A stretch of DNA of 54,229 nucleotides from a virus. Both the position numbers and the translations under genes were made by a program. The notes beneath the pieces were generated by a model. The model was not told where the DNA came from. It made no database searches and saw nothing but the letters and a program-made list of their open reading frames with translations. The stretch is from positions 1 to 54,229 of IMG/VR virus record IMGVR_UViG_3300035698_007284; one strand, given 5' to 3'. This document shows, piece after piece, positions 1 to 54,229 of the stretch (its first letter is position 1; every line of letters starts with the position of its first letter).

Positions 1-5
1 AACAT
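1..5 (-). CDS. Start of a leftward gene, cut by the window edge
   Basis: On the minus strand an ATG lies at 5-3. It is preceded by an AGGAGG ribosome site at 10-15, the same spacing seen for other genes here (for example the gene starting at 2472). Only ATGTT is visible, so the product is unknown. Confidence 0.5.
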
Positions 6-64
6 CTTTCCTCCTACGTTTTTTTATACTAGATCTATCCGGGGTTTAGAATCTTGGTATCAAA

Positions 65-76
65 TGATCACCTCCT
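65..76 (-). promoter_or_regulatory. Extended Shine-Dalgarno site without a visible gene
   Basis: On the minus strand this reads AGGAGGTGATCA, the full complement of the bacterial 16S rRNA 3' end. No useful reading frame follows: the nearest starts give only three to six codons. It is either a relic, a leader micro-ORF for the gene starting at position 5, or a ribosome-binding decoy. The remaining bases of 6-88 show nothing else. Confidence 0.4.
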
Positions 77-88
77 ATTATTGGAAAC

Positions 89-526
89 TTAATCCCCATA
101 CTTTGACTTTTCTAGATCTTCAATCTTTTTTAGTAGATCCTCCATTTGTCCTTTCATCTCATCATAGTCATTCTGCATCTGTTGGGTGCCATTGATTATC
201 TTCTCTATATCTTTTCGAAAGATTTTAGAACTGGTGTAAAGAAGATCTTGCTGTGCCCGGAATACACTGGGCATTGATATTCTCCACTCTACTAGTATAC
301 CAAAGGCTGCTATTGCACCTACTAGTATTAATAAGAAGATATAATAAGGAATTACAAATCCTAGATAATGGTCCATAATCTCCTGTCCAGCGACCTTATA
401 CCAGGTCGAAGTCATTAGAAGGAAAGTTAGACCATTAACATAGACTGCTATATGGGTCCAAGTAATTTTTGCTTTACCCCATAAGGTTAAACCACTAACT
501 ACTAAGGATCTAGGTTTTTTCTCCAT
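89..526 (-). CDS. Membrane protein with C-terminal coiled coil
   Basis: 145 residues, no recognised family. Two hydrophobic helices lie at about 25-42 and 56-80. They are followed by a charged heptad-like segment at about 100-141, rich in K, E, D and L, that should form a coiled coil, probably in the cytoplasm. The start has a GAGGGG site. The layout (two helices plus a coiled coil) resembles small phage membrane proteins such as holin or spanin partners, but nothing specific supports that. Confidence 0.7.
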   Translation of the reverse strand: MEKKPRSLVVSGLTLWGKAKITWTHIAVYVNGLTFLLMTSTWYKVAGQEIMDHYLGFVIPYYIFLLILVGAIAAFGILVEWRISMPSVFRAQQDLLYTSSKIFRKDIEKIINGTQQMQNDYDEMKGQMEDLLKKIEDLEKSKYGD

Positions 527-555
527 CTTACCCCTCTAAGCGCCCCTCTTAGTAG

Positions 556-864
556 TTACCAGCCTCTGTTCTTATTGGCGTTGTCAGCTATCATCATAGC
601 AAAATTAGCAATGTCAGCACATTCCTTTATTATCTCTGGAATGTTAGGTTTCTCTGTAACAAATTCTGTTCCACAGCATTCACAGACGTGACTGATATGG
701 TCTCTAAGCTCCTCAGTTTCCTGTGCCAGCCTTTCATAAAGGAAGGTTTGGTTTTTATGCTTCCAATGGCCCTGAAGGTCATCCCCCTCTTTATACTTAT
801 TTAACTCTAAGACCTTCTCCATCTCTCCAGAAAACCATGAAACCTCATCTCTAACCTTTTCCAT
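556..864 (-). CDS. MazG-like NTP pyrophosphohydrolase
   Basis: 102 residues, mostly helical. Two metal-binding motifs of the all-alpha MazG/dUTPase superfamily are visible: QETEEL near residue 49 (ExxE) and KECADIAN near residue 80 (ExxD), at family spacing. Between them is an insert with C-x-C-C. Such enzymes hydrolyse (d)NTPs to monophosphates and pyrophosphate and are common in phages for clearing non-canonical nucleotides. It is one of three MazG-type genes here (see 14838 and 27919). The family call is good; the substrate is unknown. Confidence 0.65.
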   Translation of the reverse strand: MEKVRDEVSWFSGEMEKVLELNKYKEGDDLQGHWKHKNQTFLYERLAQETEELRDHISHVCECCGTEFVTEKPNIPEIIKECADIANFAMMIADNANKNRGW

Positions 865-1214
865 CTATCAACTCCTTCTAATATATTTAAGTCGCCATAA
901 AACCAAAGGAAATATGCCAACGACTTCTCTTCAAACTCCGATAGGAAATCAGCCATATCCTCTTGGTATTCTAATTCTAATTTACTACCTGGAGATCTCC
1001 ACCATGCTTTAGGGATACCTACTCCTTCTAGAAAACTAGGAGTAGTCCAAATATTGTGACCCTCATGGGTAGCAAGAAAGTACTCTACTGCTCCCTCTGG
1101 GTAGGTCATCTTATACCACTCTATCTGGCCTGGTAAATAGTCAGAGAATTTTAGGAAATCATCATCTCTGTTATTTTTAATGAACCTTTTGAGCTTTCCT
1201 AGGTTTGCCTTCAT
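807..1214 (-). CDS. Hypothetical aromatic-rich protein
   Basis: 135 residues from the chosen ATG at 1214, which follows GAGGA at good spacing. A longer start at 1241 would overlap the upstream gene more. The C-terminus overlaps the MazG-like gene by 58 bases in another frame. The protein is rich in W, Y and F and acidic in its second half, with no signal peptide or membrane segment. Not recognised. Confidence 0.6.
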   Translation of the reverse strand: MKANLGKLKRFIKNNRDDDFLKFSDYLPGQIEWYKMTYPEGAVEYFLATHEGHNIWTTPSFLEGVGIPKAWWRSPGSKLELEYQEDMADFLSEFEEKSLAYFLWFYGDLNILEGVDRWKRLEMRFHGFLERWRRS

Positions 1215-1404
1215 AACATGAGTCCTCATTAAAAGTTGCACACCAAGCAGAGCGAGTTAAAAGTGTTGGGTATTCATGTCCATCTATTGGATCTGCCTGC
1301 ATCTGGGTTTCTGTAATTAATTGAGGAGGTCTTAGCCTGCAAAGTCCAACATCAGAGCCTTCAGTCATAGGGTCCCAACATTCGCAATCACAGCAGTTAA
1401 TCAC
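1177..1404 (-). CDS. Small cysteine-rich protein, metal-binding type
   Basis: 75 residues. Cysteines are arranged as CCDCxCWDP near the start, GLCRLRPP in the middle and a WCATF segment near residue 54. This CxxC-x-W / CRxxPP / WC-x-F pattern is a widespread small phage and bacterial protein type, presumed to bind zinc or iron. Function unknown. Its stop abuts the downstream gene, and the next gene upstream ends one base away, so it sits inside a tight operon. Confidence 0.65.
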   Translation of the reverse strand: MINCCDCECWDPMTEGSDVGLCRLRPPQLITETQMQADPIDGHEYPTLLTRSAWCATFNEDSCYEGKPRKAQKVH

Positions 1405-2472
1405 TTAACCTTCCTCCTCTACAGACCAAGTACCACCACCTGTAGTTGTAACTGCTACTGTGCCATCTATGTCAGTACCATAAATTTCTGCACCTACTGA
1501 ATTCCAATTATCAACTGCCTCTTGATGTGGATGCCCATAGGAATTACCAGTACCTGCTGAATACACTATTACGTCAGGCCAAAGTTCGTCTATGAAGTCT
1601 TCAGTTGACGCAGTTTTAGATCCATGATGCCCAGCTTTTAGAACATCAACATGATCTACTAGATCTGAATCAAGAATATCTTCTTCAGCTCCCTCTTCGG
1701 CATCACCTGTAAAGAGGAAAGTTACGCCTTCATGCACAAGTAGTATAGATACAGAGTCTTCATTATAGTCACTAGTTAACCCATTAGGATGAACTACCAT
1801 AAAGTTTAAATGGCCTACTGTAATACTATTTCCTCTGCTTAGTACATCAGTAGTACAACCTTCATCTACAACTGCATCCATCCAGTCAACGTAGGTAGCA
1901 GTAGTTTTAGTAGCACCATTATGGCCTACACGGAGTACTTCAAACTCATCTAGTATATCAGTTAGTCCCTGAATATGGTCTGCATCTGGATGTGTTGCAA
2001 GCATATAATCTATAGGACCATCTATTAAACCTGAAGATTTAAGGTAATCATAGGCATCTGCTCCATACTTACCACCATCAATTACTATTTCAATCTCTCC
2101 TGAATCAATTAGAGTGCAGTCACCCTGGCCTACATCTATATAGTAAACAGTTAAAGGTACTCCTGAAGGCACAATTGGTTCTGGAACTGTAGGAGTAGGT
2201 GTAATAATCTCTGTAGGAGGAGTAGAAGAAGTAGGAGGCGTAGGGGGTGTTGGAGGAGTAGGTGGTGTTTCAGTAGTAGCTGGAGTGTCTGGTGTGTCTG
2301 GGGTATCAGGAGTATCTGGAGTATCAGGAGTATCAGGTGTTTCAACCTCTACTACTGTTGGCTCTGGAGTACCATCGATTTTGTCTGCCCCCTTTTCTAT
2401 CCAGTCAGTTTGAGTATAGACAACTATAAAGATTATTGCTATTACAGTTATCAATCCTATAAATCTTAACAT
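1405..2472 (-). CDS. Exported ComEC/Rec2-type metallo-beta-lactamase
   Basis: 355 residues. An N-terminal membrane anchor (about 4-20) is followed by a disordered linker (about 35-100) of repeated TPD and PPT triplets. The catalytic domain occupies about 106-350. It shows VGQGDC, the metal motif THPDADH (160-166), TGDAE (D257) and GHHGSK (281-286), the set found in the C-terminal ComEC/Rec2 MBL domain, a nuclease or phosphodiesterase-like fold. The anchor and linker would place the enzyme outside the membrane, in the cell wall space. The start has AGGAGG. Possible roles are processing of extracellular nucleic acid or cell-wall phosphodiesters; the substrate is unknown. Confidence 0.85.
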   Translation of the reverse strand: MLRFIGLITVIAIIFIVVYTQTDWIEKGADKIDGTPEPTVVEVETPDTPDTPDTPDTPDTPDTPATTETPPTPPTPPTPPTSSTPPTEIITPTPTVPEPIVPSGVPLTVYYIDVGQGDCTLIDSGEIEIVIDGGKYGADAYDYLKSSGLIDGPIDYMLATHPDADHIQGLTDILDEFEVLRVGHNGATKTTATYVDWMDAVVDEGCTTDVLSRGNSITVGHLNFMVVHPNGLTSDYNEDSVSILLVHEGVTFLFTGDAEEGAEEDILDSDLVDHVDVLKAGHHGSKTASTEDFIDELWPDVIVYSAGTGNSYGHPHQEAVDNWNSVGAEIYGTDIDGTVAVTTTGGGTWSVEEEG

Positions 2473-2489
2473 CTTTCCTCCTAACTAAT

Positions 2490-2795
2490 TTACCTTTTAC
2501 AGACAAAAAGTTTCTTAACTTCAGTTTCGAGCCTTTTTCCTAATAGATCCTTAGCCACTTCAAGTTCATAGTGAGACTGCAGGTTTACCCACATGTCTGG
2601 AGTTGTATTAAAGTAGCGGCCTAAGCGGAGTGCAGTATCTGCAGATATACCCCTTTTCTCATTTACAATACTGTTAATCCTAGGAGCAGGGACACTTATA
2701 TCCTTAGCTAGTCGATATGAGGTTAAACCCCTAGGTTTCATGAACTCCTCACGGAGCACTTCCCCAGGATGAATAGGATTCATTTTATTTGCCAT
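2490..2795 (-). CDS. higA: HigA-family XRE antitoxin-like regulator
   Basis: 101 residues. The N-terminal HPGEVLREEFM segment, the helix-turn-helix around residues 25-60 with ISADTALRLGRYF, and TPDMWVNLQ are hallmarks of HigA/VapI antitoxins. These normally sit beside a HigB RNase toxin. No HigB-like gene is visible on either side, so it is probably a stand-alone repressor, or an antidote to a host toxin. Its promoter region is the 36-bp repeat array just upstream, which it could bind (inference). The start follows a GAGG site. Confidence 0.85.
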   Translation of the reverse strand: MANKMNPIHPGEVLREEFMKPRGLTSYRLAKDISVPAPRINSIVNEKRGISADTALRLGRYFNTTPDMWVNLQSHYELEVAKDLLGKRLETEVKKLFVCKR

Positions 2796-2808
2796 GATTT
2801 TACCTCAT

Positions 2809-3383
2809 TAGTTCGCTTGTGTAACTTGGTGTTCTCTCCAGTCTTGACTCGTTCTTTTCATTTGGAGTACTTACGTATAATGACTCGCTCTATTGGGCTG
2901 GTTTACTTATCACCCATGACTCGTTCGCTGTCTGTGGTTTACTTATCACCCATGACTCGTTCGCTGTCTGTGGTTTACTTAACAATAGTGACTCGTTCGC
3001 TGTCTGTGGTTTACTTAACAATAGTGACTCGTTTCTGATTATTGGTTACCTCGCAGGCTCTGACTCGTTCCACTGATTAGGTTTTCTTATCTTCATTGAC
3101 TCGTTCTATTTATTTGGAGTACTTACGTATAATGACTCGCTCTTGAACGCTGGGTTACTAGCATGACATGACTCACTTTCTCTGCTTGGTATTCTTAATC
3201 CCACTGGTTCGCTTCCACACTTAGGTTTTCTCATCTTTATTGACTCGCTTTCATTTTGTGGTTTTCTTTTCCAATTATGACTCGTTCGTTAATTATGGAT
3301 TACTTAACGGGGATGACTCGTTTTCATATTTAGGTTTTCTCATCCTTATTAACTCGTTTGAGATATGGGGCTACTATAGAGTG
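2809..3383. repeat. 36-bp tandem repeat array, about 16 units
   Basis: Units begin at 2809, 2845, 2881, 2917, 2953, 2989, 3025, 3061, 3097, 3133, 3169, 3205, 3241, 3278, 3314 and 3350. The period is 36 bp except one of 37. Each unit has two conserved blocks, TGACTCGTTC and TGG-TTACTTA, separated by about 8 variable bases on each side. Units 2953 and 2989 are identical, and 2845 and 3097 share most of their sequence. The outer units are more degenerate. The array fills the gap upstream of the HigA-like gene and runs into the 3' end of the next gene (3330-3551). It could be iterons, operators or a partition site. Confidence 0.9.
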
Positions 3384-3551
3384 TGACTTCCTTTCCTTTA
3401 ATCTTATTAGTAATTCCTGGGCAAGTGCTCTACTATTATAGTCATACTGACCCCAGACGTGTTTATGTAGTATAGACTCAATTACAAGAGTTAATTCATC
3501 CTCAGAGGGTAGGGGATAAAGTTTCCCCACGTCCAGTACTTTTACCATCAT
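3330..3551 (-). CDS. Hypothetical protein abutting the repeat array
   Basis: 73 residues, not recognised. The first 50 residues look globular (LVIESILHKHVWGQYDYN). The last 15-20 codons are encoded by the final degenerate repeat units, which suggests that the array has grown into the gene or the gene extended into the array. The start codon overlaps the upstream stop (ATGA). Confidence 0.55.
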   Translation of the reverse strand: MMVKVLDVGKLYPLPSEDELTLVIESILHKHVWGQYDYNSRALAQELLIRLKERKSHSIVAPYLKRVNKDEKT

Positions 3552-3931
3552 CTAGTTTCCCCTTTAATCCTTAGGGGAGTGATTGGAGTACCAGTTAAGG
3601 ATCCAGAAAGGCTTAGGGTTTTACCCCTACATTCTGATTGCCCTATTTCATATCCTTTAACCCAACCTTCTATATACTGCTGTTCCAGTTCATTGTATCT
3701 ATTACTAGGTTTACCTTCTGGATAAAATCCAAATTCAGAACAATCTATGTAATCACAGATATTACTTCCTGGAGTAGGTATAATAAAAGATTCTATGCAC
3801 CCTCCATGGTCAGCACAGGGTGGCCTGAATTCTTTTTCACAGGTATCATCTTTATCTGACCGTTCTATTACTACTATCACTATAAGTAACCCCATTATCA
3901 GTATAGCTGTAATTACATCTGATGCTCTCAT
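3548..3931 (-). CDS. Membrane-anchored cysteine-rich protein
   Basis: 127 residues. One hydrophobic helix lies at about 6-23. After it comes a segment with six cysteines (residues about 31-65), then an acidic and aromatic region. The anchor plus cysteines suggest an exported, disulfide-containing protein. Family not recognised. Confidence 0.6.
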   Translation of the reverse strand: MRASDVITAILIMGLLIVIVVIERSDKDDTCEKEFRPPCADHGGCIESFIIPTPGSNICDYIDCSEFGFYPEGKPSNRYNELEQQYIEGWVKGYEIGQSECRGKTLSLSGSLTGTPITPLRIKGETR

Positions 3932-3935
3932 TCTA

Positions 3936-4229
3936 CTACCTCTGCAAAGTTAATCTTCTACAGTTGTTCAGATTTTCTTCAAAGTAGGGTATAGATAAAA
4001 GTTCACTTTTTACAAAAGTTCTATCCTTATCTGTTATACCCACCTCAAATTTAGTTAGGTCACAGCAGAACTTATTTCTTAGAGTTACTAAATCCAGTTG
4101 TCTGTAAAACTCTAAGTTACAGAAACACTTTTCACACTTGGGGCAGATCGTCAGGGTGCAACTCGGACAGTTCTTGGCTTGGGTCATTACCATTGTCGTC
4201 CCGCAGTAATAACATATCACTTCCTTCAT
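3936..4229 (-). CDS. Zinc-finger protein
   Basis: 97 residues from the ATG at 4229. The first 40 residues hold four paired cysteines (CYYC, CPSC, CPKC, CFC) typical of double zinc ribbons. The rest is helical with further cysteines. The frame is open upstream to 4376, but the open part lies inside the preceding gene, and the zinc cluster starts right at this ATG. There is no good ribosome site, so translation may be coupled to the upstream gene. Start uncertain. Confidence 0.5.
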   Translation of the reverse strand: MKEVICYYCGTTMVMTQAKNCPSCTLTICPKCEKCFCNLEFYRQLDLVTLRNKFCCDLTKFEVGITDKDRTFVKSELLSIPYFEENLNNCRRLTLQR

Positions 4230-4896
4230 ATTTGGCTTCAGTGTCATTCCCCAACATGGATTCCCCCTCCAGTTGTAGTTCAATTTCTGGCTCTCCTTGC
4301 TGATCTGAGTCTTCTGGCTCTCCCGCCTCTTCAGCAGTATGTCCTCTGATTTGATGTAACTTCTCATCTGCCTCACTCTGAATTATTGCTTTATAGTAAG
4401 TCTTACTTACTAACTGGGTTAGGTCCTCAATACCTGAAGAGTACCAGTCCTTAATTAGTCCTACTATACTTGAGTAGGAGTCAAGGTATAATTCGGATAC
4501 TCTCCAGTCACCTTGTATTATTGAACTTAATGCTGCACCAGTATAATATCTTTTTAATTGGGGAGTCTCTAGGATAACCTGAAAGTTTGCCTGATACAGG
4601 ACTGCCTCTGATTGAGCTGATATTAGATCCCTTAATTTTCTCTTTTGAAGATCTTCCCTGGTCCCTACTAAAATCTTCATACTAATCCAGTCATCTACTA
4701 ACTTTTGGCAAACAAGATCTATCTGCTGGGTCTCTCGCCAAATTTTAAGTAGATTTATTTCAACTGTATAGGCTCTAAAGTCCTTAAAGGTTGTTCTTCC
4801 CTGAGCAACTTCCCAAGTTAGATTCTCTGCTTTATCATTCCACCAAAGGATTGTGGTCATCTTTGTTTTTGGTAAATAAGTTATTTCCTTTGACAT
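4132..4896 (-). CDS. Hypothetical helical protein with acidic tail
   Basis: 254 residues. Residues 1-170 are mixed helical with many W, Y and charged residues. Residues about 175-254 are strongly acidic and low in complexity (E, D, Q, G). Acidic tails of this sort occur on DNA mimics, scaffolds and SSB-interacting proteins. No family recognised. The start shares one base with the upstream stop (TAATG). Confidence 0.65.
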   Translation of the reverse strand: MSKEITYLPKTKMTTILWWNDKAENLTWEVAQGRTTFKDFRAYTVEINLLKIWRETQQIDLVCQKLVDDWISMKILVGTREDLQKRKLRDLISAQSEAVLYQANFQVILETPQLKRYYTGAALSSIIQGDWRVSELYLDSYSSIVGLIKDWYSSGIEDLTQLVSKTYYKAIIQSEADEKLHQIRGHTAEEAGEPEDSDQQGEPEIELQLEGESMLGNDTEAKYEGSDMLLLRDDNGNDPSQELSELHPDDLPQV

Positions 4897-5315
4897 TAAT
4901 CTTCCTCATCTTCCTTTTTCTCGGGGTTAAGTATCTCTAATAATGCCTGAAAGTCATCTGGACTGAAGAAGTAAAAGGCTGGTGTTCCATCTCTTTTATA
5001 GCCTACGCCTGCATGGCCAACTATCCATGATGAAAGTCCCATAAAGGCAGATCTTTTTGCACCTTCTACTAAGGTTTCAGTTGTTCTTGATTTCATGGAT
5101 CTATCAGACCCTTCCTCAGCCTTACCCTTTTTACTCTTTTTGGGAGAATCTGCTTGGGCTATGTAATAAGGACATTTAGTTTCCCACATGGCAGGTTCAT
5201 GAATCATACAGTACTCTTGGGACTTCTGGGGATAACCACATACCCAGGTACCTTTAGCTGGGTTTGGATTAAACTCTCCTAAATTAGGACAAGTTCCCGA
5301 TTCTCTCTTGGCCAC
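4896..5315 (-). CDS. Cysteine-rich N-terminal, basic-linker protein
   Basis: 139 residues. The first 50 residues contain four well-spaced cysteines (C9, C26, C36, C48) that could bind a metal. A lysine- and serine-rich linker (about 55-78) and a small globular C-terminal part ending in an acidic run follow. Not recognised. Confidence 0.6.
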   Translation of the reverse strand: MAKRESGTCPNLGEFNPNPAKGTWVCGYPQKSQEYCMIHEPAMWETKCPYYIAQADSPKKSKKGKAEEGSDRSMKSRTTETLVEGAKRSAFMGLSSWIVGHAGVGYKRDGTPAFYFFSPDDFQALLEILNPEKKEDEED

Positions 5316-5328
5316 ATTTACCTCCTTG

Positions 5329-5694
5329 TTAGAATAGTGTTATTATTACAGCAATCACGTTCCAGATACATACAAGACCCATGCCTACTGTACATAAGAA
5401 AAGAATATTCCACTGATTGAACTTTGTAAGGATGCCTAAAACAGCAAAAGTTAGTACAAACTTATATAGGAAAAGACTTAATGGATCATCAACAAACTTT
5501 CCTATTATAGGATTACCTTCACTTACCTCTGCTAGGTTAATACTAGTTACGGTTAACATGAAATCTATTAAGTTAAAGGCTATCCAGGCCCATATTACTG
5601 CCTTCTTTGACTCTGGAGTTCTTACGAACACACTCTCTTTGATTCTGATAAGAGTTCCCTTTTCTTTTTTCCCCCCAACTCCGTCAGTCTCCAT
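5329..5694 (-). CDS. DUF5658-like membrane protein
   Basis: 121 residues with three predicted helices (about 30-50, 72-90, 97-119). The segment with NLIDFMLT, the GNPIIGKF loop and the following YKF helix matches the DUF5658 layout, a family of small multi-helix membrane proteins of unknown function. The start overlaps the end of the upstream winged-helix gene by 73 bases. A later start is possible, but a GGGTGG site supports this one. Confidence 0.6.
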   Translation of the reverse strand: METDGVGGKKEKGTLIRIKESVFVRTPESKKAVIWAWIAFNLIDFMLTVTSINLAEVSEGNPIIGKFVDDPLSLFLYKFVLTFAVLGILTKFNQWNILFLCTVGMGLVCIWNVIAVIITLF

Positions 5695-5894
5695 TTAGTA
5701 CCCACCCTTGTAGTTAATTCCTCTTGTGGAATGTATCTCTCTACTATCCCTGTATATTCTAGTCTCCCCAGAGATGCTCTTACTGTACTTTCTCTATGGC
5801 CGCCTCTGGCCCCAATTAACCTTATAGTCCAAGGATAGTCAGTACTCATTATTAAGATTACATAATCATCAATACTCTTTCTTCCAGGCGTCAT
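5622..5894 (-). CDS. Winged-helix DNA-binding protein
   Basis: 90 residues. The pattern SIDDYVILIM, then a recognition-helix-like RESTVRASLGRLEYTGIV, then a beta wing with TKWRLTELG, is a typical winged helix-turn-helix. It is probably a transcriptional regulator in the left operon. It overlaps the helicase start by 4 bases and the following membrane gene by 73 bases. Confidence 0.6.
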   Translation of the reverse strand: MTPGRKSIDDYVILIMSTDYPWTIRLIGARGGHRESTVRASLGRLEYTGIVERYIPQEELTTRVGTKWRLTELGGKKKRELLSESKRVCS

Positions 5895-7330
5895 ACTGTT
5901 ACTCTACCTCTTATTATTTCTTCAAGTTTAGACTCTCTACGCATATCCTCGACAACTTCCTGCATAATGTTCTGGTCCCCAAGATACTCTTGAGATAATT
6001 TTTTCTTCCCCTCAAGTATCCTATCCAATGAGGCATCTATTGACTTATCATTTATGGGAAGTATTATCTGGACACCACTCTTTTGAGTTATTCTATGGAG
6101 TCTATCCTCTGCTTGACTATTAAGAGCAGGGTTCCACCATCTGTCAGTAAAAAGGCAATTTGAGGCAGCTGTTAAAGTAACACCCTCTCCTAGTGTCTGA
6201 ATAGTGCCTACAATCAACTTAATGCTTGGATCTGTTTGAAATCTCTGAGCTATAGCGATTCTTTTCTCTGCTGGGACTGTTCCATCTATTGTTACATACT
6301 CTATATCTGTTTTTGCAAGATCTCTTTTTAGTAGTTCTATATACTCTTGGAAACAAGTAAAAACTACTAACTTTTCATCACCCAGTGAATCTAGAACCTC
6401 AAAGAGAAACTCTGTCTTACTACTAGGTGCTGTACTACCCAATATTCTGGGATCTAAGTTAAGTTGCCTTAGTCTAGTTAACTGTGCAAGGACTGATGGG
6501 GCCCAAAGAGGTTCTCCATAATCTAACAATATCTGTAAGTCGTTCTTCATACCATCATAAAGTTCTCTTTGGTCATCGTCCATTTCAAGTATTGCCCTTC
6601 TATAGTACTTATCTGGTAGGAAAGGTAATACCTCTTTCTTAGTTCGTCTTACAGTATATCTTTCAGTTTTCTTCCTAAGTTCATCTATATTCTTAGTCCC
6701 AAATACTTTAATAGTATTTCTCTTCTTATAGTACCAAGTGTACTGGTCATAGAACCGCATCCTTTCGTCTGGATGAAATTCCTTAGGGTTAACTATACAT
6801 AGTAGAGTGTATAGGTCTCCTGGATTATTTACAATAGGACTGCCTGACAATAAAAGTTTTTTAGTATTGGACCTAGTTGCAAAAAAGTCCATTATACCTT
6901 TAGTCATCTTTGTTTTAGGATTTCTTATCTTGTGGGCTTCATCTAGTATTATGAGGCCAAATGGATAAAGTTTAAGCACATCTAAGTGCCTCTTAGTTCT
7001 GAAAGATTCATAGTTTATTATAAAGAAAGGAGACCTATTTCCAGTAAACATATCCTCGAAAAGTGTCTCAAGTCTTCTGTACGAACCTTTCCTTGCTACT
7101 GAAGGTTCTATCCCACACCAATCCTTTATCTGTCTGGCCCATTCAAGTTGAAGTGTTTTTGGACAAACTATTAAAGTTTTTCCAGGCCACTTACCAAACT
7201 CATGTACTCCCAGGGCAGTTGGTGTTTTACCAGTTCCCATCTCACTTAGTACTAGAAAGGACTCATTAGAGTCTAACATCCTATAGACATCTTCTTTCTG
7301 GTATTCAAATAAATCTTCTGGTAAATCCAT
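5891..7330 (-). CDS. SNF2-family DEAD/H-box helicase
   Basis: 479 residues, both RecA-like lobes present. Walker A is EMGTGKT (30-36), motif II is DEAH (130-133), motif III is SGSP near 163, motif V lies around the GTIQTLGEGV segment, and motif VI is QAEDRLHRITQ. The compact length and the RW-NP-QAEDR-HR-Q signature are those of phage SNF2/RapA-like ATPases. It translocates on double-stranded DNA and probably helps replication, recombination or removal of bound host proteins. It is the largest gene of the left operon. Confidence 0.93.
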   Translation of the reverse strand: MDLPEDLFEYQKEDVYRMLDSNESFLVLSEMGTGKTPTALGVHEFGKWPGKTLIVCPKTLQLEWARQIKDWCGIEPSVARKGSYRRLETLFEDMFTGNRSPFFIINYESFRTKRHLDVLKLYPFGLIILDEAHKIRNPKTKMTKGIMDFFATRSNTKKLLLSGSPIVNNPGDLYTLLCIVNPKEFHPDERMRFYDQYTWYYKKRNTIKVFGTKNIDELRKKTERYTVRRTKKEVLPFLPDKYYRRAILEMDDDQRELYDGMKNDLQILLDYGEPLWAPSVLAQLTRLRQLNLDPRILGSTAPSSKTEFLFEVLDSLGDEKLVVFTCFQEYIELLKRDLAKTDIEYVTIDGTVPAEKRIAIAQRFQTDPSIKLIVGTIQTLGEGVTLTAASNCLFTDRWWNPALNSQAEDRLHRITQKSGVQIILPINDKSIDASLDRILEGKKKLSQEYLGDQNIMQEVVEDMRRESKLEEIIRGRVTV

Positions 7331-7338
7331 ATTTATCC

Positions 7339-7617
7339 TCAGATACTTAAGTTGGTAGAAGCAGGAGTTGCCTCTCTTAACTCTGCTTCCTTTATGGATA
7401 AGAAATAAGGTTTGTTAAGCGAATTAACACAGTGGGCACTTGCTATACCACAAGGTATAGAATCTTTAGGATTCCATCTACCACACTGATGACAAGACTT
7501 CTTTGATAAGGATCCCCATCCCGGTACATCATCCGCTGTATCTTCTGTGTCCCCTACTATTACTCTGTTATACCATTTCCTAAATTCAGGGGACTGCTGA
7601 TTATACTTCTCCGCCAT
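7339..7617 (-). CDS. Small cysteine-containing protein
   Basis: 92 residues. Cysteines are arranged CHQCG, then IPCG, then AHC, within residues about 42-63, plausibly a zinc site. Its start overlaps the end of the preceding gene by 17 bases. Not recognised. Confidence 0.55.
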   Translation of the reverse strand: MAEKYNQQSPEFRKWYNRVIVGDTEDTADDVPGWGSLSKKSCHQCGRWNPKDSIPCGIASAHCVNSLNKPYFLSIKEAELREATPASTNLSI

Positions 7618-7954
7618 TATTTTCTCCTTCCAGTGTTTCTAGAAAATCTTCTAATGTCTTACTAGGATTGTCCTCTAACCATTTTTCTGCCTGTCTCATA
7701 AGTTTTTCGTTGTTATTCCTAGTTTTCCAATTCTCCTGACCCTTATCGCTAAAATACCATTTCTGTTTAGACATCTTGCCTTTTTCAGATTTTCGGTATT
7801 TACTTTGGGACGTTTGGAATTTAGGCGTTTTACGGTACTTCTTCTGGGACTCTTGAAACTTCTCTGTTTTCTGGTAGGTCTCTCTAGCTGCATCTATTTT
7901 ATCAGCACTACCAGGATCCATTGAAGGTCTCCCCTCTTTGGAGTCATCAATCAT
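7601..7954 (-). CDS. First gene of left operon; short KYRKS-type repeat protein
   Basis: 117 residues from the ATG at 7954, which follows AGGAGG with 8 bases spacing. The longer frame to 7984 lacks a site. The middle has repeats of about 10-12 residues of the form K-F-Q-x-S-Q-x-K-Y-R-K, continuing as YRKSEKGK. Such K-Y-x-x-S-x-K-G repeats are seen in several phage and plastid proteins and suggest nucleic-acid contact. The C-terminus is acidic. As the promoter-proximal gene it is probably made early. Confidence 0.65.
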   Translation of the reverse strand: MIDDSKEGRPSMDPGSADKIDAARETYQKTEKFQESQKKYRKTPKFQTSQSKYRKSEKGKMSKQKWYFSDKGQENWKTRNNNEKLMRQAEKWLEDNPSKTLEDFLETLEGENNGGEV

Positions 7955-7985
7955 TAAGAACTCCCTCCTAAAAAGTAGTATCACT

Positions 7986-8020
7986 CTATTCAGTATTCAT
8001 CCTACATTTCTAGACCTCCT
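7986..8020 (-). promoter_or_regulatory. Leader with ideal ribosome site, AUG-stop and 4-codon ORF
   Basis: In the leftward transcript, AGGAGG (8020-8015) is followed after 7 bases by AUG at 8007 and at once by UAG (8004-8002). A second ATG at 8000 encodes M-N-T-E and stops at 7986. The real first gene has its own AGGAGG and starts at 7954. A start-stop unit with a perfect site could hold ribosomes or control the message; that role is inference. Confidence 0.5.
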
Positions 8021-8072
8021 AAATTTTTCACGTTACACGCATTATTATAAGGTGAAGTTCTTTTGTACTTAT

Positions 8073-8101
8073 ATTATAGCATATTTTTTGTATTTTGTCA
8101 A
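8073..8101 (-). promoter_or_regulatory. Consensus sigma-70-type promoter of the left operon
   Basis: On the minus strand TTGACA (8101-8096) and TATAAT (8078-8073) are separated by exactly 17 bases. Transcription would start near 8066 and run through a leader of about 110 bases into the gene at 7954. Both hexamers are perfect matches, so this is expected to be a strong promoter used by host RNA polymerase early in infection. Confidence 0.85.
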
Positions 8102-8104
8102 CCG

Positions 8105-8123
8105 TTTGAAATTTTTGTTCAAA
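8105..8123. promoter_or_regulatory. Inverted repeat between divergent promoters, operator candidate
   Basis: TTTGAA (8105-8110) and TTCAAA (8118-8123) form a perfect 6-bp inverted repeat with a 7-base spacer. It lies just upstream of the left -35 box and between the two divergent promoters, where a dimeric repressor or activator could control both directions. Confidence 0.4.
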
Positions 8124-8178
8124 ATCCACATTTTTTTATGTAGTACTCGAGTAGTTTGGATTATCAACATTATTATTA

Positions 8179-8207
8179 TTGATTTATCAAAAAAATACTG
8201 TTATAAT
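8179..8207 (+). promoter_or_regulatory. Rightward promoter candidate
   Basis: TTGATT (8179-8184) and TATAAT (8202-8207) are separated by 17 bases. The first usable ATG of the next gene is at 8209, so the message would be leaderless or nearly so. The frame open from 8179 starts inside this promoter and is unlikely to be translated from there. Confidence 0.55.
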
Positions 8208-8208
8208 A

Positions 8209-8592
8209 ATGGTACAATTTGATCTAGACGAGTGTATAAATTTTTTGGTCAAACAGATGAGTCTAATTACTGAAAAAGAAGCATATAATATGTGGGCAGT
8301 TGATATCCCCTGGTTAGTAGTTATCCAGAAAGGCATGACAATTAGGCAGGTGTATAGAATTACTGATTTCAATAGGTACGTTGCTATAAGAGATGCTGTT
8401 CTTAAATTTATTGAAGAATTCAACTTGCCAGGCAAAGTTTATGATTATAGAGCAGGGGGTAAGTTTTCTTCAGATATTGAGATTACCACTAGATGTGGAA
8501 TAAACAATCATGTCCTTAGAGGCCATGAAAACTTTATAGGACAGTCTCTAGAAGAGTATAGCATAATCTATACAGGTTTAAGAGGTAGTTAG
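8209..8592 (+). CDS. Hypothetical protein, first of a tandem paralogue pair
   Basis: 127 residues from ATG 8209, immediately after the -10 box; possibly leaderless. It shares with the next gene the segments IPW-VV--KG, R-Y-A----V-KFI-EF-LPGK-YDY and a closing D-E-T-CG. The two arose by duplication. No known family; no membrane segment. Its position at the head of the rightward block suggests an early protein. Confidence 0.7.
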   Translation: MVQFDLDECINFLVKQMSLITEKEAYNMWAVDIPWLVVIQKGMTIRQVYRITDFNRYVAIRDAVLKFIEEFNLPGKVYDYRAGGKFSSDIEITTRCGINNHVLRGHENFIGQSLEEYSIIYTGLRGS

Positions 8593-8593
8593 T

Positions 8594-8887
8594 ATGTTAC
8601 GAAATGTTGAAGACGTAAGAAAAATATCAGGTGAAATACCCTGGGTAGTAGCGGTTAGAAAAGGAAAACTTGAAAGAGTTTATAAAGAGACTGCTGTGAA
8701 TAGGTATTCAGCAGTTGTAAAGGCAGTTGATAAATTTATTAAAGAGTTCAAACTTCCTGGAAAGGCCTATGACTACTTCGGTGGTAAAAAGTACTCATAT
8801 GATGTTGAAGTGAGTGCTAAGTGTGGTGTGGATTTAAGAAAACAGAAGGCAGTGGATTACAGCAACTGGCCTCAGACAATGCCTTGA
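8594..8887 (+). CDS. Hypothetical protein, second of a tandem paralogue pair
   Basis: 97 residues. Paralogue of the preceding gene: EIPWVVAVRKG, NRYSAV, KFIKEFKLPGKAYDY and the final KCGVDL align with it. An AGAGG site precedes the ATG. It lacks the first 25 and last 25 residues of its neighbour. Function unknown. Confidence 0.7.
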   Translation: MLRNVEDVRKISGEIPWVVAVRKGKLERVYKETAVNRYSAVVKAVDKFIKEFKLPGKAYDYFGGKKYSYDVEVSAKCGVDLRKQKAVDYSNWPQTMP

Positions 8888-8895
8888 TACCACTG

Positions 8896-9045
8896 ATGTT
8901 TTTAAGATTACCTAAACCCCTTAGAGTATTATTTTCAGTAATAGTATTGATAGTAGTACTTTATATTCTAGTAACACTATTTCCTATACCTTATGCAATA
9001 GCATTTGGTACGGGAGCAGTTACTGGATGGTTCCTAAAACCCTAG
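8896..9045 (+). CDS. Small membrane protein
   Basis: 49 residues from ATG 8896, 8 bases after the upstream stop. Nearly the whole protein is hydrophobic (about 10-45), one or two helices ending in a GWFLKP tail. The frame is open to 8821 but that part overlaps the preceding gene. Translation is probably coupled. Confidence 0.5.
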   Translation: MFLRLPKPLRVLFSVIVLIVVLYILVTLFPIPYAIAFGTGAVTGWFLKP

Positions 9046-9055
9046 GAGGACTTAA

Positions 9056-9805
9056 GTGGACGAATCAATTATCCCTATTGACCCAGAAAACCCAGAGTTT
9101 GATGACCTCCAGAGAACTAGAAAGGAAAGAAAAGAAAAAGCTCTGTCTTCTTTAATTCTTCAGAGAACTGACAAAACTGATTTCACTGATGGAAAAATTC
9201 CCACAAGAAAAATTAGAGGTGGCGGAAAGGTTAGATATGTTCCTGCTTGGTGGTTCATTAGGCAGAGTAACGCATTATTTGACTATATGTGGAGTTTTGA
9301 CATAGAGAGTGAAGAGAAAGTTGATGACAGAGTAAGAGTTAAAGGAAAAGTCACTGTTCATTTTCCTGAAAGAGTAGTTGAAGACTTTGACAATGGTAAA
9401 CTTATTAAAAGAACTACATATGGTGCAGTGAATGTTAGTAAGACCCAATATGGTGGAGCGGAAGTAAAAAGGTATTCTGGAGGGGACAATAAGGGTAAAG
9501 AGATTTCAGTCTCAGATGACTTTAAATCTGCTGCTTCTGATGCAATGAAGAAGTGTTACACTTTATGGGGAATGGCAGCAGACATTTACGGGCCTCGGGA
9601 GCAGATGGAAGAAGAGATAGATGAAGACGCTCTAGAGAGATTTGAGACAATATACAAAGAAGGTGAAAAGAAAGGGTATACTAGAGAAGATGTTGATCAG
9701 ATCTGTCTAGAGAAAAATAAGTTTCCTCTAAGTCAGTTAGGTAATAAATTTGTTCTTCAATTCCTAAATGACCTTAGGAGTATAGAGCCAAAGAAGAGTG
9801 AGTGA
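9056..9805 (+). CDS. Rad52/22-like single-strand annealing protein
   Basis: 249 residues. The start is GTG 9056 after AGGAGG. The core has the Rad52-family pattern: VRYVPAWWFIRQSNALFDY followed by a beta segment, then SDDFKSAASDAMKKCYTLWG near residue 160. Such proteins anneal complementary single strands during phage recombination. The C-terminal 60 residues are acidic and helical, probably a partner-binding tail. The SSB-like gene follows, and RusA and a RecB-like nuclease lie in the same block. Confidence 0.8.
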   Translation: MDESIIPIDPENPEFDDLQRTRKERKEKALSSLILQRTDKTDFTDGKIPTRKIRGGGKVRYVPAWWFIRQSNALFDYMWSFDIESEEKVDDRVRVKGKVTVHFPERVVEDFDNGKLIKRTTYGAVNVSKTQYGGAEVKRYSGGDNKGKEISVSDDFKSAASDAMKKCYTLWGMAADIYGPREQMEEEIDEDALERFETIYKEGEKKGYTREDVDQICLEKNKFPLSQLGNKFVLQFLNDLRSIEPKKSE

Positions 9806-9884
9806 ATGGGGGTCCTGCCCCATTACTATAACCCCAGTAGTACCAGTGGGACACTATGATCCAAAAAATTTAGGAGGAATACAT

Positions 9885-10319
9885 TTGGCAGACGAAAGCT
9901 TTATCCCAACCGTAGACTTTACCGACTCGATTGAGTTGGGCCCCATCGAACCCGGACTGTATGGTTTTCAGATCAGTAAGTGGCAATACGGTACAGGTCC
10001 CTCAGGTGATCCTAAAGTTGATGTAGCCTGTGATGTGGTTAGGCCGGAAGGCGTACCCGGAAAGGTCTTTGACTCCATTAACTTGAAGAACGAATACACC
10101 AAACCTCGTGCCCGGAAAATAATGCTTATCACTGGTATGATTTCCCAGGAAGATGGGGAAAAGAACAAGGCATTTAGCATGCCGGCTACTGGGGACATGC
10201 TTGGAAGGCAGTTCTCAGCCAGGGTCAAAACTGTTGAGCAAGAAGGCTATCCCGACAAGAGCGTTTTCACCACGATGTTCGCTATTGCCGAGTACGATGC
10301 ACTTGCAGCTAAAACCTAG
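9885..10319 (+). CDS. DUF669-like single-strand DNA-binding protein
   Basis: 144 residues from TTG 9885, chosen because a perfect AGGAGG lies 7 bases upstream; an upstream GTG (9798) has no site. The order PGLYGFQI, then a beta strand with KVDVACDVVRPEG, then K-F-I-LKNEY, then GRQFSARVKT resembles phage DUF669/OB-fold proteins that act as SSBs. Base composition is clearly GC-richer than its neighbours, with C-ending codons, as expected for a highly expressed or recently acquired gene. It directly follows the annealing protein. Confidence 0.6.
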   Translation: MADESFIPTVDFTDSIELGPIEPGLYGFQISKWQYGTGPSGDPKVDVACDVVRPEGVPGKVFDSINLKNEYTKPRARKIMLITGMISQEDGEKNKAFSMPATGDMLGRQFSARVKTVEQEGYPDKSVFTTMFAIAEYDALAAKT

Positions 10320-10338
10320 GCCCTAGGAGGAACCGAAA
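10315..10338 (+). repeat. Copy 1 of a dispersed 24-bp element
   Basis: CCTAGGCC then CTAGGAGGAAC then CGAAA. It matches the element at 45971-45994 in 21 of 24 ungapped positions on the same strand. It includes the stop codon of the SSB-like gene and an AGGAGG with no start codon at useful distance. Confidence 0.6.
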
Positions 10339-10361
10339 TCTCTACTGGGGTACGTACCGTA

Positions 10362-10409
10362 GACTGGACTCAGCTGATGATGACCCACGTTGTTGGCCTG
10401 AGTCCAGTC
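10362..10409 (+). other. Perfect 12-bp hairpin
   Basis: GACTGGACTCAG (10362-10373) pairs perfectly with CTGAGTCCAGTC (10398-10409) around a 24-base loop. There is no run of T after it, so it is not a standard terminator. It may protect or process the SSB message. Confidence 0.65.
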
Positions 10410-10421
10410 AGATTTACTAAA

Positions 10422-10520
10422 ATGGAAACACTTATCAAACTACTAATTAAGGTAGCAATATTCATAGTGGTGTCTTATGCAGTAGTTTGGTTTACACTAG
10501 GACTAGCGAGGGGATTTTGA
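10422..10520 (+). CDS. Single-helix membrane miniprotein
   Basis: 32 residues: a short basic N-terminus, then one hydrophobic helix (about 7-28) ending in ARGF. The stop is one base before the RusA start, so it fits the operon. No clear ribosome site; low certainty that it is made. Confidence 0.4.
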   Translation: METLIKLLIKVAIFIVVSYAVVWFTLGLARGF

Positions 10521-10521
10521 T

Positions 10522-10887
10522 ATGTATATAGAAATGCCTTACATAGGTAAAGACATTTCGGAAAACTATTATAAAATTGTTGGGAAAGGTGGAGTAAAAA
10601 CTAATAAGACAAAACCAGTCGTTACCAGGTGGATGAACGACTTTGCAGATAAGGTTAGAAACAGTTCAGAGCATTCAGAGATGTTTGGTCACTCAGTTAG
10701 AGTATCATTAGCAGGAAGATTCATAGATGAAAGAAGTACTCCTGACCTGCATAATCTCCATAAGGTAATAGGTGATGCATTAGAGTCAGCTATTGGTACC
10801 AATGATAGACATATAAGGTTTAGAGACACTGGATACACAACTGGGCATATGAGACCTTTAATCTTAATGGAGATAGAAATTATTTAA
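10522..10887 (+). CDS. RusA-like Holliday junction resolvase
   Basis: 121 residues, family length. The RusA signature is present near residues 72-92: an aspartate before HNLHKVIGDALE, then a TNDRHI strand, placing the metal-binding aspartates as in RusA. It resolves branched recombination and replication intermediates. It belongs with the annealing and SSB-like proteins upstream. Confidence 0.75.
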   Translation: MYIEMPYIGKDISENYYKIVGKGGVKTNKTKPVVTRWMNDFADKVRNSSEHSEMFGHSVRVSLAGRFIDERSTPDLHNLHKVIGDALESAIGTNDRHIRFRDTGYTTGHMRPLILMEIEII

Positions 10888-11046
10888 TCCTATATTGGCT
10901 ACTATCAGCTTCTGCCTCCCAGCAGCGATCAGCCTAACCCCCCTTTATTGTTTCATTAAGCTGGTAGTAGCCAATATGGGATTAAGAAATAAATCCCATA
11001 TGTGCTTGGTCGGGTCGCCCCTGCCCGGACTGGCCCGGCCAGGCAC
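10886..11046 (+). ncRNA. Structured RNA with two competing hairpins
   Basis: A 26-bp stem joins 10886-10911 to 10958-10983, all paired with two G-U wobbles, around a 46-base loop that has its own small CTGC/GCAG hairpin. The 3' part of that stem (10974-10983) can instead pair perfectly over 10 bp with 10992-11001. Next, 11002-11009 pairs with 11039-11046 around GC-rich inner hairpins (CGGG/CCCG; CTGGCC-C-GGCCAG at 11030-11042). Mutually exclusive stems just before a ribosome site are typical of cis-regulatory RNA. It leads into the queC operon. It matches no preQ1 riboswitch consensus that I know. Confidence 0.65.
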
Positions 11047-11076
11047 CCCATAAAATCTAGAAAGAGGTTGTTAATA

Positions 11077-11415
11077 GTGGGTAACTATGTACTTAGAGTA
11101 GACAAAGAGAGAGTACCCTGGTTAATGAATTACCTATCTAACATGATTAAGAGTGGCCAGTTAGCAGAAGAGGATGCACCTGTTGTTAATCAGATAATCT
11201 ACAACATGAATGCAGCCTATAAAGCAGGTAGAGGTTCATTATCCTTCATCCAGGTTCCCCTGATGAAGTTTGAAGCAGACCTAATGCACAGTTTAAACCA
11301 GGCAGTTTGGAGAGGCATGAGGAATGAGCCTGAACAGACTGTACAGATCCATGGTGAAATTCCAGGTTACGAACTTGGAGATGACCCAGGATTTGATTAT
11401 AGAAGACTAACATAA
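11077..11415 (+). CDS. Hypothetical protein downstream of RNA element
   Basis: 112 residues from GTG 11077, 8 bases after an AGAGG. The frame is open to 11002, but that part is the GC-rich structured RNA and has unlike codons. The middle is helical (PWLMNYLSNMIKSG). No family recognised. First gene after the structured RNA, directly before queC. Confidence 0.6.
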   Translation: MGNYVLRVDKERVPWLMNYLSNMIKSGQLAEEDAPVVNQIIYNMNAAYKAGRGSLSFIQVPLMKFEADLMHSLNQAVWRGMRNEPEQTVQIHGEIPGYELGDDPGFDYRRLT

Positions 11416-11432
11416 GTAGGTACGGAGGTAAG

Positions 11433-12125
11433 ATGGTAAGAAAAAGTATTGTGGTACTTTCTGGGGGTCTTGACAGCGCAGTAACAGCTTACTTCGCTAA
11501 AGGTGAACTAGGAACTGAAGGAGAGTTATATACTCTCTCATTTTCGTATGGCCAGAAACATAAAAAAGAGCTTAACTGTGCTTCCCAATTATCTATGGAG
11601 TTGGGAGCAACAGAGCATACTGTATTAAGTCTAAACCTCGGTCAATTAGTTAGATCCTCACTAATGTTTGGGGGTCAAGAGATACCAAGTGGAGGAGTTA
11701 AAGAGGGAGAAATACCTTCTACTTGGGTTCCTCAAAGAAATACAATCTTCTTGGTACTTGCTGCGGCGTATGCAGAGAAAGTAGGTGCCTCCTCAATCTA
11801 TACAGGTGTAAATGCAGTCGACTACAGTGGTTACCCTGATTGCAGACCTGACTTCATTAAAGCAGTAAACATGACCATAAACCTGGCCTCTAAAAAGTTT
11901 GTAGAGACAGGTGAAGGTTTTGATATTAAAACTCCACTAATATACCTCAGTAAACCAGATATAATTAAGATGGGTATGAAACTTGGTGTTCCCTTTGATA
12001 ATACCTGGAGTTGCTATAAAGGGGGTAAGAAGGCGTGTGGAAGCTGTGATTCTTGTCTCATCCGGAGGCAAGCATTCTTGGATGCAGATTCTATAGATCC
12101 AATAGAGTATGAGGAGGTAGGATGA
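11433..12125 (+). CDS. queC: QueC, 7-cyano-7-deazaguanine (preQ0) synthase
   Basis: 230 residues, full length. The N-type ATP pyrophosphatase loop SGGLDS is at 10-15. The zinc-binding cysteines C194, C202, C205 and C208 are all present. It converts 7-carboxy-7-deazaguanine to preQ0 using ATP and ammonia. It has a GGAGGTAAG site and is followed by folE, dpdA-like and queF genes. QueD and QueE are 6-8 kb further on, so the virus carries the entire GTP-to-preQ0 route. Confidence 0.95.
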   Translation: MVRKSIVVLSGGLDSAVTAYFAKGELGTEGELYTLSFSYGQKHKKELNCASQLSMELGATEHTVLSLNLGQLVRSSLMFGGQEIPSGGVKEGEIPSTWVPQRNTIFLVLAAAYAEKVGASSIYTGVNAVDYSGYPDCRPDFIKAVNMTINLASKKFVETGEGFDIKTPLIYLSKPDIIKMGMKLGVPFDNTWSCYKGGKKACGSCDSCLIRRQAFLDADSIDPIEYEEVG

Positions 12126-12511
12126 GTAATAAGAGAGACACAGAAGAAGATAAGGAGAATTATACAGGGGAACCAAAGGGATCTCCAGTTCCAAAATACA
12201 TACTGTTAGGTATGGGTCTTCTAGTAATCGGAATTTCTGCTATATTTATACTTATGAGTACTGGAAGTGACCCCCCTGACAAAAGGGATGCTCCTTTTAA
12301 GTTAATGACAGATAGAGGAGTATATTATTTAGTAGAGTACCAAATAAGAGCTGATGGCATCTTAGTTGGAAGAGAGTATATTGACAGTTTACAAGATGGT
12401 AGTCTTATTATAACTGGGAAAGGATTTGATATACTTTGGAGATTGCCTGAAAATCAGATGCCCCAACAGCCCATTGGTAATCCTGGAACACAAACTGGAG
12501 TAGTAGAATAA
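12122..12511 (+). CDS. Single-pass membrane protein
   Basis: 129 residues. A polar, charged N-terminus (1-24), one helix at about 26-45 and an extracytoplasmic or cytoplasmic domain of about 80 residues with DGxLVGREY and GSLIITGKGF strands. It overlaps queC by 4 bases and shares one base with folE, so it is made with the pathway genes. Role unknown. Confidence 0.65.
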   Translation: MSNKRDTEEDKENYTGEPKGSPVPKYILLGMGLLVIGISAIFILMSTGSDPPDKRDAPFKLMTDRGVYYLVEYQIRADGILVGREYIDSLQDGSLIITGKGFDILWRLPENQMPQQPIGNPGTQTGVVE

Positions 12512-13101
12512 TGGCAAAAGAAGATCTAAGAATGGGACTGGAGACATTCGTTCTAAATCTAAAACAGAGGTATAAAGGTTGGGAAGGTTATTCTCAATTC
12601 GAAGGCACTCCTGAAAGATTAGAAAGGATGTATGAAGAGTTCTGCTGGACACCTGAAGCAATAAAACTTGAGTTGGACAAAGTATTCAGAAAATTTGACC
12701 AGGACTTTGAGGAAATGATAATTGGTGGCCCATTTACTGTTTTCTCACTCTGTCCCCACCACTTCCTTCCCTGTAGGTTCACTGTATTTATAGGATATGT
12801 TCCTAAATTGGAAGATGAGCCTAAAGTGCTAGGGCTATCAAAGTTAGGTAGGATAGCAGAAATATTGGGTAAAAGACCCATTCTGCAGGAGCAGTACACA
12901 AAGGATATAACTGATGTGATACTGGAGAATCTAGGGCCAGAGGGTGTTGCAGTTAGTGTTACTGGTGAGCATAACTGTATGACATCTAGAGGAATAAAAC
13001 AACCAGATGCAAGGATAGTAACTAACATGATTAAAGGTTCCTTTTTAGATGAAGAGGCAACTAGAAATGAGTTCTTATCCTTTGCAAGGGCATATAAATA
13101 A
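12511..13101 (+). CDS. folE: FolE, GTP cyclohydrolase I
   Basis: 196 residues. Zinc ligands appear in CPHHFLP (C81, H84) and EHNCMTSRG (C156). GLSKLGRI near 108 and the QEQYT segment near 126 are family motifs. The enzyme opens GTP to 7,8-dihydroneopterin triphosphate, the first step toward preQ0. Having it on the virus frees the pathway from host folate regulation. Confidence 0.95.
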   Translation: MAKEDLRMGLETFVLNLKQRYKGWEGYSQFEGTPERLERMYEEFCWTPEAIKLELDKVFRKFDQDFEEMIIGGPFTVFSLCPHHFLPCRFTVFIGYVPKLEDEPKVLGLSKLGRIAEILGKRPILQEQYTKDITDVILENLGPEGVAVSVTGEHNCMTSRGIKQPDARIVTNMIKGSFLDEEATRNEFLSFARAYK

Positions 13102-13110
13102 GGAGATAAG

Positions 13111-13863
13111 ATGTTATTAGCTTTAGAATGGCCCCTAGACCTTATGGAGGAATTCCAGGAACTAGCTGACTTCGATTTTATACTTACTCACTTAATGGTT
13201 AAGGGCACACCTTACTATGAGTACTACAAAAATAGTAACAAGTATAAAATGTTAGATAACAGTACTAATGAACTTGAAACTCCCTGTGCCTGGGCAGATA
13301 TTAAAGAGGTTGCAGATAGTATAGGACCTAATAAAATTTGCCCTCCCGATTACTTAGGTGATAGCACAAAGACACTTAAGGCAATAGAAGATGCACTTAT
13401 GGAGTATGAACCTGATCAACTATTACCTATCATACAAGGCTCTACTCATGGTGAGGCATTATATGCTGCTGAAAAGATAGAAGGCTGGGGATGTACCTCA
13501 ATTGCAGTGCCTTACGATATAACTTTGGACAGACGAACTGCTGGTTTAGAGGCTATGGCTGAATCCCGGTTTCAGGTAGTAACTGACCTTATACTGAACA
13601 GAACCTTTCATTGGATACATCTATTGGGCTGTACAGGCACTGATGAACTACTTTCTTATGGGAAGGAAGAATTTGAAACAGTACTTTCAATAGATACTGG
13701 TTTTCCTATAACACAGGGACTCCACGGGATACAGTTGGGCAAAGATGAGCCTTTGGATAAGAAAACTATGCTTGACTTCGATAAAAAGAAAGTAGATGTT
13801 GGTATGGAAACTCTTAGTATATGCTATTACAATATAGCGTATCTTAGAGCCTGTATAACTTAA
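13111..13863 (+). CDS. dpdA: DpdA-like 7-deazaguanine transglycosylase
   Basis: 250 residues, a compact TIM-barrel of the tRNA-guanine transglycosylase superfamily. Visible landmarks are MLDN (47-50), PPDYLGD (78-84), IIQGSTHGE (107-115), HLLGCTG (170-176) and SIDTGFP (193-199), where D195 is the likely nucleophile. It lacks the usual C-terminal zinc domain of tRNA enzymes, as in short phage DpdA proteins, which exchange guanine in DNA for a 7-deazaguanine. Location between folE and queF supports a DNA-modifying role. A tRNA substrate cannot be excluded. Confidence 0.85.
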   Translation: MLLALEWPLDLMEEFQELADFDFILTHLMVKGTPYYEYYKNSNKYKMLDNSTNELETPCAWADIKEVADSIGPNKICPPDYLGDSTKTLKAIEDALMEYEPDQLLPIIQGSTHGEALYAAEKIEGWGCTSIAVPYDITLDRRTAGLEAMAESRFQVVTDLILNRTFHWIHLLGCTGTDELLSYGKEEFETVLSIDTGFPITQGLHGIQLGKDEPLDKKTMLDFDKKKVDVGMETLSICYYNIAYLRACIT

Positions 13864-13874
13864 AGGAGGAATGC

Positions 13875-14351
13875 ATGAACCCGGTAAGAGTAGATTTAGA
13901 CCAGGACCTAGTGGCCAAAATAAAAGGGCTGACTGTAACCTATGGAGTGGAACCCCAACCAGGGTTACTAATTCCTATTCCAAATAGGTTCCCAGAAAAT
14001 ATCTATATGGTAGACATAACTACAAGTGAGTTCACAAGTCTTTGTCCACTGCACACAGCACAGCCTGACTATGCCACTATTGGTATAGAGTATACCCCAG
14101 GAGAGAGCCTAGTCGAGTTAAAGTCGTTGAAACTTTACCTAGTTAGTTACAGACAGTGTCCTGTCTTCCATGAAGAGATCTGTAATCTGATCTTAAATGA
14201 CCTAGTGGAGGCTATTGAACCACTAGAAATGCACATCAAAGGTATCTTCACAACAAGAGGTGGACTAGACACAACTGTTCACTCCCATTATACAAGACCT
14301 CTTAGCCCTGAAGAGATAGAGGCCTATAAAAGGCAAGTAGATGTGGGTTAG
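13875..14351 (+). CDS. queF: QueF, preQ0 reductase
   Basis: 158 residues, the single-domain (YkvM-like) length. SEFTSLCPLHTAQPDY (51-66) carries the nucleophilic C57 and the acid D65. LKSLKLYLVSYR (82-93) is the NADPH-binding motif, and FHE is at 98-100. It reduces the nitrile of preQ0 to the aminomethyl group of preQ1. In this viral operon it implies that preQ1, not preQ0, is the base to be inserted. Confidence 0.93.
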   Translation: MNPVRVDLDQDLVAKIKGLTVTYGVEPQPGLLIPIPNRFPENIYMVDITTSEFTSLCPLHTAQPDYATIGIEYTPGESLVELKSLKLYLVSYRQCPVFHEEICNLILNDLVEAIEPLEMHIKGIFTTRGGLDTTVHSHYTRPLSPEEIEAYKRQVDVG

Positions 14352-14850
14352 AGGAGCCACTCCAGGGGACGTTGATATAATAGTGTCAATGGCCTCCGAC
14401 TACAAACCCTATATAAATCCCTACGTCCTTAACCCCACCCAAATAATGGCCTACTTAGATGAGTGGCTAGTTGGAGTAGAGAATGATCAGGTAGTAGGGT
14501 CTGTTCACTATGTTACATTAAGTAATATAGTATCAGATAAGGCTGTTAGGAACTATGCCTACTTAAAGCATATGAGGCAGGTTGATGAAAAAGTTCTTCA
14601 GATGTGTGTAGATAATGGTGGAATGTTCCTAGGTCAGATAACCTGTCCTGGTAAAGGCAGCCTAAGGGTACTGATTGACTATTTAAAGTCTGAATTCTCT
14701 CCAATATACTCATGGTTATCAATAACAAGCCCAGTTATAAGTTACTATCAAGAGAAATTGGGCTTTGCCTTTTCACAGGAGTCTTATGGGTTCATGAATA
14801 TCTATAAAGGTGACTATTCTTCTTTTAGGTTGGGAACATGGCAGAGATAG
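14341..14850 (+). CDS. GNAT-like acyltransferase
   Basis: 169 residues, overlapping queF by 11 bases. Layout fits the GNAT fold: IRGATPGDVD-like start, EWLVGVENDQVVGSV strand pair, a central GQITCPGKGS where acetyl-CoA would bind, and the C-terminal SPVISYYQEKLGFAFSQES, typical of GNAT beta6-alpha4. The substrate is unknown. Its tight link to queF suggests action on preQ1 or on preQ1-DNA (inference). An unrelated protein acetyltransferase is possible. Confidence 0.65.
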   Translation: MWVRGATPGDVDIIVSMASDYKPYINPYVLNPTQIMAYLDEWLVGVENDQVVGSVHYVTLSNIVSDKAVRNYAYLKHMRQVDEKVLQMCVDNGGMFLGQITCPGKGSLRVLIDYLKSEFSPIYSWLSITSPVISYYQEKLGFAFSQESYGFMNIYKGDYSSFRLGTWQR

Positions 14851-15194
14851 TTGGAACTCCAATAAATCTGAGAAAAGATAGACTACAGGTATTCTGTAAG
14901 AATCCTGACTATGAAAAGAACTTAGATAATGTTCTTGAATGGGCAAAAAGAAAGATGATGGAGGATGCTGAAAAGTTTTCAGGAGACTGGAGACATACTG
15001 GATTAGTAGGTCTTTCAGTTCAATGCGTTGATAAGGCAGATAGAATCTTTGGTTATATAGTGGATGATAGCCCAGGCCACGATAAGCTTGAAGATGAATT
15101 TGAAGATCTTATAACCTATGCAATAAATATGTTCATGTACTATGGTACACTAATGTCTGAAGCTGAGGGAACAAACTTCACTAGTAAGCGATAG
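14838..15194 (+). CDS. DUF1599-like (nucleotide modification associated) MazG-fold protein
   Basis: 118 residues, overlapping the GNAT gene by 13 bases. A helix with LVGLSVQCVDKADRIF is followed by DEFEDLITYAINMFMYYG, giving the metal-binding D/E set of MazG-like NTP pyrophosphohydrolases of the PF07659 type. That family is tied to phage base-modification clusters. It probably hydrolyses a canonical or modified nucleotide. Confidence 0.6.
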   Translation: MAEIVGTPINLRKDRLQVFCKNPDYEKNLDNVLEWAKRKMMEDAEKFSGDWRHTGLVGLSVQCVDKADRIFGYIVDDSPGHDKLEDEFEDLITYAINMFMYYGTLMSEAEGTNFTSKR

Positions 15195-15203
15195 AGGTTA
15201 ATC

Positions 15204-15602
15204 ATGGAAGAAAAAATTCCAGAGGTAACTGAAAAGGTAGAACCTTGGTTAGAAAATATAGGTATAGACCTTAACTGGGCAACTATACTGATAATTATTT
15301 TTGCCATTCTAGGGGCAGTTTTTCTCCTGAGGCTGCTTCTGGGTGGAGTTCTCCTTCCGGGTTCGGGGTCTAGGTCGTCTGAGAGGTACTACCCGCCTAA
15401 CTCTCAAGGTAGGGAACAAACTAGTAGATCTAGGGCGCCTGGATTCCCGGCCCACTTAACTAATTTCAGACCTAATCCTAAGGTTTACGACTTTAGTATG
15501 CCCTCACCCATTATACCTACCGACAACCTCAGAAAACCCCTCAAAATGGACATGGACCTCGCCAGTGAGTTATTTATACCAAAATGGAGGAAAAGAAAGT
15601 GA
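15204..15602 (+). CDS. Single-pass membrane protein with proline-rich tail
   Basis: 132 residues. An acidic N-terminus, one long hydrophobic helix (about 26-50), then a flexible S, R, P, N-rich segment and a basic end (KWRKRK). Not recognised. Confidence 0.6.
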   Translation: MEEKIPEVTEKVEPWLENIGIDLNWATILIIIFAILGAVFLLRLLLGGVLLPGSGSRSSERYYPPNSQGREQTSRSRAPGFPAHLTNFRPNPKVYDFSMPSPIIPTDNLRKPLKMDMDLASELFIPKWRKRK

Positions 15603-16051
15603 TATTTGCGGTGTGGATAGATGGCGCGTGTGGGCCGGTAAATCCCGGTGGAGTAGCTTCCTATGGTGTAATTATTGTAGAGTTAGGTATACCTGGCAAT
15701 ATTACGCTAAATGGTATAGTAGGCAGTGGTGAGCTTATGAGTAACAATGTAGGAGAGTATAGCGCACTAATAGCATTTTTAGAGTGGTATGCTAATAGAA
15801 TAGAAAGTACAAAAGAAAGGCAAGGGATAATAATCTATTCTGACTCTCAATTAGTAGTAAATCAGATGGGGGGTAACTGGAGATGCCATCCTGGTAAGTT
15901 GTATACACAGTATCACCATAAGGCGAAAGGACTTATTCTGGATTTAGGGTTAAAAAATCTTATACAGTTTGTTTGGGTTTCAAGAGATCAAAACACAGCA
16001 GCGGATACTGCCTCAAGGATGGCATTGACAGACGCAGGTATAAATATTTAG
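15599..16051 (+). CDS. rnhA: Ribonuclease HI
   Basis: 150 residues from GTG 15599, preceded by GGAGG at 8 bases and overlapping the upstream stop (GTGA). Active-site acids are in WIDGACG, NVGEYSAL, YSDSQLV and the final AADTAS segment. It degrades RNA in RNA:DNA hybrids, for example primers or R-loops at the origin. Confidence 0.9.
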   Translation: MIFAVWIDGACGPVNPGGVASYGVIIVELGIPGNITLNGIVGSGELMSNNVGEYSALIAFLEWYANRIESTKERQGIIIYSDSQLVVNQMGGNWRCHPGKLYTQYHHKAKGLILDLGLKNLIQFVWVSRDQNTAADTASRMALTDAGINI

Positions 16052-16059
16052 GAGGTATG

Positions 16060-16605
16060 ATGACTATAGAGATTAAAAGAATCTTCGAAGGTATGAGGCA
16101 GGAAGGATTAAATTCAGGCGTGCCTATGACCTTTGTGGAGTTAGGTAAAGGTAAGTCTGTTTATATTGAACCAGAACAGTTAGTAGGGGACTTAATCAGG
16201 TCAGCAAGGTTTCCCTGGGTCTGTATAATAGGTCCAGATGCAACCCAGGTAGGAATGGGCACTGTTGTTAGAGGACTCCACCAGTGTAGTCATAGTATAG
16301 AAATGGAGATGTCAGCAACAAGAAAAGATCCTGGATGGTTAAGTTCAGTTACTAAATGGTGTGTTGAGTATGCCGAAAATCCACTATTCAACTTTGGTGC
16401 TCTAAGGTCAGGAGACATGATAAAGTTTCATGTAAGTGGAGTAGGTGATATAGACATACTAAGGGTAGCAATGGAGGAACTTAAATCCTTGCCTTGTACT
16501 AAATTTGTTAAAGTTGATAGAACTGTTGACAAAGAGACCTATTCCAAATTAATAGGTGGAGTATTGGATTGTATTCAGAGAAAGGATAGAGTAAGGGTAT
16601 ACTAA
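16060..16605 (+). CDS. QueE-like protein without the radical-SAM cysteines
   Basis: 181 residues. From its start it lines up with the true QueE at 19385: IKRIFEGMRQEGLNSGVPMT against INELFYSIQGEGIHAGIPMV, then FVELGKG against FIRLQGC. The CxxxCxxC loop that holds the iron-sulfur cluster is missing and shortened. Later FPWVCIIGPDA, IEMEMSAT and MIKFHVSG align with RWICITGGEP, VEIETNGS and QVKFVVGK. The glycines of the SAM-binding GGEP are lost too. So it cannot be a radical SAM enzyme; a structural or regulatory partner is likely. Second ATG (16060) chosen for spacing from GGAGG. Confidence 0.7.
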   Translation: MTIEIKRIFEGMRQEGLNSGVPMTFVELGKGKSVYIEPEQLVGDLIRSARFPWVCIIGPDATQVGMGTVVRGLHQCSHSIEMEMSATRKDPGWLSSVTKWCVEYAENPLFNFGALRSGDMIKFHVSGVGDIDILRVAMEELKSLPCTKFVKVDRTVDKETYSKLIGGVLDCIQRKDRVRVY

Positions 16606-16772
16606 TGTTTCCCCATGAATTTCCAGACTGTAAACCACCGAAGGTAAAAGTACCTAAGGAAAAGAAGGCTAGAAAATCTATAAACTGGTCTAATATACTG
16701 GGGCCTGGACTAGCAGCCTTTGGAGTTATAGGTATGCTTATTCTTTATACAGTAGTGAGGTTTTTAAGTTAA
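16605..16772 (+). CDS. Small single-pass membrane protein
   Basis: 55 residues. A basic, lysine-rich N-terminal half (1-28) and one hydrophobic helix (about 30-52). It is linked by TAATG overlaps on both sides, strong evidence that it is translated. Function unknown. Confidence 0.6.
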   Translation: MFPHEFPDCKPPKVKVPKEKKARKSINWSNILGPGLAAFGVIGMLILYTVVRFLS

Positions 16773-17764
16773 TGGTCCTATCAGAAGCAGTAATAGCATC
16801 TCCAGCACCTAACAATCATGCCCCAGGCTTTTCAGTAACTGGTATATCCCAGTGTTCCTTTGGAACCTACATAAACTACCATAAGTTAGATAAAAAGGTT
16901 TGGGGTAAAGGCAGTCACTTATTAGGAGAGGATGGAAACTGGCAAGAAGCCCAAATGGTTGCTCAACTCCAAAGAGCAGGTTTTAAAACTAGATTCACAG
17001 GTGATGACCAATTAGAGTTAATTGTAGGTGATGCTGAAATACCTGGTCACCCTGATGGCATGATTGAAGTAGATGTTAAAGAGGGTGGACTTGAATGTAA
17101 GGCAATGAATACAAGAAGGTATACTGGTTTCCATAAGAAAAGATGGGAATCAGAACCTAGTATAAAAGTTCAAGTACAAACTTATTTATCTGAGCTTAAA
17201 AAGAGGTTCGGTATAGGAGGCATGTGGGTATATTATAAACATAAGGATTCCTGTAATCCCAGTGACTTCTTTGAACCTTTTGATTATGAGTATACTATGC
17301 CAATACTGGAAGCGACAGATGAAATTATTCTTCATGGAGTAATACCAAAAAAAGAGATGAAGGATATGTGTTCTGTCTGTTATCATAATATATACTGTTG
17401 GGGAACACCTGTAGTTGATATGCAGAATCCTAACTTCTTAGATGATGATGATATAATAGCAAAATGGTTTAAAGGCAAAGTATGGAAGGATGCAGGTAAA
17501 TCTATGTATGATGATGCCTGTGATGAACTAAAGGCTAGATTGGGTAATGATGAACACTTAATTATATCAGGTATGGTAGAGGGTAAATACGTTGACAGTG
17601 AAGAAGACATGGCGCCTGGTGGTGTTCAAATTAAGAAGATAACCAAAACAAAGATGAGTTTTAATGAGGTGAAGTTCGTAAAGAGATTCGGTGCTGAGAA
17701 TCTTCATCTTGTTTTAGATAAAGATAAATGGGATGAAAAGAGAACTAGTAAGTACAGATTTTAG
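16772..17764 (+). CDS. Cas4/RecB-like PD-(D/E)XK exonuclease
   Basis: 330 residues. It starts with an SVTGISQCSFGTYINY segment as in Cas4/RecB nucleases, followed by IPGHPDGMI (catalytic D), GLECKAMN (E-x-K), a Q-TYLSEL helix (motif with Q) and a cysteine group CSVCYHNIYC. The cysteines could hold an iron-sulfur cluster as in Cas4. It probably resects DNA ends for the Rad52-like annealing protein. The C-terminal 100 residues are unassigned. Confidence 0.75.
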   Translation: MVLSEAVIASPAPNNHAPGFSVTGISQCSFGTYINYHKLDKKVWGKGSHLLGEDGNWQEAQMVAQLQRAGFKTRFTGDDQLELIVGDAEIPGHPDGMIEVDVKEGGLECKAMNTRRYTGFHKKRWESEPSIKVQVQTYLSELKKRFGIGGMWVYYKHKDSCNPSDFFEPFDYEYTMPILEATDEIILHGVIPKKEMKDMCSVCYHNIYCWGTPVVDMQNPNFLDDDDIIAKWFKGKVWKDAGKSMYDDACDELKARLGNDEHLIISGMVEGKYVDSEEDMAPGGVQIKKITKTKMSFNEVKFVKRFGAENLHLVLDKDKWDEKRTSKYRF

Positions 17765-17772
17765 GAGGTAAA

Positions 17773-17925
17773 ATGGGAAATGATCTTTGGGGATTTCAAG
17801 ACCAAGATGAAAAGACAGGCAAAAAGAAGATAAAGTTCAAACTCAATAAGGGATTCTACCTAATGGTTGGCGGCTTTATTGGAAGTGTACTTCTTATAGT
17901 CGTAATACTGGTAACTGGTAGTTAG
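17773..17925 (+). CDS. Small single-pass membrane protein
   Basis: 50 residues, preceded by AGGAGG. A polar, basic N-terminus (1-27) then one helix (about 29-48). The stop is 1 base before queD. Function unknown. Confidence 0.6.
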   Translation: MGNDLWGFQDQDEKTGKKKIKFKLNKGFYLMVGGFIGSVLLIVVILVTGS

Positions 17926-17926
17926 T

Positions 17927-18298
17927 ATGAAAGTAGCAATAGAGAAATCATTTACTTTTCATTCTGCTCACAGACTACCAAACCATCCGGGTAAGTGCAG
18001 TAATATACATGGGCATACTTACCAACTAGATGTAAAAGTATCTGGGACTCCTCTAGACGATGGCAGAGGTGACTCAGGTATGGTAATGGATTTTGGAGAT
18101 CTTAAAGAAATAGTAACAGAGACAATAATAGACAAATATGACCACCAAGATCTTAATAACCACTTTGAGAATCCAACAGCAGAAAATATGGCTGCTATAA
18201 TCTGGTTAACTTTAGTAGATGTCTTACCCCATAAAGTTACACTAGAGAAAATCAGACTTTGGGAAACAGAGACAGCCTGTGCAGAGGTTGTTAGATAA
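17927..18298 (+). CDS. queD: QueD, 6-carboxytetrahydropterin synthase
   Basis: 123 residues. Zinc histidines H15 (FHSAH), H28 and H30 (IHGH); catalytic C24; D72-H73 in YDHQD; E86 in PTAEN; and the final WETE segment are all present. It converts dihydroneopterin triphosphate to 6-carboxy-tetrahydropterin, feeding QueE. It lies in the second half of the pathway, separated from queC and folE by recombination genes. Confidence 0.95.
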   Translation: MKVAIEKSFTFHSAHRLPNHPGKCSNIHGHTYQLDVKVSGTPLDDGRGDSGMVMDFGDLKEIVTETIIDKYDHQDLNNHFENPTAENMAAIIWLTLVDVLPHKVTLEKIRLWETETACAEVVR

Positions 18299-18459
18299 TG
18301 CTCGTAAGAGAGTATCTAAAACTACATATTAAACCAGAATACCAAAAGAAAGCTTTAGTACTTGCTAGTTCAAAGAAGGTAGCAGATGTACGGTTACAGA
18401 GATTAAAGAATAGTGATAAGATACCTGAAGATCACAACATCTTTATAAGGATACCATAA
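18298..18459 (+). CDS. Small basic hypothetical protein
   Basis: 53 residues, basic (many K and R), predicted helical then ending in HNIFIRIP. Overlapping start and stop on both sides (TAATG) make translation likely. Not recognised. Confidence 0.55.
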   Translation: MLVREYLKLHIKPEYQKKALVLASSKKVADVRLQRLKNSDKIPEDHNIFIRIP

Positions 18460-18866
18460 TGGAATATATTCATGCTAAATGTGGTGGATTAGTAGTTAAC
18501 CGTATATGCCAAGATTGTGGTAAGAAATGGGGTAATCTTGAAATCTATACTGCTACTGATATAAGAACAAAGGAAGTTACCAGGGAAGAGATAAAACAGA
18601 GGATAAGAGACAGAGAGGCAAAAGGCCAGACTACCTATTCAGAGTGGGCTGATAGTGTCCCTGGAGTATCCTGGATCGCAAGGCATCTGCCCAACTGGCC
18701 TAGAAAGTGGAGAATAATTTCCTTCCTACTATTTTATGGGAGTCTAATAGCAGGACTAGTGGTACTATTCCAATCACAGCCTCTAATTGCCCAAACGATT
18801 CTCCTTGTAATGGCAGTTCCCTTTATACTACTTGGAGTGAGTTTGGTAAGGAGGAAACTTGGATAA
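18459..18866 (+). CDS. Zinc-ribbon protein with two membrane helices
   Basis: 135 residues. An N-terminal C-x8-C-x2-C ribbon (residues 8-21), a charged helical segment, then two hydrophobic helices (about 82-102 and 108-128). The combination occurs in phage membrane proteins of unknown role. Confidence 0.6.
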   Translation: MEYIHAKCGGLVVNRICQDCGKKWGNLEIYTATDIRTKEVTREEIKQRIRDREAKGQTTYSEWADSVPGVSWIARHLPNWPRKWRIISFLLFYGSLIAGLVVLFQSQPLIAQTILLVMAVPFILLGVSLVRRKLG

Positions 18867-19392
18867 GTTAGTCACAGATTTACTCTCAGAGTGTAAAAAG
18901 GGAGATCACGACTGGGTGGAGATATCTAACTTGTCCCTTATAAGTACAGGATACAGAAAAGTAATTAAATGGTGTAATAACTGTGGTTCAATCATAGGGG
19001 TTCATGACTTAGATAGTAGACTTCTTAAACCAGAGGATATTATAGGTACTACTAAACCTGTTATATATCAAGAGTATTTAGAAAGGAGGAAATTAATGGG
19101 AGACAAAATGAGACTAACAGCTAAGTTGGCAGTATTTGCTGCCTCACTGGTATGGGTAATGTGGTGGTTATATCTCTTAATAATAGGTTATGACTACTTT
19201 GAAAATGTAGTTATACACTATGGAGAGATAGAAGAGGCCTGGTTCGTAGACGTTCTGGGAACTGGTTATGTAGTGACTGGCGTAATAGTAGCGATCTCAG
19301 TTGCCTTAAAAGGTTTTAACTTCGTTGCACGCTGGGAAAGAGACAAAGGTGTAGTAGTAAAAGAAGAAGAAGAAGAAGAGAATAATGGCTAG
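18859..19392 (+). CDS. Two-helix membrane protein with zinc-like N-terminus
   Basis: 177 residues from TTG 18859 after AAGGAGG. Residues 12-42 hold a C, H and CNNC set. Two helices lie at about 88-108 and 132-152, and the tail is a run of glutamates. An in-frame ATG at 19096 (residue 80) has its own perfect AAAGGAGG site, so a 98-residue product carrying only the membrane part may also be made. Confidence 0.6.
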   Translation: MDKLVTDLLSECKKGDHDWVEISNLSLISTGYRKVIKWCNNCGSIIGVHDLDSRLLKPEDIIGTTKPVIYQEYLERRKLMGDKMRLTAKLAVFAASLVWVMWWLYLLIIGYDYFENVVIHYGEIEEAWFVDVLGTGYVVTGVIVAISVALKGFNFVARWERDKGVVVKEEEEEENNG

Positions 19393-20086
19393 TAAAGTAA
19401 AGAGTCTTTCGATAAATGAACTATTCTATTCAATCCAAGGAGAAGGCATACACGCTGGAATACCAATGGTATTTATCAGATTACAGGGATGTAATCTAGC
19501 ATGTGACTGGTGTGATACAGCATATGCTAGAACTGTCTGTTCTCCTAACACCTCAAATGAGAAATTACTAGAAGAGGTAAGTTCATTATTCCCTATGCAG
19601 GCCCCGGGGGAGAGATGGATCTGTATAACTGGAGGGGAACCCCTAATCCAAAGAGAAGCGCTAGGGCCATTTCTCCACGAACTGAAGGCAAGAGGCTATA
19701 GAGTAGAAATAGAAACTAATGGGTCTCAAATCAAACCTGATTGGTGGATGGCTGCAGATAGTTGGGTAGTAGATGTTAAATGTCCCTCCTCTGGTGAGAA
19801 AGTAGATATTGATAAACTTACTATGTGGTTTAATTCTAGGCCATGTGACCAGGTAAAATTTGTAGTTGGTAAAGAAGAAGATTGTATCTTCGCTGAAAAA
19901 ATACTTACAGACTTTTATGGGGGATTAAAATCCTTTGACCCTACTGTTCTAATAAGTCCTGTTATATTAAAGAGCGCTGACAGGTATACTCTTCAATTAG
20001 CAACTAATCTATGTAAGAGATTAAACCTAAGATTTTCACTTCAGATCCATAAAGTTATTTGGGATCCTAAAGAAAGAGGTGTCTAG
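19385..20086 (+). CDS. queE: QueE, 7-carboxy-7-deazaguanine synthase
   Basis: 233 residues. The radical SAM cluster motif is CNLACDWC (CxxxCxxC, residues about 36-43), followed by ITGGEPL, VEIETNGS and KFVVGK. It converts 6-carboxytetrahydropterin to 7-carboxy-7-deazaguanine with SAM and iron-sulfur chemistry. It overlaps the preceding gene by 8 bases. A cluster-less paralogue lies at 16060-16605. Confidence 0.93.
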   Translation: MASKVKSLSINELFYSIQGEGIHAGIPMVFIRLQGCNLACDWCDTAYARTVCSPNTSNEKLLEEVSSLFPMQAPGERWICITGGEPLIQREALGPFLHELKARGYRVEIETNGSQIKPDWWMAADSWVVDVKCPSSGEKVDIDKLTMWFNSRPCDQVKFVVGKEEDCIFAEKILTDFYGGLKSFDPTVLISPVILKSADRYTLQLATNLCKRLNLRFSLQIHKVIWDPKERGV

Positions 20087-20088
20087 TA

Positions 20089-20259
20089 GTGGCTTACTCA
20101 GACCTAACAAATGGTGAAATAAAAGTACTTAAGGCCATGTCAGAGGGATACAGTAATGAAGAGATTGAAAATACACTTTTCATGGCTAGGAAAACTATAG
20201 AGGGCTATTGTTCCCAGATCTATAGTAAATTAGGTCTGAATGGCAATCAAAGTAAATAG
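20089..20259 (+). CDS. LuxR-type HTH protein, possibly truncated by an amber codon
   Basis: 56 residues from GTG 20089. LTNGEIKVLKAMSEGYSNEEI, the recognition helix MARKTIEGYCSQIYSKLGL and the family spacing define a LuxR-type helix-turn-helix. The frame stops at TAG 20257. Without that stop it would continue HTRVASALIYITKKGE, which aligns with the last helix of the complete LuxR-like protein at 29897 (STRIGCVILALKRGD). So the last helix is cut off, or made only by readthrough to 20358. Confidence 0.65.
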   Translation: MAYSDLTNGEIKVLKAMSEGYSNEEIENTLFMARKTIEGYCSQIYSKLGLNGNQSK

Positions 20260-20314
20260 CATACAAGAGTAGCTTCAGCACTAATCTATATAACGAAAAA
20301 GGGGGAAGAAGAGG

Positions 20315-20740
20315 GTGGGCAAAAACAGATTCAACTTTATGAACAGAATAGTGACTAGTGGCAGAAAGGGGGAAGGTTTCATGGGGAAGGCTTCTGGAAA
20401 GGCTCTGGAACTAGCAGAGAATATAGATAAAGAAGACTTCATGAATCGACTCTTTGAGCAATGGTATACAGTCATAAAGGCCGACGAGGATCCCCACACG
20501 GCACTGGCACGTGCTAGAGAAAGGATAGCTAAGTCAGGTTTCGAGGAAGTATTTGAAAAGGTAGGCGTGACTGAAGATGATCTCCTTACTATGGTGAAAG
20601 AGATCCAGGATATGAAAAAGGAAGCAGGAACAGGTGCTAAAGAGAGAATGGCAACTCACGTTGAAGGCTTTAAACCAGGTAGGAATGAGCCCTGTCCAAG
20701 TAAAAGTGGTAAAAAGTATAAAAAGTGCTGTGGAAGGTAA
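20315..20740 (+). CDS. SEC-C motif protein
   Basis: 141 residues, start GTG 20315 after a G-rich site. The C-terminus GRNEPCPSKSGKKYKKCCG is a textbook SEC-C zinc motif, as in SecA, used for zinc and protein or nucleic-acid binding. The rest is helical and charged. Base composition is richer in G and C than its neighbours. Its role here is unknown. Confidence 0.75.
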   Translation: MGKNRFNFMNRIVTSGRKGEGFMGKASGKALELAENIDKEDFMNRLFEQWYTVIKADEDPHTALARARERIAKSGFEEVFEKVGVTEDDLLTMVKEIQDMKKEAGTGAKERMATHVEGFKPGRNEPCPSKSGKKYKKCCGR

Positions 20741-20746
20741 TTAGTA

Positions 20747-20977
20747 ATGAAGCTACAAAATGACCTACTCTATGCCATTATAACTAAAGAAGGTTATATA
20801 AAATCTTTTGCCTTTACAGAGCTACTGGCCTGGAGTGATTTCTTAGGCAGGTACCCTCAAGGAACTACTGGGAGTGAGGCCAAGAGAGCCTATGAAGCCA
20901 TAGGTTATAGATGTTATAGACTTAGTATCAGAGTAGTAGAGTCTCTTATAACACAAGAGGAACAGGATAAAAGATGA
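20747..20977 (+). CDS. Hypothetical protein
   Basis: 76 residues, no membrane segment or motif that I recognise. It overlaps the next start by 4 bases (ATGA), so it is part of the operon. Confidence 0.5.
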   Translation: MKLQNDLLYAIITKEGYIKSFAFTELLAWSDFLGRYPQGTTGSEAKRAYEAIGYRCYRLSIRVVESLITQEEQDKR

Positions 20978-21177
20978 GTGAAGACTTCTTAAAACAGATG
21001 GCTCTTGATTTAAGTAAGTTAACTGGTGATAAAACTTACTTTTATGATATAGATAATACTCTGTACGTAACAGATAAGGGAGTCATCAAAGAGTGTGGAG
21101 TGGTAGAAGACCCCCATAGAATACAGGGTGTTGTTATGGTAAATGAAGCAGAAGAGCTTCTAAAGAAGAAACTATAA
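20974..21177 (+). CDS. Hypothetical protein
   Basis: 67 residues, acidic helices flanking a beta segment (KTYFYDIDNTLYVT). Not recognised; the DxDxT-like string is too isolated to call a phosphatase. Confidence 0.5.
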   Translation: MSEDFLKQMALDLSKLTGDKTYFYDIDNTLYVTDKGVIKECGVVEDPHRIQGVVMVNEAEELLKKKL

Positions 21178-21189
21178 AGGAGGGAGAAG

Positions 21190-21402
21190 ATGATAAAGAG
21201 ATACCTAATGTGGGCAACTAACAGAGGTAAAACAGCTTGGGCTGTCTTTGCTATAGGAGGAATGGTATTTGGTTTACTATATGCAGTACCATTCTATAAC
21301 GCAGATAAAGCAGCACAGGGAGCAGTTTCAATCTTCGGATTCGGTTTCGTACTGGGCATTATAGGATACTACTTTGGGAGATGGAGAGAGGACAGGTACT
21401 AA
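21190..21402 (+). CDS. Two-helix membrane protein
   Basis: 70 residues preceded by AAGGAGG. Hydrophobic helices at about 15-34 and 42-62, ending RWREDRY. A small holin-like size and layout, but no family support. Confidence 0.6.
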   Translation: MIKRYLMWATNRGKTAWAVFAIGGMVFGLLYAVPFYNADKAAQGAVSIFGFGFVLGIIGYYFGRWREDRY

Positions 21403-21602
21403 TGGCATGTCCAATATGTAAACAAGATACCTTTATTGAAATGTCTGCAGGAGAAAACAGTTCCTACTTTATGGATGGTGGATGGTCTATAAAAGAGTGT
21501 CTTAACTGTGACTATAAAGTTGAGGACAAAACACTAGATGGTAGATTTATTGGAATAGATCATGTAATTACTAAACCTGATATGGAGAAAGTAAGAGCAT
21601 GA
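21402..21602 (+). CDS. Zinc-ribbon protein
   Basis: 66 residues from ATG 21402, overlapping the previous stop. Cysteine pairs CPIC (3-6) and CLNC (33-36) make one zinc ribbon. Not further assigned. Confidence 0.6.
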   Translation: MACPICKQDTFIEMSAGENSSYFMDGGWSIKECLNCDYKVEDKTLDGRFIGIDHVITKPDMEKVRA

Positions 21603-21898
21603 GATGTACACACTGTAAGGGAACTAGCACTGCCTTATGTAGACGAACCCTTACACTTGATATAAAGAAAGAAAAACCTTGGAACTATGCTATTATGGAT
21701 CTATGGCAGTGTTTTGAGTGTAATGCTGTATTTGACCCAACAGTTCAAAGAGCAAGAGTAAGTTTTATGAAAAGGCCTGCTGCAACAGTTGCTGCACTTA
21801 AAAGGAAAACCTGGAAAGGTCCTACTATATTTAAGAAAGTATTATTAGAGGACTTATTTTATGGGATTAGGTTCAAGGGGGAGAAATCTGATGTGTAA
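21599..21898 (+). CDS. Zinc-ribbon protein
   Basis: 99 residues. CTHC (3-6) and CFEC (38-41) form a ribbon, followed by a basic C-terminal half. It overlaps the previous gene by 4 bases. Probably nucleic-acid binding; unassigned. Confidence 0.6.
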   Translation: MRCTHCKGTSTALCRRTLTLDIKKEKPWNYAIMDLWQCFECNAVFDPTVQRARVSFMKRPAATVAALKRKTWKGPTIFKKVLLEDLFYGIRFKGEKSDV

Positions 21899-22070
21899 GA
21901 AGGATCAAGTAAGAATCAAAATAATTATTCCAGAGTCAGATTCCCCAGTTCTTGAGCACTGGGCTAACGTAAGAAAGGGAATGGTAACTGATGTAGTTAT
22001 TACTCTTAGCAAAGATACTCCCTTTGAGTTAAATACAGGATGCTCTTTTTCCTCCCAAAAAGGAAGGTAA
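21891..22070 (+). CDS. Hypothetical small protein
   Basis: 59 residues from ATG 21891, downstream of AAGGGGGAG. Mostly beta (VRIKIIIPE, MVTDVVITLS). The frame is open to 21861 without a site. Not recognised. Confidence 0.45.
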   Translation: MCKKDQVRIKIIIPESDSPVLEHWANVRKGMVTDVVITLSKDTPFELNTGCSFSSQKGR

Positions 22071-22072
22071 AG

Positions 22073-22624
22073 GTGAAAGATCTGATACTAACGATAGACA
22101 TGATTCCCCAGGCCAATTGGGGAAAAAGTCTAGCTCAACTGCTACCTAAGGAGGTCTGGGACGCTGTAAGAAGAGAGATATACAGAGACGCTAATTATAC
22201 CTGTATGATCTGTGAAATAACTGGAGTAGCAGTTCACTGCCATGAGGTATGGCATTTTAATGATAGAACAAAGACACAGACACTAAGGGGATTTCAGTGC
22301 CTATGTCCAGACTGTCATAGTGTTAAGCATTGGGGAAGAACAGTATCTACTGCCCATGAAGGTAAGATATCAAAAAATGAGATAAGAAGATTAGTTGAAC
22401 ACTTCTGTGAAGTTAATAATTGTACAGAAGAGAAGTTTAGAGACCACCAAGTTGATGCCACTTCTAATTGGAGTACAAGATCTGCAAAGAAGTATAAACT
22501 GGATTGGGGTCTATATTCTCCTAAGAAGATTATAAAGGCATTTGAGAAGAAAAAAGAAAAGTCATGGTCAAGTTTAAGATCAGGACTTTATTCAAAGAAG
22601 GGAGTAATTGATGGACCTAAATGA
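22073..22624 (+). CDS. HNH-type endonuclease
   Basis: 183 residues from GTG 22073, just after the previous stop and AGGAAGG. The zinc-finger HNH core is YTCMIC, then VHCHEVWHFND, then CLCPDCHSVKH (residues about 40-85). The C-terminal 100 residues are basic. It could be a homing-type or packaging-linked nuclease. Sitting directly before the RNR gene would suit a homing nuclease, though no intron is visible. Confidence 0.65.
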   Translation: MKDLILTIDMIPQANWGKSLAQLLPKEVWDAVRREIYRDANYTCMICEITGVAVHCHEVWHFNDRTKTQTLRGFQCLCPDCHSVKHWGRTVSTAHEGKISKNEIRRLVEHFCEVNNCTEEKFRDHQVDATSNWSTRSAKKYKLDWGLYSPKKIIKAFEKKKEKSWSSLRSGLYSKKGVIDGPK

Positions 22625-24713
22625 GAATTCCTTAATTGTACTGACTAAGAGATATTTAAGAAAAGATAAGGATGGCAACCCTATAGAAAACCCAGATCAG
22701 TTAATGAGGAGAGTCTCCTCAGAGATAGCGAAAGCAGAGAAATACTATAATCCTCCTGAGCACATACCCGAAGTAATAAAAGAGGTTACAGAGGAGTTTT
22801 ATCAGATACTAACTAGCCTAGAGTTTTTACCAAATTCCCCTACACTAATGAATGCAGGTAAAGGCACTGGACAGCTTTCGGGCTGCTTTGTTCTCCCCAT
22901 CGAAGATTCAATGGAGTCAATCTTTGATGCTGTTAAGTCTACTGCACTAATACACAAATCAGGTGGAGGCACAGGGTTTTCATTCTCTAGATTAAGACCT
23001 AAAGGTGGTAAGGTCTTCTCTACAGATGGAGTAGCAAGTGGCCCTGTGTCCTTCATGAGAGTATTCGATGCAGCTACAGAAGAGATAAAACAGGGTGGTA
23101 CTAGACGGGGAGCAAATATGGGTATACTTGATGTTACCCACCCTGACATTTTCTCATTTATATCCTGTAAAGCAGATAAAACTACTTTCCCTAACTTTAA
23201 CATTTCAGTAGCTGTTACTGAGGAATTTATGAAGGCAGTAGAAGATAGCAGGCCCTGGGACTTGATACATCCTAGTACAAAGGAAGTAGTTAAAACAGTT
23301 CCTGCTAGAGATATATTTGATAAGATAATAGAGAATGCCTGGAAGACAGGAGATCCTGGTTTAGTATTTGTAGATAGAATAAATAGAACAAATCCACTGC
23401 CAGAGTTGGGCTATATAGAGTCCACCAACCCCTGCGGAGAACAGCCCTTATTACCTTATGAGAGTTGCAATCTAGGATCAATAAATCTAAGCAAGTTCGT
23501 CCAGAGTGATAAGTCAGTAAATTGGGATAGATTAGAGAAAGTAACAAAGTTAGCAGTCAGGTTCCTAGACAACGTTATAGACGTTAATGTATTCCCCTTA
23601 GAGGTAATAGAAAAGAAAACTCTACTCACCCGTAAGATTGGATTGGGTGTAATGGGATTTGCTGATATGCTTATCATGATGGGCATTCCCTATGACAGTG
23701 AAAGAGCAATTGAAGTAGCAGATAAAGTAATGAGTTTTGTCCAAGAAAAGTCCCATGAGGCCTCTAAGTTGTTAGGTATAGAAAGAGGCATGTGTCCAGC
23801 AAATAAAGAGTTAGGTAGAAGGAATGCCTGCGTTACTACAATAGCACCAACAGGTACACTAAGTCTTCTAGCAGGATGTAGTAGTGGGATAGAGCCACTT
23901 ATCGGTTTGACTATAGTAAGGCGTCAGGCAGATGAGGTAATGGAAGAGGCCCATCCACTTTACAAAGCAATGCAGTCAGAGTTAGATGAAGTAGGGTTAC
24001 AGAAACTTTTCAGAGTAGCACATGATGTAGAGCCTTGGTGGCATCTAAGAATGCAGTCTACTTTCCAGGAGCACGTAGACAATGCAGTATCAAAGACAAT
24101 CAATATGGCAGAAGATGTTACTCAACTGGACGTTAGAGACTGTTATATGCTAGCCTATGAATTAGGATGTAAGGGATTAACTATATATAGAAACAAAAGT
24201 AAGGATATGCAGGTACTTGAAGTAGTAGAGGAAAATGGTTCTAAGACAGTATCAGGAACTGCAGTTGGGCCTAGACCTCGCCCTGCAGTAACCTTTGGTA
24301 TAAATGAGAGAATGAGCCTTAACTGTGGTAAGATATATGTTTCAGTTAACTCAGATGGTGAGGGTATATGTGAAGTATTTACTACCCTTGGAAAATCAGG
24401 AGGATGTACTGCAGCCCATTTAGAGGCAGTAAGTAAACTTGCATCAATGTCATTAAGATCTGGTATAGCACCAGAGGCAATAGTAAGTATACTTAAAGGA
24501 ATAAGATGTCCTGAAGTATCATGGTGTAGTGGTTCTCAGATATACTCATGTGAAGATGCAATAGGTAAAGTACTTGAAAAGAGAGTCGGGGAAGACAAGA
24601 AGTCAGGTAATGTAAAAGAACTTACAGGCCAGACTTGTCCTGAATGTAATAGTCTTCTAGTACATGAAGAAGGCTGTAATAAATGCTACTCTTGTGGCTT
24701 TTCGAAGTGCTAA
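22611..24713 (+). CDS. nrdJ: NrdJ, adenosylcobalamin-dependent (class II) ribonucleotide reductase
   Basis: 700 residues. N-terminal FLPNSPTLMNAG and GQLSGCFVLP, GTGFSFSRLRP, STNPCGEQPLLPYESCNLGS (radical-site cysteine region) and TIAPTGTLSLLAGCSSGIEP are all class II hallmarks. The C-terminus CPECNS followed by CNKCYSCG is the redox/zinc tail. It makes dNTPs without oxygen or a second subunit but needs B12, which suggests a host that makes or imports B12. Confidence 0.95.
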   Translation: MDLNENSLIVLTKRYLRKDKDGNPIENPDQLMRRVSSEIAKAEKYYNPPEHIPEVIKEVTEEFYQILTSLEFLPNSPTLMNAGKGTGQLSGCFVLPIEDSMESIFDAVKSTALIHKSGGGTGFSFSRLRPKGGKVFSTDGVASGPVSFMRVFDAATEEIKQGGTRRGANMGILDVTHPDIFSFISCKADKTTFPNFNISVAVTEEFMKAVEDSRPWDLIHPSTKEVVKTVPARDIFDKIIENAWKTGDPGLVFVDRINRTNPLPELGYIESTNPCGEQPLLPYESCNLGSINLSKFVQSDKSVNWDRLEKVTKLAVRFLDNVIDVNVFPLEVIEKKTLLTRKIGLGVMGFADMLIMMGIPYDSERAIEVADKVMSFVQEKSHEASKLLGIERGMCPANKELGRRNACVTTIAPTGTLSLLAGCSSGIEPLIGLTIVRRQADEVMEEAHPLYKAMQSELDEVGLQKLFRVAHDVEPWWHLRMQSTFQEHVDNAVSKTINMAEDVTQLDVRDCYMLAYELGCKGLTIYRNKSKDMQVLEVVEENGSKTVSGTAVGPRPRPAVTFGINERMSLNCGKIYVSVNSDGEGICEVFTTLGKSGGCTAAHLEAVSKLASMSLRSGIAPEAIVSILKGIRCPEVSWCSGSQIYSCEDAIGKVLEKRVGEDKKSGNVKELTGQTCPECNSLLVHEEGCNKCYSCGFSKC

Positions 24714-24714
24714 G

Positions 24715-25431
24715 ATGGATATAGGCTTCGTTGTACCAATTTGCCTACTAGACTCAGTTAAGGCTAGTAAATTCCAAGTATGCTACGCCTCTGTAGCTAG
24801 ACAGAGTGTTGAGTACAGTGAGTTCTTTAAGCAAAGAAGTACAGATACTATCGTTATTCTGGATCACACTCCCCTTCTGCCCAGGAAACCTGTAAAGTCA
24901 ATACTTGCCTTAACAGAAAGTATAGAGCCTAATGCAGTAGTGTTACCTAATATTGACTACGCCTTAAAAAAGACACTTCAGTTATCCTTTGGAGTTCTCA
25001 ACTCTTTACATGATAGTCAGTTTAGTAAATGTATAGGAGTTATACAGGGTCAGAACATAGATGAGTTAGCAATATGCTATAGTGAACTAAAGACTGTATG
25101 TGGAATAATTGGATTGCCTGCCTCAGTGGAGAAAATCATCTCTAGAAATACTTTAATAGAGAAACTTTCTATAACTAAACCCTTAATATACCTGGAAGTA
25201 TTCTGCGATCCAGTAAAAGAGGTACCAACCACAGAAAAAGCATTAGGTATAATTACCTCACTACCAGCAAAGCTGGCCTACGAAGGTAGGAGTTTGGCAA
25301 ATTACACTCCAACACCTGCACCATTAGATTTCTTTAATCCTTTTAAACCAAACATGGATCTACTTATAAAGAATATGTCTAATTACAGAAATGTAGTTGA
25401 TATGGTAAGGAGTATAGAAAACCATGAGTAA
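24715..25431 (+). CDS. Second transglycosylase (TGT/DpdA)-like protein, catalytic residues lost
   Basis: 238 residues from ATG 24715. It aligns along its length with the DpdA-like protein at 13111: VILDHT against KMLDNS, PNAVVLPN against PNKICPPD, CIGVIQGQNIDE against LLPIIQGSTHGE. The aspartate of the PPD motif is N79 here. The SIDTGFP nucleophile segment corresponds to GIITSLP (178-184), without aspartate. It is probably a non-catalytic TIM-barrel partner, as in the eukaryotic TGT heterodimer. Homology fairly sure, role inferred. Confidence 0.55.
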   Translation: MDIGFVVPICLLDSVKASKFQVCYASVARQSVEYSEFFKQRSTDTIVILDHTPLLPRKPVKSILALTESIEPNAVVLPNIDYALKKTLQLSFGVLNSLHDSQFSKCIGVIQGQNIDELAICYSELKTVCGIIGLPASVEKIISRNTLIEKLSITKPLIYLEVFCDPVKEVPTTEKALGIITSLPAKLAYEGRSLANYTPTPAPLDFFNPFKPNMDLLIKNMSNYRNVVDMVRSIENHE

Positions 25432-25498
25432 CAGTAGTGCATTGGGCCACAAAAAGGCTAGCAGATGTAGCAAGAGATATAAAAGTGAGGGGGGATAA
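25424..25498 (+). CDS. Possible basic micro-ORF
   Basis: 24 residues, rich in S, K and R, from an ATG that overlaps the previous gene and ends one base before the next. No clear ribosome site. It may be real by coupling, but it is short. Confidence 0.25.
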   Translation: MSNSSALGHKKASRCSKRYKSEGG

Positions 25499-25627
25499 AT
25501 GGCAATACTAGCTATAGTTATAATAGCCTCTTCATTAATAGGCATAATAGTCTTTTTCCGTATAGAGTATAAAAGAGACCAGGAAAGGGATATGGAGGAG
25601 GCTGAAGACCAGGAGAAGTTAAAATGA
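25499..25627 (+). CDS. Single-pass membrane miniprotein
   Basis: 42 residues preceded by GAGGGGGG. One N-terminal helix (2-21), then a charged tail rich in E, D and K. The stop overlaps the Nudix start (ATGA). Function unknown. Confidence 0.6.
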   Translation: MAILAIVIIASSLIGIIVFFRIEYKRDQERDMEEAEDQEKLK

Positions 25628-26067
25628 GTGGATTTCTAGCAATACCTGTAGTAGCAGCTTGTATAGTAGATAGGAAAAAAGTCTTACTTACTAGAAGGTT
25701 CTCACCCCTTCACCCCCATCTTCATAAAAAGTGGGACTACCCTGGAGGTAAAATAGAGGTAGGAGAAAGACCTGAAGGAGCATTAGTAAGGGAGATAAAA
25801 GAAGAACTAAAACTTACTATTACTGTAAGAAATCTATTAGGTGTATTTATAAATACCTATCCTCATTTAGATAATCCTGCAATAGTATTATTCTTCCTAG
25901 CTTTACCAGAACATTCTAAAGATATGGAAGCAGTTAAAGGTGAAGGTATAGATAGATTTGAGTGGTTCCATTTTGACCAGATAAGTAAATTAGAGGAAGA
26001 TGATGGACTACTACCAGGAATATCTAATACAACTGTACAACTATTCAGGAAAGGATTTATAACCTAA
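25624..26067 (+). CDS. Nudix (MutT-like) hydrolase
   Basis: 147 residues. The Nudix box GGKIEVGERPEGALVREI, completed by KEEL (residues about 42-63), is intact. It hydrolyses nucleoside diphosphate-X compounds, perhaps oxidised or modified dNTPs. The length and N-terminal strand order are MutT-like. The gene lies next to other nucleotide genes. Confidence 0.9.
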   Translation: MSGFLAIPVVAACIVDRKKVLLTRRFSPLHPHLHKKWDYPGGKIEVGERPEGALVREIKEELKLTITVRNLLGVFINTYPHLDNPAIVLFFLALPEHSKDMEAVKGEGIDRFEWFHFDQISKLEEDDGLLPGISNTTVQLFRKGFIT

Positions 26068-26519
26068 TGGAATGTTCAGAATGTGGTAGTAATAACCATA
26101 ATACCTTAAATTGCTCTAGACTGAATTTAACTTCTAGAGACAAAAATATGGTACTTACTCTATATCAAGATTATAGTAAAAAACCTGTTATACATCAGGA
26201 ACCAGGATGTGTTACCTGTGAGTACGAAACTCAGGGATGGTCTACTGAACCATGCCTAGAGTGTCTAAGGAATAAGGTTAGAGACTTAGGCAGTTATACT
26301 AAGCATAAAAGTAAAAAACTGCCTAGAAGGTGTGATATATGTCCTAAGGGTTCATGGATATACGCTACTAAAACTGTAGGTGAAGTCGATTACTGTACTG
26401 TTCACTACAAAGAAGCTATACGAAATATACTTGAGGGCCTTGCTCTTAAAATATTAGAAAAGAGGAACCAAAATGAACACAGCACAGTTAAGAATGAGTC
26501 TATCCATAATGAAAAATAA
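26067..26519 (+). CDS. Cysteine-rich protein with zinc knuckle
   Basis: 150 residues. It begins with a CCHC knuckle (CSECGSNNHNTLNC, C-x2-C-x4-H-x4-C), followed by two further cysteine sets (CVTC with CLEC; CDIC). Multiple zinc sites suggest RNA or DNA binding. Not assigned to a family. Confidence 0.6.
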   Translation: MECSECGSNNHNTLNCSRLNLTSRDKNMVLTLYQDYSKKPVIHQEPGCVTCEYETQGWSTEPCLECLRNKVRDLGSYTKHKSKKLPRRCDICPKGSWIYATKTVGEVDYCTVHYKEAIRNILEGLALKILEKRNQNEHSTVKNESIHNEK

Positions 26520-26664
26520 TAATGGATGTCCTTATGCCTATGTCAAGAAAAGTAATACTGAAGATACTATGTTTAGAACAACAAGGCTTAATTGTTCCAA
26601 ACCTACAGATACTAATTGTGCAGATTGCAGAGTAGAAACTGTCTTAGAGATACTAAGGGATTAG
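26473..26664 (+). CDS. Small cysteine-containing protein
   Basis: 63 residues, start after GAGGAACC, overlapping the previous gene by 47 bases. Cysteines at CPY, NCSK and CADC positions may bind zinc. Not recognised. Confidence 0.5.
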   Translation: MNTAQLRMSLSIMKNNNGCPYAYVKKSNTEDTMFRTTRLNCSKPTDTNCADCRVETVLEILRD

Positions 26665-26669
26665 GAATA

Positions 26670-26885
26670 ATGTTAAAGAAACTTTGGTACTTAATAAGGC
26701 GTAAGAAAGATAAACCTATTATGTTAGTTAATATTATGGACCAAAATGACCAAGAAACTTATACTTATGCTCTCTATAGAAGTAATTACCGTAATGGAAT
26801 TATAACTATAAAGCATAAAGGGCAAAACTTGGCATTCTTTGATAGGATCTATAGATCAGATAGTCCCTATGAGGTTCCAGGATGA
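26670..26885 (+). CDS. Hypothetical protein
   Basis: 71 residues from ATG 26670. A basic amphipathic N-terminus (KKLWYLIRRKK) and a beta-rich rest. It overlaps the next start (ATGA). Not recognised. Confidence 0.5.
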   Translation: MLKKLWYLIRRKKDKPIMLVNIMDQNDQETYTYALYRSNYRNGIITIKHKGQNLAFFDRIYRSDSPYEVPG

Positions 26886-27136
26886 GTGACAAACCTTTTA
26901 CTGGGCATATTCCCTGCCTTATGTGTGGAGAACCCCATTGGTTACCTACCCTTCAGGGAGGGATATGCGCTAAGTGTAGAGAAGATCCGGAGGCTGTAGG
27001 GGACTTCTATGACAGAAGACAAAAGGCAAGCATAAAAAAATTAGATGACTATATTAAACTATTAAGGAGTGAAGATGAAAGGTCCAAAGACAGACGCAAT
27101 AGAACCGGTGATGATAACGGCCCGAGATTTGCCTGA
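26882..27136 (+). CDS. Zinc-ribbon protein
   Basis: 84 residues. CLMC (12-15) and CAKC (30-33) form a ribbon; the C-terminus is charged and helical. Its last 62 bases overlap the ThyA-like gene. Confidence 0.55.
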   Translation: MSDKPFTGHIPCLMCGEPHWLPTLQGGICAKCREDPEAVGDFYDRRQKASIKKLDDYIKLLRSEDERSKDRRNRTGDDNGPRFA

Positions 27137-27734
27137 AGCATTTTGGAAATGCTGTAAAGAAATAATGGTCTGGGGATTCAACTACACAATAGATAGAGGT
27201 AGTTTTGAAGGCACAAGAAGAAAAGAATTTGACTTCATTACTATTCATATAACCAACCCAGGTATGACACCACTCTATCCTGATATTCCTACAGGATTAC
27301 CTGCTCCAGCGAATCTAGACCAAATAGAGGCTTACTTACAGTATCTTATGACCTCAGAAAAACAAGAGAATGAACAGTATACTTATGGTGAGTTTCTTCA
27401 TCACCAAATAGAAACAGTAATTGCAAGGTACAAAAAAGATGGAGAAGGCTGCAACCAACTATACATGACTATAGGAGATCAGTATTCAATGGACATGGCA
27501 GATCCACCCTGTTTAAGAGGCATTGATACCAGAATAAGGTATGGTAAACTTCACTTCATGCCTTAATTTAGAAGCTGGGATCTCTGGACAGGCTTTCCCG
27601 TTAACTTAGGGGGTCTTCAACTATTAAAAGAGTATATGGCATTATCTATAGGTGTAGAAGATGGAGAGATGATTGCCTGTAGTAAGGGATTACATCTATA
27701 TGAGCATTGTTGGGAAATAGCGGAGGCTTTGTAA
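27075..27734 (+). pseudogene. thyA: Thymidylate synthase-like gene interrupted by a TAA codon
   Basis: The frame from ATG 27075 (AAGGAG site) gives the N-terminal 163 residues of an archaeal-type ThyA: RGSFEGTRRKEFDF and the catalytic cysteine in DPPCLRGIDTRI. TAA at 27564-27566 follows LHFMP. In the same frame 27567-27734 continues FRSWDLWTGFPVNL, GLQLLKEYMA, VEDGEMIACSKGLHLYEH, the correct C-terminal third. A tyrosine codon (TAT or TAC) is expected where TAA stands. It is either a recent nonsense mutation, a sequencing error or readthrough. Otherwise intact it would methylate (or hydroxymethylate) a pyrimidine monophosphate. Confidence 0.8.
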
Positions 27735-27739
27735 ATACT

Positions 27740-27922
27740 ATGATGTCCGGAAGTGAGGCAAAAGAGTTAGCAGAAGCACATTGGAATTGGTTAGAATCAT
27801 TTCTCAGAAAGGCCTATGTAGATGGTTTTGTCCATGGAGTAAAGCATGGGCGAGAAGATGTAACTAAAGACCTACCTGATGGTTGGGATGGCAAGTCAGA
27901 ATATTTAGGAGAGAAAGAATGA
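27740..27922 (+). CDS. Small hypothetical protein
   Basis: 60 residues from ATG 27740. A helical SGSEAKELAEAHWNWLE segment, then YVDGFVHGVKHG and an acidic tail. A similar FVHG-KHG style is common in short phage proteins of unknown function. Stop overlaps the next start (ATGA). Confidence 0.55.
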   Translation: MMSGSEAKELAEAHWNWLESFLRKAYVDGFVHGVKHGREDVTKDLPDGWDGKSEYLGEKE

Positions 27923-28314
27923 GTGAAGATTGGTGTGGAGATATTGAAGAATTCATGGGAGCAATGGATCAACAAATAGGACTATATCCCAGTATACCTA
28001 ACGAAGCAACAAAGAAGTTAAGAAGGAAACTAAATAGGGAAGAGTACAACGAGTTAGAAGAGGGTCTGGAGGAGAATGACTTAGTAAAGATAGCAGATGG
28101 ATGTACTGATCTCTGTGTTGTAGTAATAGGAACTGCACTTGCCTATGGTATTGATCTTAGACCTATCTGGGATGAAGTCCATAAGACAAATATGGAAAAG
28201 AAAAATGGACCTGTCAGAGAGGATGGGAAAAGAATGAAACCCCTAGGCTGGTTGCCTCCTAGAATTGCACCCTTACTTGTAGAGCAAGGACTGGATCTTG
28301 ATAGACCACTTTGA
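27919..28314 (+). CDS. MazG-like pyrophosphohydrolase (PRA-PH type)
   Basis: 131 residues. EEYNELEEGLEENDLVKIADGCTDL carries the ExxE and ExxD-type acids. The tail IDLRPIWDEVHKTNMEKK with REDGKRMKP and GWLPPRI is the typical C-terminus of phage MazG/HisE-like proteins. It probably hydrolyses dNTPs or alarmone-type nucleotides. Confidence 0.75.
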   Translation: MSEDWCGDIEEFMGAMDQQIGLYPSIPNEATKKLRRKLNREEYNELEEGLEENDLVKIADGCTDLCVVVIGTALAYGIDLRPIWDEVHKTNMEKKNGPVREDGKRMKPLGWLPPRIAPLLVEQGLDLDRPL

Positions 28315-28331
28315 TGTAGGAAGAGAATGAG

Positions 28332-28649
28332 ATGGATGATAAAAAAGGTACAGATAAAGATAAATTAGATAGACAAGCAGTCTTAATAGGTAGTGCAATA
28401 TCTCTAATACTAGGACTGGGACTTGGTGTTGGAGGCTTGTTCTTAGTAAGAGACGCACTTAGAGATGCAGAACATGGATGGGCTATTTGGGGATTGATAC
28501 CAGCAATTATTTTAGGTCTGTATATAGGAATTACCAATAAAGGTAATATGAGAGACAGATTACAATCTTTTGTACATTCCAAATGGGGAATAATCTCAAT
28601 TTTCGTCTTAGTTGGCCTTTCTATTATCTTACAGGTAGTACTGAAATGA
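28332..28649 (+). CDS. Three-helix membrane protein
   Basis: 105 residues. Helices at about 18-38, 48-66 and 85-103, with a charged N-terminus rich in K and D. Not recognised; holin-like topology but no other support. Confidence 0.6.
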   Translation: MDDKKGTDKDKLDRQAVLIGSAISLILGLGLGVGGLFLVRDALRDAEHGWAIWGLIPAIILGLYIGITNKGNMRDRLQSFVHSKWGIISIFVLVGLSIILQVVLK

Positions 28650-29065
28650 GCAAGAATGGCGAGACCCTCGATGTTGGCGCTGGTGGTTGGCCTGCCCCTG
28701 GCTGTACAAGAGCCCTAGACAGACGGAGAGTAAAGATTAAAGTGACTCCCAATACACTTATAGAGTATAAAATAGCAAGTGTAGAAAATATTCCCTACCC
28801 TGATAACTTCTTTAGAAAGATAATTAGTAGATGGTCTTTAGGCTGCAGAATATTTAGGAAAGCAGCCTATAAAGAAATATCTAGAGTCTTAATGCCAGGT
28901 GGCAGAGTTGAAGTAAGACTTCTTTGGACTGACAGAAGGTATAAAAAGAAACTTATCCAGAATCTAGAAGACGTAAATATAAGTCTTTATAGAGAATATA
29001 CTGGAGTTTATGAGGGGCCTGGCAAGAGGAAGACAGAATTTATTCTGTGTTTTAGGAAGAGATAA
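28646..29065 (+). CDS. Class I SAM-dependent methyltransferase-like protein
   Basis: 139 residues from ATG 28646 (ATGA overlap). ETLDVGAGGWPAPG is motif I, ENIPYPDNFFRKIIS is motif IV-like, and EISRVLMPGGRVEVRL is the post-motif strand, as in the Methyltransf_11 group. It is short for the family. Substrate unknown. Confidence 0.65.
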   Translation: MSKNGETLDVGAGGWPAPGCTRALDRRRVKIKVTPNTLIEYKIASVENIPYPDNFFRKIISRWSLGCRIFRKAAYKEISRVLMPGGRVEVRLLWTDRRYKKKLIQNLEDVNISLYREYTGVYEGPGKRKTEFILCFRKR

Positions 29066-29409
29066 TGAGTAAGAATCCTTTTGCAGTATACATAAGAATA
29101 GACTATGATATTAACCATGGCGTCTTCTGCTATGAAACTAATTGTAAAGAGAGAGCTTTAAGTGGCCTAATAGGCGCCTTTATAAGATCTCAAATGGGGA
29201 ATGGCAAGGATGATAGTAAGGCAGAAGAGCATGAACTCTACGAAATAGATGTAGAGATGGATATGACAGAGGGAAACTTTAAGTGCAGACATAACTGTGG
29301 TAATAAGGGATTAAGAGAGGGTATACTAATGGTCTTCTGGGCCAAATTAAATAGAAGACAAGCATGGTTGGATAAAGTAAAAGAAGAGTTTGGAGGTAAG
29401 AGTGAGTAA
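29065..29409 (+). CDS. Hypothetical protein
   Basis: 114 residues, cytoplasmic in character. Two CYETNC and CRHNCGNKG cysteine pairs and two IDxxxDxTxG-type strands; possibly an internal duplication (DYDINHGVFCYETNC and EMDMTEGNFKCRHNC are alike). Not recognised. Confidence 0.55.
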   Translation: MSKNPFAVYIRIDYDINHGVFCYETNCKERALSGLIGAFIRSQMGNGKDDSKAEEHELYEIDVEMDMTEGNFKCRHNCGNKGLREGILMVFWAKLNRRQAWLDKVKEEFGGKSE

Positions 29410-29674
29410 AGGAGTTTTAGGCGTAGACTATATTACCCTATACGCAGGAGATTTCTCAGAGTTTCTAGGTTGCCTTATATCTAATGATGAAAAGTATACC
29501 CACTTAGGGCAGATATCTGTTAGAGTAACTGCTTGCGGTAAAAGTATGGGTGATACTTTTCTTACCAAAGAGGTAGATGTAACCTGTCCTGTATGTATTA
29601 AGGAGACAGTTTATAGAAGTACACATCCAGAAACAAAAACCCAGGACTTTGGAACTCTTACCCATCTAGAGTAG
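29402..29674 (+). CDS. Hypothetical protein
   Basis: 90 residues from GTG 29402, with GGAGG 5 bases before it. Beta-rich. A C-terminal CPVC pair and an earlier cysteine may bind zinc. It overlaps the previous gene by 8 bases. Confidence 0.5.
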   Translation: MSKGVLGVDYITLYAGDFSEFLGCLISNDEKYTHLGQISVRVTACGKSMGDTFLTKEVDVTCPVCIKETVYRSTHPETKTQDFGTLTHLE

Positions 29675-29677
29675 AAT

Positions 29678-29887
29678 ATGGCACATAATGATTGGTACAA
29701 ACAAGAAGACCTAGATAGGAGAATTAGAGAACTAGAAGGTCTATCTCAGAACTTCTCTCTCCACTTCAAAGATTACCAAGAAGATGAACCAGATTTCTGT
29801 ACTTGTGTTACCTGTCAGTCCTTACTAATATGTGAATTTGCTTATGACCTTTATAATACTAGAGGAGACTGTATAGCACTTAAGTAG
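29678..29887 (+). CDS. Small cysteine-containing protein
   Basis: 69 residues. A charged helical first half, then CTCVTC and further cysteines (C53, C65). Possibly metal-binding. Not recognised. Confidence 0.5.
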   Translation: MAHNDWYKQEDLDRRIRELEGLSQNFSLHFKDYQEDEPDFCTCVTCQSLLICEFAYDLYNTRGDCIALK

Positions 29888-29896
29888 GAGTTAGTA

Positions 29897-30142
29897 ATGG
29901 GTGAGAGTACAAATAATATAACTAAAAGACATATAGAGATACTTAAATTAATTGGTTCTGGTAAAGAAAACAAAGAAATAAGTGATATCTTAAATATTAG
30001 TAAGGCTACTGTAAATGGCCACCTATCAGATATTAAAAGACTATTTAATTTATCTACTAGAATAGGTTGTGTTATTCTTGCTTTAAAAAGAGGGGATATA
30101 TCCCTAGAAGATCTGGACACAGAAGGTGTAGATAATGTTTGA
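29897..30142 (+). CDS. LuxR-type helix-turn-helix regulator
   Basis: 81 residues. ITKRHIEILKLIGSGKENKE and ISKATVNGHLSDIKRLFNL form a complete LuxR/GerE DNA-binding domain with no sensor domain. Such stand-alone domains act as dimeric transcription factors. It is one of three LuxR-like genes here (20089, 46184). Confidence 0.8.
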   Translation: MGESTNNITKRHIEILKLIGSGKENKEISDILNISKATVNGHLSDIKRLFNLSTRIGCVILALKRGDISLEDLDTEGVDNV

Positions 30143-30371
30143 TATCTTAGTACAAGTTTGTATTGCAGTAATGGGTGGTCTAGCTATTTGGCTAGTTAGT
30201 CGATTAGAGAGATGGAAAAGATGGGGCTACATAGTAGGATTATGTAGTCAACCCTTCTGGTTCTATGCTAGTATAACTGCTGAACAGTGGGGCATATTCG
30301 TTCTAGCAATTTGGTATACATACTGTTGGATTCAAGGTATATATAACTACTGGATAAAGAAGGAAGTATGA
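30135..30371 (+). CDS. Two-helix membrane protein
   Basis: 78 residues, tryptophan-rich. Hydrophobic helices at about 3-22 and 32-70 (the latter may be two). Overlaps at both ends (8 and 4 bases). Not recognised. Confidence 0.55.
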   Translation: MFDILVQVCIAVMGGLAIWLVSRLERWKRWGYIVGLCSQPFWFYASITAEQWGIFVLAIWYTYCWIQGIYNYWIKKEV

Positions 30372-30808
30372 TAGCAGCAATAGAACACTTCCATCTAGAG
30401 AAAGCAAGGGAACTAGCACTTCTATTAGCAAAGGCTGATAGTGTACTAGATCCTAATAAAACTTACTACATAGATCCAGATATGAGTTTATTCAATTTAG
30501 ACAAATTGTATAACTGCTCATTTGTACTTTGGAATAAATTTAGAGTAGACCTTAAACATTCTGAATTTACCTCAACTAGTCAACTACTAACATTCTTTAT
30601 GATAACCTCAAGACAAAGAAATATAAACATCTATATCTATTGTAGAGACTATAAATTAGATTTAGATAAAAGACTTATTAGGAACTGTGATACTGTTATA
30701 ACCCCTATAGTAAAAAAAGAAGACAGTGATTATATTTACTTCGATGTAGATGATAAAAGGAATGGTACTACTAGAAAGGGTGAAGTAGTAACAAAGGTAT
30801 ATAAATAA
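30368..30808 (+). CDS. Zot-like ATPase paralogue without P-loop
   Basis: 146 residues. Residues 49-112 match the ATPase at 48750: NCSFVLW against NCSLWLD, then QLLTFFMITSRQRNINIYIY against KLMTYFIVQTRKRNVDLYVC, then LDKRLIRN against VDKRLRRA. There is no Walker A motif, and the Walker B acids (LWLDE) are replaced (VLWNK). It cannot be an ATPase and may assemble with the active copy. Confidence 0.55.
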   Translation: MIAAIEHFHLEKARELALLLAKADSVLDPNKTYYIDPDMSLFNLDKLYNCSFVLWNKFRVDLKHSEFTSTSQLLTFFMITSRQRNINIYIYCRDYKLDLDKRLIRNCDTVITPIVKKEDSDYIYFDVDDKRNGTTRKGEVVTKVYK

Positions 30809-31047
30809 TGTATAGTAATGAAGAAATAATAGAGTTCTTTGGACTAAAGTGGATTGAGGATGAAGGAACAAATGAGTATAGTCATGGTAGATCAGTAGAC
30901 TATAACCATTCTGGGTGGGGAAAAGGGGATAAGGTAATAGTTCAATCTAGGTACAAAAATGAACCACTATTAAACTGTCCTAAAACAGAAAAGTATCTTT
31001 TCCCTTTATTACTAGATATAGTTATGACATTAAAGAAGGAGACATAA
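30808..31047 (+). CDS. Hypothetical protein
   Basis: 79 residues, no motif recognised. EFFGLKWIEDEG and a central SGWGKGDKVIVQSRY beta segment. Overlapping start and stop on both sides. Confidence 0.5.
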   Translation: MYSNEEIIEFFGLKWIEDEGTNEYSHGRSVDYNHSGWGKGDKVIVQSRYKNEPLLNCPKTEKYLFPLLLDIVMTLKKET

Positions 31048-31235
31048 TGGTACCCAATAATCCTGTACCAATAATGATCTCGATAATTATAGGGATACCC
31101 ATGGCCTCTGGTATAGTAGAATTAACTGAAGGTAATATACTTAAAGGTATACTTCCTATTCTAATAGGTGTCCTTGGATTAGTAATCTATCTAATAATAA
31201 TTAAGAAATGGTATACAAGGAAAAAGCATGATTGA
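31047..31235 (+). CDS. Two-helix membrane protein
   Basis: 62 residues. Helices at about 5-25 and 30-52, basic C-terminus (KKWYTRKKH). It overlaps the polymerase gene by 8 bases. Not recognised. Confidence 0.55.
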   Translation: MVPNNPVPIMISIIIGIPMASGIVELTEGNILKGILPILIGVLGLVIYLIIIKKWYTRKKHD

Positions 31236-33699
31236 CCTAAGTTTATGTAACTGTGAAGAATGTCCTATGCAGGACAGTGACATGGTCCCAACAAGGGACA
31301 TCTTCCTTTCACCTTATGGTGTTCCATATCAAGCGGTAATAAGGAATGGAGTATTTACTCATAGATTCAAGAGAGTACAGTATCAAGAAAAAGAGGAAGA
31401 TGTAACAATACTATTTATAGGTATGGCCCCTGCCTGGGAAGAAGTCGCACAGTGTAGCTTCTTTGTTGGTGCATCTGGAAAACTGCTGAGGAAAGTAAGT
31501 GATCAGTTAGATGTTCCAAAAATAGTAGTAACTAATACACTTATTTGCAGGATAAAAGAAGGCTCAACTGAATCTGAAATAACAAGGGCCAGTAGATGCT
31601 GTAGTGGTAGACTAGATAAAGAAATAGAGGATATGCAGCCTGACTTAACTATAGTACTTGGCAACTTACCTCTTAAGAGGATATTAGGTCTTGAGGGAGT
31701 TCAGAAGGTAGAAGGTAAAATAATAGACAGTGACAAGTATGGGCCTGTACTACCAATTACACATCCGGCTGCTGCACTTAGAAATCCAGACTTTTATTTA
31801 GACTTTGTTTATGCCTTTAAAAAGGGTATTGACTTTCTAAATGGAACTTGGAAACAGATAACCTGGGTACCAGAGACAGTAGTTGCTGATGCTACAAATA
31901 TAACAGATATCTGCCAGATAATAAATAATGCACCAGAGGTAGCAATAGATTTAGAAACCACAAGAGGTGGCCTACATCCTTATGGTAGGGAACCTGATGG
32001 CATAAGATGTGCTGCAATTGCAGTAGAAGAGAGAACTGCTTACATTATACCTGGAGAGAGTTCAGTTCACTTTGAGCCTCATCCTAACTATATGCAACAT
32101 CCAGGTTTAATAGAGGTAATGAATAAGTCCAATACTATAATGCATAATGGCCAGTTTGATAATGCCTTCCTTTGGCAAGCAGGGTATGATACTACTATAG
32201 GGTATGATACTATGCTTGCAGCCTACGTTAAAGATGAGAGATCCTGGGCAATAGGATTAAAGGCCCTATCACAGAGAATACTAGGTGCACCTGAGTGGGA
32301 AGAAGACCTTGGTAGATGGAGACCTACTTCCAAGTCAAGTTTCGACTTAGTGCCAGATGATGTCTTATATGGATACGCATCCTGGGATGTAACTTGTACC
32401 TATATGCTTAAAAAGCACTTTGAGAAGATAGTAACCGAAGAATACTTCTTTGATCTACTTATGCCCTGTACCAATATGTTTGTAGATCTAAGACATAGTG
32501 GTGCTAGAGTAAATCCTGGTATGTTAATGAAAACAGATACATTCATAGCAGAGGAACTATTAGCTACAGAGAAAAGATGGTATGAGATGGCAGGGTATAG
32601 ATACAATCCCATGTCCCCTCAAGATAAATGCGATTATCTCTATGATGTATTAAAACTTCCTATGGACAAGCACCTGGGTAGAACATCTAGTAAAAAGTAT
32701 TTAGAGAAGTTTGCTGACTTGGAACAGGTTCAACTACTAATGGAAATTGGTAGGATGAATAAATTAAGATCAACCTATGTACTATCAGTAGCAAACTTCA
32801 TGGACAATGATTATCTCATTCATCCTAACATTAAACTATTTAGTACAGTAACAGGTAGAGCATCTGCTGAAGACCCTTCTGTAATGAATATAGTAAGAAA
32901 TAAAGACATAAAAGCAATGTATGAGCCTAGGGATAAAGATAAGTGGATGATGAGTGCTGACCAGAAGCAGATGGAGTTAAGATGGTACGTAATAGTTACT
33001 AGGGATGAATACCTTAAGAATTTACTATTAACAAGTGACCCCCATGACATAATAAATCAGGAGGTGAATAGATTATCAAATGGTGACTATTCTAGAGGTA
33101 AAACAAAGACAGCAGTTTTTGGAGTCATATATTTAAGAGGAGCAGAATCCCTTGCTAGAGGATTTAATTTAACTTTGCCTTCTGCTAACCTTTTAAAGAA
33201 CACAATAAGGAATTTAGTTCCCACAATAGGGGATTATCATGAGTCGACACTAAATGAAATAAAGGCAACTGGTGAATTAACAACATACTTTGGTAGGAAA
33301 AGAAGAATGGGGTTATTAACTAAAGATAACATAAATGAAATCCAAAGAATGGGTGTTAACTTTAAGATTCAGTCTCCCGCATCAGATACTAACTTATATG
33401 GTATGCTTCATGCCTATAATAATCAAAAGAGATTGGGTTGCAGGCCATTATGGCCCATCCATGATGATGTACTAATGGAGATTGATCACCCTGACTGTTG
33501 CCTCCAAATCAAGAAAGAACTAGAAGAATGTACAATGGCTCTAGTTGATAACTATATGCAGTTTACAATAGAACCTAAAGCAGGTAAGAATTGGGGATAT
33601 ATGAAACCTATTTGTCCCACTTGCGGTAAGCAGGTAGAAGTAGTAGACATTAAAAAGCATTGGGATGGATTAGAGTATCATAGTAGTTGTCTAAATTAA
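31228..33699 (+). CDS. Uracil-DNA-glycosylase / family A DNA polymerase fusion
   Basis: 823 residues. Residues 1-205 resemble family 4 UDG: cysteines 7, 9 and 12, GMAPAWEE (65-72), TNTLICR, C123/C124 and the HPAA motif (179-182). Residues 230-400 are a 3'-5' exonuclease with DLET (241-244), HNGQFD (306-311) and YASWD (383-387). The polymerase has motif A DQKQMELR (D578), motif B RGKTKTAVFGVIY (623-635) and motif C HDD (745-747). A CPTC...C zinc-like tail ends it. Phage SPO1 polymerase has a similar N-terminal UDG-like domain. This is probably the main replicase. Confidence 0.9.
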   Translation: MIDLSLCNCEECPMQDSDMVPTRDIFLSPYGVPYQAVIRNGVFTHRFKRVQYQEKEEDVTILFIGMAPAWEEVAQCSFFVGASGKLLRKVSDQLDVPKIVVTNTLICRIKEGSTESEITRASRCCSGRLDKEIEDMQPDLTIVLGNLPLKRILGLEGVQKVEGKIIDSDKYGPVLPITHPAAALRNPDFYLDFVYAFKKGIDFLNGTWKQITWVPETVVADATNITDICQIINNAPEVAIDLETTRGGLHPYGREPDGIRCAAIAVEERTAYIIPGESSVHFEPHPNYMQHPGLIEVMNKSNTIMHNGQFDNAFLWQAGYDTTIGYDTMLAAYVKDERSWAIGLKALSQRILGAPEWEEDLGRWRPTSKSSFDLVPDDVLYGYASWDVTCTYMLKKHFEKIVTEEYFFDLLMPCTNMFVDLRHSGARVNPGMLMKTDTFIAEELLATEKRWYEMAGYRYNPMSPQDKCDYLYDVLKLPMDKHLGRTSSKKYLEKFADLEQVQLLMEIGRMNKLRSTYVLSVANFMDNDYLIHPNIKLFSTVTGRASAEDPSVMNIVRNKDIKAMYEPRDKDKWMMSADQKQMELRWYVIVTRDEYLKNLLLTSDPHDIINQEVNRLSNGDYSRGKTKTAVFGVIYLRGAESLARGFNLTLPSANLLKNTIRNLVPTIGDYHESTLNEIKATGELTTYFGRKRRMGLLTKDNINEIQRMGVNFKIQSPASDTNLYGMLHAYNNQKRLGCRPLWPIHDDVLMEIDHPDCCLQIKKELEECTMALVDNYMQFTIEPKAGKNWGYMKPICPTCGKQVEVVDIKKHWDGLEYHSSCLN

Positions 33700-33716
33700 A
33701 AGAGAGGTTGTAATAC

Positions 33717-34361
33717 ATGGAACCCAGACCTTACAAAGGAAGACCTAAGGTAGCTCAGATGCTATACAAAAAGGGATATCTAAGTAGACTGCCCTATCAG
33801 ATAGATAGATCTGATTTAAGGTACGATGATGGAGTAGATATAGTTTACGAACTAAAAAATCTACCTCCAGAAAAGTTTGGAGAGGCCTCAGATATTCTAT
33901 TAGGGGCAGCAACTGAAGAGCTTAATAGATATAAGGATATACAATTTAAGTTCGCAACTATAGATATTAAACTTAATAGAACAGCAAGAGGTAGGAAGAA
34001 GGTAGCAGAAGTAAGATCCTATACAGCTGCTAAGCATTATGATGCAGATGTAATGATTTATGGGGAGAAAACATTAGGGTATGAACTACCTGACTGGGTG
34101 GGTAAAAAACCCTTCCTTATAAATAAAATAGAAGAGATCCTTGCGATACCTGAGGGCCCAAGTCCTGGCCCTTTTGTTAAGAAACAGAAACCCTTTACTG
34201 TATTAAGAATGACGTTTTCAGTAAGGGTGGGTAAACAGACACCTGAAAAGGTTGAAGGGGCCAAGGGAGTTTTCCATAAAAGTAAGTTCGTTGATCTGCC
34301 TACAAGTGATCCACAAGGTATAGATTACTGGGGTGGGGAAAAACCAGGAACTATTAGATGA
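33717..34361 (+). CDS. Unknown basic protein between the polymerases (terminal-protein candidate)
   Basis: 214 residues, basic, no membrane segment, start after AGAGG. Residues 75-115 are strongly basic (KLNRTARGRKK) and the C-terminal third is rich in K, P and G. It overlaps the family B polymerase start by 4 bases. In phi29-like genomes the terminal protein gene lies directly before the polymerase gene, so position alone suggests a protein primer. No sequence proof. Confidence 0.6.
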   Translation: MEPRPYKGRPKVAQMLYKKGYLSRLPYQIDRSDLRYDDGVDIVYELKNLPPEKFGEASDILLGAATEELNRYKDIQFKFATIDIKLNRTARGRKKVAEVRSYTAAKHYDADVMIYGEKTLGYELPDWVGKKPFLINKIEEILAIPEGPSPGPFVKKQKPFTVLRMTFSVRVGKQTPEKVEGAKGVFHKSKFVDLPTSDPQGIDYWGGEKPGTIR

Positions 34362-36130
34362 TACCTACATTTGATATAGAATTACTAGGATGGACTGACC
34401 CAGTAGCTTTAGGCTACTATGATGGAACCACTTATCACGAGTTCCTAAAGACCTCTGATGAAGCAAACGTGGTAAGTGAGTTCCTTGATCACTTAATAAA
34501 ATACGATATGATGGGAACCAAAATCTATGCCCATAGAGCAAAGGACTGTGACAATAAGTTTATACTAAGAGAGTTATACAGAAGGGGAGAAAGAATAGGC
34601 TTCGTAGGAGGAACAGGCAGATTAACTTGGGAAGACCAATTAATAGTATTTGAAGACAGTTACTTAACACTTACAAGGGCACTAAGAGCTCTCTGTGAGG
34701 CATTTGGTGTAGAAAGAAAACTTTACTGGGACCATAGTAAAACTAAACCTATCTGGGAAATGGCGAATGCACTAGATGCCTTTAGAGCGTATCTAAAAAG
34801 AGACGTACTAGGTCTATCAGAGGTAATGGACAAATACACAGAGACTCTATTAGAAAACTTTGGTATACTACCTTCCCTAACAATGCCACTTACAGCAGTT
34901 AAAGCCTTTGATAAAAGATACTACTCAGTTGGTGAGATACACTCAAATGAGCAGGTTGAAGGCCCTATAAGGGAAGCGACATATGGGGGTAGGAACGAGG
35001 TCTTTAAAAGGTACGGTAAAGGAGTATATATGTATGACGTAAGAAGTATGTATACTTCTTGCTATAATACAGGAGTCCCTATAGGGGCACTTAAATGGTG
35101 TCCTCCAGACATAGACAAGCCTGGTATAGTCTATGCTAAAGTAAAAGTGCCTGATAGCACTCACTTAGGGCCTCTTCCATATAGGTTTAGATCCAATAAC
35201 ATGACAACATCTAGACTTATTTTTCCAGTAGGGGAGTTCCAGGGTTGGTGGGATGTCAGAGAACTAAAAATGGCAATACAGATGGGTGTTGATGTAACTA
35301 TCATAAAGCAACTAACAGGAGAACACTATCCTGCATTACAAGAATTTGGTGCAAAGATCTGCGAATTAAGAAGTTCAGCCCCTAATAAACAGATGAGTGG
35401 CGTTTGGAAACTCTTTGGTGTTAGATTAAGTGGAAAGTTGGGCCAAAGAAGAATTTCAAGTGAGATTAGACACGCACAAGATATAGAGGATTTCACAGGT
35501 TGGCTGCCAATAGATGAAGAGGAATGCTACCACGAAAAGGTAAGTACTAGTAAGGGTAGAAGATCCCCCTATATAAAACCTGCTGTAAACATGGCAATAC
35601 GGGCAGAGGCAAGGATAAGGCATATGGAAAGGTTAATGGAGGTATATACAAGAAAGGGGCAGTTGTATTACTGTGATAACGATTCTATATTCTCAAATAA
35701 ACCATTATTTATAGGTCAGGATGCTGGTGAACTTCAATTAGTAGATCATGCAACTGAAGCCTACTTCATTAGACCTAAATTTTATGGGTATGAGGACGAT
35801 AGGGGAAACTTCAAACAGAGAACATCGGGGTATAAAGACTTTAAATTAAACTTATCTGATTTTAAGAGGATATTAAAAGGAGAGAAAATACTAAACACTT
35901 TTGAGACACTTAGTGGTTGGAAAACTGCTATGTCAGAAGAGGGACTCAAGAGGATAGAGTCAAAGAGATCAGTTAAGGTAACTAGAGAGTTTGAAAATAG
36001 AGTAACAAAGGGAATTTATACTTTCCCACTAAAACTTAGAACTAGCCCTAGTGGAGGACTATCAGTTCTGAACGTAGATAACCCAGATGAGTTTTTGAGG
36101 ACTTCAAAGCAGGGACATGAGGATTCTTAA
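34358..36130 (+). CDS. Family B DNA polymerase, protein-primed (phi29-like) type
   Basis: 590 residues, close to the phi29 enzyme. Exonuclease motifs: DIE (6-8), an ExoII region near 58-65 and YLKRD (145-149). The YxGG-type motif is YGGR (209-212). Polymerase motif A is DVRSMYTS (D227), motif B is KLFGVRLSGKLGQ (351-363), motif C is YCDNDS (438-443, D440 and D442), and KFY (474-476) is the KxY motif. The 125 residues between motifs A and B leave room for the TPR1 insertion of protein-primed enzymes. Last gene of the rightward block. Confidence 0.85.
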   Translation: MIPTFDIELLGWTDPVALGYYDGTTYHEFLKTSDEANVVSEFLDHLIKYDMMGTKIYAHRAKDCDNKFILRELYRRGERIGFVGGTGRLTWEDQLIVFEDSYLTLTRALRALCEAFGVERKLYWDHSKTKPIWEMANALDAFRAYLKRDVLGLSEVMDKYTETLLENFGILPSLTMPLTAVKAFDKRYYSVGEIHSNEQVEGPIREATYGGRNEVFKRYGKGVYMYDVRSMYTSCYNTGVPIGALKWCPPDIDKPGIVYAKVKVPDSTHLGPLPYRFRSNNMTTSRLIFPVGEFQGWWDVRELKMAIQMGVDVTIIKQLTGEHYPALQEFGAKICELRSSAPNKQMSGVWKLFGVRLSGKLGQRRISSEIRHAQDIEDFTGWLPIDEEECYHEKVSTSKGRRSPYIKPAVNMAIRAEARIRHMERLMEVYTRKGQLYYCDNDSIFSNKPLFIGQDAGELQLVDHATEAYFIRPKFYGYEDDRGNFKQRTSGYKDFKLNLSDFKRILKGEKILNTFETLSGWKTAMSEEGLKRIESKRSVKVTREFENRVTKGIYTFPLKLRTSPSGGLSVLNVDNPDEFLRTSKQGHEDS

Positions 36131-36148
36131 TATTCTCTTTACCGATGC

Positions 36149-36240
36149 GGGGGACCAGGAATGTGAGTGCCTAGCCCCCCACGGAGGTAAGATGTGGGCT
36201 TATAGCCCCAGGGTTACTGGACTACTTTTTCTTTTTCTTG
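36149..36240 (+). terminator. Terminator-like region at the convergent junction
   Basis: After the polymerase stop, GGGGG (36149-36153) can pair with CCCCC (36175-36180), with AGG/CCT inside. A second small hairpin (GGGCT-TAT-AGCCC, about 36197-36209) and a CCAG-GGTTA-CTGG stem precede a T-rich tract (36226-36240). It probably ends the rightward transcript. The leftward block ends in the same region. Confidence 0.4.
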
Positions 36241-36275
36241 GTCGATTTGCGCTTCTTAGCTTTTTTACGGGCCAT
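36222..36275 (-). CDS. Lysine-rich micro-protein
   Basis: 17 residues, MARKKAKKRKSTKKKKK, preceded by AGGAGG at 9 bases. More than half of the residues are lysine. It is the last gene of the leftward block, whose other products are often lysine-rich. It may be a DNA-condensing peptide, or a chance frame opposite a T-rich terminator. A plus-strand frame with its own GGAGG covers the same DNA (see rejected items). Confidence 0.4.
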   Translation of the reverse strand: MARKKAKKRKSTKKKKK

Positions 36276-36329
36276 GTAATTCGACCTCCTCTAGATTTTA
36301 TTATAGGCACCCCTGGGAGGGATTAACCT

Positions 36330-36914
36330 CTAAAACATACCACCTTCAGGCTTCCCGTAGTTCTTTTCATACCAGTCTATCACCTTATCAGGATCTTTCC
36401 CTTTAGCCCTAAGAACATTAGGACTCTGAAGGGCAATCATATACAGGCCATAAGCCTGGAGTTCCCTTGCAGATTTTCTTTGGGCCTTCTGCTCATCAGG
36501 AGATAAGGGAGCTCTTGAGGTAATGATAGGTTGATACTTATCATATACAAGTTTTCTCTTCTCTCTCTTCTTAGCTATTCTAGCCTTCTTCCAGGCTTCT
36601 GCTTCAGAATCAGATCTATAGTCTTTCGCCTTTGCCAGTTCATGGTAGATTCTCAACCATCTCCGTCTTTCTCTCCAGTCCATGAACTCCCAGCCTTCTG
36701 GCAGTTCTGAAATAGTGGTACCCTGACCAGGAACAATATCTTCAAGTTCTCTTAGATTCTCTAAATACTGCTCATCAGTAGGAATACCCCCACTGGAGAG
36801 CCGGCCTGTAGATGCCAGTACTGGATCCCATGGCTCAGACTCCTGTGTAACTCTTTCTCTAAATGCTGTTAAGGCAACTGCAGCTTTCTCTGGGTCCCAT
36901 CCTTCTCTTACCAT
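36330..36914 (-). CDS. Hypothetical charged helical protein
   Basis: 194 residues from ATG 36914, chosen because AGGTG lies 6 bases upstream. Long R, K, E-rich helices (residues about 90-140: WRERRRWLRIYHELAKAK and KKREKRKLVYDKY). No family recognised. Possibly a virion-associated DNA-binding protein. Confidence 0.65.
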   Translation of the reverse strand: MVREGWDPEKAAVALTAFRERVTQESEPWDPVLASTGRLSSGGIPTDEQYLENLRELEDIVPGQGTTISELPEGWEFMDWRERRRWLRIYHELAKAKDYRSDSEAEAWKKARIAKKREKRKLVYDKYQPIITSRAPLSPDEQKAQRKSARELQAYGLYMIALQSPNVLRAKGKDPDKVIDWYEKNYGKPEGGMF

Positions 36915-36928
36915 TTTATTCACCTCGT

Positions 36929-37204
36929 TTATTGCTTTATAAGGGCTTCTTCTGGGAACTGGTCGATCTTTACTTTATGACCATTCCTCTTTGCATCTTC
37001 AAACTCTTTCATTAACTTCTGGGGTAGATCATTGAACTCACCAGTATGATAAAGTTCATGCTGACTAACCTTTTCTACCCTAAGAATTTTCTTGCCTTTT
37101 GGTATGAATTTTCTGCTCTTACCATTAGTAACTACTAGTTTAGACTTCACACCTAAACCATCTCTATATCTCACTCTTAGAGTTGGTCCCTTATGTTTAC
37201 TCAT
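36929..37204 (-). CDS. Hypothetical basic protein
   Basis: 91 residues, basic N-terminal half (LRVRYRDGLGVKSKLVV, then SRKFIPKGKKI) and a helical C-terminus. Preceded by AGGAGGTAGGATG-type site. Not recognised. Confidence 0.6.
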   Translation of the reverse strand: MSKHKGPTLRVRYRDGLGVKSKLVVTNGKSRKFIPKGKKILRVEKVSQHELYHTGEFNDLPQKLMKEFEDAKRNGHKVKIDQFPEEALIKQ

Positions 37205-37220
37205 CCTACCTCCTAACTAT

Positions 37221-37760
37221 TTAACCACCACCACCCCTTTTTCTTGCCCAATCTCTTGATTCAGGGAACTTTTCAGTTATCATTTTCTCAGCAACTTCGT
37301 ATCCATGCTTATACGGACTTTGTTTTAATCTCCATGCATCTACATAGGGGGCATCCTCTATAGGATAAGCATCGTAGTCCTGATAGTCTACTGTCCTTTC
37401 ACTCCAATCACCCCCCTCTCTAGGAGGAACTTTAGGAATATTTGCAAGCTCAGCTGCTGCTTGATTAAGTATATCCATTTTAGTTGCAGGATATCTTAAC
37501 CTAACATCACTGGGCCCCTCTGCTGGCCTAATTAGATCTATATCGCCACTTGATACATTCTTAACTAAATCTATTTCAGGAAAGTAAACAGAATACAGAC
37601 CCTTAGAAACAACCATACCTCTAGATCTCTTACTCTGCCCTAGGTTCTCAACAACCTGACCAGTCATACCCTCAAGGTATTGAGGCGAGTAAGGTTTAGA
37701 GGCTCTGTATATTACTTCATCCCCCTCATAATATCGAGGAGCTTGTCCATGCTGGTGCAT
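37221..37760 (-). CDS. Hypothetical protein with SH3/KOW-like segment
   Basis: 179 residues from ATG 37760 (GGAGG at 8 bases). Residues 8-60 (YEGDEVIYRASKP, then LEGMTGQVVENLG, GLYSVYFPE) look like a small SH3/KOW-type barrel. The rest is loop-rich and ends in GGGG, as does the next gene. Possibly a virion component. Confidence 0.55.
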   Translation of the reverse strand: MHQHGQAPRYYEGDEVIYRASKPYSPQYLEGMTGQVVENLGQSKRSRGMVVSKGLYSVYFPEIDLVKNVSSGDIDLIRPAEGPSDVRLRYPATKMDILNQAAAELANIPKVPPREGGDWSERTVDYQDYDAYPIEDAPYVDAWRLKQSPYKHGYEVAEKMITEKFPESRDWARKRGGGG

Positions 37761-37764
37761 TCTA

Positions 37765-38301
37765 CTAACCTCCACCACCTGCCCAGCCCCAACCTAGTTG
37801 TCTACTATCAGTAGAGTAACCCATTGCTCTAGTCATCGTTTCATCACTAGGTGGTTGATTGGGAATATAGTACCTTGTGCCTCTTCTATCACCAACTTTA
37901 TAATCAGCCAATCCGTTCTTAACTAAAGTATCCATGTGTCTTTGAACTCTGTCTCTCCAGTCAAACACATCGAACTGGCCTGAATGGGTATCAAGGTAGG
38001 GTCGTCTCCAGGGAGGCATTCTCTTACCTGTTTCTCCAATTTCCCTAAGTGTAACTGGACCACCCTTTTCAGCAAAAGCAACCTGAAGCGCTTCAAATAC
38101 AAGTTGAGGTGATCTCTTAATGTAAGTACTTCTATCAGTAGGTGTCCAAGCATGGGTTCCTTCATCATATGGTATAGCTTCTCCTGGTCCGCCATGGACA
38201 AACATAGGGCCAGGCCTCTGTACTATAATTGGTTCTTCTCCAGCAAGATCACTTTCGTAGGATACAGGACCTACATGAGGTATGATAAGATCATACGCCA
38301 T
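37765..38301 (-). CDS. Hypothetical protein with winged-helix-like domain
   Basis: 178 residues. A beta-rich proline/glycine N-terminus (1-60). Residues about 68-150 (LVFEALQVAFAEKGGPVTLREI, DRVQRHMDTLVKNGLADYKVG, TRYYIP) fit a winged helix with wing. It ends in a glycine-rich tail like its neighbour. Not assigned. Confidence 0.55.
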   Translation of the reverse strand: MAYDLIIPHVGPVSYESDLAGEEPIIVQRPGPMFVHGGPGEAIPYDEGTHAWTPTDRSTYIKRSPQLVFEALQVAFAEKGGPVTLREIGETGKRMPPWRRPYLDTHSGQFDVFDWRDRVQRHMDTLVKNGLADYKVGDRRGTRYYIPNQPPSDETMTRAMGYSTDSRQLGWGWAGGGG

Positions 38302-38303
38302 GA

Positions 38304-39671
38304 TTATATCACCTTGGCTGTTTTCCCACTAAGCATAGCCCTTCTTAGTCCTCCTAACTCTTCCCCTGCAAGTGGATTAGGCCCAATTTGAACTCTACTT
38401 CCACCACTTAATTGGGACTGGCCCCTAAATGGACTACCACCACCTATAACTGGGGGAGTTCTAGGAACAAGAAGAGATCTCATATCACCTGAGGGCTGAG
38501 GAGAAGGAGCAGAAGCTGCAAAGGTTGAATACCCTCTTTGGAAAGGCTGTCTTGCTTGGAATCCTCCACGTCCACCTGACATTGCAACTCCTGCAGTACC
38601 AACTGTCAGGTCCCCGCCATATCTAGCAGCAAAGTCCATTGTGTCCTTAGCTGCCTGTAATGCCGCCTTTTTCTTTGAAGGAGGCATAATCTTTTTCATC
38701 TTTTCTATTTCTTGCATAAGTTTAGCAGTAGTTTTTGGTCTTGAGGGAACTTTAAATCTCTTAATTGATACCTTACCACCAGGGCCCTGAACACCAACGA
38801 ACTTATGCTCTTCATCAGTCTCTAAATTAATACCCATACTTCTAGCCTTATGATGGACTCTAGAAGCTGCCTCTTGCTGCTTTCTGAAAGACTTTATCTC
38901 ACTTTGGGCCATTGGGTCTTTAATATCTAAACCACCAGCGCCTACAAAGGCGCCAGATCTAGTTGATTCTTGCCAGCTATCTTCATAGTATCTCTGTTTA
39001 GCTCTCTCCTGTTCTCTTCTTCTAGGAATGGTTGTATACTCAGCAGCCTTTTCCCCCCACTTATACCCCTTACCTGCACCCATACGGGTAGTTGTAGTAC
39101 CTAATCTTTCAGCTTGGTCCTGAGCAGCTTCTTTCTGCTGGCCAGTCATCTGATTCCATCTGTCCTCACTGATATTTAAAGGTCTTTTTTCACCTGAGGA
39201 TACAAACTCTCTTGCTCTGCCAATACCTGCCCTAGCCCCCTCCAAGCCTGCTTCACCTACATCTACTGCCCTACCAAGGCCTGTTTTAGCACCCTCCCAG
39301 CCTGTCTCACTTACATCTGATATTTTCTCCCAACCAGAACCTGCAACATCTTTAACCTTTTGAAGTGCTGCACCCCAGTTGAAGTTATGGGCACGAAGAA
39401 TAGCTTCCCAACCACCACCCGGATTGGCCTGAATTGCCATTACCTCAACTTCTTCCAAGCCATTCTCGTAGCAGTAGTTCTGAAGAGAATTTATTAGTTG
39501 TTCTACATCCCAACGAGTAGCAGCCCTAATAATCACAGTAATTCCCCTATTCCTGTCTTCAGGCATAGGTTCTGGGCCACCTCTGCTCTCCATAAAGGAC
39601 TTCTTCTTAGTAGTCCTCTTTTTGGTTGTAGTTCTCTTTACAGTCTTTTTAACTGTTTTCTTCTTCGCCAT
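38304..39671 (-). CDS. Large repeat-containing basic protein, virion candidate
   Basis: 455 residues. The first 25 residues are K/T/R repeats (TVKKTVKRTTTKK style). Residues about 105-165 hold 11-residue repeats with GWEKISDVSETGWEGAKTGL and later GEAGLEGARAGIGRA, predicted amphipathic helices. Coiled, charged and glycine-rich segments follow. No enzyme motif. Composition suits an internal virion, DNA-binding or membrane-contact protein. Confidence 0.65.
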   Translation of the reverse strand: MAKKKTVKKTVKRTTTKKRTTKKKSFMESRGGPEPMPEDRNRGITVIIRAATRWDVEQLINSLQNYCYENGLEEVEVMAIQANPGGGWEAILRAHNFNWGAALQKVKDVAGSGWEKISDVSETGWEGAKTGLGRAVDVGEAGLEGARAGIGRAREFVSSGEKRPLNISEDRWNQMTGQQKEAAQDQAERLGTTTTRMGAGKGYKWGEKAAEYTTIPRRREQERAKQRYYEDSWQESTRSGAFVGAGGLDIKDPMAQSEIKSFRKQQEAASRVHHKARSMGINLETDEEHKFVGVQGPGGKVSIKRFKVPSRPKTTAKLMQEIEKMKKIMPPSKKKAALQAAKDTMDFAARYGGDLTVGTAGVAMSGGRGGFQARQPFQRGYSTFAASAPSPQPSGDMRSLLVPRTPPVIGGGSPFRGQSQLSGGSRVQIGPNPLAGEELGGLRRAMLSGKTAKVI

Positions 39672-39701
39672 AATTTTAATCTCCCTAACAGGGATAGTTA
39701 T

Positions 39702-40175
39702 TTATTCCAACTCTCTTTGGTACTCTGGATTCTCAATGTACCTGCCCGACATTGGGTCTACAGTTACATCAGAGTATTCCTCAATGAGTCTAGGTCTTTC
39801 GGAACTAGCAGCAGCAACTGCCTCTTTCCAGATAAGCCCCTCTAGTTCTTCCTCTCTACACTCTAAACTATCAAGTTCAGCTTTAAGCGTGCCTATTCTG
39901 TTTAGTCTTTCTTCTTGTAGGTCGTGTCTTCCAAATCTATCAGGTACATAGTTAGGATTAATAGTCATACTGTACTGACTTTTCTCTCCAGGAACTGGGT
40001 ACTTAAACTTCTCTGGATTAGATTCAACTATTTCATGAATTTCACCACCACTAAACAATCCAGGATGCTTATACATTACCTTGTCTTTAAGTTCTCTGGG
40101 TGTTAGAGGTCTAGGGTATGAGGCCATTAAAGTTGACCAGATAGCCCTTTCTTTTGTCTCTCTAGGATACTCCAT
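39702..40175 (-). CDS. Winged-helix plus coiled-coil protein
   Basis: 157 residues from ATG 40175. Residues 5-70 (RAIWSTLMASYPRPLTPRELKD, EIHEIVESNPEKFKYPVPG, KSQYSMTINP) look like a winged helix. A coiled coil (about 85-125) follows. Not recognised. Confidence 0.55.
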   Translation of the reverse strand: MEYPRETKERAIWSTLMASYPRPLTPRELKDKVMYKHPGLFSGGEIHEIVESNPEKFKYPVPGEKSQYSMTINPNYVPDRFGRHDLQEERLNRIGTLKAELDSLECREEELEGLIWKEAVAAASSERPRLIEEYSDVTVDPMSGRYIENPEYQRELE

Positions 40176-40177
40176 AA

Positions 40178-40432
40178 TTATATCCCCCACATCCTAGTAT
40201 CAATAGACCGTCTAGTATTGAGACCCCATCTAATAGAACCAGGGCCTTTCTTTCTCTTTTTAGGTTTAATATTCGGCCTTGCAAATAGACCTAAGTCTTT
40301 ACCTGCCATTTTAGTTATGGGATGCACAGGTTCTTTCTTAGGCCCTGCCTTTACTTTACCAAGTCCCTGGGGCAGCCATATTGACTTAACGCCCTTAGGA
40401 TAAGGTTGACCGAATGTCTCCATTCCAGGCAT
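40178..40432 (-). CDS. Small basic hypothetical protein
   Basis: 84 residues from ATG 40432, with AGAGGAG 9 bases upstream and overlapping the upstream stop. Rich in P, K and G; GPKKEPVH, then IKPKKRKKGPGS. Not recognised. Confidence 0.55.
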   Translation of the reverse strand: MPGMETFGQPYPKGVKSIWLPQGLGKVKAGPKKEPVHPITKMAGKDLGLFARPNIKPKKRKKGPGSIRWGLNTRRSIDTRMWGI

Positions 40433-40959
40433 TATATTGGTCTCCTCTGAGGCCAAACCTTGTCTCTGAATCTAGGCCCTATTTGAGACATACCCATTGA
40501 CACCTGGCCTAAAGGACTTGTTCTCAATTCTTGGATAGGATCCTTCCTAACAGGCTCTTCATACATAGTTCCAGGCATCTCTACCTGCCTTACAGGCGCA
40601 AGGTCTCTTTCAACTGGAGGGTAAGCAGATTCAGCTACTCTTTCCTCTATCTGCCTAGGTTCTAAACCAAAATCCATCTCTTCAACTGGTATTGGTTCAC
40701 TTTGGATAGGGCCTCTGACTGTTCTCCCTGCACCATAAGTTAACTTAATATCAGTTGAAATACTACCAGGTTCCATTTTGTCAACAATCAGTCTACTCTT
40801 TATCATTGCTACCTGACCATGAGGAACAACGTCACTTTCAGAGAAGTAACGCGTAAAAGAGGTTTCAGCATGGCGCTTTGTATCAGCTTCAATTTCAGCT
40901 GCAACGCCCTTTTTACCTTTATAAACTATGTCAGGGGAATAAACGTAGTAGACTGCCAT
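40432..40959 (-). CDS. Hypothetical protein
   Basis: 175 residues from ATG 40959 after AAGGAGA. Beta-rich N-terminal half (VYYVYSPDIVYKGKKGVAAE, RYFSESDVVPHGQVAMIKSR) and a proline- and glutamate-rich C-terminal half. Not recognised. Confidence 0.6.
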   Translation of the reverse strand: MAVYYVYSPDIVYKGKKGVAAEIEADTKRHAETSFTRYFSESDVVPHGQVAMIKSRLIVDKMEPGSISTDIKLTYGAGRTVRGPIQSEPIPVEEMDFGLEPRQIEERVAESAYPPVERDLAPVRQVEMPGTMYEEPVRKDPIQELRTSPLGQVSMGMSQIGPRFRDKVWPQRRPI

Positions 40960-41081
40960 CGCTCTCCTTTTACTGGTATAATGGGCCAGAGGCACTGTTT
41001 ATCTTCTTTGGGGTATAGTTCTCCAGCAAACAATACTGGGAATCTCATACCATCTTTAATATGGCATGGCCCATATACCAT
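40926..41081 (-). CDS. Possible small protein
   Basis: 51 residues, filling a gap that would otherwise be empty. Composition is protein-like (GPCHIKDGMRFPVLFAGELY). There is no clear ribosome site, and it overlaps the next gene by 34 bases. Confidence 0.35.
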   Translation of the reverse strand: MVYGPCHIKDGMRFPVLFAGELYPKEDKQCLWPIIPVKGERWQSTTFIPLT

Positions 41082-41097
41082 TTAGGCGGTACCGGCC

Positions 41098-41367
41098 TTA
41101 AATACCAACATTTTTGAAGTCACCCTTTGGTTTCTTGTTAGGGTCAATCTTAGAAACGTTAATACCACCATTCTTTCTAAGACCCGAATTCAGCAGACCA
41201 CCCTTGGGAACTGTCTTATTGAAATCAGCCAGAGTTGGGAATTTGTCAGCTGTAGCTGCTGATTTACTCCTGGTTCTCTTACGGGCCCTTGCCCCCTTTT
41301 TGGAAACAGTGGAACGAGCTTTGGCGCCGCGTTTGCGGATCTTTTTCATTACTTTCTTAATTTTCAT
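41098..41367 (-). CDS. Basic protein with PKGGLL tail motif (family member 1)
   Basis: 89 residues, very basic first 45 (K/R runs). Then FPTLADFNKTVPKGGLLNSG followed by LRK, and a 20-residue extension. The tail motif is shared with the genes at 41387, 41539 and 49760. Preceded by a perfect GGAGGTGAT site, so it should be well expressed. Probably a DNA-binding virion protein whose tail docks to a common partner (inference). Confidence 0.7.
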   Translation of the reverse strand: MKIKKVMKKIRKRGAKARSTVSKKGARARKRTRSKSAATADKFPTLADFNKTVPKGGLLNSGLRKNGGINVSKIDPNKKPKGDFKNVGI

Positions 41368-41386
41368 TTAAATCACCTCCCTGTCT

Positions 41387-41518
41387 TTATTTACGTAGTG
41401 TGGGGCTTAGTAACCCACCCTTAGGCACTGTTTTAGCGTAGTCAGCGATAGTCATAAAGGATGAATTCTTTGTCCCCTTTCTGACCTTAGCCTTAGCTTT
41501 CCTTTTTCCAGACTTCAT
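41387..41518 (-). CDS. Basic protein with PKGGLL tail motif (family member 2)
   Basis: 43 residues: KSGKRKAKAKVRKGTK then FMTIADYAKTVPKGGLLSPT and LRK at the very C-terminus. AAGGTGG site 7 bases upstream. It is nearly only a basic stretch plus the shared motif. Confidence 0.65.
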   Translation of the reverse strand: MKSGKRKAKAKVRKGTKNSSFMTIADYAKTVPKGGLLSPTLRK

Positions 41519-41538
41519 GTTAATTACCACCTTAAGTT

Positions 41539-41760
41539 TTATTTACGGAGACCTGGATTCAGCAATCCACCCTTTGGAACTGATTTACTAAAGTCACCCA
41601 GTGTTGGGAAACTACCTGAACCACCTTTGGACTTCATTCTTGCAGCTTTGCCCTTCCCGGAAATGAGACTTTTAGTCTTCCTACTTTCCTCTCGGACGGC
41701 AGCGGTAACTTCCCTACCAGACTGACTAATTGCACCTCTGTAACTACTTTTCTTCTTCAT
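41539..41760 (-). CDS. Basic protein with PKGGLL tail motif (family member 3)
   Basis: 73 residues, basic and serine-rich, ending FPTLGDFSKSVPKGGLLNPG then LRK. AGGAGG site. The motif is again at the extreme C-terminus. Confidence 0.7.
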   Translation of the reverse strand: MKKKSSYRGAISQSGREVTAAVREESRKTKSLISGKGKAARMKSKGGSGSFPTLGDFSKSVPKGGLLNPGLRK

Positions 41761-41786
41761 TAGAAAACCTCCTAAAGTTTTGTAAG

Positions 41787-42152
41787 CTATTTACCCAGCC
41801 TTTCAAATTGACCCTCTTCAATACCCCTAGAAATCATGTGCATTGTATCTTCACGTGAGAAACCAAGAGGTACGCCAACGCTGTAGTGAATATCGGTAAT
41901 AGTTGGAATGAGGTAAGCTGGAACGGGGGCAGAAATTTCAGGAAATTTATTTTGTACTTGGTTACCGAAAACATAGAGAGACTGTTCATCTCTCCATCTC
42001 TCTGGGGAAGTATTTATTTGTTCTGGCTCTCTTAAACCAGTTATTTTTACTTTAGAAAGCCAACTTAAACCTTGTGGCAACCATGACAACCTCTGTTTAA
42101 GGTTGGAGTTAAACTCCGAAATTTCTGTAAATAATATAGTCCTTATTATCAT
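41787..42152 (-). CDS. Hypothetical protein
   Basis: 121 residues from ATG 42152 (an AGGT site); the frame is open to 42194. Mixed alpha/beta with W-rich LSWLPQGLSWLSKVKITG. A final segment FSREDTMHMISRGIEEGQF looks helical. Not recognised. Confidence 0.5.
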   Translation of the reverse strand: MIIRTILFTEISEFNSNLKQRLSWLPQGLSWLSKVKITGLREPEQINTSPERWRDEQSLYVFGNQVQNKFPEISAPVPAYLIPTITDIHYSVGVPLGFSREDTMHMISRGIEEGQFERLGK

Positions 42153-42190
42153 TATATCGTACCTGCCTTGGATTTTCAATGATAATAATG

Positions 42191-42295
42191 TCAATAATCC
42201 CTAGGTTTTCTAACTGGTCTTCTATCTCTAGTCTGGCGCTGATTTGGGTCATATTTAGGATGGCCAGGACTCATTCCACCCCAAATTCCCCACAT
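42191..42295 (-). CDS. Small basic protein
   Basis: 34 residues starting 4 bases after the upstream stop. A hydrophobic W/G start then a basic tail (DPNQRQTRDRRPVRKPRDY). Weak GGTGA site. Uncertain. Confidence 0.4.
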   Translation of the reverse strand: MWGIWGGMSPGHPKYDPNQRQTRDRRPVRKPRDY

Positions 42296-42299
42296 AAAA

Positions 42300-42605
42300 T
42301 CACCACTTACTTTCTTTAGTCCCTGGGTAAAAGCCTGAGGAAATATTGGGCGTCTCTGCATCGTCTTCCTCCTTTTTCTTGAATAGATCTTTACTCTGAA
42401 ATGCTACAAGAGCCTTGATTGCCCAGTATAGTGCTGTAATTCCCACCATTGCCATTGCAATCTTATTAGTACCCATATTAGACATTATTAAAATGCCTAA
42501 TATCATAATGGACATAGAAGTTGTTATATAGATAAGACCTTCTATCCAATCCCATCCAAGTCTAACCAATTTCATAAGGGGATTCTTCTTTAAATCTTCC
42601 CACAT
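42300..42605 (-). CDS. Two-helix membrane protein
   Basis: 101 residues. Helices at about 24-43 and 48-68, a charged C-terminus. In a run of membrane protein genes (42300-45905). Not recognised. Confidence 0.65.
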   Translation of the reverse strand: MWEDLKKNPLMKLVRLGWDWIEGLIYITTSMSIMILGILIMSNMGTNKIAMAMVGITALYWAIKALVAFQSKDLFKKKEEDDAETPNISSGFYPGTKESKW

Positions 42606-42607
42606 TT

Positions 42608-42934
42608 TTACCTCCCTTTATATATTACTGGGCATCCCCACGTAAGCCTATCCCAGATAATCCATGAAGCCAGTCCACAAAATAACAATCCAGGTAAGGC
42701 CCAATATATGGGCATATTTACTAAGCACTCAAGGGGCAAAATTGGTATAATCCAATAGCCATAATGTTCAGTAGGAGTTTCATATATTACATTATGGTAA
42801 CCCATAAAACTACAACCGTCATAGTACCATATAGGAGTAGTCATAAAGTAGTAACAAGAGTACCCTACTAATCCTATAAAACCTAAGGCAAGTAGCACTA
42901 CTAAGTTCTCTAGTAAATTAGTTGCTACTCGCAT
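42608..42934 (-). CDS. Multi-helix membrane protein
   Basis: 108 residues with hydrophobic helices at about 8-32, 62-80 and 80-97. Between them is an aromatic loop (IWYYDGCSFMGYHN) likely outside the membrane. Not recognised. Confidence 0.65.
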   Translation of the reverse strand: MRVATNLLENLVVLLALGFIGLVGYSCYYFMTTPIWYYDGCSFMGYHNVIYETPTEHYGYWIIPILPLECLVNMPIYWALPGLLFCGLASWIIWDRLTWGCPVIYKGR

Positions 42935-43124
42935 TACTTCCCTTTATATAGTACTGACGTAGCATAGAGGGTACTAACAGAATTGTTACACATAAAGCAA
43001 ACACAAGAGCAAAGGCCAATAAGACTGAAGTTCCAATATCCCCCCAGAACTTATTGTGTTTTCGGACTATTTCTTTTAAACCTTTTCCAATAATACCCAC
43101 GATACTTCTCCCATCTTGGTACAT
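42918..43124 (-). CDS. Single-pass membrane protein
   Basis: 68 residues. A basic amphipathic N-terminus (1-28), one helix (about 30-53) and a short polar tail. It overlaps both neighbours (17 and 74 bases). Not recognised. Confidence 0.55.
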   Translation of the reverse strand: MYQDGRSIVGIIGKGLKEIVRKHNKFWGDIGTSVLLAFALVFALCVTILLVPSMLRQYYIKGSNASSN

Positions 43125-44268
43125 ACTTACTTTCCATTACTTCCAGAGAAACTAAACCTAATAATGCAAAGTAGAAAGGCATCCAAAGATTAAACCACCA
43201 CCAGTCTGCACTACCTGTGGCAGACATTATAAATATAGCAAGTAAAGCATACCTATATCTTTTACTTACCCAGATTGCAGAAAGTGTAACGAAAGTCCAT
43301 GCTAACGAAGCTAAAAGTCCAATATCATCTAATAACAGCATAGGGACATTATGGATATTTATACCATATCTGCCCTGTTCAGTCATTATATCCCCGTCTT
43401 TATTAGTTTCTAGATAAAATCCATGTCCTACGAAACTAAAGTTATCTATTACACTTTCATTTTGATACCATCTGGTATCTAATGAGTCAGCAGCCCTAAA
43501 GTCTCTTTCTTCAATCACTGCTCTAACCTTGTCTTCCTGCCAAACCCTTTCTCTAAGATTAGTAGAAGAGGTAACAGCAATAAAAAGTACAAGAACACAA
43601 ACCCCTACTGCTAATAGAAATCTTCTACTTAAATGTACTTCCCTTTTACATATTGCTATAAGGGAGCAACCTACCAAAGCCATAAGAGCCCAATAGGAAC
43701 CTGTAAACAGAATTGTTCCTACTGCTGGAAATGCTAACCATTTCCATTTACCTCTAAGTAGGAATATACAAACCGTTAGTATAGAAGCAATCTGGTCTGT
43801 ATTATCTGAAAAACCAGTTGCTCTTGCTATAAATATTTCATGCTGTATCAATCTATCTATACCATCCCACATCACACTGAAACTAAGGATGATTATTATA
43901 GGAACAGCAAAGTACGTTAAGTTATGCCCTTTACTTATAGCAGTAACATAAATACCGAACATAAAGATCATTACTATTAGAAAGAAAATTGAGGAACCTA
44001 TCTTATCCCAATCAAGAAAAAGCCAAATAAAGGCTGAGTACAGTATTAATAACAGTGGTATATAGATCACCTTAGGTCCTAATTTCAACTCTTTCCATTT
44101 AAAGACAAATGTTCCAAAAACGCCAGCAAAGAACAGCATGAAGGCCATCACTGACGATGAACCTGATCCCCAAGGCATGCCTCTAAAGGAAAGGAATACA
44201 AATCCAATTAGCATATATACTAAAAGGAAGTCAATTTTCTTACCAAATAGGGTGTTATCAACTTTCAT
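43051..44268 (-). CDS. O-antigen ligase/polymerase-like membrane protein
   Basis: 405 residues from ATG 44268, about ten helices. The large loop near residues 265-320 has DSLDTRWYQNESVIDNFSFVG, then GHGFYLE, then INIHNVPMLLLDDIGLLASL. This is the R-x3-W...G-G...H-N...L-L...G-L pattern of the Wzy_C/O-antigen ligase family. These enzymes join or polymerise lipid-linked glycans at the outer face of the membrane. Next to a GT-C transferase, it suggests alteration of host surface glycans or glycosylation of virion proteins. Confidence 0.75.
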   Translation of the reverse strand: MKVDNTLFGKKIDFLLVYMLIGFVFLSFRGMPWGSGSSSVMAFMLFFAGVFGTFVFKWKELKLGPKVIYIPLLLILYSAFIWLFLDWDKIGSSIFFLIVMIFMFGIYVTAISKGHNLTYFAVPIIIILSFSVMWDGIDRLIQHEIFIARATGFSDNTDQIASILTVCIFLLRGKWKWLAFPAVGTILFTGSYWALMALVGCSLIAICKREVHLSRRFLLAVGVCVLVLFIAVTSSTNLRERVWQEDKVRAVIEERDFRAADSLDTRWYQNESVIDNFSFVGHGFYLETNKDGDIMTEQGRYGINIHNVPMLLLDDIGLLASLAWTFVTLSAIWVSKRYRYALLAIFIMSATGSADWWWFNLWMPFYFALLGLVSLEVMESKYVPRWEKYRGYYWKRFKRNSPKTQ

Positions 44269-44524
44269 TTTTTCTGTCCTTAAAGTAGATAACAAACCTA
44301 TAACTAAGGTAACCTAAACTGCCACCAATCACAAGCATAGAAGCAGCCCATAACCAAGTCTTATTTGAATAGGTTGTCCATAACCACTCATCCCACTCAA
44401 AGTCACCTCTGAGTAGACGGTAGCTCTCTGGTCCAGCAAACATTATCGCTATTGCTGTAATTACGGGCATAAGTAAGATCGAAATACATCGGGTCCTCTC
44501 TCTCCATAAAGGCGACAAAAACAT
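44258..44524 (-). CDS. Two-helix membrane protein overlapping the GT-C gene
   Basis: 88 residues with helices at about 13-32 and 57-78. The start has a strong CGGAGGTAGAG site at 44525-44535. The first 122 bases lie inside the 3' end of the GT-C gene in another frame, a long overlap. The stop overlaps the ligase-like start. Probably part of the same glycan module. Confidence 0.55.
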   Translation of the reverse strand: MFLSPLWRERTRCISILLMPVITAIAIMFAGPESYRLLRGDFEWDEWLWTTYSNKTWLWAASMLVIGGSLGYLSYRFVIYFKDRKNES

Positions 44525-45905
44525 CTCTACCTCCGTTTAATTTTGCTACTAAATGGCACCAATCTTCAAAGTTTTTATTCATCTTAGGCTGATCAGCTTC
44601 TTCGAAGACTGGAGGAACAATAATTCCCTTATCCTCTAGATTCTCAATATAGTTCTCATATCTGTCATCCCAGTAAACTTTTGCATACCTCATAAGGTTA
44701 ATGTCATTATCTTCCTTTAAGTTATGGTACTCAGTTATTAAACCAGGATGAGCCCACGCACTGGTTATTATAATACTACCATCATCAACTTCATCCAAGA
44801 TCTGATAAAACTGTCTTGCAGTAGTTGGGCTTTCATCAACGTTTCTGTTAAGGTCATAGTTAACTACATTGTTAACCATTAGGACTATAGGTATTATAAG
44901 GAATATAGGAGTAGCCCATTTATAGGGAACTCTACTAAATCCCCAACCTGCAAGTATAGCAGCAAAGGCTGATACGAAGGTTAAATAGGTAACCCATTGA
45001 GGAAGTAATGAGAACATATATAGTGACAGAACTGCCAAGCCAATAGAGGCCACCAAATAAACATGTCTTTCTCTCCTTAGGTATAAGTACAGAGGTAAAG
45101 TAAAACCAAAACTAAGCCCACCAACTATGGTGAACTCATACCATCTACTTAATGTACTACTAAAGGGGTCAACTGGTAATGCCCCTACTATCTGAAGTAT
45201 ATCAAATACTGTTAACCCAGATTCAGCAAGACCATTATCAGCACTACTATCAGAAAGTATCATCTGTAAGTACGAAAGGAAACCTAGACAGCCAAAGGCA
45301 CTTATTTTAGCAACAAACTTCCAATCCTTATTCTTCTGATAGTAAACATACACTAAGCAAGGAATTATTGCAAAAGTAACTATTGGATGTAATCCTAAAC
45401 CTAATGCAAAGACAAAAGTTGCCCAATAAAATCTATGGATGAGTGTAAAGTATGTGCCTCCTACCATTACTAGTAATGTGGGAGTATACACTTCAGGAAT
45501 AGTACTCTGCGTCCATGCTATAAACGAACCAGCGTAAACTAGCGCGCCCACATATGGAGCCCATTTATTAGTTGTGAAGCGTGCTACTGAAAGGAATATG
45601 AATATACATACACCTACTGAACAGAGGGCACTTAATACTGCTCCCCACCAATAAGGATTTCCTGGCATGTGAACGAAAGGCCATGCTAATATCATCCACA
45701 TTGGGTAGCCTGCTAAAATAGCAGGTTCCATATATTCAGCTGAACCAACATAAGAGAACATATCTGAGCCTAAACTCATCCAAGTCATGTCAGTTGTTAG
45801 TCCCCAAAGATAGAACTGAAATATTATTGAGAAGAATATTATCTCTTTCCACTTATTGTAGGTCAATATAGACCTAAGGAATACCACCTCTTTCACACTA
45901 TTCAT
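44403..45905 (-). CDS. GT-C glycosyltransferase-like membrane protein (DUF2723/PMT type)
   Basis: 500 residues. N-terminal ten or more helices, an early acidic loop GSDMFSYVGSAEYMEP where GT-C enzymes hold the catalytic acid, and a STIPEVYTPTLL segment like DUF2723 members. The last 150 residues are a soluble domain (SIIITSAWAHPG, W-DDRYENYIENL). It probably transfers a sugar from a lipid carrier on the outer face. Start after GGAGGTAAG. Confidence 0.75.
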   Translation of the reverse strand: MNSVKEVVFLRSILTYNKWKEIIFFSIIFQFYLWGLTTDMTWMSLGSDMFSYVGSAEYMEPAILAGYPMWMILAWPFVHMPGNPYWWGAVLSALCSVGVCIFIFLSVARFTTNKWAPYVGALVYAGSFIAWTQSTIPEVYTPTLLVMVGGTYFTLIHRFYWATFVFALGLGLHPIVTFAIIPCLVYVYYQKNKDWKFVAKISAFGCLGFLSYLQMILSDSSADNGLAESGLTVFDILQIVGALPVDPFSSTLSRWYEFTIVGGLSFGFTLPLYLYLRRERHVYLVASIGLAVLSLYMFSLLPQWVTYLTFVSAFAAILAGWGFSRVPYKWATPIFLIIPIVLMVNNVVNYDLNRNVDESPTTARQFYQILDEVDDGSIIITSAWAHPGLITEYHNLKEDNDINLMRYAKVYWDDRYENYIENLEDKGIIVPPVFEEADQPKMNKNFEDWCHLVAKLNGGRDVFVAFMEREDPMYFDLTYARNYSNSDNVCWTRELPSTQR

Positions 45906-45938
45906 CTTACCTCCGACTATTTGGTACCGCCTCCTTAA

Positions 45939-45976
45939 CCTAGGAGAGAAACGTCAAGCCCCATCTCTCCCCTAGG
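45939..45976. other. Imperfect inverted repeat
   Basis: CCTAGGAGAGA (45939-45949) faces TCTCTCCCCTAGG (45964-45976) around a 14-base loop; pairing needs a 2-base bulge. It lies upstream of the GT-C gene, after the stop of the small gene at 45978, and may be a terminator-like or processing stem. Confidence 0.45.
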
Positions 45977-45994
45977 CCTAAGGAGGAACAGAAA
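45971..45994 (+). repeat. Copy 2 of a dispersed 24-bp element
   Basis: CCTAGGCC then TAAGGAGGAAC then AGAAA, 21 of 24 identical to 10315-10338 on the same strand, although genes here run leftward. It also includes the right arm of the inverted repeat just described. Confidence 0.6.
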
Positions 45995-46169
45995 CGGGCT
46001 GGCAAACCCGCGACTGCCTATCATGTTGAGTAAGCACTATGTGTCTACTCCTGGGCATAAAGCCCTTTTCCCCAGGCATGTCCGTAATAAGGTCTAAGCC
46101 AAACATACTAGCTCGTAGTACCTTTCTTCTATATATAGGACCTACCTGAGGCTCCAAGTTTTTCTTCAA
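45978..46169 (-). CDS. Small basic protein, TTG start
   Basis: 63 residues from TTG 46169, 10 bases after AGGAGG. Basic with GPIYRRKVLRAS and RHIVLTQHDRQSR. Moderately supported by the site and tight spacing to the upstream gene. Not recognised. Confidence 0.4.
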   Translation of the reverse strand: MKKNLEPQVGPIYRRKVLRASMFGLDLITDMPGEKGFMPRSRHIVLTQHDRQSRVCQPVSVPP

Positions 46170-46183
46170 TTGAAGATTTCCTC

Positions 46184-46726
46184 CTACGCTATTCTTTTCA
46201 TTAACTCAGCTCTTTTAGCCTGAGTATTTGTACCAAACTGACCATTTATACCAAACTTGGCATGTATAACCTTCATGTAGTTCTCAACTGTATGAGGAGA
46301 CACCTTAATGGCCTTAGCAATCTCAGGATTATTATTTCCTCTCTTAAGTAACTCAACCATAAGAGTTTCAATCTGAGTTAAACCATGAGCATTATCCTTT
46401 TTGTAATCAATTAGTCCACCTTCAGTCAAATGTCTACCCCAGCCCTGCTTAAGAGCTAACCAGCTTATTGCAGATCTAGGACTATGCCCAGACATTACCT
46501 GATTCCTACCTGAAGGAGCCATACCAAACTTGTTATATATTGAGTTTACATGTCTTTCTACTGTTTTAGGATCAGTACAGATAGTAGGTATCTCTGCTAT
46601 AGCTTCATTACTATATCCCCTAATATACCAATATAGTATTTCAGTTTCCCTTGGAGTAAGTGTAGTAGGGTCTACCTCTGTCCTGTCATGGTCATAAACC
46701 TGTCTCCCTTCATCATCAAAACTCAT
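46184..46726 (-). CDS. Protein with two LuxR-type HTH domains
   Basis: 180 residues from ATG 46726 (GGAGG 4 bases upstream). Two tandem LuxR/GerE domains: residues about 20-75 (LTPRETEILYWYIRGYSNEA, KTVERHVNSIYNKFG) and about 115-170 (LTQIETLMVELLKRGNNNPE, HTVENYMKVIHAKFGING). Tandem copies in one chain could bind two half-sites without dimerising. It is probably the regulator of the late block. Confidence 0.8.
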   Translation of the reverse strand: MSFDDEGRQVYDHDRTEVDPTTLTPRETEILYWYIRGYSNEAIAEIPTICTDPKTVERHVNSIYNKFGMAPSGRNQVMSGHSPRSAISWLALKQGWGRHLTEGGLIDYKKDNAHGLTQIETLMVELLKRGNNNPEIAKAIKVSPHTVENYMKVIHAKFGINGQFGTNTQAKRAELMKRIA

Positions 46727-46754
46727 AATACCTCCGTTTAAATTTGGGACTAGA

Positions 46755-47444
46755 TTACAATAACTTTTCCACCCTTTCAATATTTTCTCTTACATCAACC
46801 ACATCTCTGCCTGCTATCTCTATCATGAGAGTTTTAATAGCCTCAACCTGAGGAGTTCTTGCTGGAATTCCTCGTATGTCTTCTCTTATCTTTCTTAGTG
46901 CCTTTTTCTCTTCTGGTTTAAGATAACCACCCCATGCCCTAGGTCTTTTACCACTTATTTCCTCTAACTTACTTTTAGTTGGAGTGTTAAGTTTAATTAC
47001 GTCCAGTTTAGACATAGCATAGTCTCTGTCCCCATACCGAGTATAAGCAGTATCGCCTGACACCTCCCTTAATATATCCCCAGAGGCAGTAAGTAAATGA
47101 GAGACAAAGGCACCCGCACTTGACTTATCTCCCATCTCTCTTAATTCATTGTTCTCTAAATTCTCATCCCAATAATCTCTAGGGGATTTATACTCCACCT
47201 TAGCGTAATTAGGCCTCTTTTGACTCAACTGGCCTATTATGTTTAATTCATCAGCACTTAACTTAACAGTGAAAGTCTCTTTATAGATCTGCCACTCTAA
47301 AGAAGCCTGTAGCCTCTCAGCAGCTGCTAGGGCTCTGGGCCCCATAGACCCGGATTCAATCTCTATAGTAACTAAGGTAAGAAGCCTATCCGGATTAGCA
47401 GGATGAGTATAAGGTAATGTTCTATCAAAAGCCATTGTTGCCAT
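46755..47444 (-). CDS. Hypothetical protein
   Basis: 229 residues, AGGAGG 9 bases before the ATG. Residues 20-70 are alpha/beta, 130-229 mostly helical and charged (RPRAWGGYLKPEEKKALRKI). No membrane segment. Not recognised. Confidence 0.65.
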   Translation of the reverse strand: MATMAFDRTLPYTHPANPDRLLTLVTIEIESGSMGPRALAAAERLQASLEWQIYKETFTVKLSADELNIIGQLSQKRPNYAKVEYKSPRDYWDENLENNELREMGDKSSAGAFVSHLLTASGDILREVSGDTAYTRYGDRDYAMSKLDVIKLNTPTKSKLEEISGKRPRAWGGYLKPEEKKALRKIREDIRGIPARTPQVEAIKTLMIEIAGRDVVDVRENIERVEKLL

Positions 47445-47843
47445 TTAATACATCCTCCTAGCTTCTTTTTCCCATACTCCAATCCACCATCTAGCCTTTT
47501 CATCAGGGTCTTCACTATCAGAACAGAAAGGAGCAAAGTAACTAGATAAACTACTTACCATATCTTTTTTATAACTGGGTTTCCAAACACCTGCGTCTAT
47601 CATCTGGTGTACTACATGCCTATTAGCAGACTTTTCGTCCTCTAACTTCCTTACATAGTTAGTGCCACTTGGGTCATCCAGTGTAACTGCATGCCCAGTT
47701 TCATGTAGTAAACTAAAGGGATCGTCATAGGTAACAAGTGGCCCACCTGGAAAGTCGGGCCTATATTGGGGATCCTCCCCTAACCTTCTTTCCCTTTCAG
47801 TTAAGTGTATAAATTTAGGTACTCTCCAGGACTCTGACTCCAT
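47445..47843 (-). CDS. HExxH metallopeptidase-like protein
   Basis: 132 residues. LLHETGHAV (residues about 45-53) is an HExxH zinc motif. The following LEDEKSANRHV may give the third ligand (E), as in gluzincin-like or ImmA-like proteins. Possibly a virion protease or a protein with the fold only. Confidence 0.55.
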   Translation of the reverse strand: MESESWRVPKFIHLTERERRLGEDPQYRPDFPGGPLVTYDDPFSLLHETGHAVTLDDPSGTNYVRKLEDEKSANRHVVHQMIDAGVWKPSYKKDMVSSLSSYFAPFCSDSEDPDEKARWWIGVWEKEARRMY

Positions 47844-47854
47844 TTAAATCAACC

Positions 47855-47926
47855 TCATCCAAAAATATTGTAAGCCATATATAGGATAAACGCAACAGCA
47901 CATCCTATAGCTATCTGTTTGATCAA
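47855..47926 (-). CDS. Membrane micro-protein, TTG start
   Basis: 23 residues, essentially one hydrophobic helix (IAIGCAVAFILYMAYNIFG). AGGAGG lies 7 bases before the TTG. It fills the gap between two genes. Confidence 0.5.
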   Translation of the reverse strand: MIKQIAIGCAVAFILYMAYNIFG

Positions 47927-47930
47927 TTTC

Positions 47931-48179
47931 TTACCTCCTAGTTAAATCAAAAACTGAAGTCCGTAAGCAGCCCACCTGCCTTTTAGCTTCACTAAGGGTA
48001 TGTTCTAAATTACCCCCATTCCTAAAAACCATACAACCTGATTTTAGTACCATCTCTTTCATTACAGGACTCATACCAACATCACACACTAAAACCTGAT
48101 AATGAGGTTGAGGAAATATGGCTAAAAACCATTTCACTCTTTGTACATTGTCGTCAGGAATAACGATAATAGAGATCAT
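47931..48179 (-). CDS. Hypothetical protein
   Basis: 82 residues, alternating alpha/beta (MISIIVIPDD, YQVLVCDVGM, CMVFRNGG), small Rossmann-like appearance. Not recognised. Confidence 0.5.
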   Translation of the reverse strand: MISIIVIPDDNVQRVKWFLAIFPQPHYQVLVCDVGMSPVMKEMVLKSGCMVFRNGGNLEHTLSEAKRQVGCLRTSVFDLTRR

Positions 48180-48193
48180 ACTATACTACCTCA

Positions 48194-48514
48194 CTAGAGT
48201 CTTGTACGCGAAGGAGGCAGAGGACTAAGCATGGGATTAGGTTGACTCTGTCCCCCTTTCATACTAATGCCTAATCTATAACTTTCCATACCACTCTTAG
48301 CACTAGTAAGAAAACTCTTAAGTGATTCTAGATCTGCTAATTTACTAATACCTAATGTCCTTGACCAATCTCTGCCATACTGCTTATCTAACTGCTTGAC
48401 CACTGCCTCCCTTTCAGCAATATTAGCTCGTCTAGTAGCAGTTTCTTCTTTAACTGCTAACTTTTCATTCTCTGTTTCCATCTCTTCTATTGTGGGTTCA
48501 AACATCTTTGCCAT
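48194..48514 (-). CDS. Coiled-coil hypothetical protein
   Basis: 106 residues. An acidic coiled coil at about 5-50 (E-K-R-rich heptads), then a globular helix and a flexible S/P/G tail. Resembles small scaffold or chaperone proteins by composition only. Its start shares one base with the upstream stop. Confidence 0.55.
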   Translation of the reverse strand: MAKMFEPTIEEMETENEKLAVKEETATRRANIAEREAVVKQLDKQYGRDWSRTLGISKLADLESLKSFLTSAKSGMESYRLGISMKGGQSQPNPMLSPLPPSRTRL

Positions 48515-48741
48515 TATACTCCACCTCCTGTCAGTTCCTTAACATACCCTGCCTTTTCATAGGACCTTAATTTACCATTAAGGGAGCCTCTGCTTAAACC
48601 AGTTGCAGCTGAAATCTGACTGTCTACTGCAGTTCTTCCAGTACATTTATATAGGAAGTCTAGGAGCTCATCTCTTTTATTAGGCATTGTACTACTAGCA
48701 GTTTTCTTTCCTAGTACAGTAAGTTTCCACATCTTTTCCAT
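48514..48741 (-). CDS. Winged-helix DNA-binding protein
   Basis: 75 residues. RDELLDFLYKCTGRTAVDSQ, ISAATGLSRGSLNGKLRSYEKAGYV: helix-turn-helix with wing. It is directly downstream of the ATPase gene and may be a DNA-recognition partner of it (inference). Confidence 0.6.
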   Translation of the reverse strand: MEKMWKLTVLGKKTASSTMPNKRDELLDFLYKCTGRTAVDSQISAATGLSRGSLNGKLRSYEKAGYVKELTGGGV

Positions 48742-48749
48742 CTTATCTC

Positions 48750-49415
48750 CTACAGGTCATTAGCAGAGACCCTCTTTTGTTTGCCAGTAAGAGCAATTCT
48801 CTCACTAGTATCGTATAAAGGCCAGTATTTAGGACCTGGAACAACTATCGTCCAGTACCGAGAGGCTCTGTCCCTTGCCCTTCTATTAAAAAAGGACACT
48901 GTTCCAAATCCAGTCTTACCATAACCTAAGCACCTGCCACATACGTTTTCTCCCATAGGCTCACCATAAGCATCAGCTGGGTTATCCCCTTTATACTCAC
49001 CACTTCCCTTACATCTTCTACATGGAGTTTCATCCTCAAAGTTGCAAGTACCCCTAATGTCAATTGCTCTTCTTAGTCTCTTATCAACGTGGTCAACATG
49101 ATGAGTACATACATAAAGGTCAACATTTCTCTTTCTTGTCTGAACTATGAAATAAGTCATTAACTTATTAACCTTACCAGTAGCATTTCTACTATCCAAT
49201 ATCTGGTACATCTCATCCAGCCACAGTGAGCAGTTTTCTATTTCATCATCCTCTAAGTGCTCAAGGAAATAATCCATTGTGAACCTGGTATGAGGAAACT
49301 CAACCCACGCATTAGATAAAATCTTCCTCTTTTTAACAGCCCAATCTCTAAAGATTAAAGCAACTGTAGAAACTGACTTACCACACCCCTGCGTACCTTC
49401 CAATGTTATAATCAC
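48750..49415 (-). CDS. Zot/FtsK-HerA-like ATPase with inserted zinc finger, packaging candidate
   Basis: 221 residues from GTG 49415 (GGAGG 9 bases upstream). Walker A GTQGCGKS (7-14), Walker B LWLDE (64-68), then LDSRNATGKVNKLMTYFIVQ, TRKRNVDLYVCTHH and VDKRLRRAIDI, the arrangement of Zot-like and viral FtsK/HerA-type ATPases. Residues 132-162 carry CRRC and CGRC pairs in a DnaJ-like CxxCxGxG style. Such ATPases drive DNA or virion export in non-tailed viruses. A P-loop-less paralogue is at 30368. Confidence 0.75.
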   Translation of the reverse strand: MIITLEGTQGCGKSVSTVALIFRDWAVKKRKILSNAWVEFPHTRFTMDYFLEHLEDDEIENCSLWLDEMYQILDSRNATGKVNKLMTYFIVQTRKRNVDLYVCTHHVDHVDKRLRRAIDIRGTCNFEDETPCRRCKGSGEYKGDNPADAYGEPMGENVCGRCLGYGKTGFGTVSFFNRRARDRASRYWTIVVPGPKYWPLYDTSERIALTGKQKRVSANDL

Positions 49416-49416
49416 T

Positions 49417-49731
49417 TTAGTCGTCCTCCATGCCTGATCCCTGACCACGCCTTGATGCTAACGCAACTTCAGCAAACTCATCTCGACCTTTTCTGTCCTT
49501 ACTAACATGCAGGATTGCAAAGGATTCCATGGCGTCCTTTAACAGTTTTGACTTGTACTTAAGCCTAATAATGTTCATAACAATGAGAGGATACATAGCA
49601 TCCGGATCTATTTCTGTCAACTGCATCAGTTTCTTAAAGTCCTTTGTCTCAAAGAATGCATTGACTACTCCCGCATCCCTGTCTCCAGTTAGGGCAATAA
49701 TATCTCCAATTACACCTGGACTTTTAGCCAT
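49417..49731 (-). CDS. Hypothetical helical protein
   Basis: 104 residues, predicted all-helical (VIGDIIALTGDRDAGVVNAF, KLMQLTEIDPDAMYPLIVMN) with a charged tail. Its stop is 1 base before the ATPase start. The upstream sequence TTTAAACGGAGGT also precedes the genes at 46726 and (as TTAAACGGAGGT) 44524. Confidence 0.6.
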   Translation of the reverse strand: MAKSPGVIGDIIALTGDRDAGVVNAFFETKDFKKLMQLTEIDPDAMYPLIVMNIIRLKYKSKLLKDAMESFAILHVSKDRKGRDEFAEVALASRRGQGSGMEDD

Positions 49732-49759
49732 CTCAACCTCCGTTTAAAATTTAGTTTAT

Positions 49760-49894
49760 CTATACTGGTGGATGAATCTTTGATGGTCTGACTTTCTTAA
49801 CTAACTTTGGATCTAATAGCCCTCCTTTAGGCACTTTGTTCTTAGTATACTCCATTATACTTGGAATTCTTGTTCCCAATGGTCCCTTAGGCAT
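49760..49894 (-). CDS. Small protein with PKGGLL motif (family member 4)
   Basis: 44 residues. IPSIMEYTKNKVPKGGLLDP then KLVKK, then a basic/proline tail. The motif aligns with those at 41098, 41387 and 41539 although the gene is 8 kb away. GGAGG lies 7 bases before the ATG. Confidence 0.65.
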   Translation of the reverse strand: MPKGPLGTRIPSIMEYTKNKVPKGGLLDPKLVKKVRPSKIHPPV

Positions 49895-49896
49895 AA

Positions 49897-50316
49897 CTAT
49901 TCCTCCCCTCTATAACCCATAGCTTTTACAATGATAATATCTGGGTCATTAAAGATGTCATCCTTAGTAATGTACTTAACATCTTTAGTCCAGGGTCCCC
50001 ACTCAGGTACCCTAATATCACCCTTATGTCCACAAACATCTAATCTACCACCACAGATTGAACATTCCTCAATAGGACAGACCTCAGCTGTGTCTGAGTA
50101 ATGTGGTGCTCCCCAAGGCGTTCCACAGTTAGGACAGGGTTTCTTCTTAAACTTAATCCTTAGCGGCTTAGCAGGTCCCTGTTCTTGTCCCCAGAAAATT
50201 CTTTTTCTTTTCTTATACTTTCTCTGCTTTTTCTCAGGCTTAGATATCTGAAAAGGAACTTTCTTCCCAGTTAGTTTCCTGACTCTTCTTCTTATCCTAG
50301 GTTTTCTAGTAGTCAT
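49897..50316 (-). CDS. Basic zinc-finger protein
   Basis: 139 residues. The first 60 residues are strongly basic (K/R runs). Then CPNC, CPIEECSIC and a final CGH give two zinc sites (residues about 61-95). It looks like a DNA-binding, perhaps virion-packaged, protein. Not assigned. Confidence 0.65.
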   Translation of the reverse strand: MTTRKPRIRRRVRKLTGKKVPFQISKPEKKQRKYKKRKRIFWGQEQGPAKPLRIKFKKKPCPNCGTPWGAPHYSDTAEVCPIEECSICGGRLDVCGHKGDIRVPEWGPWTKDVKYITKDDIFNDPDIIIVKAMGYRGEE

Positions 50317-50321
50317 CTAAA

Positions 50322-50420
50322 TCAACCTCTTTTCTTTTTGCGCCAGATAAGTCCAACTGCGCCAGCAACAACTGCACTAGTAGCAGCAATGAGACCTATC
50401 TTTCTCTTGTTAATTTTCAC
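50322..50420 (-). CDS. Single-pass membrane miniprotein
   Basis: 32 residues from GTG 50420 after AAAGGAGG. KINKRKIGL then a hydrophobic helix (about 8-26) and a basic end WRKKKRG. Positive charges on both sides of the helix. Confidence 0.5.
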   Translation of the reverse strand: MKINKRKIGLIAATSAVVAGAVGLIWRKKKRG

Positions 50421-50431
50421 TTTTCCTCCTT

Positions 50432-50680
50432 TCAACTTCTCATTATGAAACTACCAGTTCTCAGTTCATTAACTCTTATATGATAGGGGGGATGTAACTG
50501 GCCTGCTACCTTACCCTCTTTCGCCATTGTCTCTATTGCCCTTTTAGAAGTATTAAATACTACTAAACTACCCTTCTTAGCAAGTTCTTCATTCTGAACA
50601 CTGAACCCCTTATTCTTTAGGTAGTTATAAAATGCCATAGCAGCCTGGTCTGACCCTAATGATATATAGTAATTAGGCAT
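50432..50680 (-). CDS. Small hypothetical protein
   Basis: 82 residues from ATG 50680; the frame is open to 50794 inside the upstream gene. Alpha/beta (NYYISLGSDQAAMAFYNYLK, GSLVVFNTSKRAIETM). Not recognised. Confidence 0.5.
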   Translation of the reverse strand: MPNYYISLGSDQAAMAFYNYLKNKGFSVQNEELAKKGSLVVFNTSKRAIETMAKEGKVAGQLHPPYHIRVNELRTGSFIMRS

Positions 50681-50681
50681 C

Positions 50682-50942
50682 TTACCACTTTCTCCTACTA
50701 CGTCTGGACTCCTTCTGTTCGTACCAAGCAGTCCGCCTTGTCTCCATTGCTTCCCTTCTTGAAATCTTCCTTGGTCTCTTACTAGTATATTCATTTATCG
50801 CCATAGCCAATAACCAGAACACTATAACAACACTAGTGTACTGAAGATAGACAAAACTGGCATGCTCACTAGTATGATCTGCAAAGAAAAAGAAGCAGAA
50901 TAGGAAAGTTGTTGCCCCTGCCAAATAGATCATTATGTTCAT
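50682..50942 (-). CDS. Two-helix membrane protein with basic tail
   Basis: 86 residues. Helices at about 5-22 and 30-48, then a strongly basic cytoplasmic tail (KRPRKISRREAME, ESRRSRRKW). The basic tail could contact DNA beneath a membrane. Not recognised. Confidence 0.6.
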   Translation of the reverse strand: MNIMIYLAGATTFLFCFFFFADHTSEHASFVYLQYTSVVIVFWLLAMAINEYTSKRPRKISRREAMETRRTAWYEQKESRRSRRKW

Positions 50943-50956
50943 TATTTATTATCCTC

Positions 50957-51685
50957 CTAAACATCAATCTCTGTAACTATACCATTACCTAAACTCTTAG
51001 TGCCCTTACCTGTAGGGTTAGAACCCAGATACTGTCTTTCAATACGACCAGGGCCTGTCTCTCTATTAGTATACAAAGATTCCTTATCAAGATAAGCATC
51101 AAACTTATCTTCATCCATAACTGTATCTGAATGTATCCAGACGACAGAGCCACCATGAGGTTTCTTATACTCTACCCAAGGTATCTTGCCTCTAAAACCA
51201 GTTTTCCTAATAGCCTCTCTAACACACAGTAACTGACGTTCTAGAGGTAATGCACTATGAATAGACATAAACTTTACCCACTCATCTCTAGGCCAATGTC
51301 CTTGGATTTCAGCGCCCTTAAGTATAGCTGCTAACTCTTGAATAGCACCATACCCTAGAGGCATATGAGCTGAATGCTGTAAGGTCTCATGCCCAAATTC
51401 ATGAGCAAGAACATCTTCTTTTCTTTCATCTGTTAGATCCTTATCTATCATTATCATATGGAGCCACTTTCTTTCAGAAACAGATTCAGGTAAGGACTGC
51501 TGAGGAACTTCCTGAAGAGATATCTGACCCAAGGCTGACTGTTTCTTCCCTAGATCTTTTACAAAAACTATTTGAGTAGGACTTAATGCAGCCTCACCTT
51601 GGGTACTGTATAGATTTAAAGGTACATCAACTAGTTCTGCCCCACTTTCAGTCTTCATACTTACAGGAGAAACTTCTTTAGTCAT
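50957..51685 (-). CDS. HExxH metallopeptidase-like protein
   Basis: 242 residues. DVLAHEFGHETLQHS (residues about 83-97) is an HExxH motif with an extra glutamate and histidine. There is no signal peptide, so it is cytoplasmic or virion-internal. The C-terminus has a KxPxGGSVVWIHSDTVMDE segment. The gene lies beside the surface-protein cluster and may process it. Confidence 0.6.
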   Translation of the reverse strand: MTKEVSPVSMKTESGAELVDVPLNLYSTQGEAALSPTQIVFVKDLGKKQSALGQISLQEVPQQSLPESVSERKWLHMIMIDKDLTDERKEDVLAHEFGHETLQHSAHMPLGYGAIQELAAILKGAEIQGHWPRDEWVKFMSIHSALPLERQLLCVREAIRKTGFRGKIPWVEYKKPHGGSVVWIHSDTVMDEDKFDAYLDKESLYTNRETGPGRIERQYLGSNPTGKGTKSLGNGIVTEIDV

Positions 51686-51939
51686 TATTCACCTTCTTGA
51701 ACGAATATTATCAGATCTAGAACGTTGTACTCACCATCCTCATTTAGATCTGTAACTTCTTCCCAATCCACCTGCTGTCTTGATTCTGGAATTATTACAT
51801 CTTCGCTATCTCCTACTTGAGGGATACTTATTTCAGCAGAGTCACTATTCCCTTTATCAAGTACTACAATAACACCACCAAGTAGGGCTCCAGCAGCTAT
51901 TAGTATACAAACAACTCCAGCAATTCTTCTCCGTTTCAT
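51685..51939 (-). CDS. Membrane-anchored dockerin-like protein
   Basis: 84 residues. A basic start (KRRR), one anchor helix (about 6-27), a linker, then DLNEDGEYNVLDLIIFVQEG at the C-terminus. That is one type I dockerin repeat with the calcium ligands D-x-N-x-D-G-x-x-N-x-x-D. Normal dockerins have two repeats; this has one. It lies directly after a cohesin-domain gene. Confidence 0.65.
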   Translation of the reverse strand: MKRRRIAGVVCILIAAGALLGGVIVVLDKGNSDSAEISIPQVGDSEDVIIPESRQQVDWEEVTDLNEDGEYNVLDLIIFVQEGE

Positions 51940-51948
51940 CTTACCTCC

Positions 51949-52998
51949 TTATAATACTTCAACTGTACCATCTGACCATGTTCTAATAACGAACCACTGA
52001 CCAAATTGGTATACCTCAACTTCACTAACTACATATACATTACCTGGGCCTCCTGGTTCATCAAATTGATAGGGATTCCTTTCTAACATCTTCTCAATCA
52101 TCATATCATTTATCTCTTGAGAGAAGAATTTACTTATTCGGGTTGGTACAGGATCTCCTTGACTAGGATTATAGACAGTAGGTCTATTATCTATATCACC
52201 ACAAATACCATCTTCATCTGCATCATTTAAGGCATCATTAGGACAGATATCACAAGTATCTCCTATACCATCACTATCAGTGTCTACCTGTCTATTAGGA
52301 GTTTCTACACAACTATCACAAGCATCCCCATACCCATCCCCATCAATATCCGATTGGTCATTATTTGCAATAGTAGGGCAGTTATCACATACATCACCTA
52401 ACCCATCTTTATCAGTATCATCTAAATTTCTAGAAGACACTCCAGGACAGTTATCATCTCCTACAGTGGCAAGTACAGTAACTACACAACCTGTAAAAGA
52501 TATAGTATAAGGAACCCCCTTAAGATCCCCTACAACTGGTGCACTGGAACTAAAACGTACAGTAGCCTCAGCCTCCCAAGATGAAACAGTAAAGTGAACT
52601 CTAGCGATACTCCCATCTCCCTCAAAACCAACACCTCTTTCAGTAGAAACAAAAAGTAACTCAACTCTATTACTAAAGTTATCTTGGTCTAATATAACTA
52701 AATCACCTGGTACTGTATCATAATGAGTTCCCTTTTCTACCTTTGAAGACATAACAACACTAGGTCCAAATACTAAAGTAAACTCACCACCCCCTGCAAC
52801 TGATCTACTAGGAACATCCATCATTATATCTATATAAAAGGTATCCTTCATCTCTACTTCATCTACTGAAGGTACAAGTTCAAATGTAACTGTAGGTACA
52901 GATGGAATTATCTGACCTGAAACACCCTGTGCTAGTATAGGAGATGCCATTAATAGTATTAATAGAAAGATTATTAGTACATTTAGTTTCTTCATCAT
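51949..52998 (-). CDS. Secreted cohesin plus thrombospondin type 3 repeat protein
   Basis: 349 residues. Signal peptide (1-23, ending ASPILA). Residues about 33-172 have the cohesin strand pattern (VTFELVPSVDEVEMKDTF; a later SIARVHFTV strand). Residues about 182-278 are calcium-binding thrombospondin type 3 repeats (NCP, D-D-D-GxGD-CD). A final 70-residue domain ends WFVIRTWSDGTVEVL. It is an exported or virion-surface adhesion protein that could bind the adjacent dockerin-like protein. Confidence 0.8.
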   Translation of the reverse strand: MMKKLNVLIIFLLILLMASPILAQGVSGQIIPSVPTVTFELVPSVDEVEMKDTFYIDIMMDVPSRSVAGGGEFTLVFGPSVVMSSKVEKGTHYDTVPGDLVILDQDNFSNRVELLFVSTERGVGFEGDGSIARVHFTVSSWEAEATVRFSSSAPVVGDLKGVPYTISFTGCVVTVLATVGDDNCPGVSSRNLDDTDKDGLGDVCDNCPTIANNDQSDIDGDGYGDACDSCVETPNRQVDTDSDGIGDTCDICPNDALNDADEDGICGDIDNRPTVYNPSQGDPVPTRISKFFSQEINDMMIEKMLERNPYQFDEPGGPGNVYVVSEVEVYQFGQWFVIRTWSDGTVEVL

Positions 52999-53004
52999 TA
53001 CCTC

Positions 53005-53601
53005 CTAATATATAGCCCCACCTGGACCACTTGATGGACTAAAAATAGCATTTGATCTAGTTGGAATATAAACAGGTTCCTCTCCACCACCTGATGACTT
53101 ATAAATCTTAAAATCACCATCACTATTTAAGTGCTCTAGAACCCATCCAGTTGCAGCTGTCCACTCACTAAATCTCCCATCTGAAATTGTATAACCACGA
53201 CTAAATCCCCATCTTGTATAAGAGGAAACATTTGTCACCTCAATCACATACTTTACATCATTGGTCAATGTTATAGGAGTAACCAAATCAGCCCCATACC
53301 AGCCCCAACCAGAAGCAGTAACTGTTAGACTAGCTAAAGGAGAACCAGTAGGAAAATCTCCACTAGCCGCATAAAGCTTTACATAAGAATTTAGATAAAT
53401 ATAAACTTCTATTCTTGTAAGATCAAAAGTTTCAGGAGCAACAAATGAAGTTGCATATTTTTGATTAACACTAGTATAGCCATTATCATTAAAAGGAGTA
53501 CATTCAAGAACGACAACATCCTCAGCAATAATAGAATCAGAAGGTATTCCCAATCCTATAATCAATATAGTAAAGAATAAAACTATTATGCGTTTCTTCA
53601 T
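53005..53601 (-). CDS. Secreted beta-sandwich surface protein
   Basis: 198 residues. Signal peptide (1-26). The rest is beta-rich: SFVAPETFDLTRIEVYIYL, VKYVIEVTNVSSYTRWGFSR, TAATGWVLEHLNSDGDFKIY. This is the layout of lectin-like or CBM-like modules seen in environmental bacterial surface proteins. No enzymatic motif. Probably part of the virion or host-attachment layer with its neighbours. Confidence 0.65.
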   Translation of the reverse strand: MKKRIIVLFFTILIIGLGIPSDSIIAEDVVVLECTPFNDNGYTSVNQKYATSFVAPETFDLTRIEVYIYLNSYVKLYAASGDFPTGSPLASLTVTASGWGWYGADLVTPITLTNDVKYVIEVTNVSSYTRWGFSRGYTISDGRFSEWTAATGWVLEHLNSDGDFKIYKSSGGGEEPVYIPTRSNAIFSPSSGPGGAIY

Positions 53602-53602
53602 T

Positions 53603-54229
53603 TTACCACCTATTTGCTGGCCATTCCAGTTTCATCATTATGGCTACTGCATCACCAACCATCGTATCACTACCATTATTAGCATCCCTGTATATCTTCC
53701 AAATAATTATATCATCTGCATCCCAATTAGGATCAAACGCACTAATAGTAGAAGTATTTATATCTTCAGTTGTTCCATCTATAGTTGTAGTAACTGTCTC
53801 AGCAGAACCTAAGGCTACATCATACTGCTCACTATCAGTTCTACCTACAGTCTGGACAGCCCATACTACATCACCAGCTACAGGAGTTCCAGTCCAATAT
53901 ATAGTAGGTGTAATACTTCCACTTGTATAGGTATCAGGAATAATAAATTCCCAATAAACCGATTCATCAGAGCTAGGATCAAATGCTAATTGATAATAAC
54001 TAAAATTAGTCCCATCTGTCAGGACTTGTTCAGCTCCACTGACAGTAGGAGTAATACCTCCACCTGGAGTTAAGACAATTTCATATGTAGTAGTAGTCTC
54101 TGTAGGGAAGTTATCAGCATATACATCTCCATCAACTATTAAGTCGTCTCCAATCCCAATAGGACTTGTACCATATATTGTACCTGGAACAGTTAAGTCT
54201 TGTTGAACTATAACCATAGGTGCTTCAAG
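53603..54229 (-). CDS. Beta-rich fibre-like protein, N-terminus outside the window
   Basis: At least 208 codons; the frame stays open to the window edge and no ribosome site precedes the ATG at 54217, so the true start is beyond. Segments such as VYWEFIIPDTYTSG with IYWTGTP and VVWAVQTVG recur in tail-fibre-like or spike proteins of phages, and the C-terminus ends AIMMKLEWPANRW. Probably a receptor-binding or structural protein. Confidence 0.6.
   Translation of the reverse strand, partial: LEAPMVIVQQDLTVPGTIYGTSPIGIGDDLIVDGDVYADNFPTETTTTYEIVLTPGGGITPTVSGAEQVLTDGTNFSYYQLAFDPSSDESVYWEFIIPDTYTSGSITPTIYWTGTPVAGDVVWAVQTVGRTDSEQYDVALGSAETVTTTIDGTTEDINTSTISAFDPNWDADDIIIWKIYRDANNGSDTMVGDAVAIMMKLEWPANRW

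Follow-up and report, generated by a model that had tools for sequence, protein, structure and literature searches.

Gene neighbourhood of the element

An intergenic element containing a long stem (P1), a GC-rich hairpin (P2) and a hairpin that competes with P1 (Palt) was located on the + strand of a viral sequence. The window, i.e., the whole stretch of DNA analysed, is a complete IMG/VR virus record of 54,229 bases that is possibly a fragment. The element lies directly downstream of a gene for a RusA-like Holliday junction resolvase (10522..10887, + strand), which shows a weak Pfam match (RusA, E 4e-4, slightly under the curated cut-off) and ends in the stop codon TAA at 10885-10887. The 5' arm of P1 overlaps this stop codon, and the 3' end of the element lies short of the following ribosome site. 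The gene directly 3' of the element is a 112-aa open reading frame (11077-11415, + strand) that starts with GTG. Its ribosome site, AGAGG (11065-11069), and its start codon together occupy 11065..11079.

The first recognisable preQ0 gene downstream is queC (11433..12125, + strand; Pfam E 5e-73), followed on the same strand by folE (12511) and queF (13875). A queD-like gene (17927) and a queE-like gene (19385) were assigned from their similarity to preQ0 gene clusters in other viruses. A first-pass annotation of this DNA had placed the element before the queC operon; queC does lie downstream, but the 112-aa reading frame comes between. The preQ0 gene cluster also contains a gene for a 250-aa protein (13111-13863), which matches only PHROGs 19058 and 20335 of unknown function and may, judged by eye, be TGT/DpdA2-like.

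The element sits within a long co-directional run of + strand genes. A promoter scan found no convincing queC promoter inside the gap, and the only strong promoter-like sites nearby are a divergent sigma-70-like pair at 8101-8073 (- strand) and 8179-8207 (+ strand), with 12/12 and 10/12 matches, respectively, and TG before the -10 box in both. Since these strong sites occur only at 8.1-8.2 kb, the element region is probably transcribed by read-through from upstream. The same promoter pair indicates a bacterial host. A possible leader peptide reading frame (ATG 10976 to TAA 11053; 25 codons) is GC-rich, has no clear Shine-Dalgarno (SD) sequence and was judged unlikely.

The virus carrying the hairpin is otherwise an orphan. 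Searches with the RusA-like protein, the products of the reading frames at 11077 and 9798, and the Rad52-like and PolB proteins gave no usable relative of the region; the lone match (contig L051) covers 28 residues in a different protein. The DNA of the region gave short chance matches only when compared with phages and plasmids, and near-exact patterns of P1 and P2 were not found in viral and genome contigs, in searches from which very near records were possibly left out. No second copy of the element is present within the window. A mobile palindromic repeat (MITE or REP-like) was rejected on the basis of the single copy in the window and the absence of a near-exact pattern in the contigs. 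The virus encodes an unusual combination of a UDG-fused family A polymerase and a protein-primed-type family B polymerase, together with a Zot-like ATPase that shows weak similarity to Lokiarchaeota virus WyrdV1 (31228-33699, 34358-36130 and 48750-49448). An array of 36-bp repeats (TGACTCGTTC...GGTTTACTT) at 2825-3377 is apparently non-coding and may represent iterons or an origin.

Stems P1 and P2 and the alternative helix Palt

P1 is formed by 29 consecutive pairs between a 5' arm (10883..10911) and a 3' arm (10958..10986), with three U·G pairs, the third of which is terminal, and zero mismatches. A stem of 26 bp with two wobbles around a 46-nt loop had been described previously; it was found at 10886-10911/10958-10983 and is the same helix minus the last three pairs. 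The loop (10912..10957), with 18 C and 6 G, is rich in C where the rest of the strand is rich in G; it holds a small internal hairpin (CTGC/GCAG). Such an excess of C over G occurs in only 0.4% of the 46-nt windows in the gene run, and C-rich stretches are also present inside genes.

P1 is the longest gapless stem of the 54-kb window and is far beyond chance. When the whole window was shuffled 200 times with dinucleotides preserved, the longest stem reached 21 bp (mean 16), and 21 bp was also the longest gapless stem in the other viral DNA retrieved (377 kb, both strands). The 221-nt region folds on the + strand with -85 kcal/mol (z = -6.65; no shuffle equally stable), whereas the opposite strand reaches -75.5 kcal/mol (z = -3.2); the strand presumed to be transcribed thus folds better.

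P2 (11002..11046, + strand) comprises 16 bp including four G·U pairs and is present in both alternative folds of the element. It is the second-longest + strand stem of the window, and 35 of its 45 bases are G or C, a value reached in the 54 kb only by windows overlapping P2. It is thus the GC-richest 45-nt stretch save for one overlapping window that is one base better, and its GC content is anomalous for this virus. P2 is the GC-rich folded segment noted earlier, and the ribosome site before the GTG at 11077 follows it. The arms of P1 and of P2 depart from perfect complementarity by seven U·G pairs in total, all of which are compatible with pairing and also explicable by C-to-T changes on the + strand. 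The wobble pairs were therefore rejected as proof of selection at the RNA level and are treated as weak evidence.

Palt (10974..11001, + strand) is a perfect 10-bp hairpin with an 8-nt loop, in which part of the P1 3' arm (ATATGGGATT, 10974-10983) pairs with sequence just downstream (AATCCCATAT, 10992-11001), as had been claimed. It is the only perfect Watson-Crick hairpin of at least 10 bp with a loop of at most 20 nt in the window. By a rough estimate, chance alone would give one to two hairpins of this kind per window, so that the position of Palt is notable rather than its existence. The 3' strand of Palt repeats the outer 5' arm of P1 (AATCCTATAT) as a third copy, which gives the P1 3' arm two near-identical partners to choose from. 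In the alternative state, the inner part of P1, Palt and P2 form three flush helices, with 10973 adjacent to 10974 and 11001 adjacent to 11002.

Evaluated without extra pairs, P1 with P2 has an energy of -69.3 kcal/mol and inner P1 with Palt and P2 an energy of -64.2 kcal/mol, a difference of 5.1 kcal/mol. Coaxial stacking was not counted in this evaluation and would be expected to narrow the gap. P1 should prevail in a free transcript, as it is more stable and its 5' arm is made first. When 10870-10898 is blocked, as a ribosome at the rusA-like stop would do, the minimum-energy fold is predicted to be inner P1 with Palt and P2; for transcripts with their 5' end at 10968-10974, the predicted fold opens with Palt, adjacent to P2. 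The predicted probability of being unpaired differs little between the P1 plus P2 fold and the alternative fold, both for the SD sequence (0.36 and 0.33, respectively) and for the start codon (0.18 and 0.13, respectively), which suggests that the fold does not affect access to the ribosome site. The sequence supports a structured RNA in which the pairings exclude each other.

Metabolite sensing, message processing and other explanations

The mutually exclusive pairing upstream of preQ0 genes had been taken to suggest a switch. The pairing itself exists; for metabolite sensing, no class match and no predicted coupling to the SD sequence or to a terminator was found. The known preQ1 riboswitches form pseudoknots, which either sequester the SD sequence or steer a terminator (PMC11625349). 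The element resembles preQ1 classes I-III (PMC11625349) in its location upstream of queuosine-precursor genes and in its alternative pairing, and differs from them in lacking a pseudoknot consensus, an Rfam match and any predicted coupling to the SD sequence or a terminator. The Rfam scan proposed in the first-pass annotation found no family at the gathering score for the element. Its remark that no known preQ1 class fits agrees with the searches: none reached the gathering threshold, and none appeared at E up to 10 in 10300-11500. The low-E Rfam matches are eukaryotic microRNA models, which fit any long hairpin, and were rejected; mir-633 on the opposite strand, for example, has an E of 4e-5 but scores 34 bits against the 90 needed. 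Scanning of 10880-11060 on both strands gave no call for an intrinsic terminator. The stems are followed by AAATAAATCCC and CCCCATAAAATC, neither of which is a run of U, and an intrinsic terminator was rejected because a GC-rich hairpin without a directly following U run does not form one. Among 47 other viral queC loci, examined over up to 2 kb upstream as available, no gapless stem of more than 16 bp was found, and an Rfam scan of 34 of these loci detected only tRNAs and no known riboswitch.

The riboswitch reading thus rests on position and alternative pairing. A riboswitch responding to preQ0, preQ1 or guanine and regulating the queC genes would have to be of a new class, for which these analyses provide no support. 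It is favoured by the placement of the element before queC, folE and queF and by the reality of the competing pairings; the unaffected SD sequence and terminator in the predicted alternative fold, the missing Rfam and preQ1-class matches and the lack of comparable stems at the 47 other loci all speak against it. The uninterrupted helix of 26-29 bp also does not resemble an aptamer, which has to open and close, and no homologue was found that could display covariation. This is the least probable of the explanations considered here.

The element looks more like a site for cutting or protecting a message than a metabolite-sensing switch. The preferred reading, to which we assign a probability of about one half, is an intercistronic RNA processing or stability element in a long viral polycistronic message. 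The position of P1 at the stop codon, the long gene run, the absence of a terminator tail, the second hairpin and the unaffected ribosome site all fit this reading. So do the length of P1, far above chance, and the better folding of the strand presumed to be transcribed. P1, at 29 bp (10883-10986), exceeds the more than 20 bp (about two or more helical turns) of an intergenic RNase III-type site. The 29-bp duplex at the rusA-like stop is long enough for cleavage by an RNase III-type enzyme of the host, and a cut there would divide the message into an upstream part and one for queC-folE-queF. Released from its partner, the 3' arm of P1 could re-pair as Palt, which would stack flush against the GC-rich P2. 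The downstream message would then open with two stable, closed hairpins that protect it from 5'-end decay, and its ribosome site would be unchanged by the cut. This analysis shows the helices, as sequence and predicted fold, together with their excess over chance, their location and the predicted constancy of the ribosome site; transcription across the region, cleavage, refolding and stabilisation are inferred. Other strong intercistronic hairpins of this virus precede unrelated genes, which fits general mRNA handling and not preQ0 sensing.

Hairpins of the ompA type, reportedly described by Emory in 1992, stabilise messages from the 5' terminus. Palt with P2 would similarly close the 5' end after a cut, but the closed end of the element depends on that putative cut. 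RNase III sites of E. coli lie in long duplexes, many of them intergenic, and phage examples are known (PMC5371410). The element shares with the processing stems of T7, T3 and lambda (PMC5371410) a long intercistronic duplex between co-directional genes, and differs from them in the greater length of its unbroken helix, its 46-nt loop, the flush fit of the alternative helix and the GC-rich cap, and in that its cleavage is putative. The kind of element is known; the example itself is new and unusually long. Several points count against the processing reading: no homologue was found in which the stem is conserved, the U·G differences can all be explained by C-to-T changes, and both the 46-nt loop and the flush Palt go beyond what a cutting site requires. 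If the processing reading holds, the element illustrates how a long run of viral genes may be divided into messages under separate control, here just before genes of the 7-deazaguanine (preQ0) pathway.

P1 might instead serve the upstream transcript, through factor-dependent termination or 3'-end protection, and have no role for queC. The absence of a U run means that termination would need a factor, either Rho or a viral factor acting on the C-rich loop. The immediate succession of stop codon and P1 and the C-rich, G-poor composition of the loop agree with this idea, which is nevertheless unlikely: co-directional genes continue beyond a gap without a good promoter, a 46-nt loop is short for Rho loading, and C-rich stretches also occur inside genes. 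A variant is control of the upstream gene in the manner of lambda sib, where retroregulation depends on an RNase III-type hairpin after the stop codon of a phage gene. The arrangement is alike in the hairpin 3' of a stop codon, but here genes continue downstream and no terminator is adjacent. Similarly low odds apply to an origin at the DNA level, in which template switching or a mobile element left a near-perfect inverted repeat that has no RNA function. The one-strand C-to-T explanation of the arm differences, the anomalous GC content of P2 and the failure of near-exact patterns to find anything similar in viral and genome contigs would be accounted for in this way. Three strong flush helices within one intergenic gap, the better folding of the coding strand and the lack of a second copy in the window argue the other way.

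A ribosome terminating at the rusA-like stop could also free 10974-10983 for Palt, so that upstream translation would set the fold and the fold in turn the cutting, decay or read-through of the downstream message. By a footprint estimate, a ribosome at 10885-10887 covers about 10886-10897, which is exactly the outer arm of P1. The fold predicted when this region is blocked, the energy difference of 5.1 kcal/mol before coaxial stacking of the three flush helices and the third copy of the outer arm are consistent with such gating. The estimate, however, comes from general knowledge, Palt is perhaps a by-product of a short duplication, and no output is visible, with SD and start-codon accessibility unchanged and no terminator; gating by the ribosome is accordingly rated somewhat below the two preceding ideas. 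More doubtful again is the full scheme, in which the terminating ribosome displaces the outer 10 bp of P1, a helix of similar stability forms flush between two others, and translation of a recombination nuclease is thereby coupled to the fate of a DNA-base-modification message. Only this putative three-helix scheme would come as a real surprise. Should Palt be used, the element would be an unusually clean example of an RNA that is refolded by the termination of translation.

Other stems in the window and at viral queD loci

A very strong intercistronic hairpin of about 24 near-perfect base pairs is present at 45990-45913 on the - strand, where CCTCCTTA pairs with TAAGGAGG, and precedes a 500-aa membrane-protein-like reading frame. 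A perfect 12-bp inverted repeat (GACTGGACTCAG/CTGAGTCCAGTC) at 10362-10409, the loop of which pairs further, lies in the gap before a small membrane reading frame and the rusA-like gene.

A different element was detected in ten other viral contigs, in which a stem of about 17 bp is situated just before queD, mostly right after the preceding stop codon. It lies at L014:5135-5310, L018:3368-3545, L023:5150-5327, L025:4975-5140, L030:4945-5110 and L046:4970-5132, and is also present in L021, L022, L026 and L031. Five pairs of the stem show two-sided compensatory changes across six sequences. An invariant 17-nt motif follows the stem, and the sequences found there are the invariant TTGTCCATAGCTAGACT and the nearly invariant ATAGACAGCTTTTGTC. 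Each contig with this stem has a single occurrence of the motif CATAGCTAGAC. The pre-queD element has no match among known phages and none in Rfam, where the best sub-threshold model is chrB-b RNA (20.9 bits against 36.5). It is a candidate for a new cis-acting RNA or for a terminator-promoter cassette in a preQ0 operon, and has better comparative support than the P1 element.

Follow-up and report, generated by a model that had tools for sequence, protein, structure and literature searches.

A cluster-less QueE paralogue kept beside the intact enzyme in a virus lineage, a putative partner subunit

7-Carboxy-7-deazaguanine synthase (QueE) is a homodimer. In the E. coli enzyme (EcQueE), Q13, E15 and R27 bind the substrate, C31, C35 and C38 hold the cluster and T40 binds Mg, while SAM residues are predicted at G94, S136 and Q189 (PMC11142719). 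EcQueE also blocks septation without need of catalysis: the dead R27A variant still gives filamentation, and the inhibition requires C31, C35 and the E45-W67 region (PMC11142719). Elsewhere in metabolism, enzymes are paired with catalytically dead twins. In trypanosomatids, such a twin activates deoxyhypusine synthase (DHS) 3000-fold and AdoMetDC 1200-fold, two enzymes that act at different points in the same pathway (PMC3663545), and a structure is available for the prozyme/DHS precedent of dead-paralogue activation (PMC5201418). Likewise, eukaryotic TGT requires the non-catalytic QTRT2, with which it forms a heterodimer (PMC6165067). Regulatory dead paralogues are known for several enzymes, among them a trypanosomatid decarboxylase, deoxyhypusine synthase and eukaryotic TGT, but no such case came to light for a radical SAM enzyme. 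A preliminary description of the locus reported here knew of no described cluster-less QueE retained beside an active one, and this agrees with the literature that we searched, which covers few subscription papers and yielded neither a cluster-less QueE nor a dead paralogue kept alongside any radical SAM enzyme.

The window analysed here, a stretch of 54,229 nucleotides (positions 1 to 54,229 of IMG/VR virus record IMGVR_UViG_3300035698_007284), carries an intact QueE gene at 19385-20086 (plus strand; 233 aa; PHROG 2076, E 4e-47, and NCBIfam QueE models), whose product keeps the three cluster cysteines, GGEP, the substrate arginine and QxHK. Upstream of it on the same strand lies a second QueE-like gene, hereafter X, at 16060-16605. 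Its previously assigned coordinates are correct: the frame opens with ATG at 16060, closes with a stop at 16605 and encodes 181 aa. An AGGAGG ribosome-binding site, read from the sequence, precedes it at 16050-16055 (plus strand) at the stop of an RNase H-like gene, and the GC content of the gene is normal.

X gave no significant match in Pfam, PHROGs or NCBIfam, and its relationship to QueE emerges from direct comparison. BLASTP aligns X with the window QueE at E=5e-9, with 22% identity across 126 aa. The Smith-Waterman score is 94 (z=13.5), a value that none of 2000 shuffles reached, and the best score of the other 88 open reading frames in the window against X is 45. Aligned profile to profile with hhalign, X and QueE match with a probability of 99.4% and E=4.4e-21, columns 1-178 against 7-215; the unrelated profiles QueF and TGT-like, run as controls, gave E values of 0.23 and 0.55. 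Together, these results exclude a chance resemblance. The recovered alignment also contains all three of the stretches that the preliminary description had matched between X and QueE. An AlphaFold2 model of X, built from five X sequences only, reached a pLDDT of 91.2 and a pTM of 0.85 and is a QueE-type barrel. Foldseek searches of the PDB with this model returned six matches below E 1e-3, all of them QueE (from B. subtilis, E. coli and B. multivorans), the best at E 3.2e-7 and with query-normalised TM scores of 0.69-0.73 among the six; the top viral match is annotated as QueE too. As such, sequence, profile, fold and the phylogeny described below bear out the earlier assignment of X as a QueE paralogue. 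The two outcomes that, by the earlier description, would speak against it, a predicted fold other than the QueE-type barrel and the lack of a significant profile match, were both looked for and not obtained.

X belongs to a small and restricted family. Relatives were reached via QueE and PolA neighbours: two from IMG/VR relatives of QueE (L002 and L003), in which a second QueE-like frame matches X by phmmer at E 2e-28 and 2e-9, and two from relatives of the virus's PolA (G013 and G014), which carry X at E 1.5e-33 and 2.5e-37. Including the window, this gives five members, each an open frame on its own virus contig together with an intact QueE gene; the four others are 28-33% identical to the X of the window. 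The retention of X beside an active QueE, as previously proposed, thus holds in every record, QueE being called active from its intact motifs. An X-profile search of 80 further viral records from the QueE search found X in none; each had at most one place of similarity, weak (E 1e-6 or worse) and in the size range of a QueE frame. Scanning viral contigs with the single X sequence yielded no relatives, a scan of genome contigs found no X, tblastn against phage records returned nothing up to E 1, and the window PolA as sole query found no relative. The survey of other viral preQ clusters suggested earlier therefore places X in five records from a single lineage of viruses and in none of the other viral QueE records examined, and since these five records represent one lineage, conservation and co-occurrence among them do not count as independent events. 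Even so, they bear on whether X is a pseudogene in decay or an error of assembly. The loss of every catalytic residue and the low identity to QueE would be in keeping with decay, but X persists as an open frame on five contigs with common conserved residues at about 30% identity, and it has a clear ribosome-binding site, normal GC and a confident model. This explanation was rejected on the conservation across the five contigs and is highly improbable.

The five sequences specify what has been lost. All three cluster cysteines are absent from every X: the column of the first holds K, R or T, and the columns of the remaining cysteines, the following aspartate and the Mg-binding threonine are deleted, so that the deletion of the CxxxCxxC loop noted for the window holds for the whole family. 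The reported change of GGEP to GPDA is accurate for the window, and the motif differs in the other four members; across the five, the second glycine is P, E, S, E or K and the glutamate is D or N. In EcQueE numbering, substrate residue Q13 has become arginine in all five and R27 has become E, K, D, K or V. Lys132 and the C-terminal histidine are also gone throughout, the chain stopping short of the QxHK motif. In line with this, the Radical_SAM and Fer4_12 Pfam models match none of the five X proteins, while the window QueE matches both. What remains is the N-terminal EGxxxG loop together with structural residues. X is almost certainly a QueE-derived pseudoenzyme, and, judged from these residues, a conversion of CPH4 to CDG without the cluster is unlikely.

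Could X nonetheless have acquired a new activity in the deazaguanine pathway that needs no cluster? Its newly invariant residues, Arg13 at the former substrate site, Gly65 and Gly67, would be compatible with one, but the other invariant polar residues (C55, D119 and R179) are common in the QueEs of the lineage too and look structural, and no catalytic constellation is visible. Moreover, X is kept both with QueF (window, L002 and L003) and where no QueF was seen (G013), and we regard a new enzymatic role as distinctly unlikely. A remnant of the QueE pocket might instead let X carry or chaperone a pterin or deazaguanine intermediate (CPH4 or CDG) and hand it over among QueD, QueE and QueC. The substrate loop at the N-terminus is the best-kept part of X (G16 and G20 throughout, E15 and F25 each in four of five), the arginine that replaces the substrate glutamine could bind a carboxylate (for the roles of Q13 and E15, see PMC11142719), and X shares one gene cluster with QueD. 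Against such a carrier, the carboxylate-clamping arginine (R27 of the solved QueEs) and the C-terminal QxHK are lost in all five proteins, which makes this function rather unlikely.

In a tree of the five X and 26 QueE sequences, X is monophyletic (100/100), and a branch with 97/90 support, among long branches, unites X with the five QueEs of its lineage, L006 and L004 against 19 other viral QueEs. Searched with the X profile, the five QueEs of the lineage score highest (53-40 bits), and the remaining QueEs reach 30 bits or less. W78, C80, P118 and D155 of the window QueE are common to all five X and W120 to four; these shared residues mark the lineage QueEs and are uncommon in other QueEs. 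Because X forms a single group and shares lineage-specific residues with its neighbouring QueEs, its most likely source, going by these sequences, is one duplication inside this viral QueE clade, an event that we infer from its descendants.

A second pair of paralogues in the same pathway resembles the first. The window encodes two DpdA/TGT-like proteins, copy A (13111-13863, plus strand), which retains the nucleophile aspartate and whose family profile matches the DNA-guanine transglycosylase 7ui4 at E 0.002, and copy B (24715-25431, plus strand), which lacks it and was connected to copy A by hhalign (E 1.5e-13). Pfam yielded no TGT match for the viral DpdA/TGT-like proteins; a joint profile of copies A and B with two others has the solved 7ui4 as its best PDB match (E 0.002). 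Copy B alone does not match 7ui4, and its top Foldseek matches are other TIM barrels, with no TGT in the top 50, so that it is called TGT-like by virtue of its paralogy with copy A and of the joint-profile match. In the 7ui4 alignment, the aspartate of 'SIDS' falls at the column of 'xDTG' in copy A, where copy B has T or S. This substitution is found in all five copies B, the one in L003 with an insert there, while the aspartate is kept in the aligned copies A and in single-copy relatives. Copy B is thus a second candidate pseudoenzyme of the pathway to which X belongs, as far as its sequence indicates. Its distribution coincides with that of X: all five records with X have it, and the 12 comparison records lack it, three of these having a single relative. 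Such a split would arise by chance once in 6188 if the records were independent; as the five form one lineage, the co-occurrence of copy B and X is an association by descent and not an independent test. With X beside QueE and copy B beside copy A, two enzymes of one pathway would each have a dead twin. It is possible, if doubtful, that the lineage steers its pathway for DNA bases through two prozymes, X being obligatory or activating for QueE and the Asp-less DpdA/TGT-like protein the same for DpdA.

Several further genes of the pathway surround X on the plus strand of the window, namely QueC (11433-12125, TIGR00364 above cut-off), FolE (12511-13101, NCBIfam FolE E 1.5e-42, below the curated cut-off), the preQ1 synthase QueF (13875-14351, TIGR03139 above cut-off) and QueD (17927-18298, TIGR03367 above cut-off). 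In records that include the region, the genes follow one another as QueC, FolE, copy A, (QueF), X, a Cas4-like gene, QueD, QueE and copy B, with other genes interspersed. The Cas4-like nuclease gene (16772-17764, plus strand; Pfam Cas4 E 2e-4, just below the gathering score) is located downstream of X in each of the five records and, in some, is separated from it by one or two small genes. This raises the question whether X acts outside QueE altogether, on the Cas4-like nuclease, on a host QueE or on a host division or defence protein. Beyond the position of the nuclease gene, the filamentation caused by catalytically dead EcQueE R27A offers a precedent for such an activity (PMC11142719). However, adjacency to the nuclease is weak evidence, as the order of many genes is conserved here, and the reading of X as a division inhibitor is weakened because X lacks the cysteines and the whole E45-W67 segment that the septation block by EcQueE needs. 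We regard a partner outside QueE as unlikely.

The neighbourhood and the related records show additional features in their own right. In L002, a SPFH/prohibitin-like frame, named from a reading of its sequence, lies between X and the Cas4-like gene (6169-7119). Adjoining QueF in the window, 14341-14850 encodes a weakly acetyltransferase-like product (PHROG 1249, E 0.026) that might be a modifier of the preQ1 aminomethyl group; by reading, a similar sequence occurs near QueF in L002 inside a longer protein. The window further encodes a DNA polymerase A with a fused N-terminal uracil-DNA-glycosylase superfamily domain (31228-33699, Pfam UDG E 1e-15) and also a B-type polymerase (34358-36130). 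In L013 (1457-3064), a viral QueE frame is broken by a long in-frame intein-like insert exactly within CxxxCxxC, flanked by CDF before and HN-CDT after. Finally, record G001 has two QueC-like genes by inspection (L038, 4515-5357 and 8067-8759, minus strand), one standard and one divergent at 280 aa.

The available data are compatible with a model in which X arose by one duplication of the lineage's own QueE. The barrel would then have persisted while the iron-sulphur loop, GGEP with its role in SAM binding and the ligands of substrate and Mg disappeared, and X would now be a catalytically inert subunit that partners the viral QueE. The two proteins would pair as a heterodimer where QueE otherwise forms a homodimer, and X would raise or hold QueE activity during infection. 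Of the roles suggested earlier (a subunit, a substrate carrier or a new activity), we favour that of a subunit because X is without every catalytic and most substrate residues, and because dead-paralogue precedents (prozymes and QTRT2) exist and QueE is itself a homodimer; as an explanation it is nearly an even prospect, and contact with QueE and its activation are presumed in it. The QueE-type homology and fold, the single X group, the presence of all five members beside an intact QueE and the disabled DpdA/TGT-like paralogue in the same five records and none of the 12 others are consistent with a partner subunit. On the other hand, the QueEs of the lineage look complete, with no catalytic residue missing, and ought to function by themselves. 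L006, the closest QueE lacking an X, shows that an enzyme of this type can exist without one. The X gene lies nearer to the Cas4-like nuclease than to QueE, and a single virus lineage is the source of all members. The model lends itself to direct tests, since a phage QueE, that of phage 9g, has been assayed by complementation of an E. coli queE mutant (PMC6884629).

If X does activate or stabilise QueE, a radical SAM enzyme would depend on a second, cluster-free barrel, with bearing on how oxygen-sensitive radical SAM enzymes stay active. No radical SAM enzyme with a dead paralogue as a subunit is known to us, and X, as a QueE subunit, would be the first case. The second disabled paralogue in the pathway, furthermore, suggests that converting homodimers into heterodimers is a viral habit.

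Compared with described systems, X is closest to QueE itself (PDB 5th5, 5tgs, 6nhl and 4njg), with which it shares the fold, full-length homology, the N-terminal EGxxxG loop and a place in the QueC/FolE/QueD/QueE cluster. Unlike QueE, it lacks the cluster cysteines, the Mg threonine, the substrate arginine, GGEP, the conserved lysine and QxHK, and it has 181 aa against the 233 of the window QueE. The DpdA/TGT-like copies can be set, by description, beside DpdA and its phage subfamily DpdA2, as their family profile matches the DNA-guanine transglycosylase 7ui4; the viral proteins have about 240-350 aa against 436 for DpdA, and copy B is without the aspartate. Copy B is also comparable to QTRT2, a disabled TGT paralogue, a likeness that is again one of description, and unlike copy B, QTRT2 acts on tRNA. 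The trypanosomatid AdoMetDC and DHS prozymes offer the broadest parallel. By sequence, X bears one mark of a prozyme-type pseudoenzyme, being a paralogue unfit for catalysis that shares its genome with a parent enzyme that looks intact, and in both cases two enzymes of one pathway have a twin. Activation by the prozymes is proven and concerns eukaryotes, whereas for X it is presumed and concerns a virus and different enzymes. Should QueE and DpdA both prove to depend on their disabled paralogues, the polyamine pathway of trypanosomes would have a parallel in this virus lineage.

Follow-up and report, generated by a model that had tools for sequence, protein, structure and literature searches.

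Does a single virus encode both a catalytic and a non-catalytic transglycosylase, and do the two act together on its DNA? This question is raised by two plus-strand genes in the window, which comprises all 54,229 bases of an IMG/VR virus record and lacks a terminal direct repeat. One of these genes encodes a DpdA-like protein, P0001; the other, at 24715..25431, encodes the 238-amino-acid protein P0002, in which the original prediction recognized a dead relative of P0001 and a possible viral analogue of the dead subunit of the eukaryotic queuine transglycosylase.

The reading frame of P0002 is intact over 238 codons and lies where it had been predicted: its ATG at 24715 is 1 base past the TAA stop codon (24711-24713) of the gene directly upstream, which encodes a B12-dependent ribonucleotide reductase (RNR; 22608..24713, plus strand; NCBIfam NF006417 and TIGR02504) and is a probable operon partner, considered here as context only. 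With an alternative in-frame ATG at 24664, P0002 would overlap the RNR gene. No preQ0 genes are found beside P0002, and the genes of P0001 and P0002, 11 kb apart, are not adjacent and belong to separate neighbourhoods.

Homology and active site of P0002

The direct comparison of P0002 with P0001 yields a weak match (BLASTP, 20% identity over 120 aa, E=0.05), and, therefore, similarity over most of the length, as originally claimed, is not demonstrable from this pair alone. The claim does stand when relatives are included. Using P0001 and the proteins of phages CP220 and Youna2 as scan queries, we collected 80 IMG/VR loci, and a family HMM of 83 DpdA relatives, from which P0002 was excluded, detected P0002 among 3974 ORFs with E=2e-10. 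The viral DpdA of locus L196 is matched by P0002 over 233 aa (BLASTP, 25% identity, E=6e-13), with the GVDSSIP motif of L196 facing GIITSLP of P0002; P0001 and P0002 match this protein about equally well. A BLASTP search of P0002 against the loci fetched first returned DpdA proteins only. In the general collections, nothing in Pfam, NCBIfam, phages or plasmids was matched by P0002, and PHROGs gave no match at E below 0.01; P0001, likewise, is matched by no Pfam or NCBIfam model.

AlphaFold2 models of both proteins were built on one shared family alignment (P0002, pLDDT 89.8 and pTM 0.87; P0001, pLDDT 92.1 and pTM 0.90). The best 50 rows of the VIA-align search with the P0002 model were all tRNA-guanine transglycosylases (TGTs), with Z of 16.1-16.7, the best being 1iq8 (Z 16.7, rmsd 3.3, 224 aligned residues), and plain Foldseek returned TGTs mixed with other barrels. 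For P0001, VIA-align gave 1iq8 at Z 17.2 and the DpdA structure 7ui4 at Z 16.3, the latter being also the top Foldseek match. The predicted structure thus rules out the outcome that was to have refuted the original prediction, namely a lack of structural similarity to TGT, and P0002 combines homology with a modelled TIM barrel of the TGT type, as expected for the DpdA/TGT superfamily. The possibility that P0002 is an unrelated TIM barrel resembling the family by chance could draw on the identity to P0001 of only ~20% and on the failure of the family libraries to match it. Nevertheless, we consider the probability of such a resemblance to be negligible and rule it out, given the agreement of the profile, the direct BLASTP alignment and the TGT fold. 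Judged by sequence and model together, P0002 is a true, highly diverged DpdA/TGT homologue.

The active-site columns were read over 150 family sequences, using the numbering of P0001. The aspartate of column D49 is present in 150 of 150 sequences, and column Q109 contains 142 Q and 8 H. In each of the four other columns, P0002 is the only sequence with a different residue: D80 (149 D, N in P0002), H170 (149 H, I in P0002), G173 (149 G, E in P0002) and the nucleophile D195 (147 D, two gaps, I in P0002). We take the equivalents in Z. mobilis TGT to be D102 for D49, D156 for D80, Q203 for Q109 and the nucleophile D280 for D195; the assignment of D195 is also supported by a local alignment, of weak E-value, to the SIDSTTP motif of 7ui4. 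Both substitutions in the original prediction are confirmed: PN replaces PD through N79 (codon AAT, 24949-24951), so that the base-binding aspartate is lost, and the nucleophile aspartate is replaced by I180 (codon ATT, 25252-25254) in the motif GIITSLP. Further losses, beyond those predicted, affect the HLLG motif, where H is changed to I158 and G to E161. The second catalytic aspartate (D50) and the pocket glutamine (Q111) are retained. Because isoleucine and asparagine occupy the positions of the nucleophile and base-binding aspartates, P0002 is not classed as an active DpdA, and it is unique in this respect among the 150 sequences.

The scaffold appears to have been spared. The core hydrophobic columns are kept in 49 of 52 cases, as many as in active relatives (background 47%), and the codon fit, 0.176 in frame versus ~0 in other frames, resembles that of neighbouring genes. 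An erased pocket on a kept scaffold seems to fit a selected pseudoenzyme better than drift, although this pattern cannot serve as a test of selection, the searches having yielded no orthologue to compare. The zinc motif CxCxxC...H of canonical TGTs was searched for in both proteins, and neither P0001 nor P0002 contains CxCxxC or CxxC. Altogether, we consider it very probable that P0002 is a dead DpdA paralogue.

The intact DpdA and the preQ1 genes

P0001 (13111..13863, plus strand, 250 aa) is a catalytically intact DpdA in which D49, D80, Q109, H170, G173 and D195 are all present, i.e., a predicted TGT-type TIM barrel with two catalytic aspartates and a base-binding Asp/Gln pair. It is similar to the Campylobacter CP220-type and Youna2 proteins. 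Its gene lies between folE and queF in a plus-strand cluster ordered queC, folE, dpdA, queF, with queD and queE within 7 kb. The cluster genes encode the preQ0 synthase QueC (11433..12125; Pfam PF06508, E=4.9e-73), the GTP cyclohydrolase I FolE (12511..13101; PF01227, E=3.4e-40) and a type II QueF, which converts preQ0 to preQ1 (13875..14351; PF14489). Downstream, on the same strand, are QueD, of the 6-pyruvoyl tetrahydropterin synthase family (17927..18298; PF01242, E=5e-37), and a QueE-like radical SAM protein (19385..20086; PF04055) that directly matches radical SAM proteins in the queE position of related loci. Since QueF scores above the cut-off of NCBIfam TIGR03139, a preQ1 synthase model, a route to preQ1 is encoded by the virus; the preQ1 pathway (folE, queC, queD, queE, queF) is complete in the same genome as an intact DpdA. 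Together with the active-site columns of P0002, the intact P0001 lends good support to the predicted coexistence of a catalytic and a catalytically dead TGT-fold protein in one virus.

Several other genes of the window were recorded. Directly after queF, a 169-aa protein (14341-14850) has, by eye, the look of a GNAT-type acyltransferase, with no Pfam or NCBIfam match; it might further modify preQ1. At 31228-33699 and 34358-36130, there is a family A DNA polymerase that carries a uracil-DNA-glycosylase domain at its N-terminus, plus a protein matching DNA_pol_B_2. On the minus strand (43051-45905), an O-antigen-ligase-like gene (Wzy_C, below cut-off) adjoins one for a TMEM260-like protein O-mannosyltransferase.

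Distribution and origin of the pair

Whole records, many of which are fragments, were searched with the family profile in sets of 46 (34 matched), 10 (including two repeats) and 36; this search is independent of conserved peptides, which might be missing from a dead copy. The original prediction proposed to look for co-occurrence of the two proteins in related contigs. Among about 90 other whole viral records, no pair of a live and a dead DpdA was detected, and thus the pair is not conserved in relatives as far as these possibly fragmentary records go. The Campylobacter CP220 and Youna2 phages have a single match each to the DpdA family. Three candidates for a second copy were rejected. In record G079, the small DpdA gene (L265:3198-4285) is one gene split by stops into two ORFs, with two TAG codons inside the match. 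The second match in G014 is a partial copy at the contig end. The extra match in G030 (L189:4255-6186) belongs to a different, 643-aa protein that is encoded among portal-like and other head genes and harbours, in its interior, a TGT-like domain whose motifs (LDNG, GPDV, PQG, ALG and SIDS) are intact; the same virus also has a small DpdA.

Scans of phages, plasmids, IMG/VR and GTDB revealed no P0002 orthologues; it should be noted that the IMG/VR and GTDB scans use short conserved peptide patterns, and diverged orthologues could, therefore, escape them. No close relative of the virus was found in single-sequence RNR and PolA scans, and an RNR alignment scan returned loci whose RNR identity did not exceed about 50%. 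No other dead DpdA turned up in the sequence collections or in the literature searched, where no paper combined DpdA with the term "pseudoenzyme". P0002 was seen in a single virus, and its generality does not hold.

In the free trees, P0002 groups with the DpdA proteins of L113, L124, L168, L196, Youna2 and BSP7, and P0001 groups with those of Campylobacter and Flavobacterium phages; the branch that divides the two has a support of 96/99 or 95/99. Both proteins sit on long branches, and the AU test does not reject a tree that unites them in one clade (p=0.29). We lean, on the basis of these trees, toward separate origins within the family; a recent duplication of P0001 is unsupported by the trees, yet not rejected by the AU test. 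The dpdA gene adjoins PolA in L113, L124, L168, L196 and Youna2, and RNR then follows in L113, L124 and L168. A possible history is that a resident DpdA, now P0002, lost catalysis after P0001 had joined the queC/folE cluster.

Possible roles of P0002 and known systems

The reading that we favour makes P0002 a retained pseudo-transglycosylase, i.e., a DpdA-family TIM barrel that would be incapable of base exchange, and the non-catalytic subunit of a putative P0001/P0002 dimer. P0001 would carry out the exchange of G for preQ0 or preQ1 in viral DNA, with a covalent intermediate on D195 and with D49 as the acid/base, and P0002 would hold or orient the DNA for the active subunit, by analogy with TGT dimers and with QTRT2 on tRNA. 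Heterodimerisation is plausible by this analogy, because TGTs act as dimers with one active subunit. The prevailing view is that one subunit performs catalysis while the other positions the tRNA, and E. coli TGT is able to load two tRNAs (PMC13416341). A partner role is favoured by the selective erasure of the active site in P0002 and by the fact that the same genome encodes a live paralogue, and the isoelectric points, 4.48 for P0001 (more acidic than any of the 38 relatives) and 6.33 for P0002 (near the basic end among the relatives compared), are a weak hint of pairing. Conversely, the lack of conservation of the pair, the separation of the genes, the missing zinc motif and the single-gene systems of relatives are against such a role. 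The whole statement, a dead paralogue that is also the partner of P0001, is accordingly a tentative one, to which we assign somewhat less than even confidence; that the viral DNA transglycosylase is an obligate P0001/P0002 heterodimer, evolved independently of QTRT1/QTRT2, is doubtful.

The position of the P0002 start codon, 1 base after the RNR stop, suggests co-translation with RNR and not with P0001. It could, thus, be argued that P0002 is a pseudoenzyme kept for a function that does not involve P0001: its binding partner might, for example, be viral DNA, the host TGT or preQ bases, with modification being regulated or blocked, or it might serve nucleotide metabolism together with RNR. The retained D50 and Q111 and the absence of a conserved pairing speak for such a role; nevertheless, its ligand is conjecture and unrelated phage genes often share one packed block, and we regard this explanation as unlikely. 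The phylogeny raises the further possibility, which we consider rather unlikely, that P0002 is a relic, i.e., an older DpdA of the virus lineage that became redundant after the arrival of P0001 and is decaying before its frame has broken. Its grouping with the DpdA of the PolA/RNR-linked viruses (L113, L124, L168, L196 and Youna2), in which dpdA adjoins PolA with RNR nearby in several, the 96/99 branch between it and P0001, and the empty orthologue search all agree with decay. However, a decaying gene would have to reconcile a long branch, which implies much change, with an unbroken frame and normal codon use, as well as with the selective loss of active-site residues on a core kept as in active relatives; in addition, the AU test does not reject a common clade of the two proteins. 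The change of the invariant glycine of HLLG to E161, along with the kept D50, could alternatively point to a changed enzyme with new chemistry in the old barrel, such as base hydrolysis or removal. This appears improbable, given that no relative has the residue set of P0002, that the remaining pocket residues are lost and that a defined substrate is without support.

If P0002 is indeed a subunit, as in our favoured reading, the division of labour in which one TGT subunit is active and the other orients the substrate would have arisen twice, for tRNA and for DNA, and the pair would reveal the way in which small DpdA proteins engage DNA when they lack a zinc domain. Should P0002 instead be a relic or a regulator, it would still be a clear natural example of an active site erased while the TGT scaffold was preserved.

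Although diverged, P0001 is an ordinary member of the small phage DpdA group (PHROG 19058), known from the Campylobacter CP220 group, Flavobacterium immuto, Weizmannia Youna2 and Bacillus BSP7 phages, with which it shares length, fold and the motifs LDN, PD, QG, HLLG and SIDT. The CP220-type proteins are presumably the subfamily named DpdA3 in Cui et al. 2023. In most isolates viewed, the gene is near preQ0 genes. Beside or near dpdA, a thymidylate-kinase-like gene was observed in the CP220, CC_R7, immuto and BSTP8 phages (L003 15819, L271 2775, L274 3478 and L275 1381), and Youna2 and BSP7 have unannotated genes of similar size in this position; no such gene was seen adjoining P0001 in the window. 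Unlike the small phage proteins, P0002 is without the nucleophile, the PD aspartate, the HLLG residues and neighbouring preQ0 genes. The closest solved DNA-modifying structure to P0001 is the bacterial DNA preQ0 insertase DpdA (PDB 7ui4), which we assume to belong to a bacterial defence cluster; its VHLLG...SIDSTTP aligns with HLLG...SIDT of P0001, whereas its length is over 400 residues, compared to about 240-250 in P0001 and P0002. DpdA and DpdA2 have been described (PMC6884629). In eukaryotes, QTRT2 is a dead second subunit whose catalytic and pocket residues are lost (PMC6165067). The virus resembles the QTRT1/QTRT2 system in that its genome, too, encodes a catalytic TGT-fold protein alongside a dead one from which residues of both kinds have disappeared. 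QTRT2 keeps the zinc domain and has changes of D to E and D to C, whereas P0002 has no zinc motif, an isoleucine in place of the nucleophile and the other aspartate kept; for the viral pair, the substrate is presumed to be DNA and the dimer is putative.
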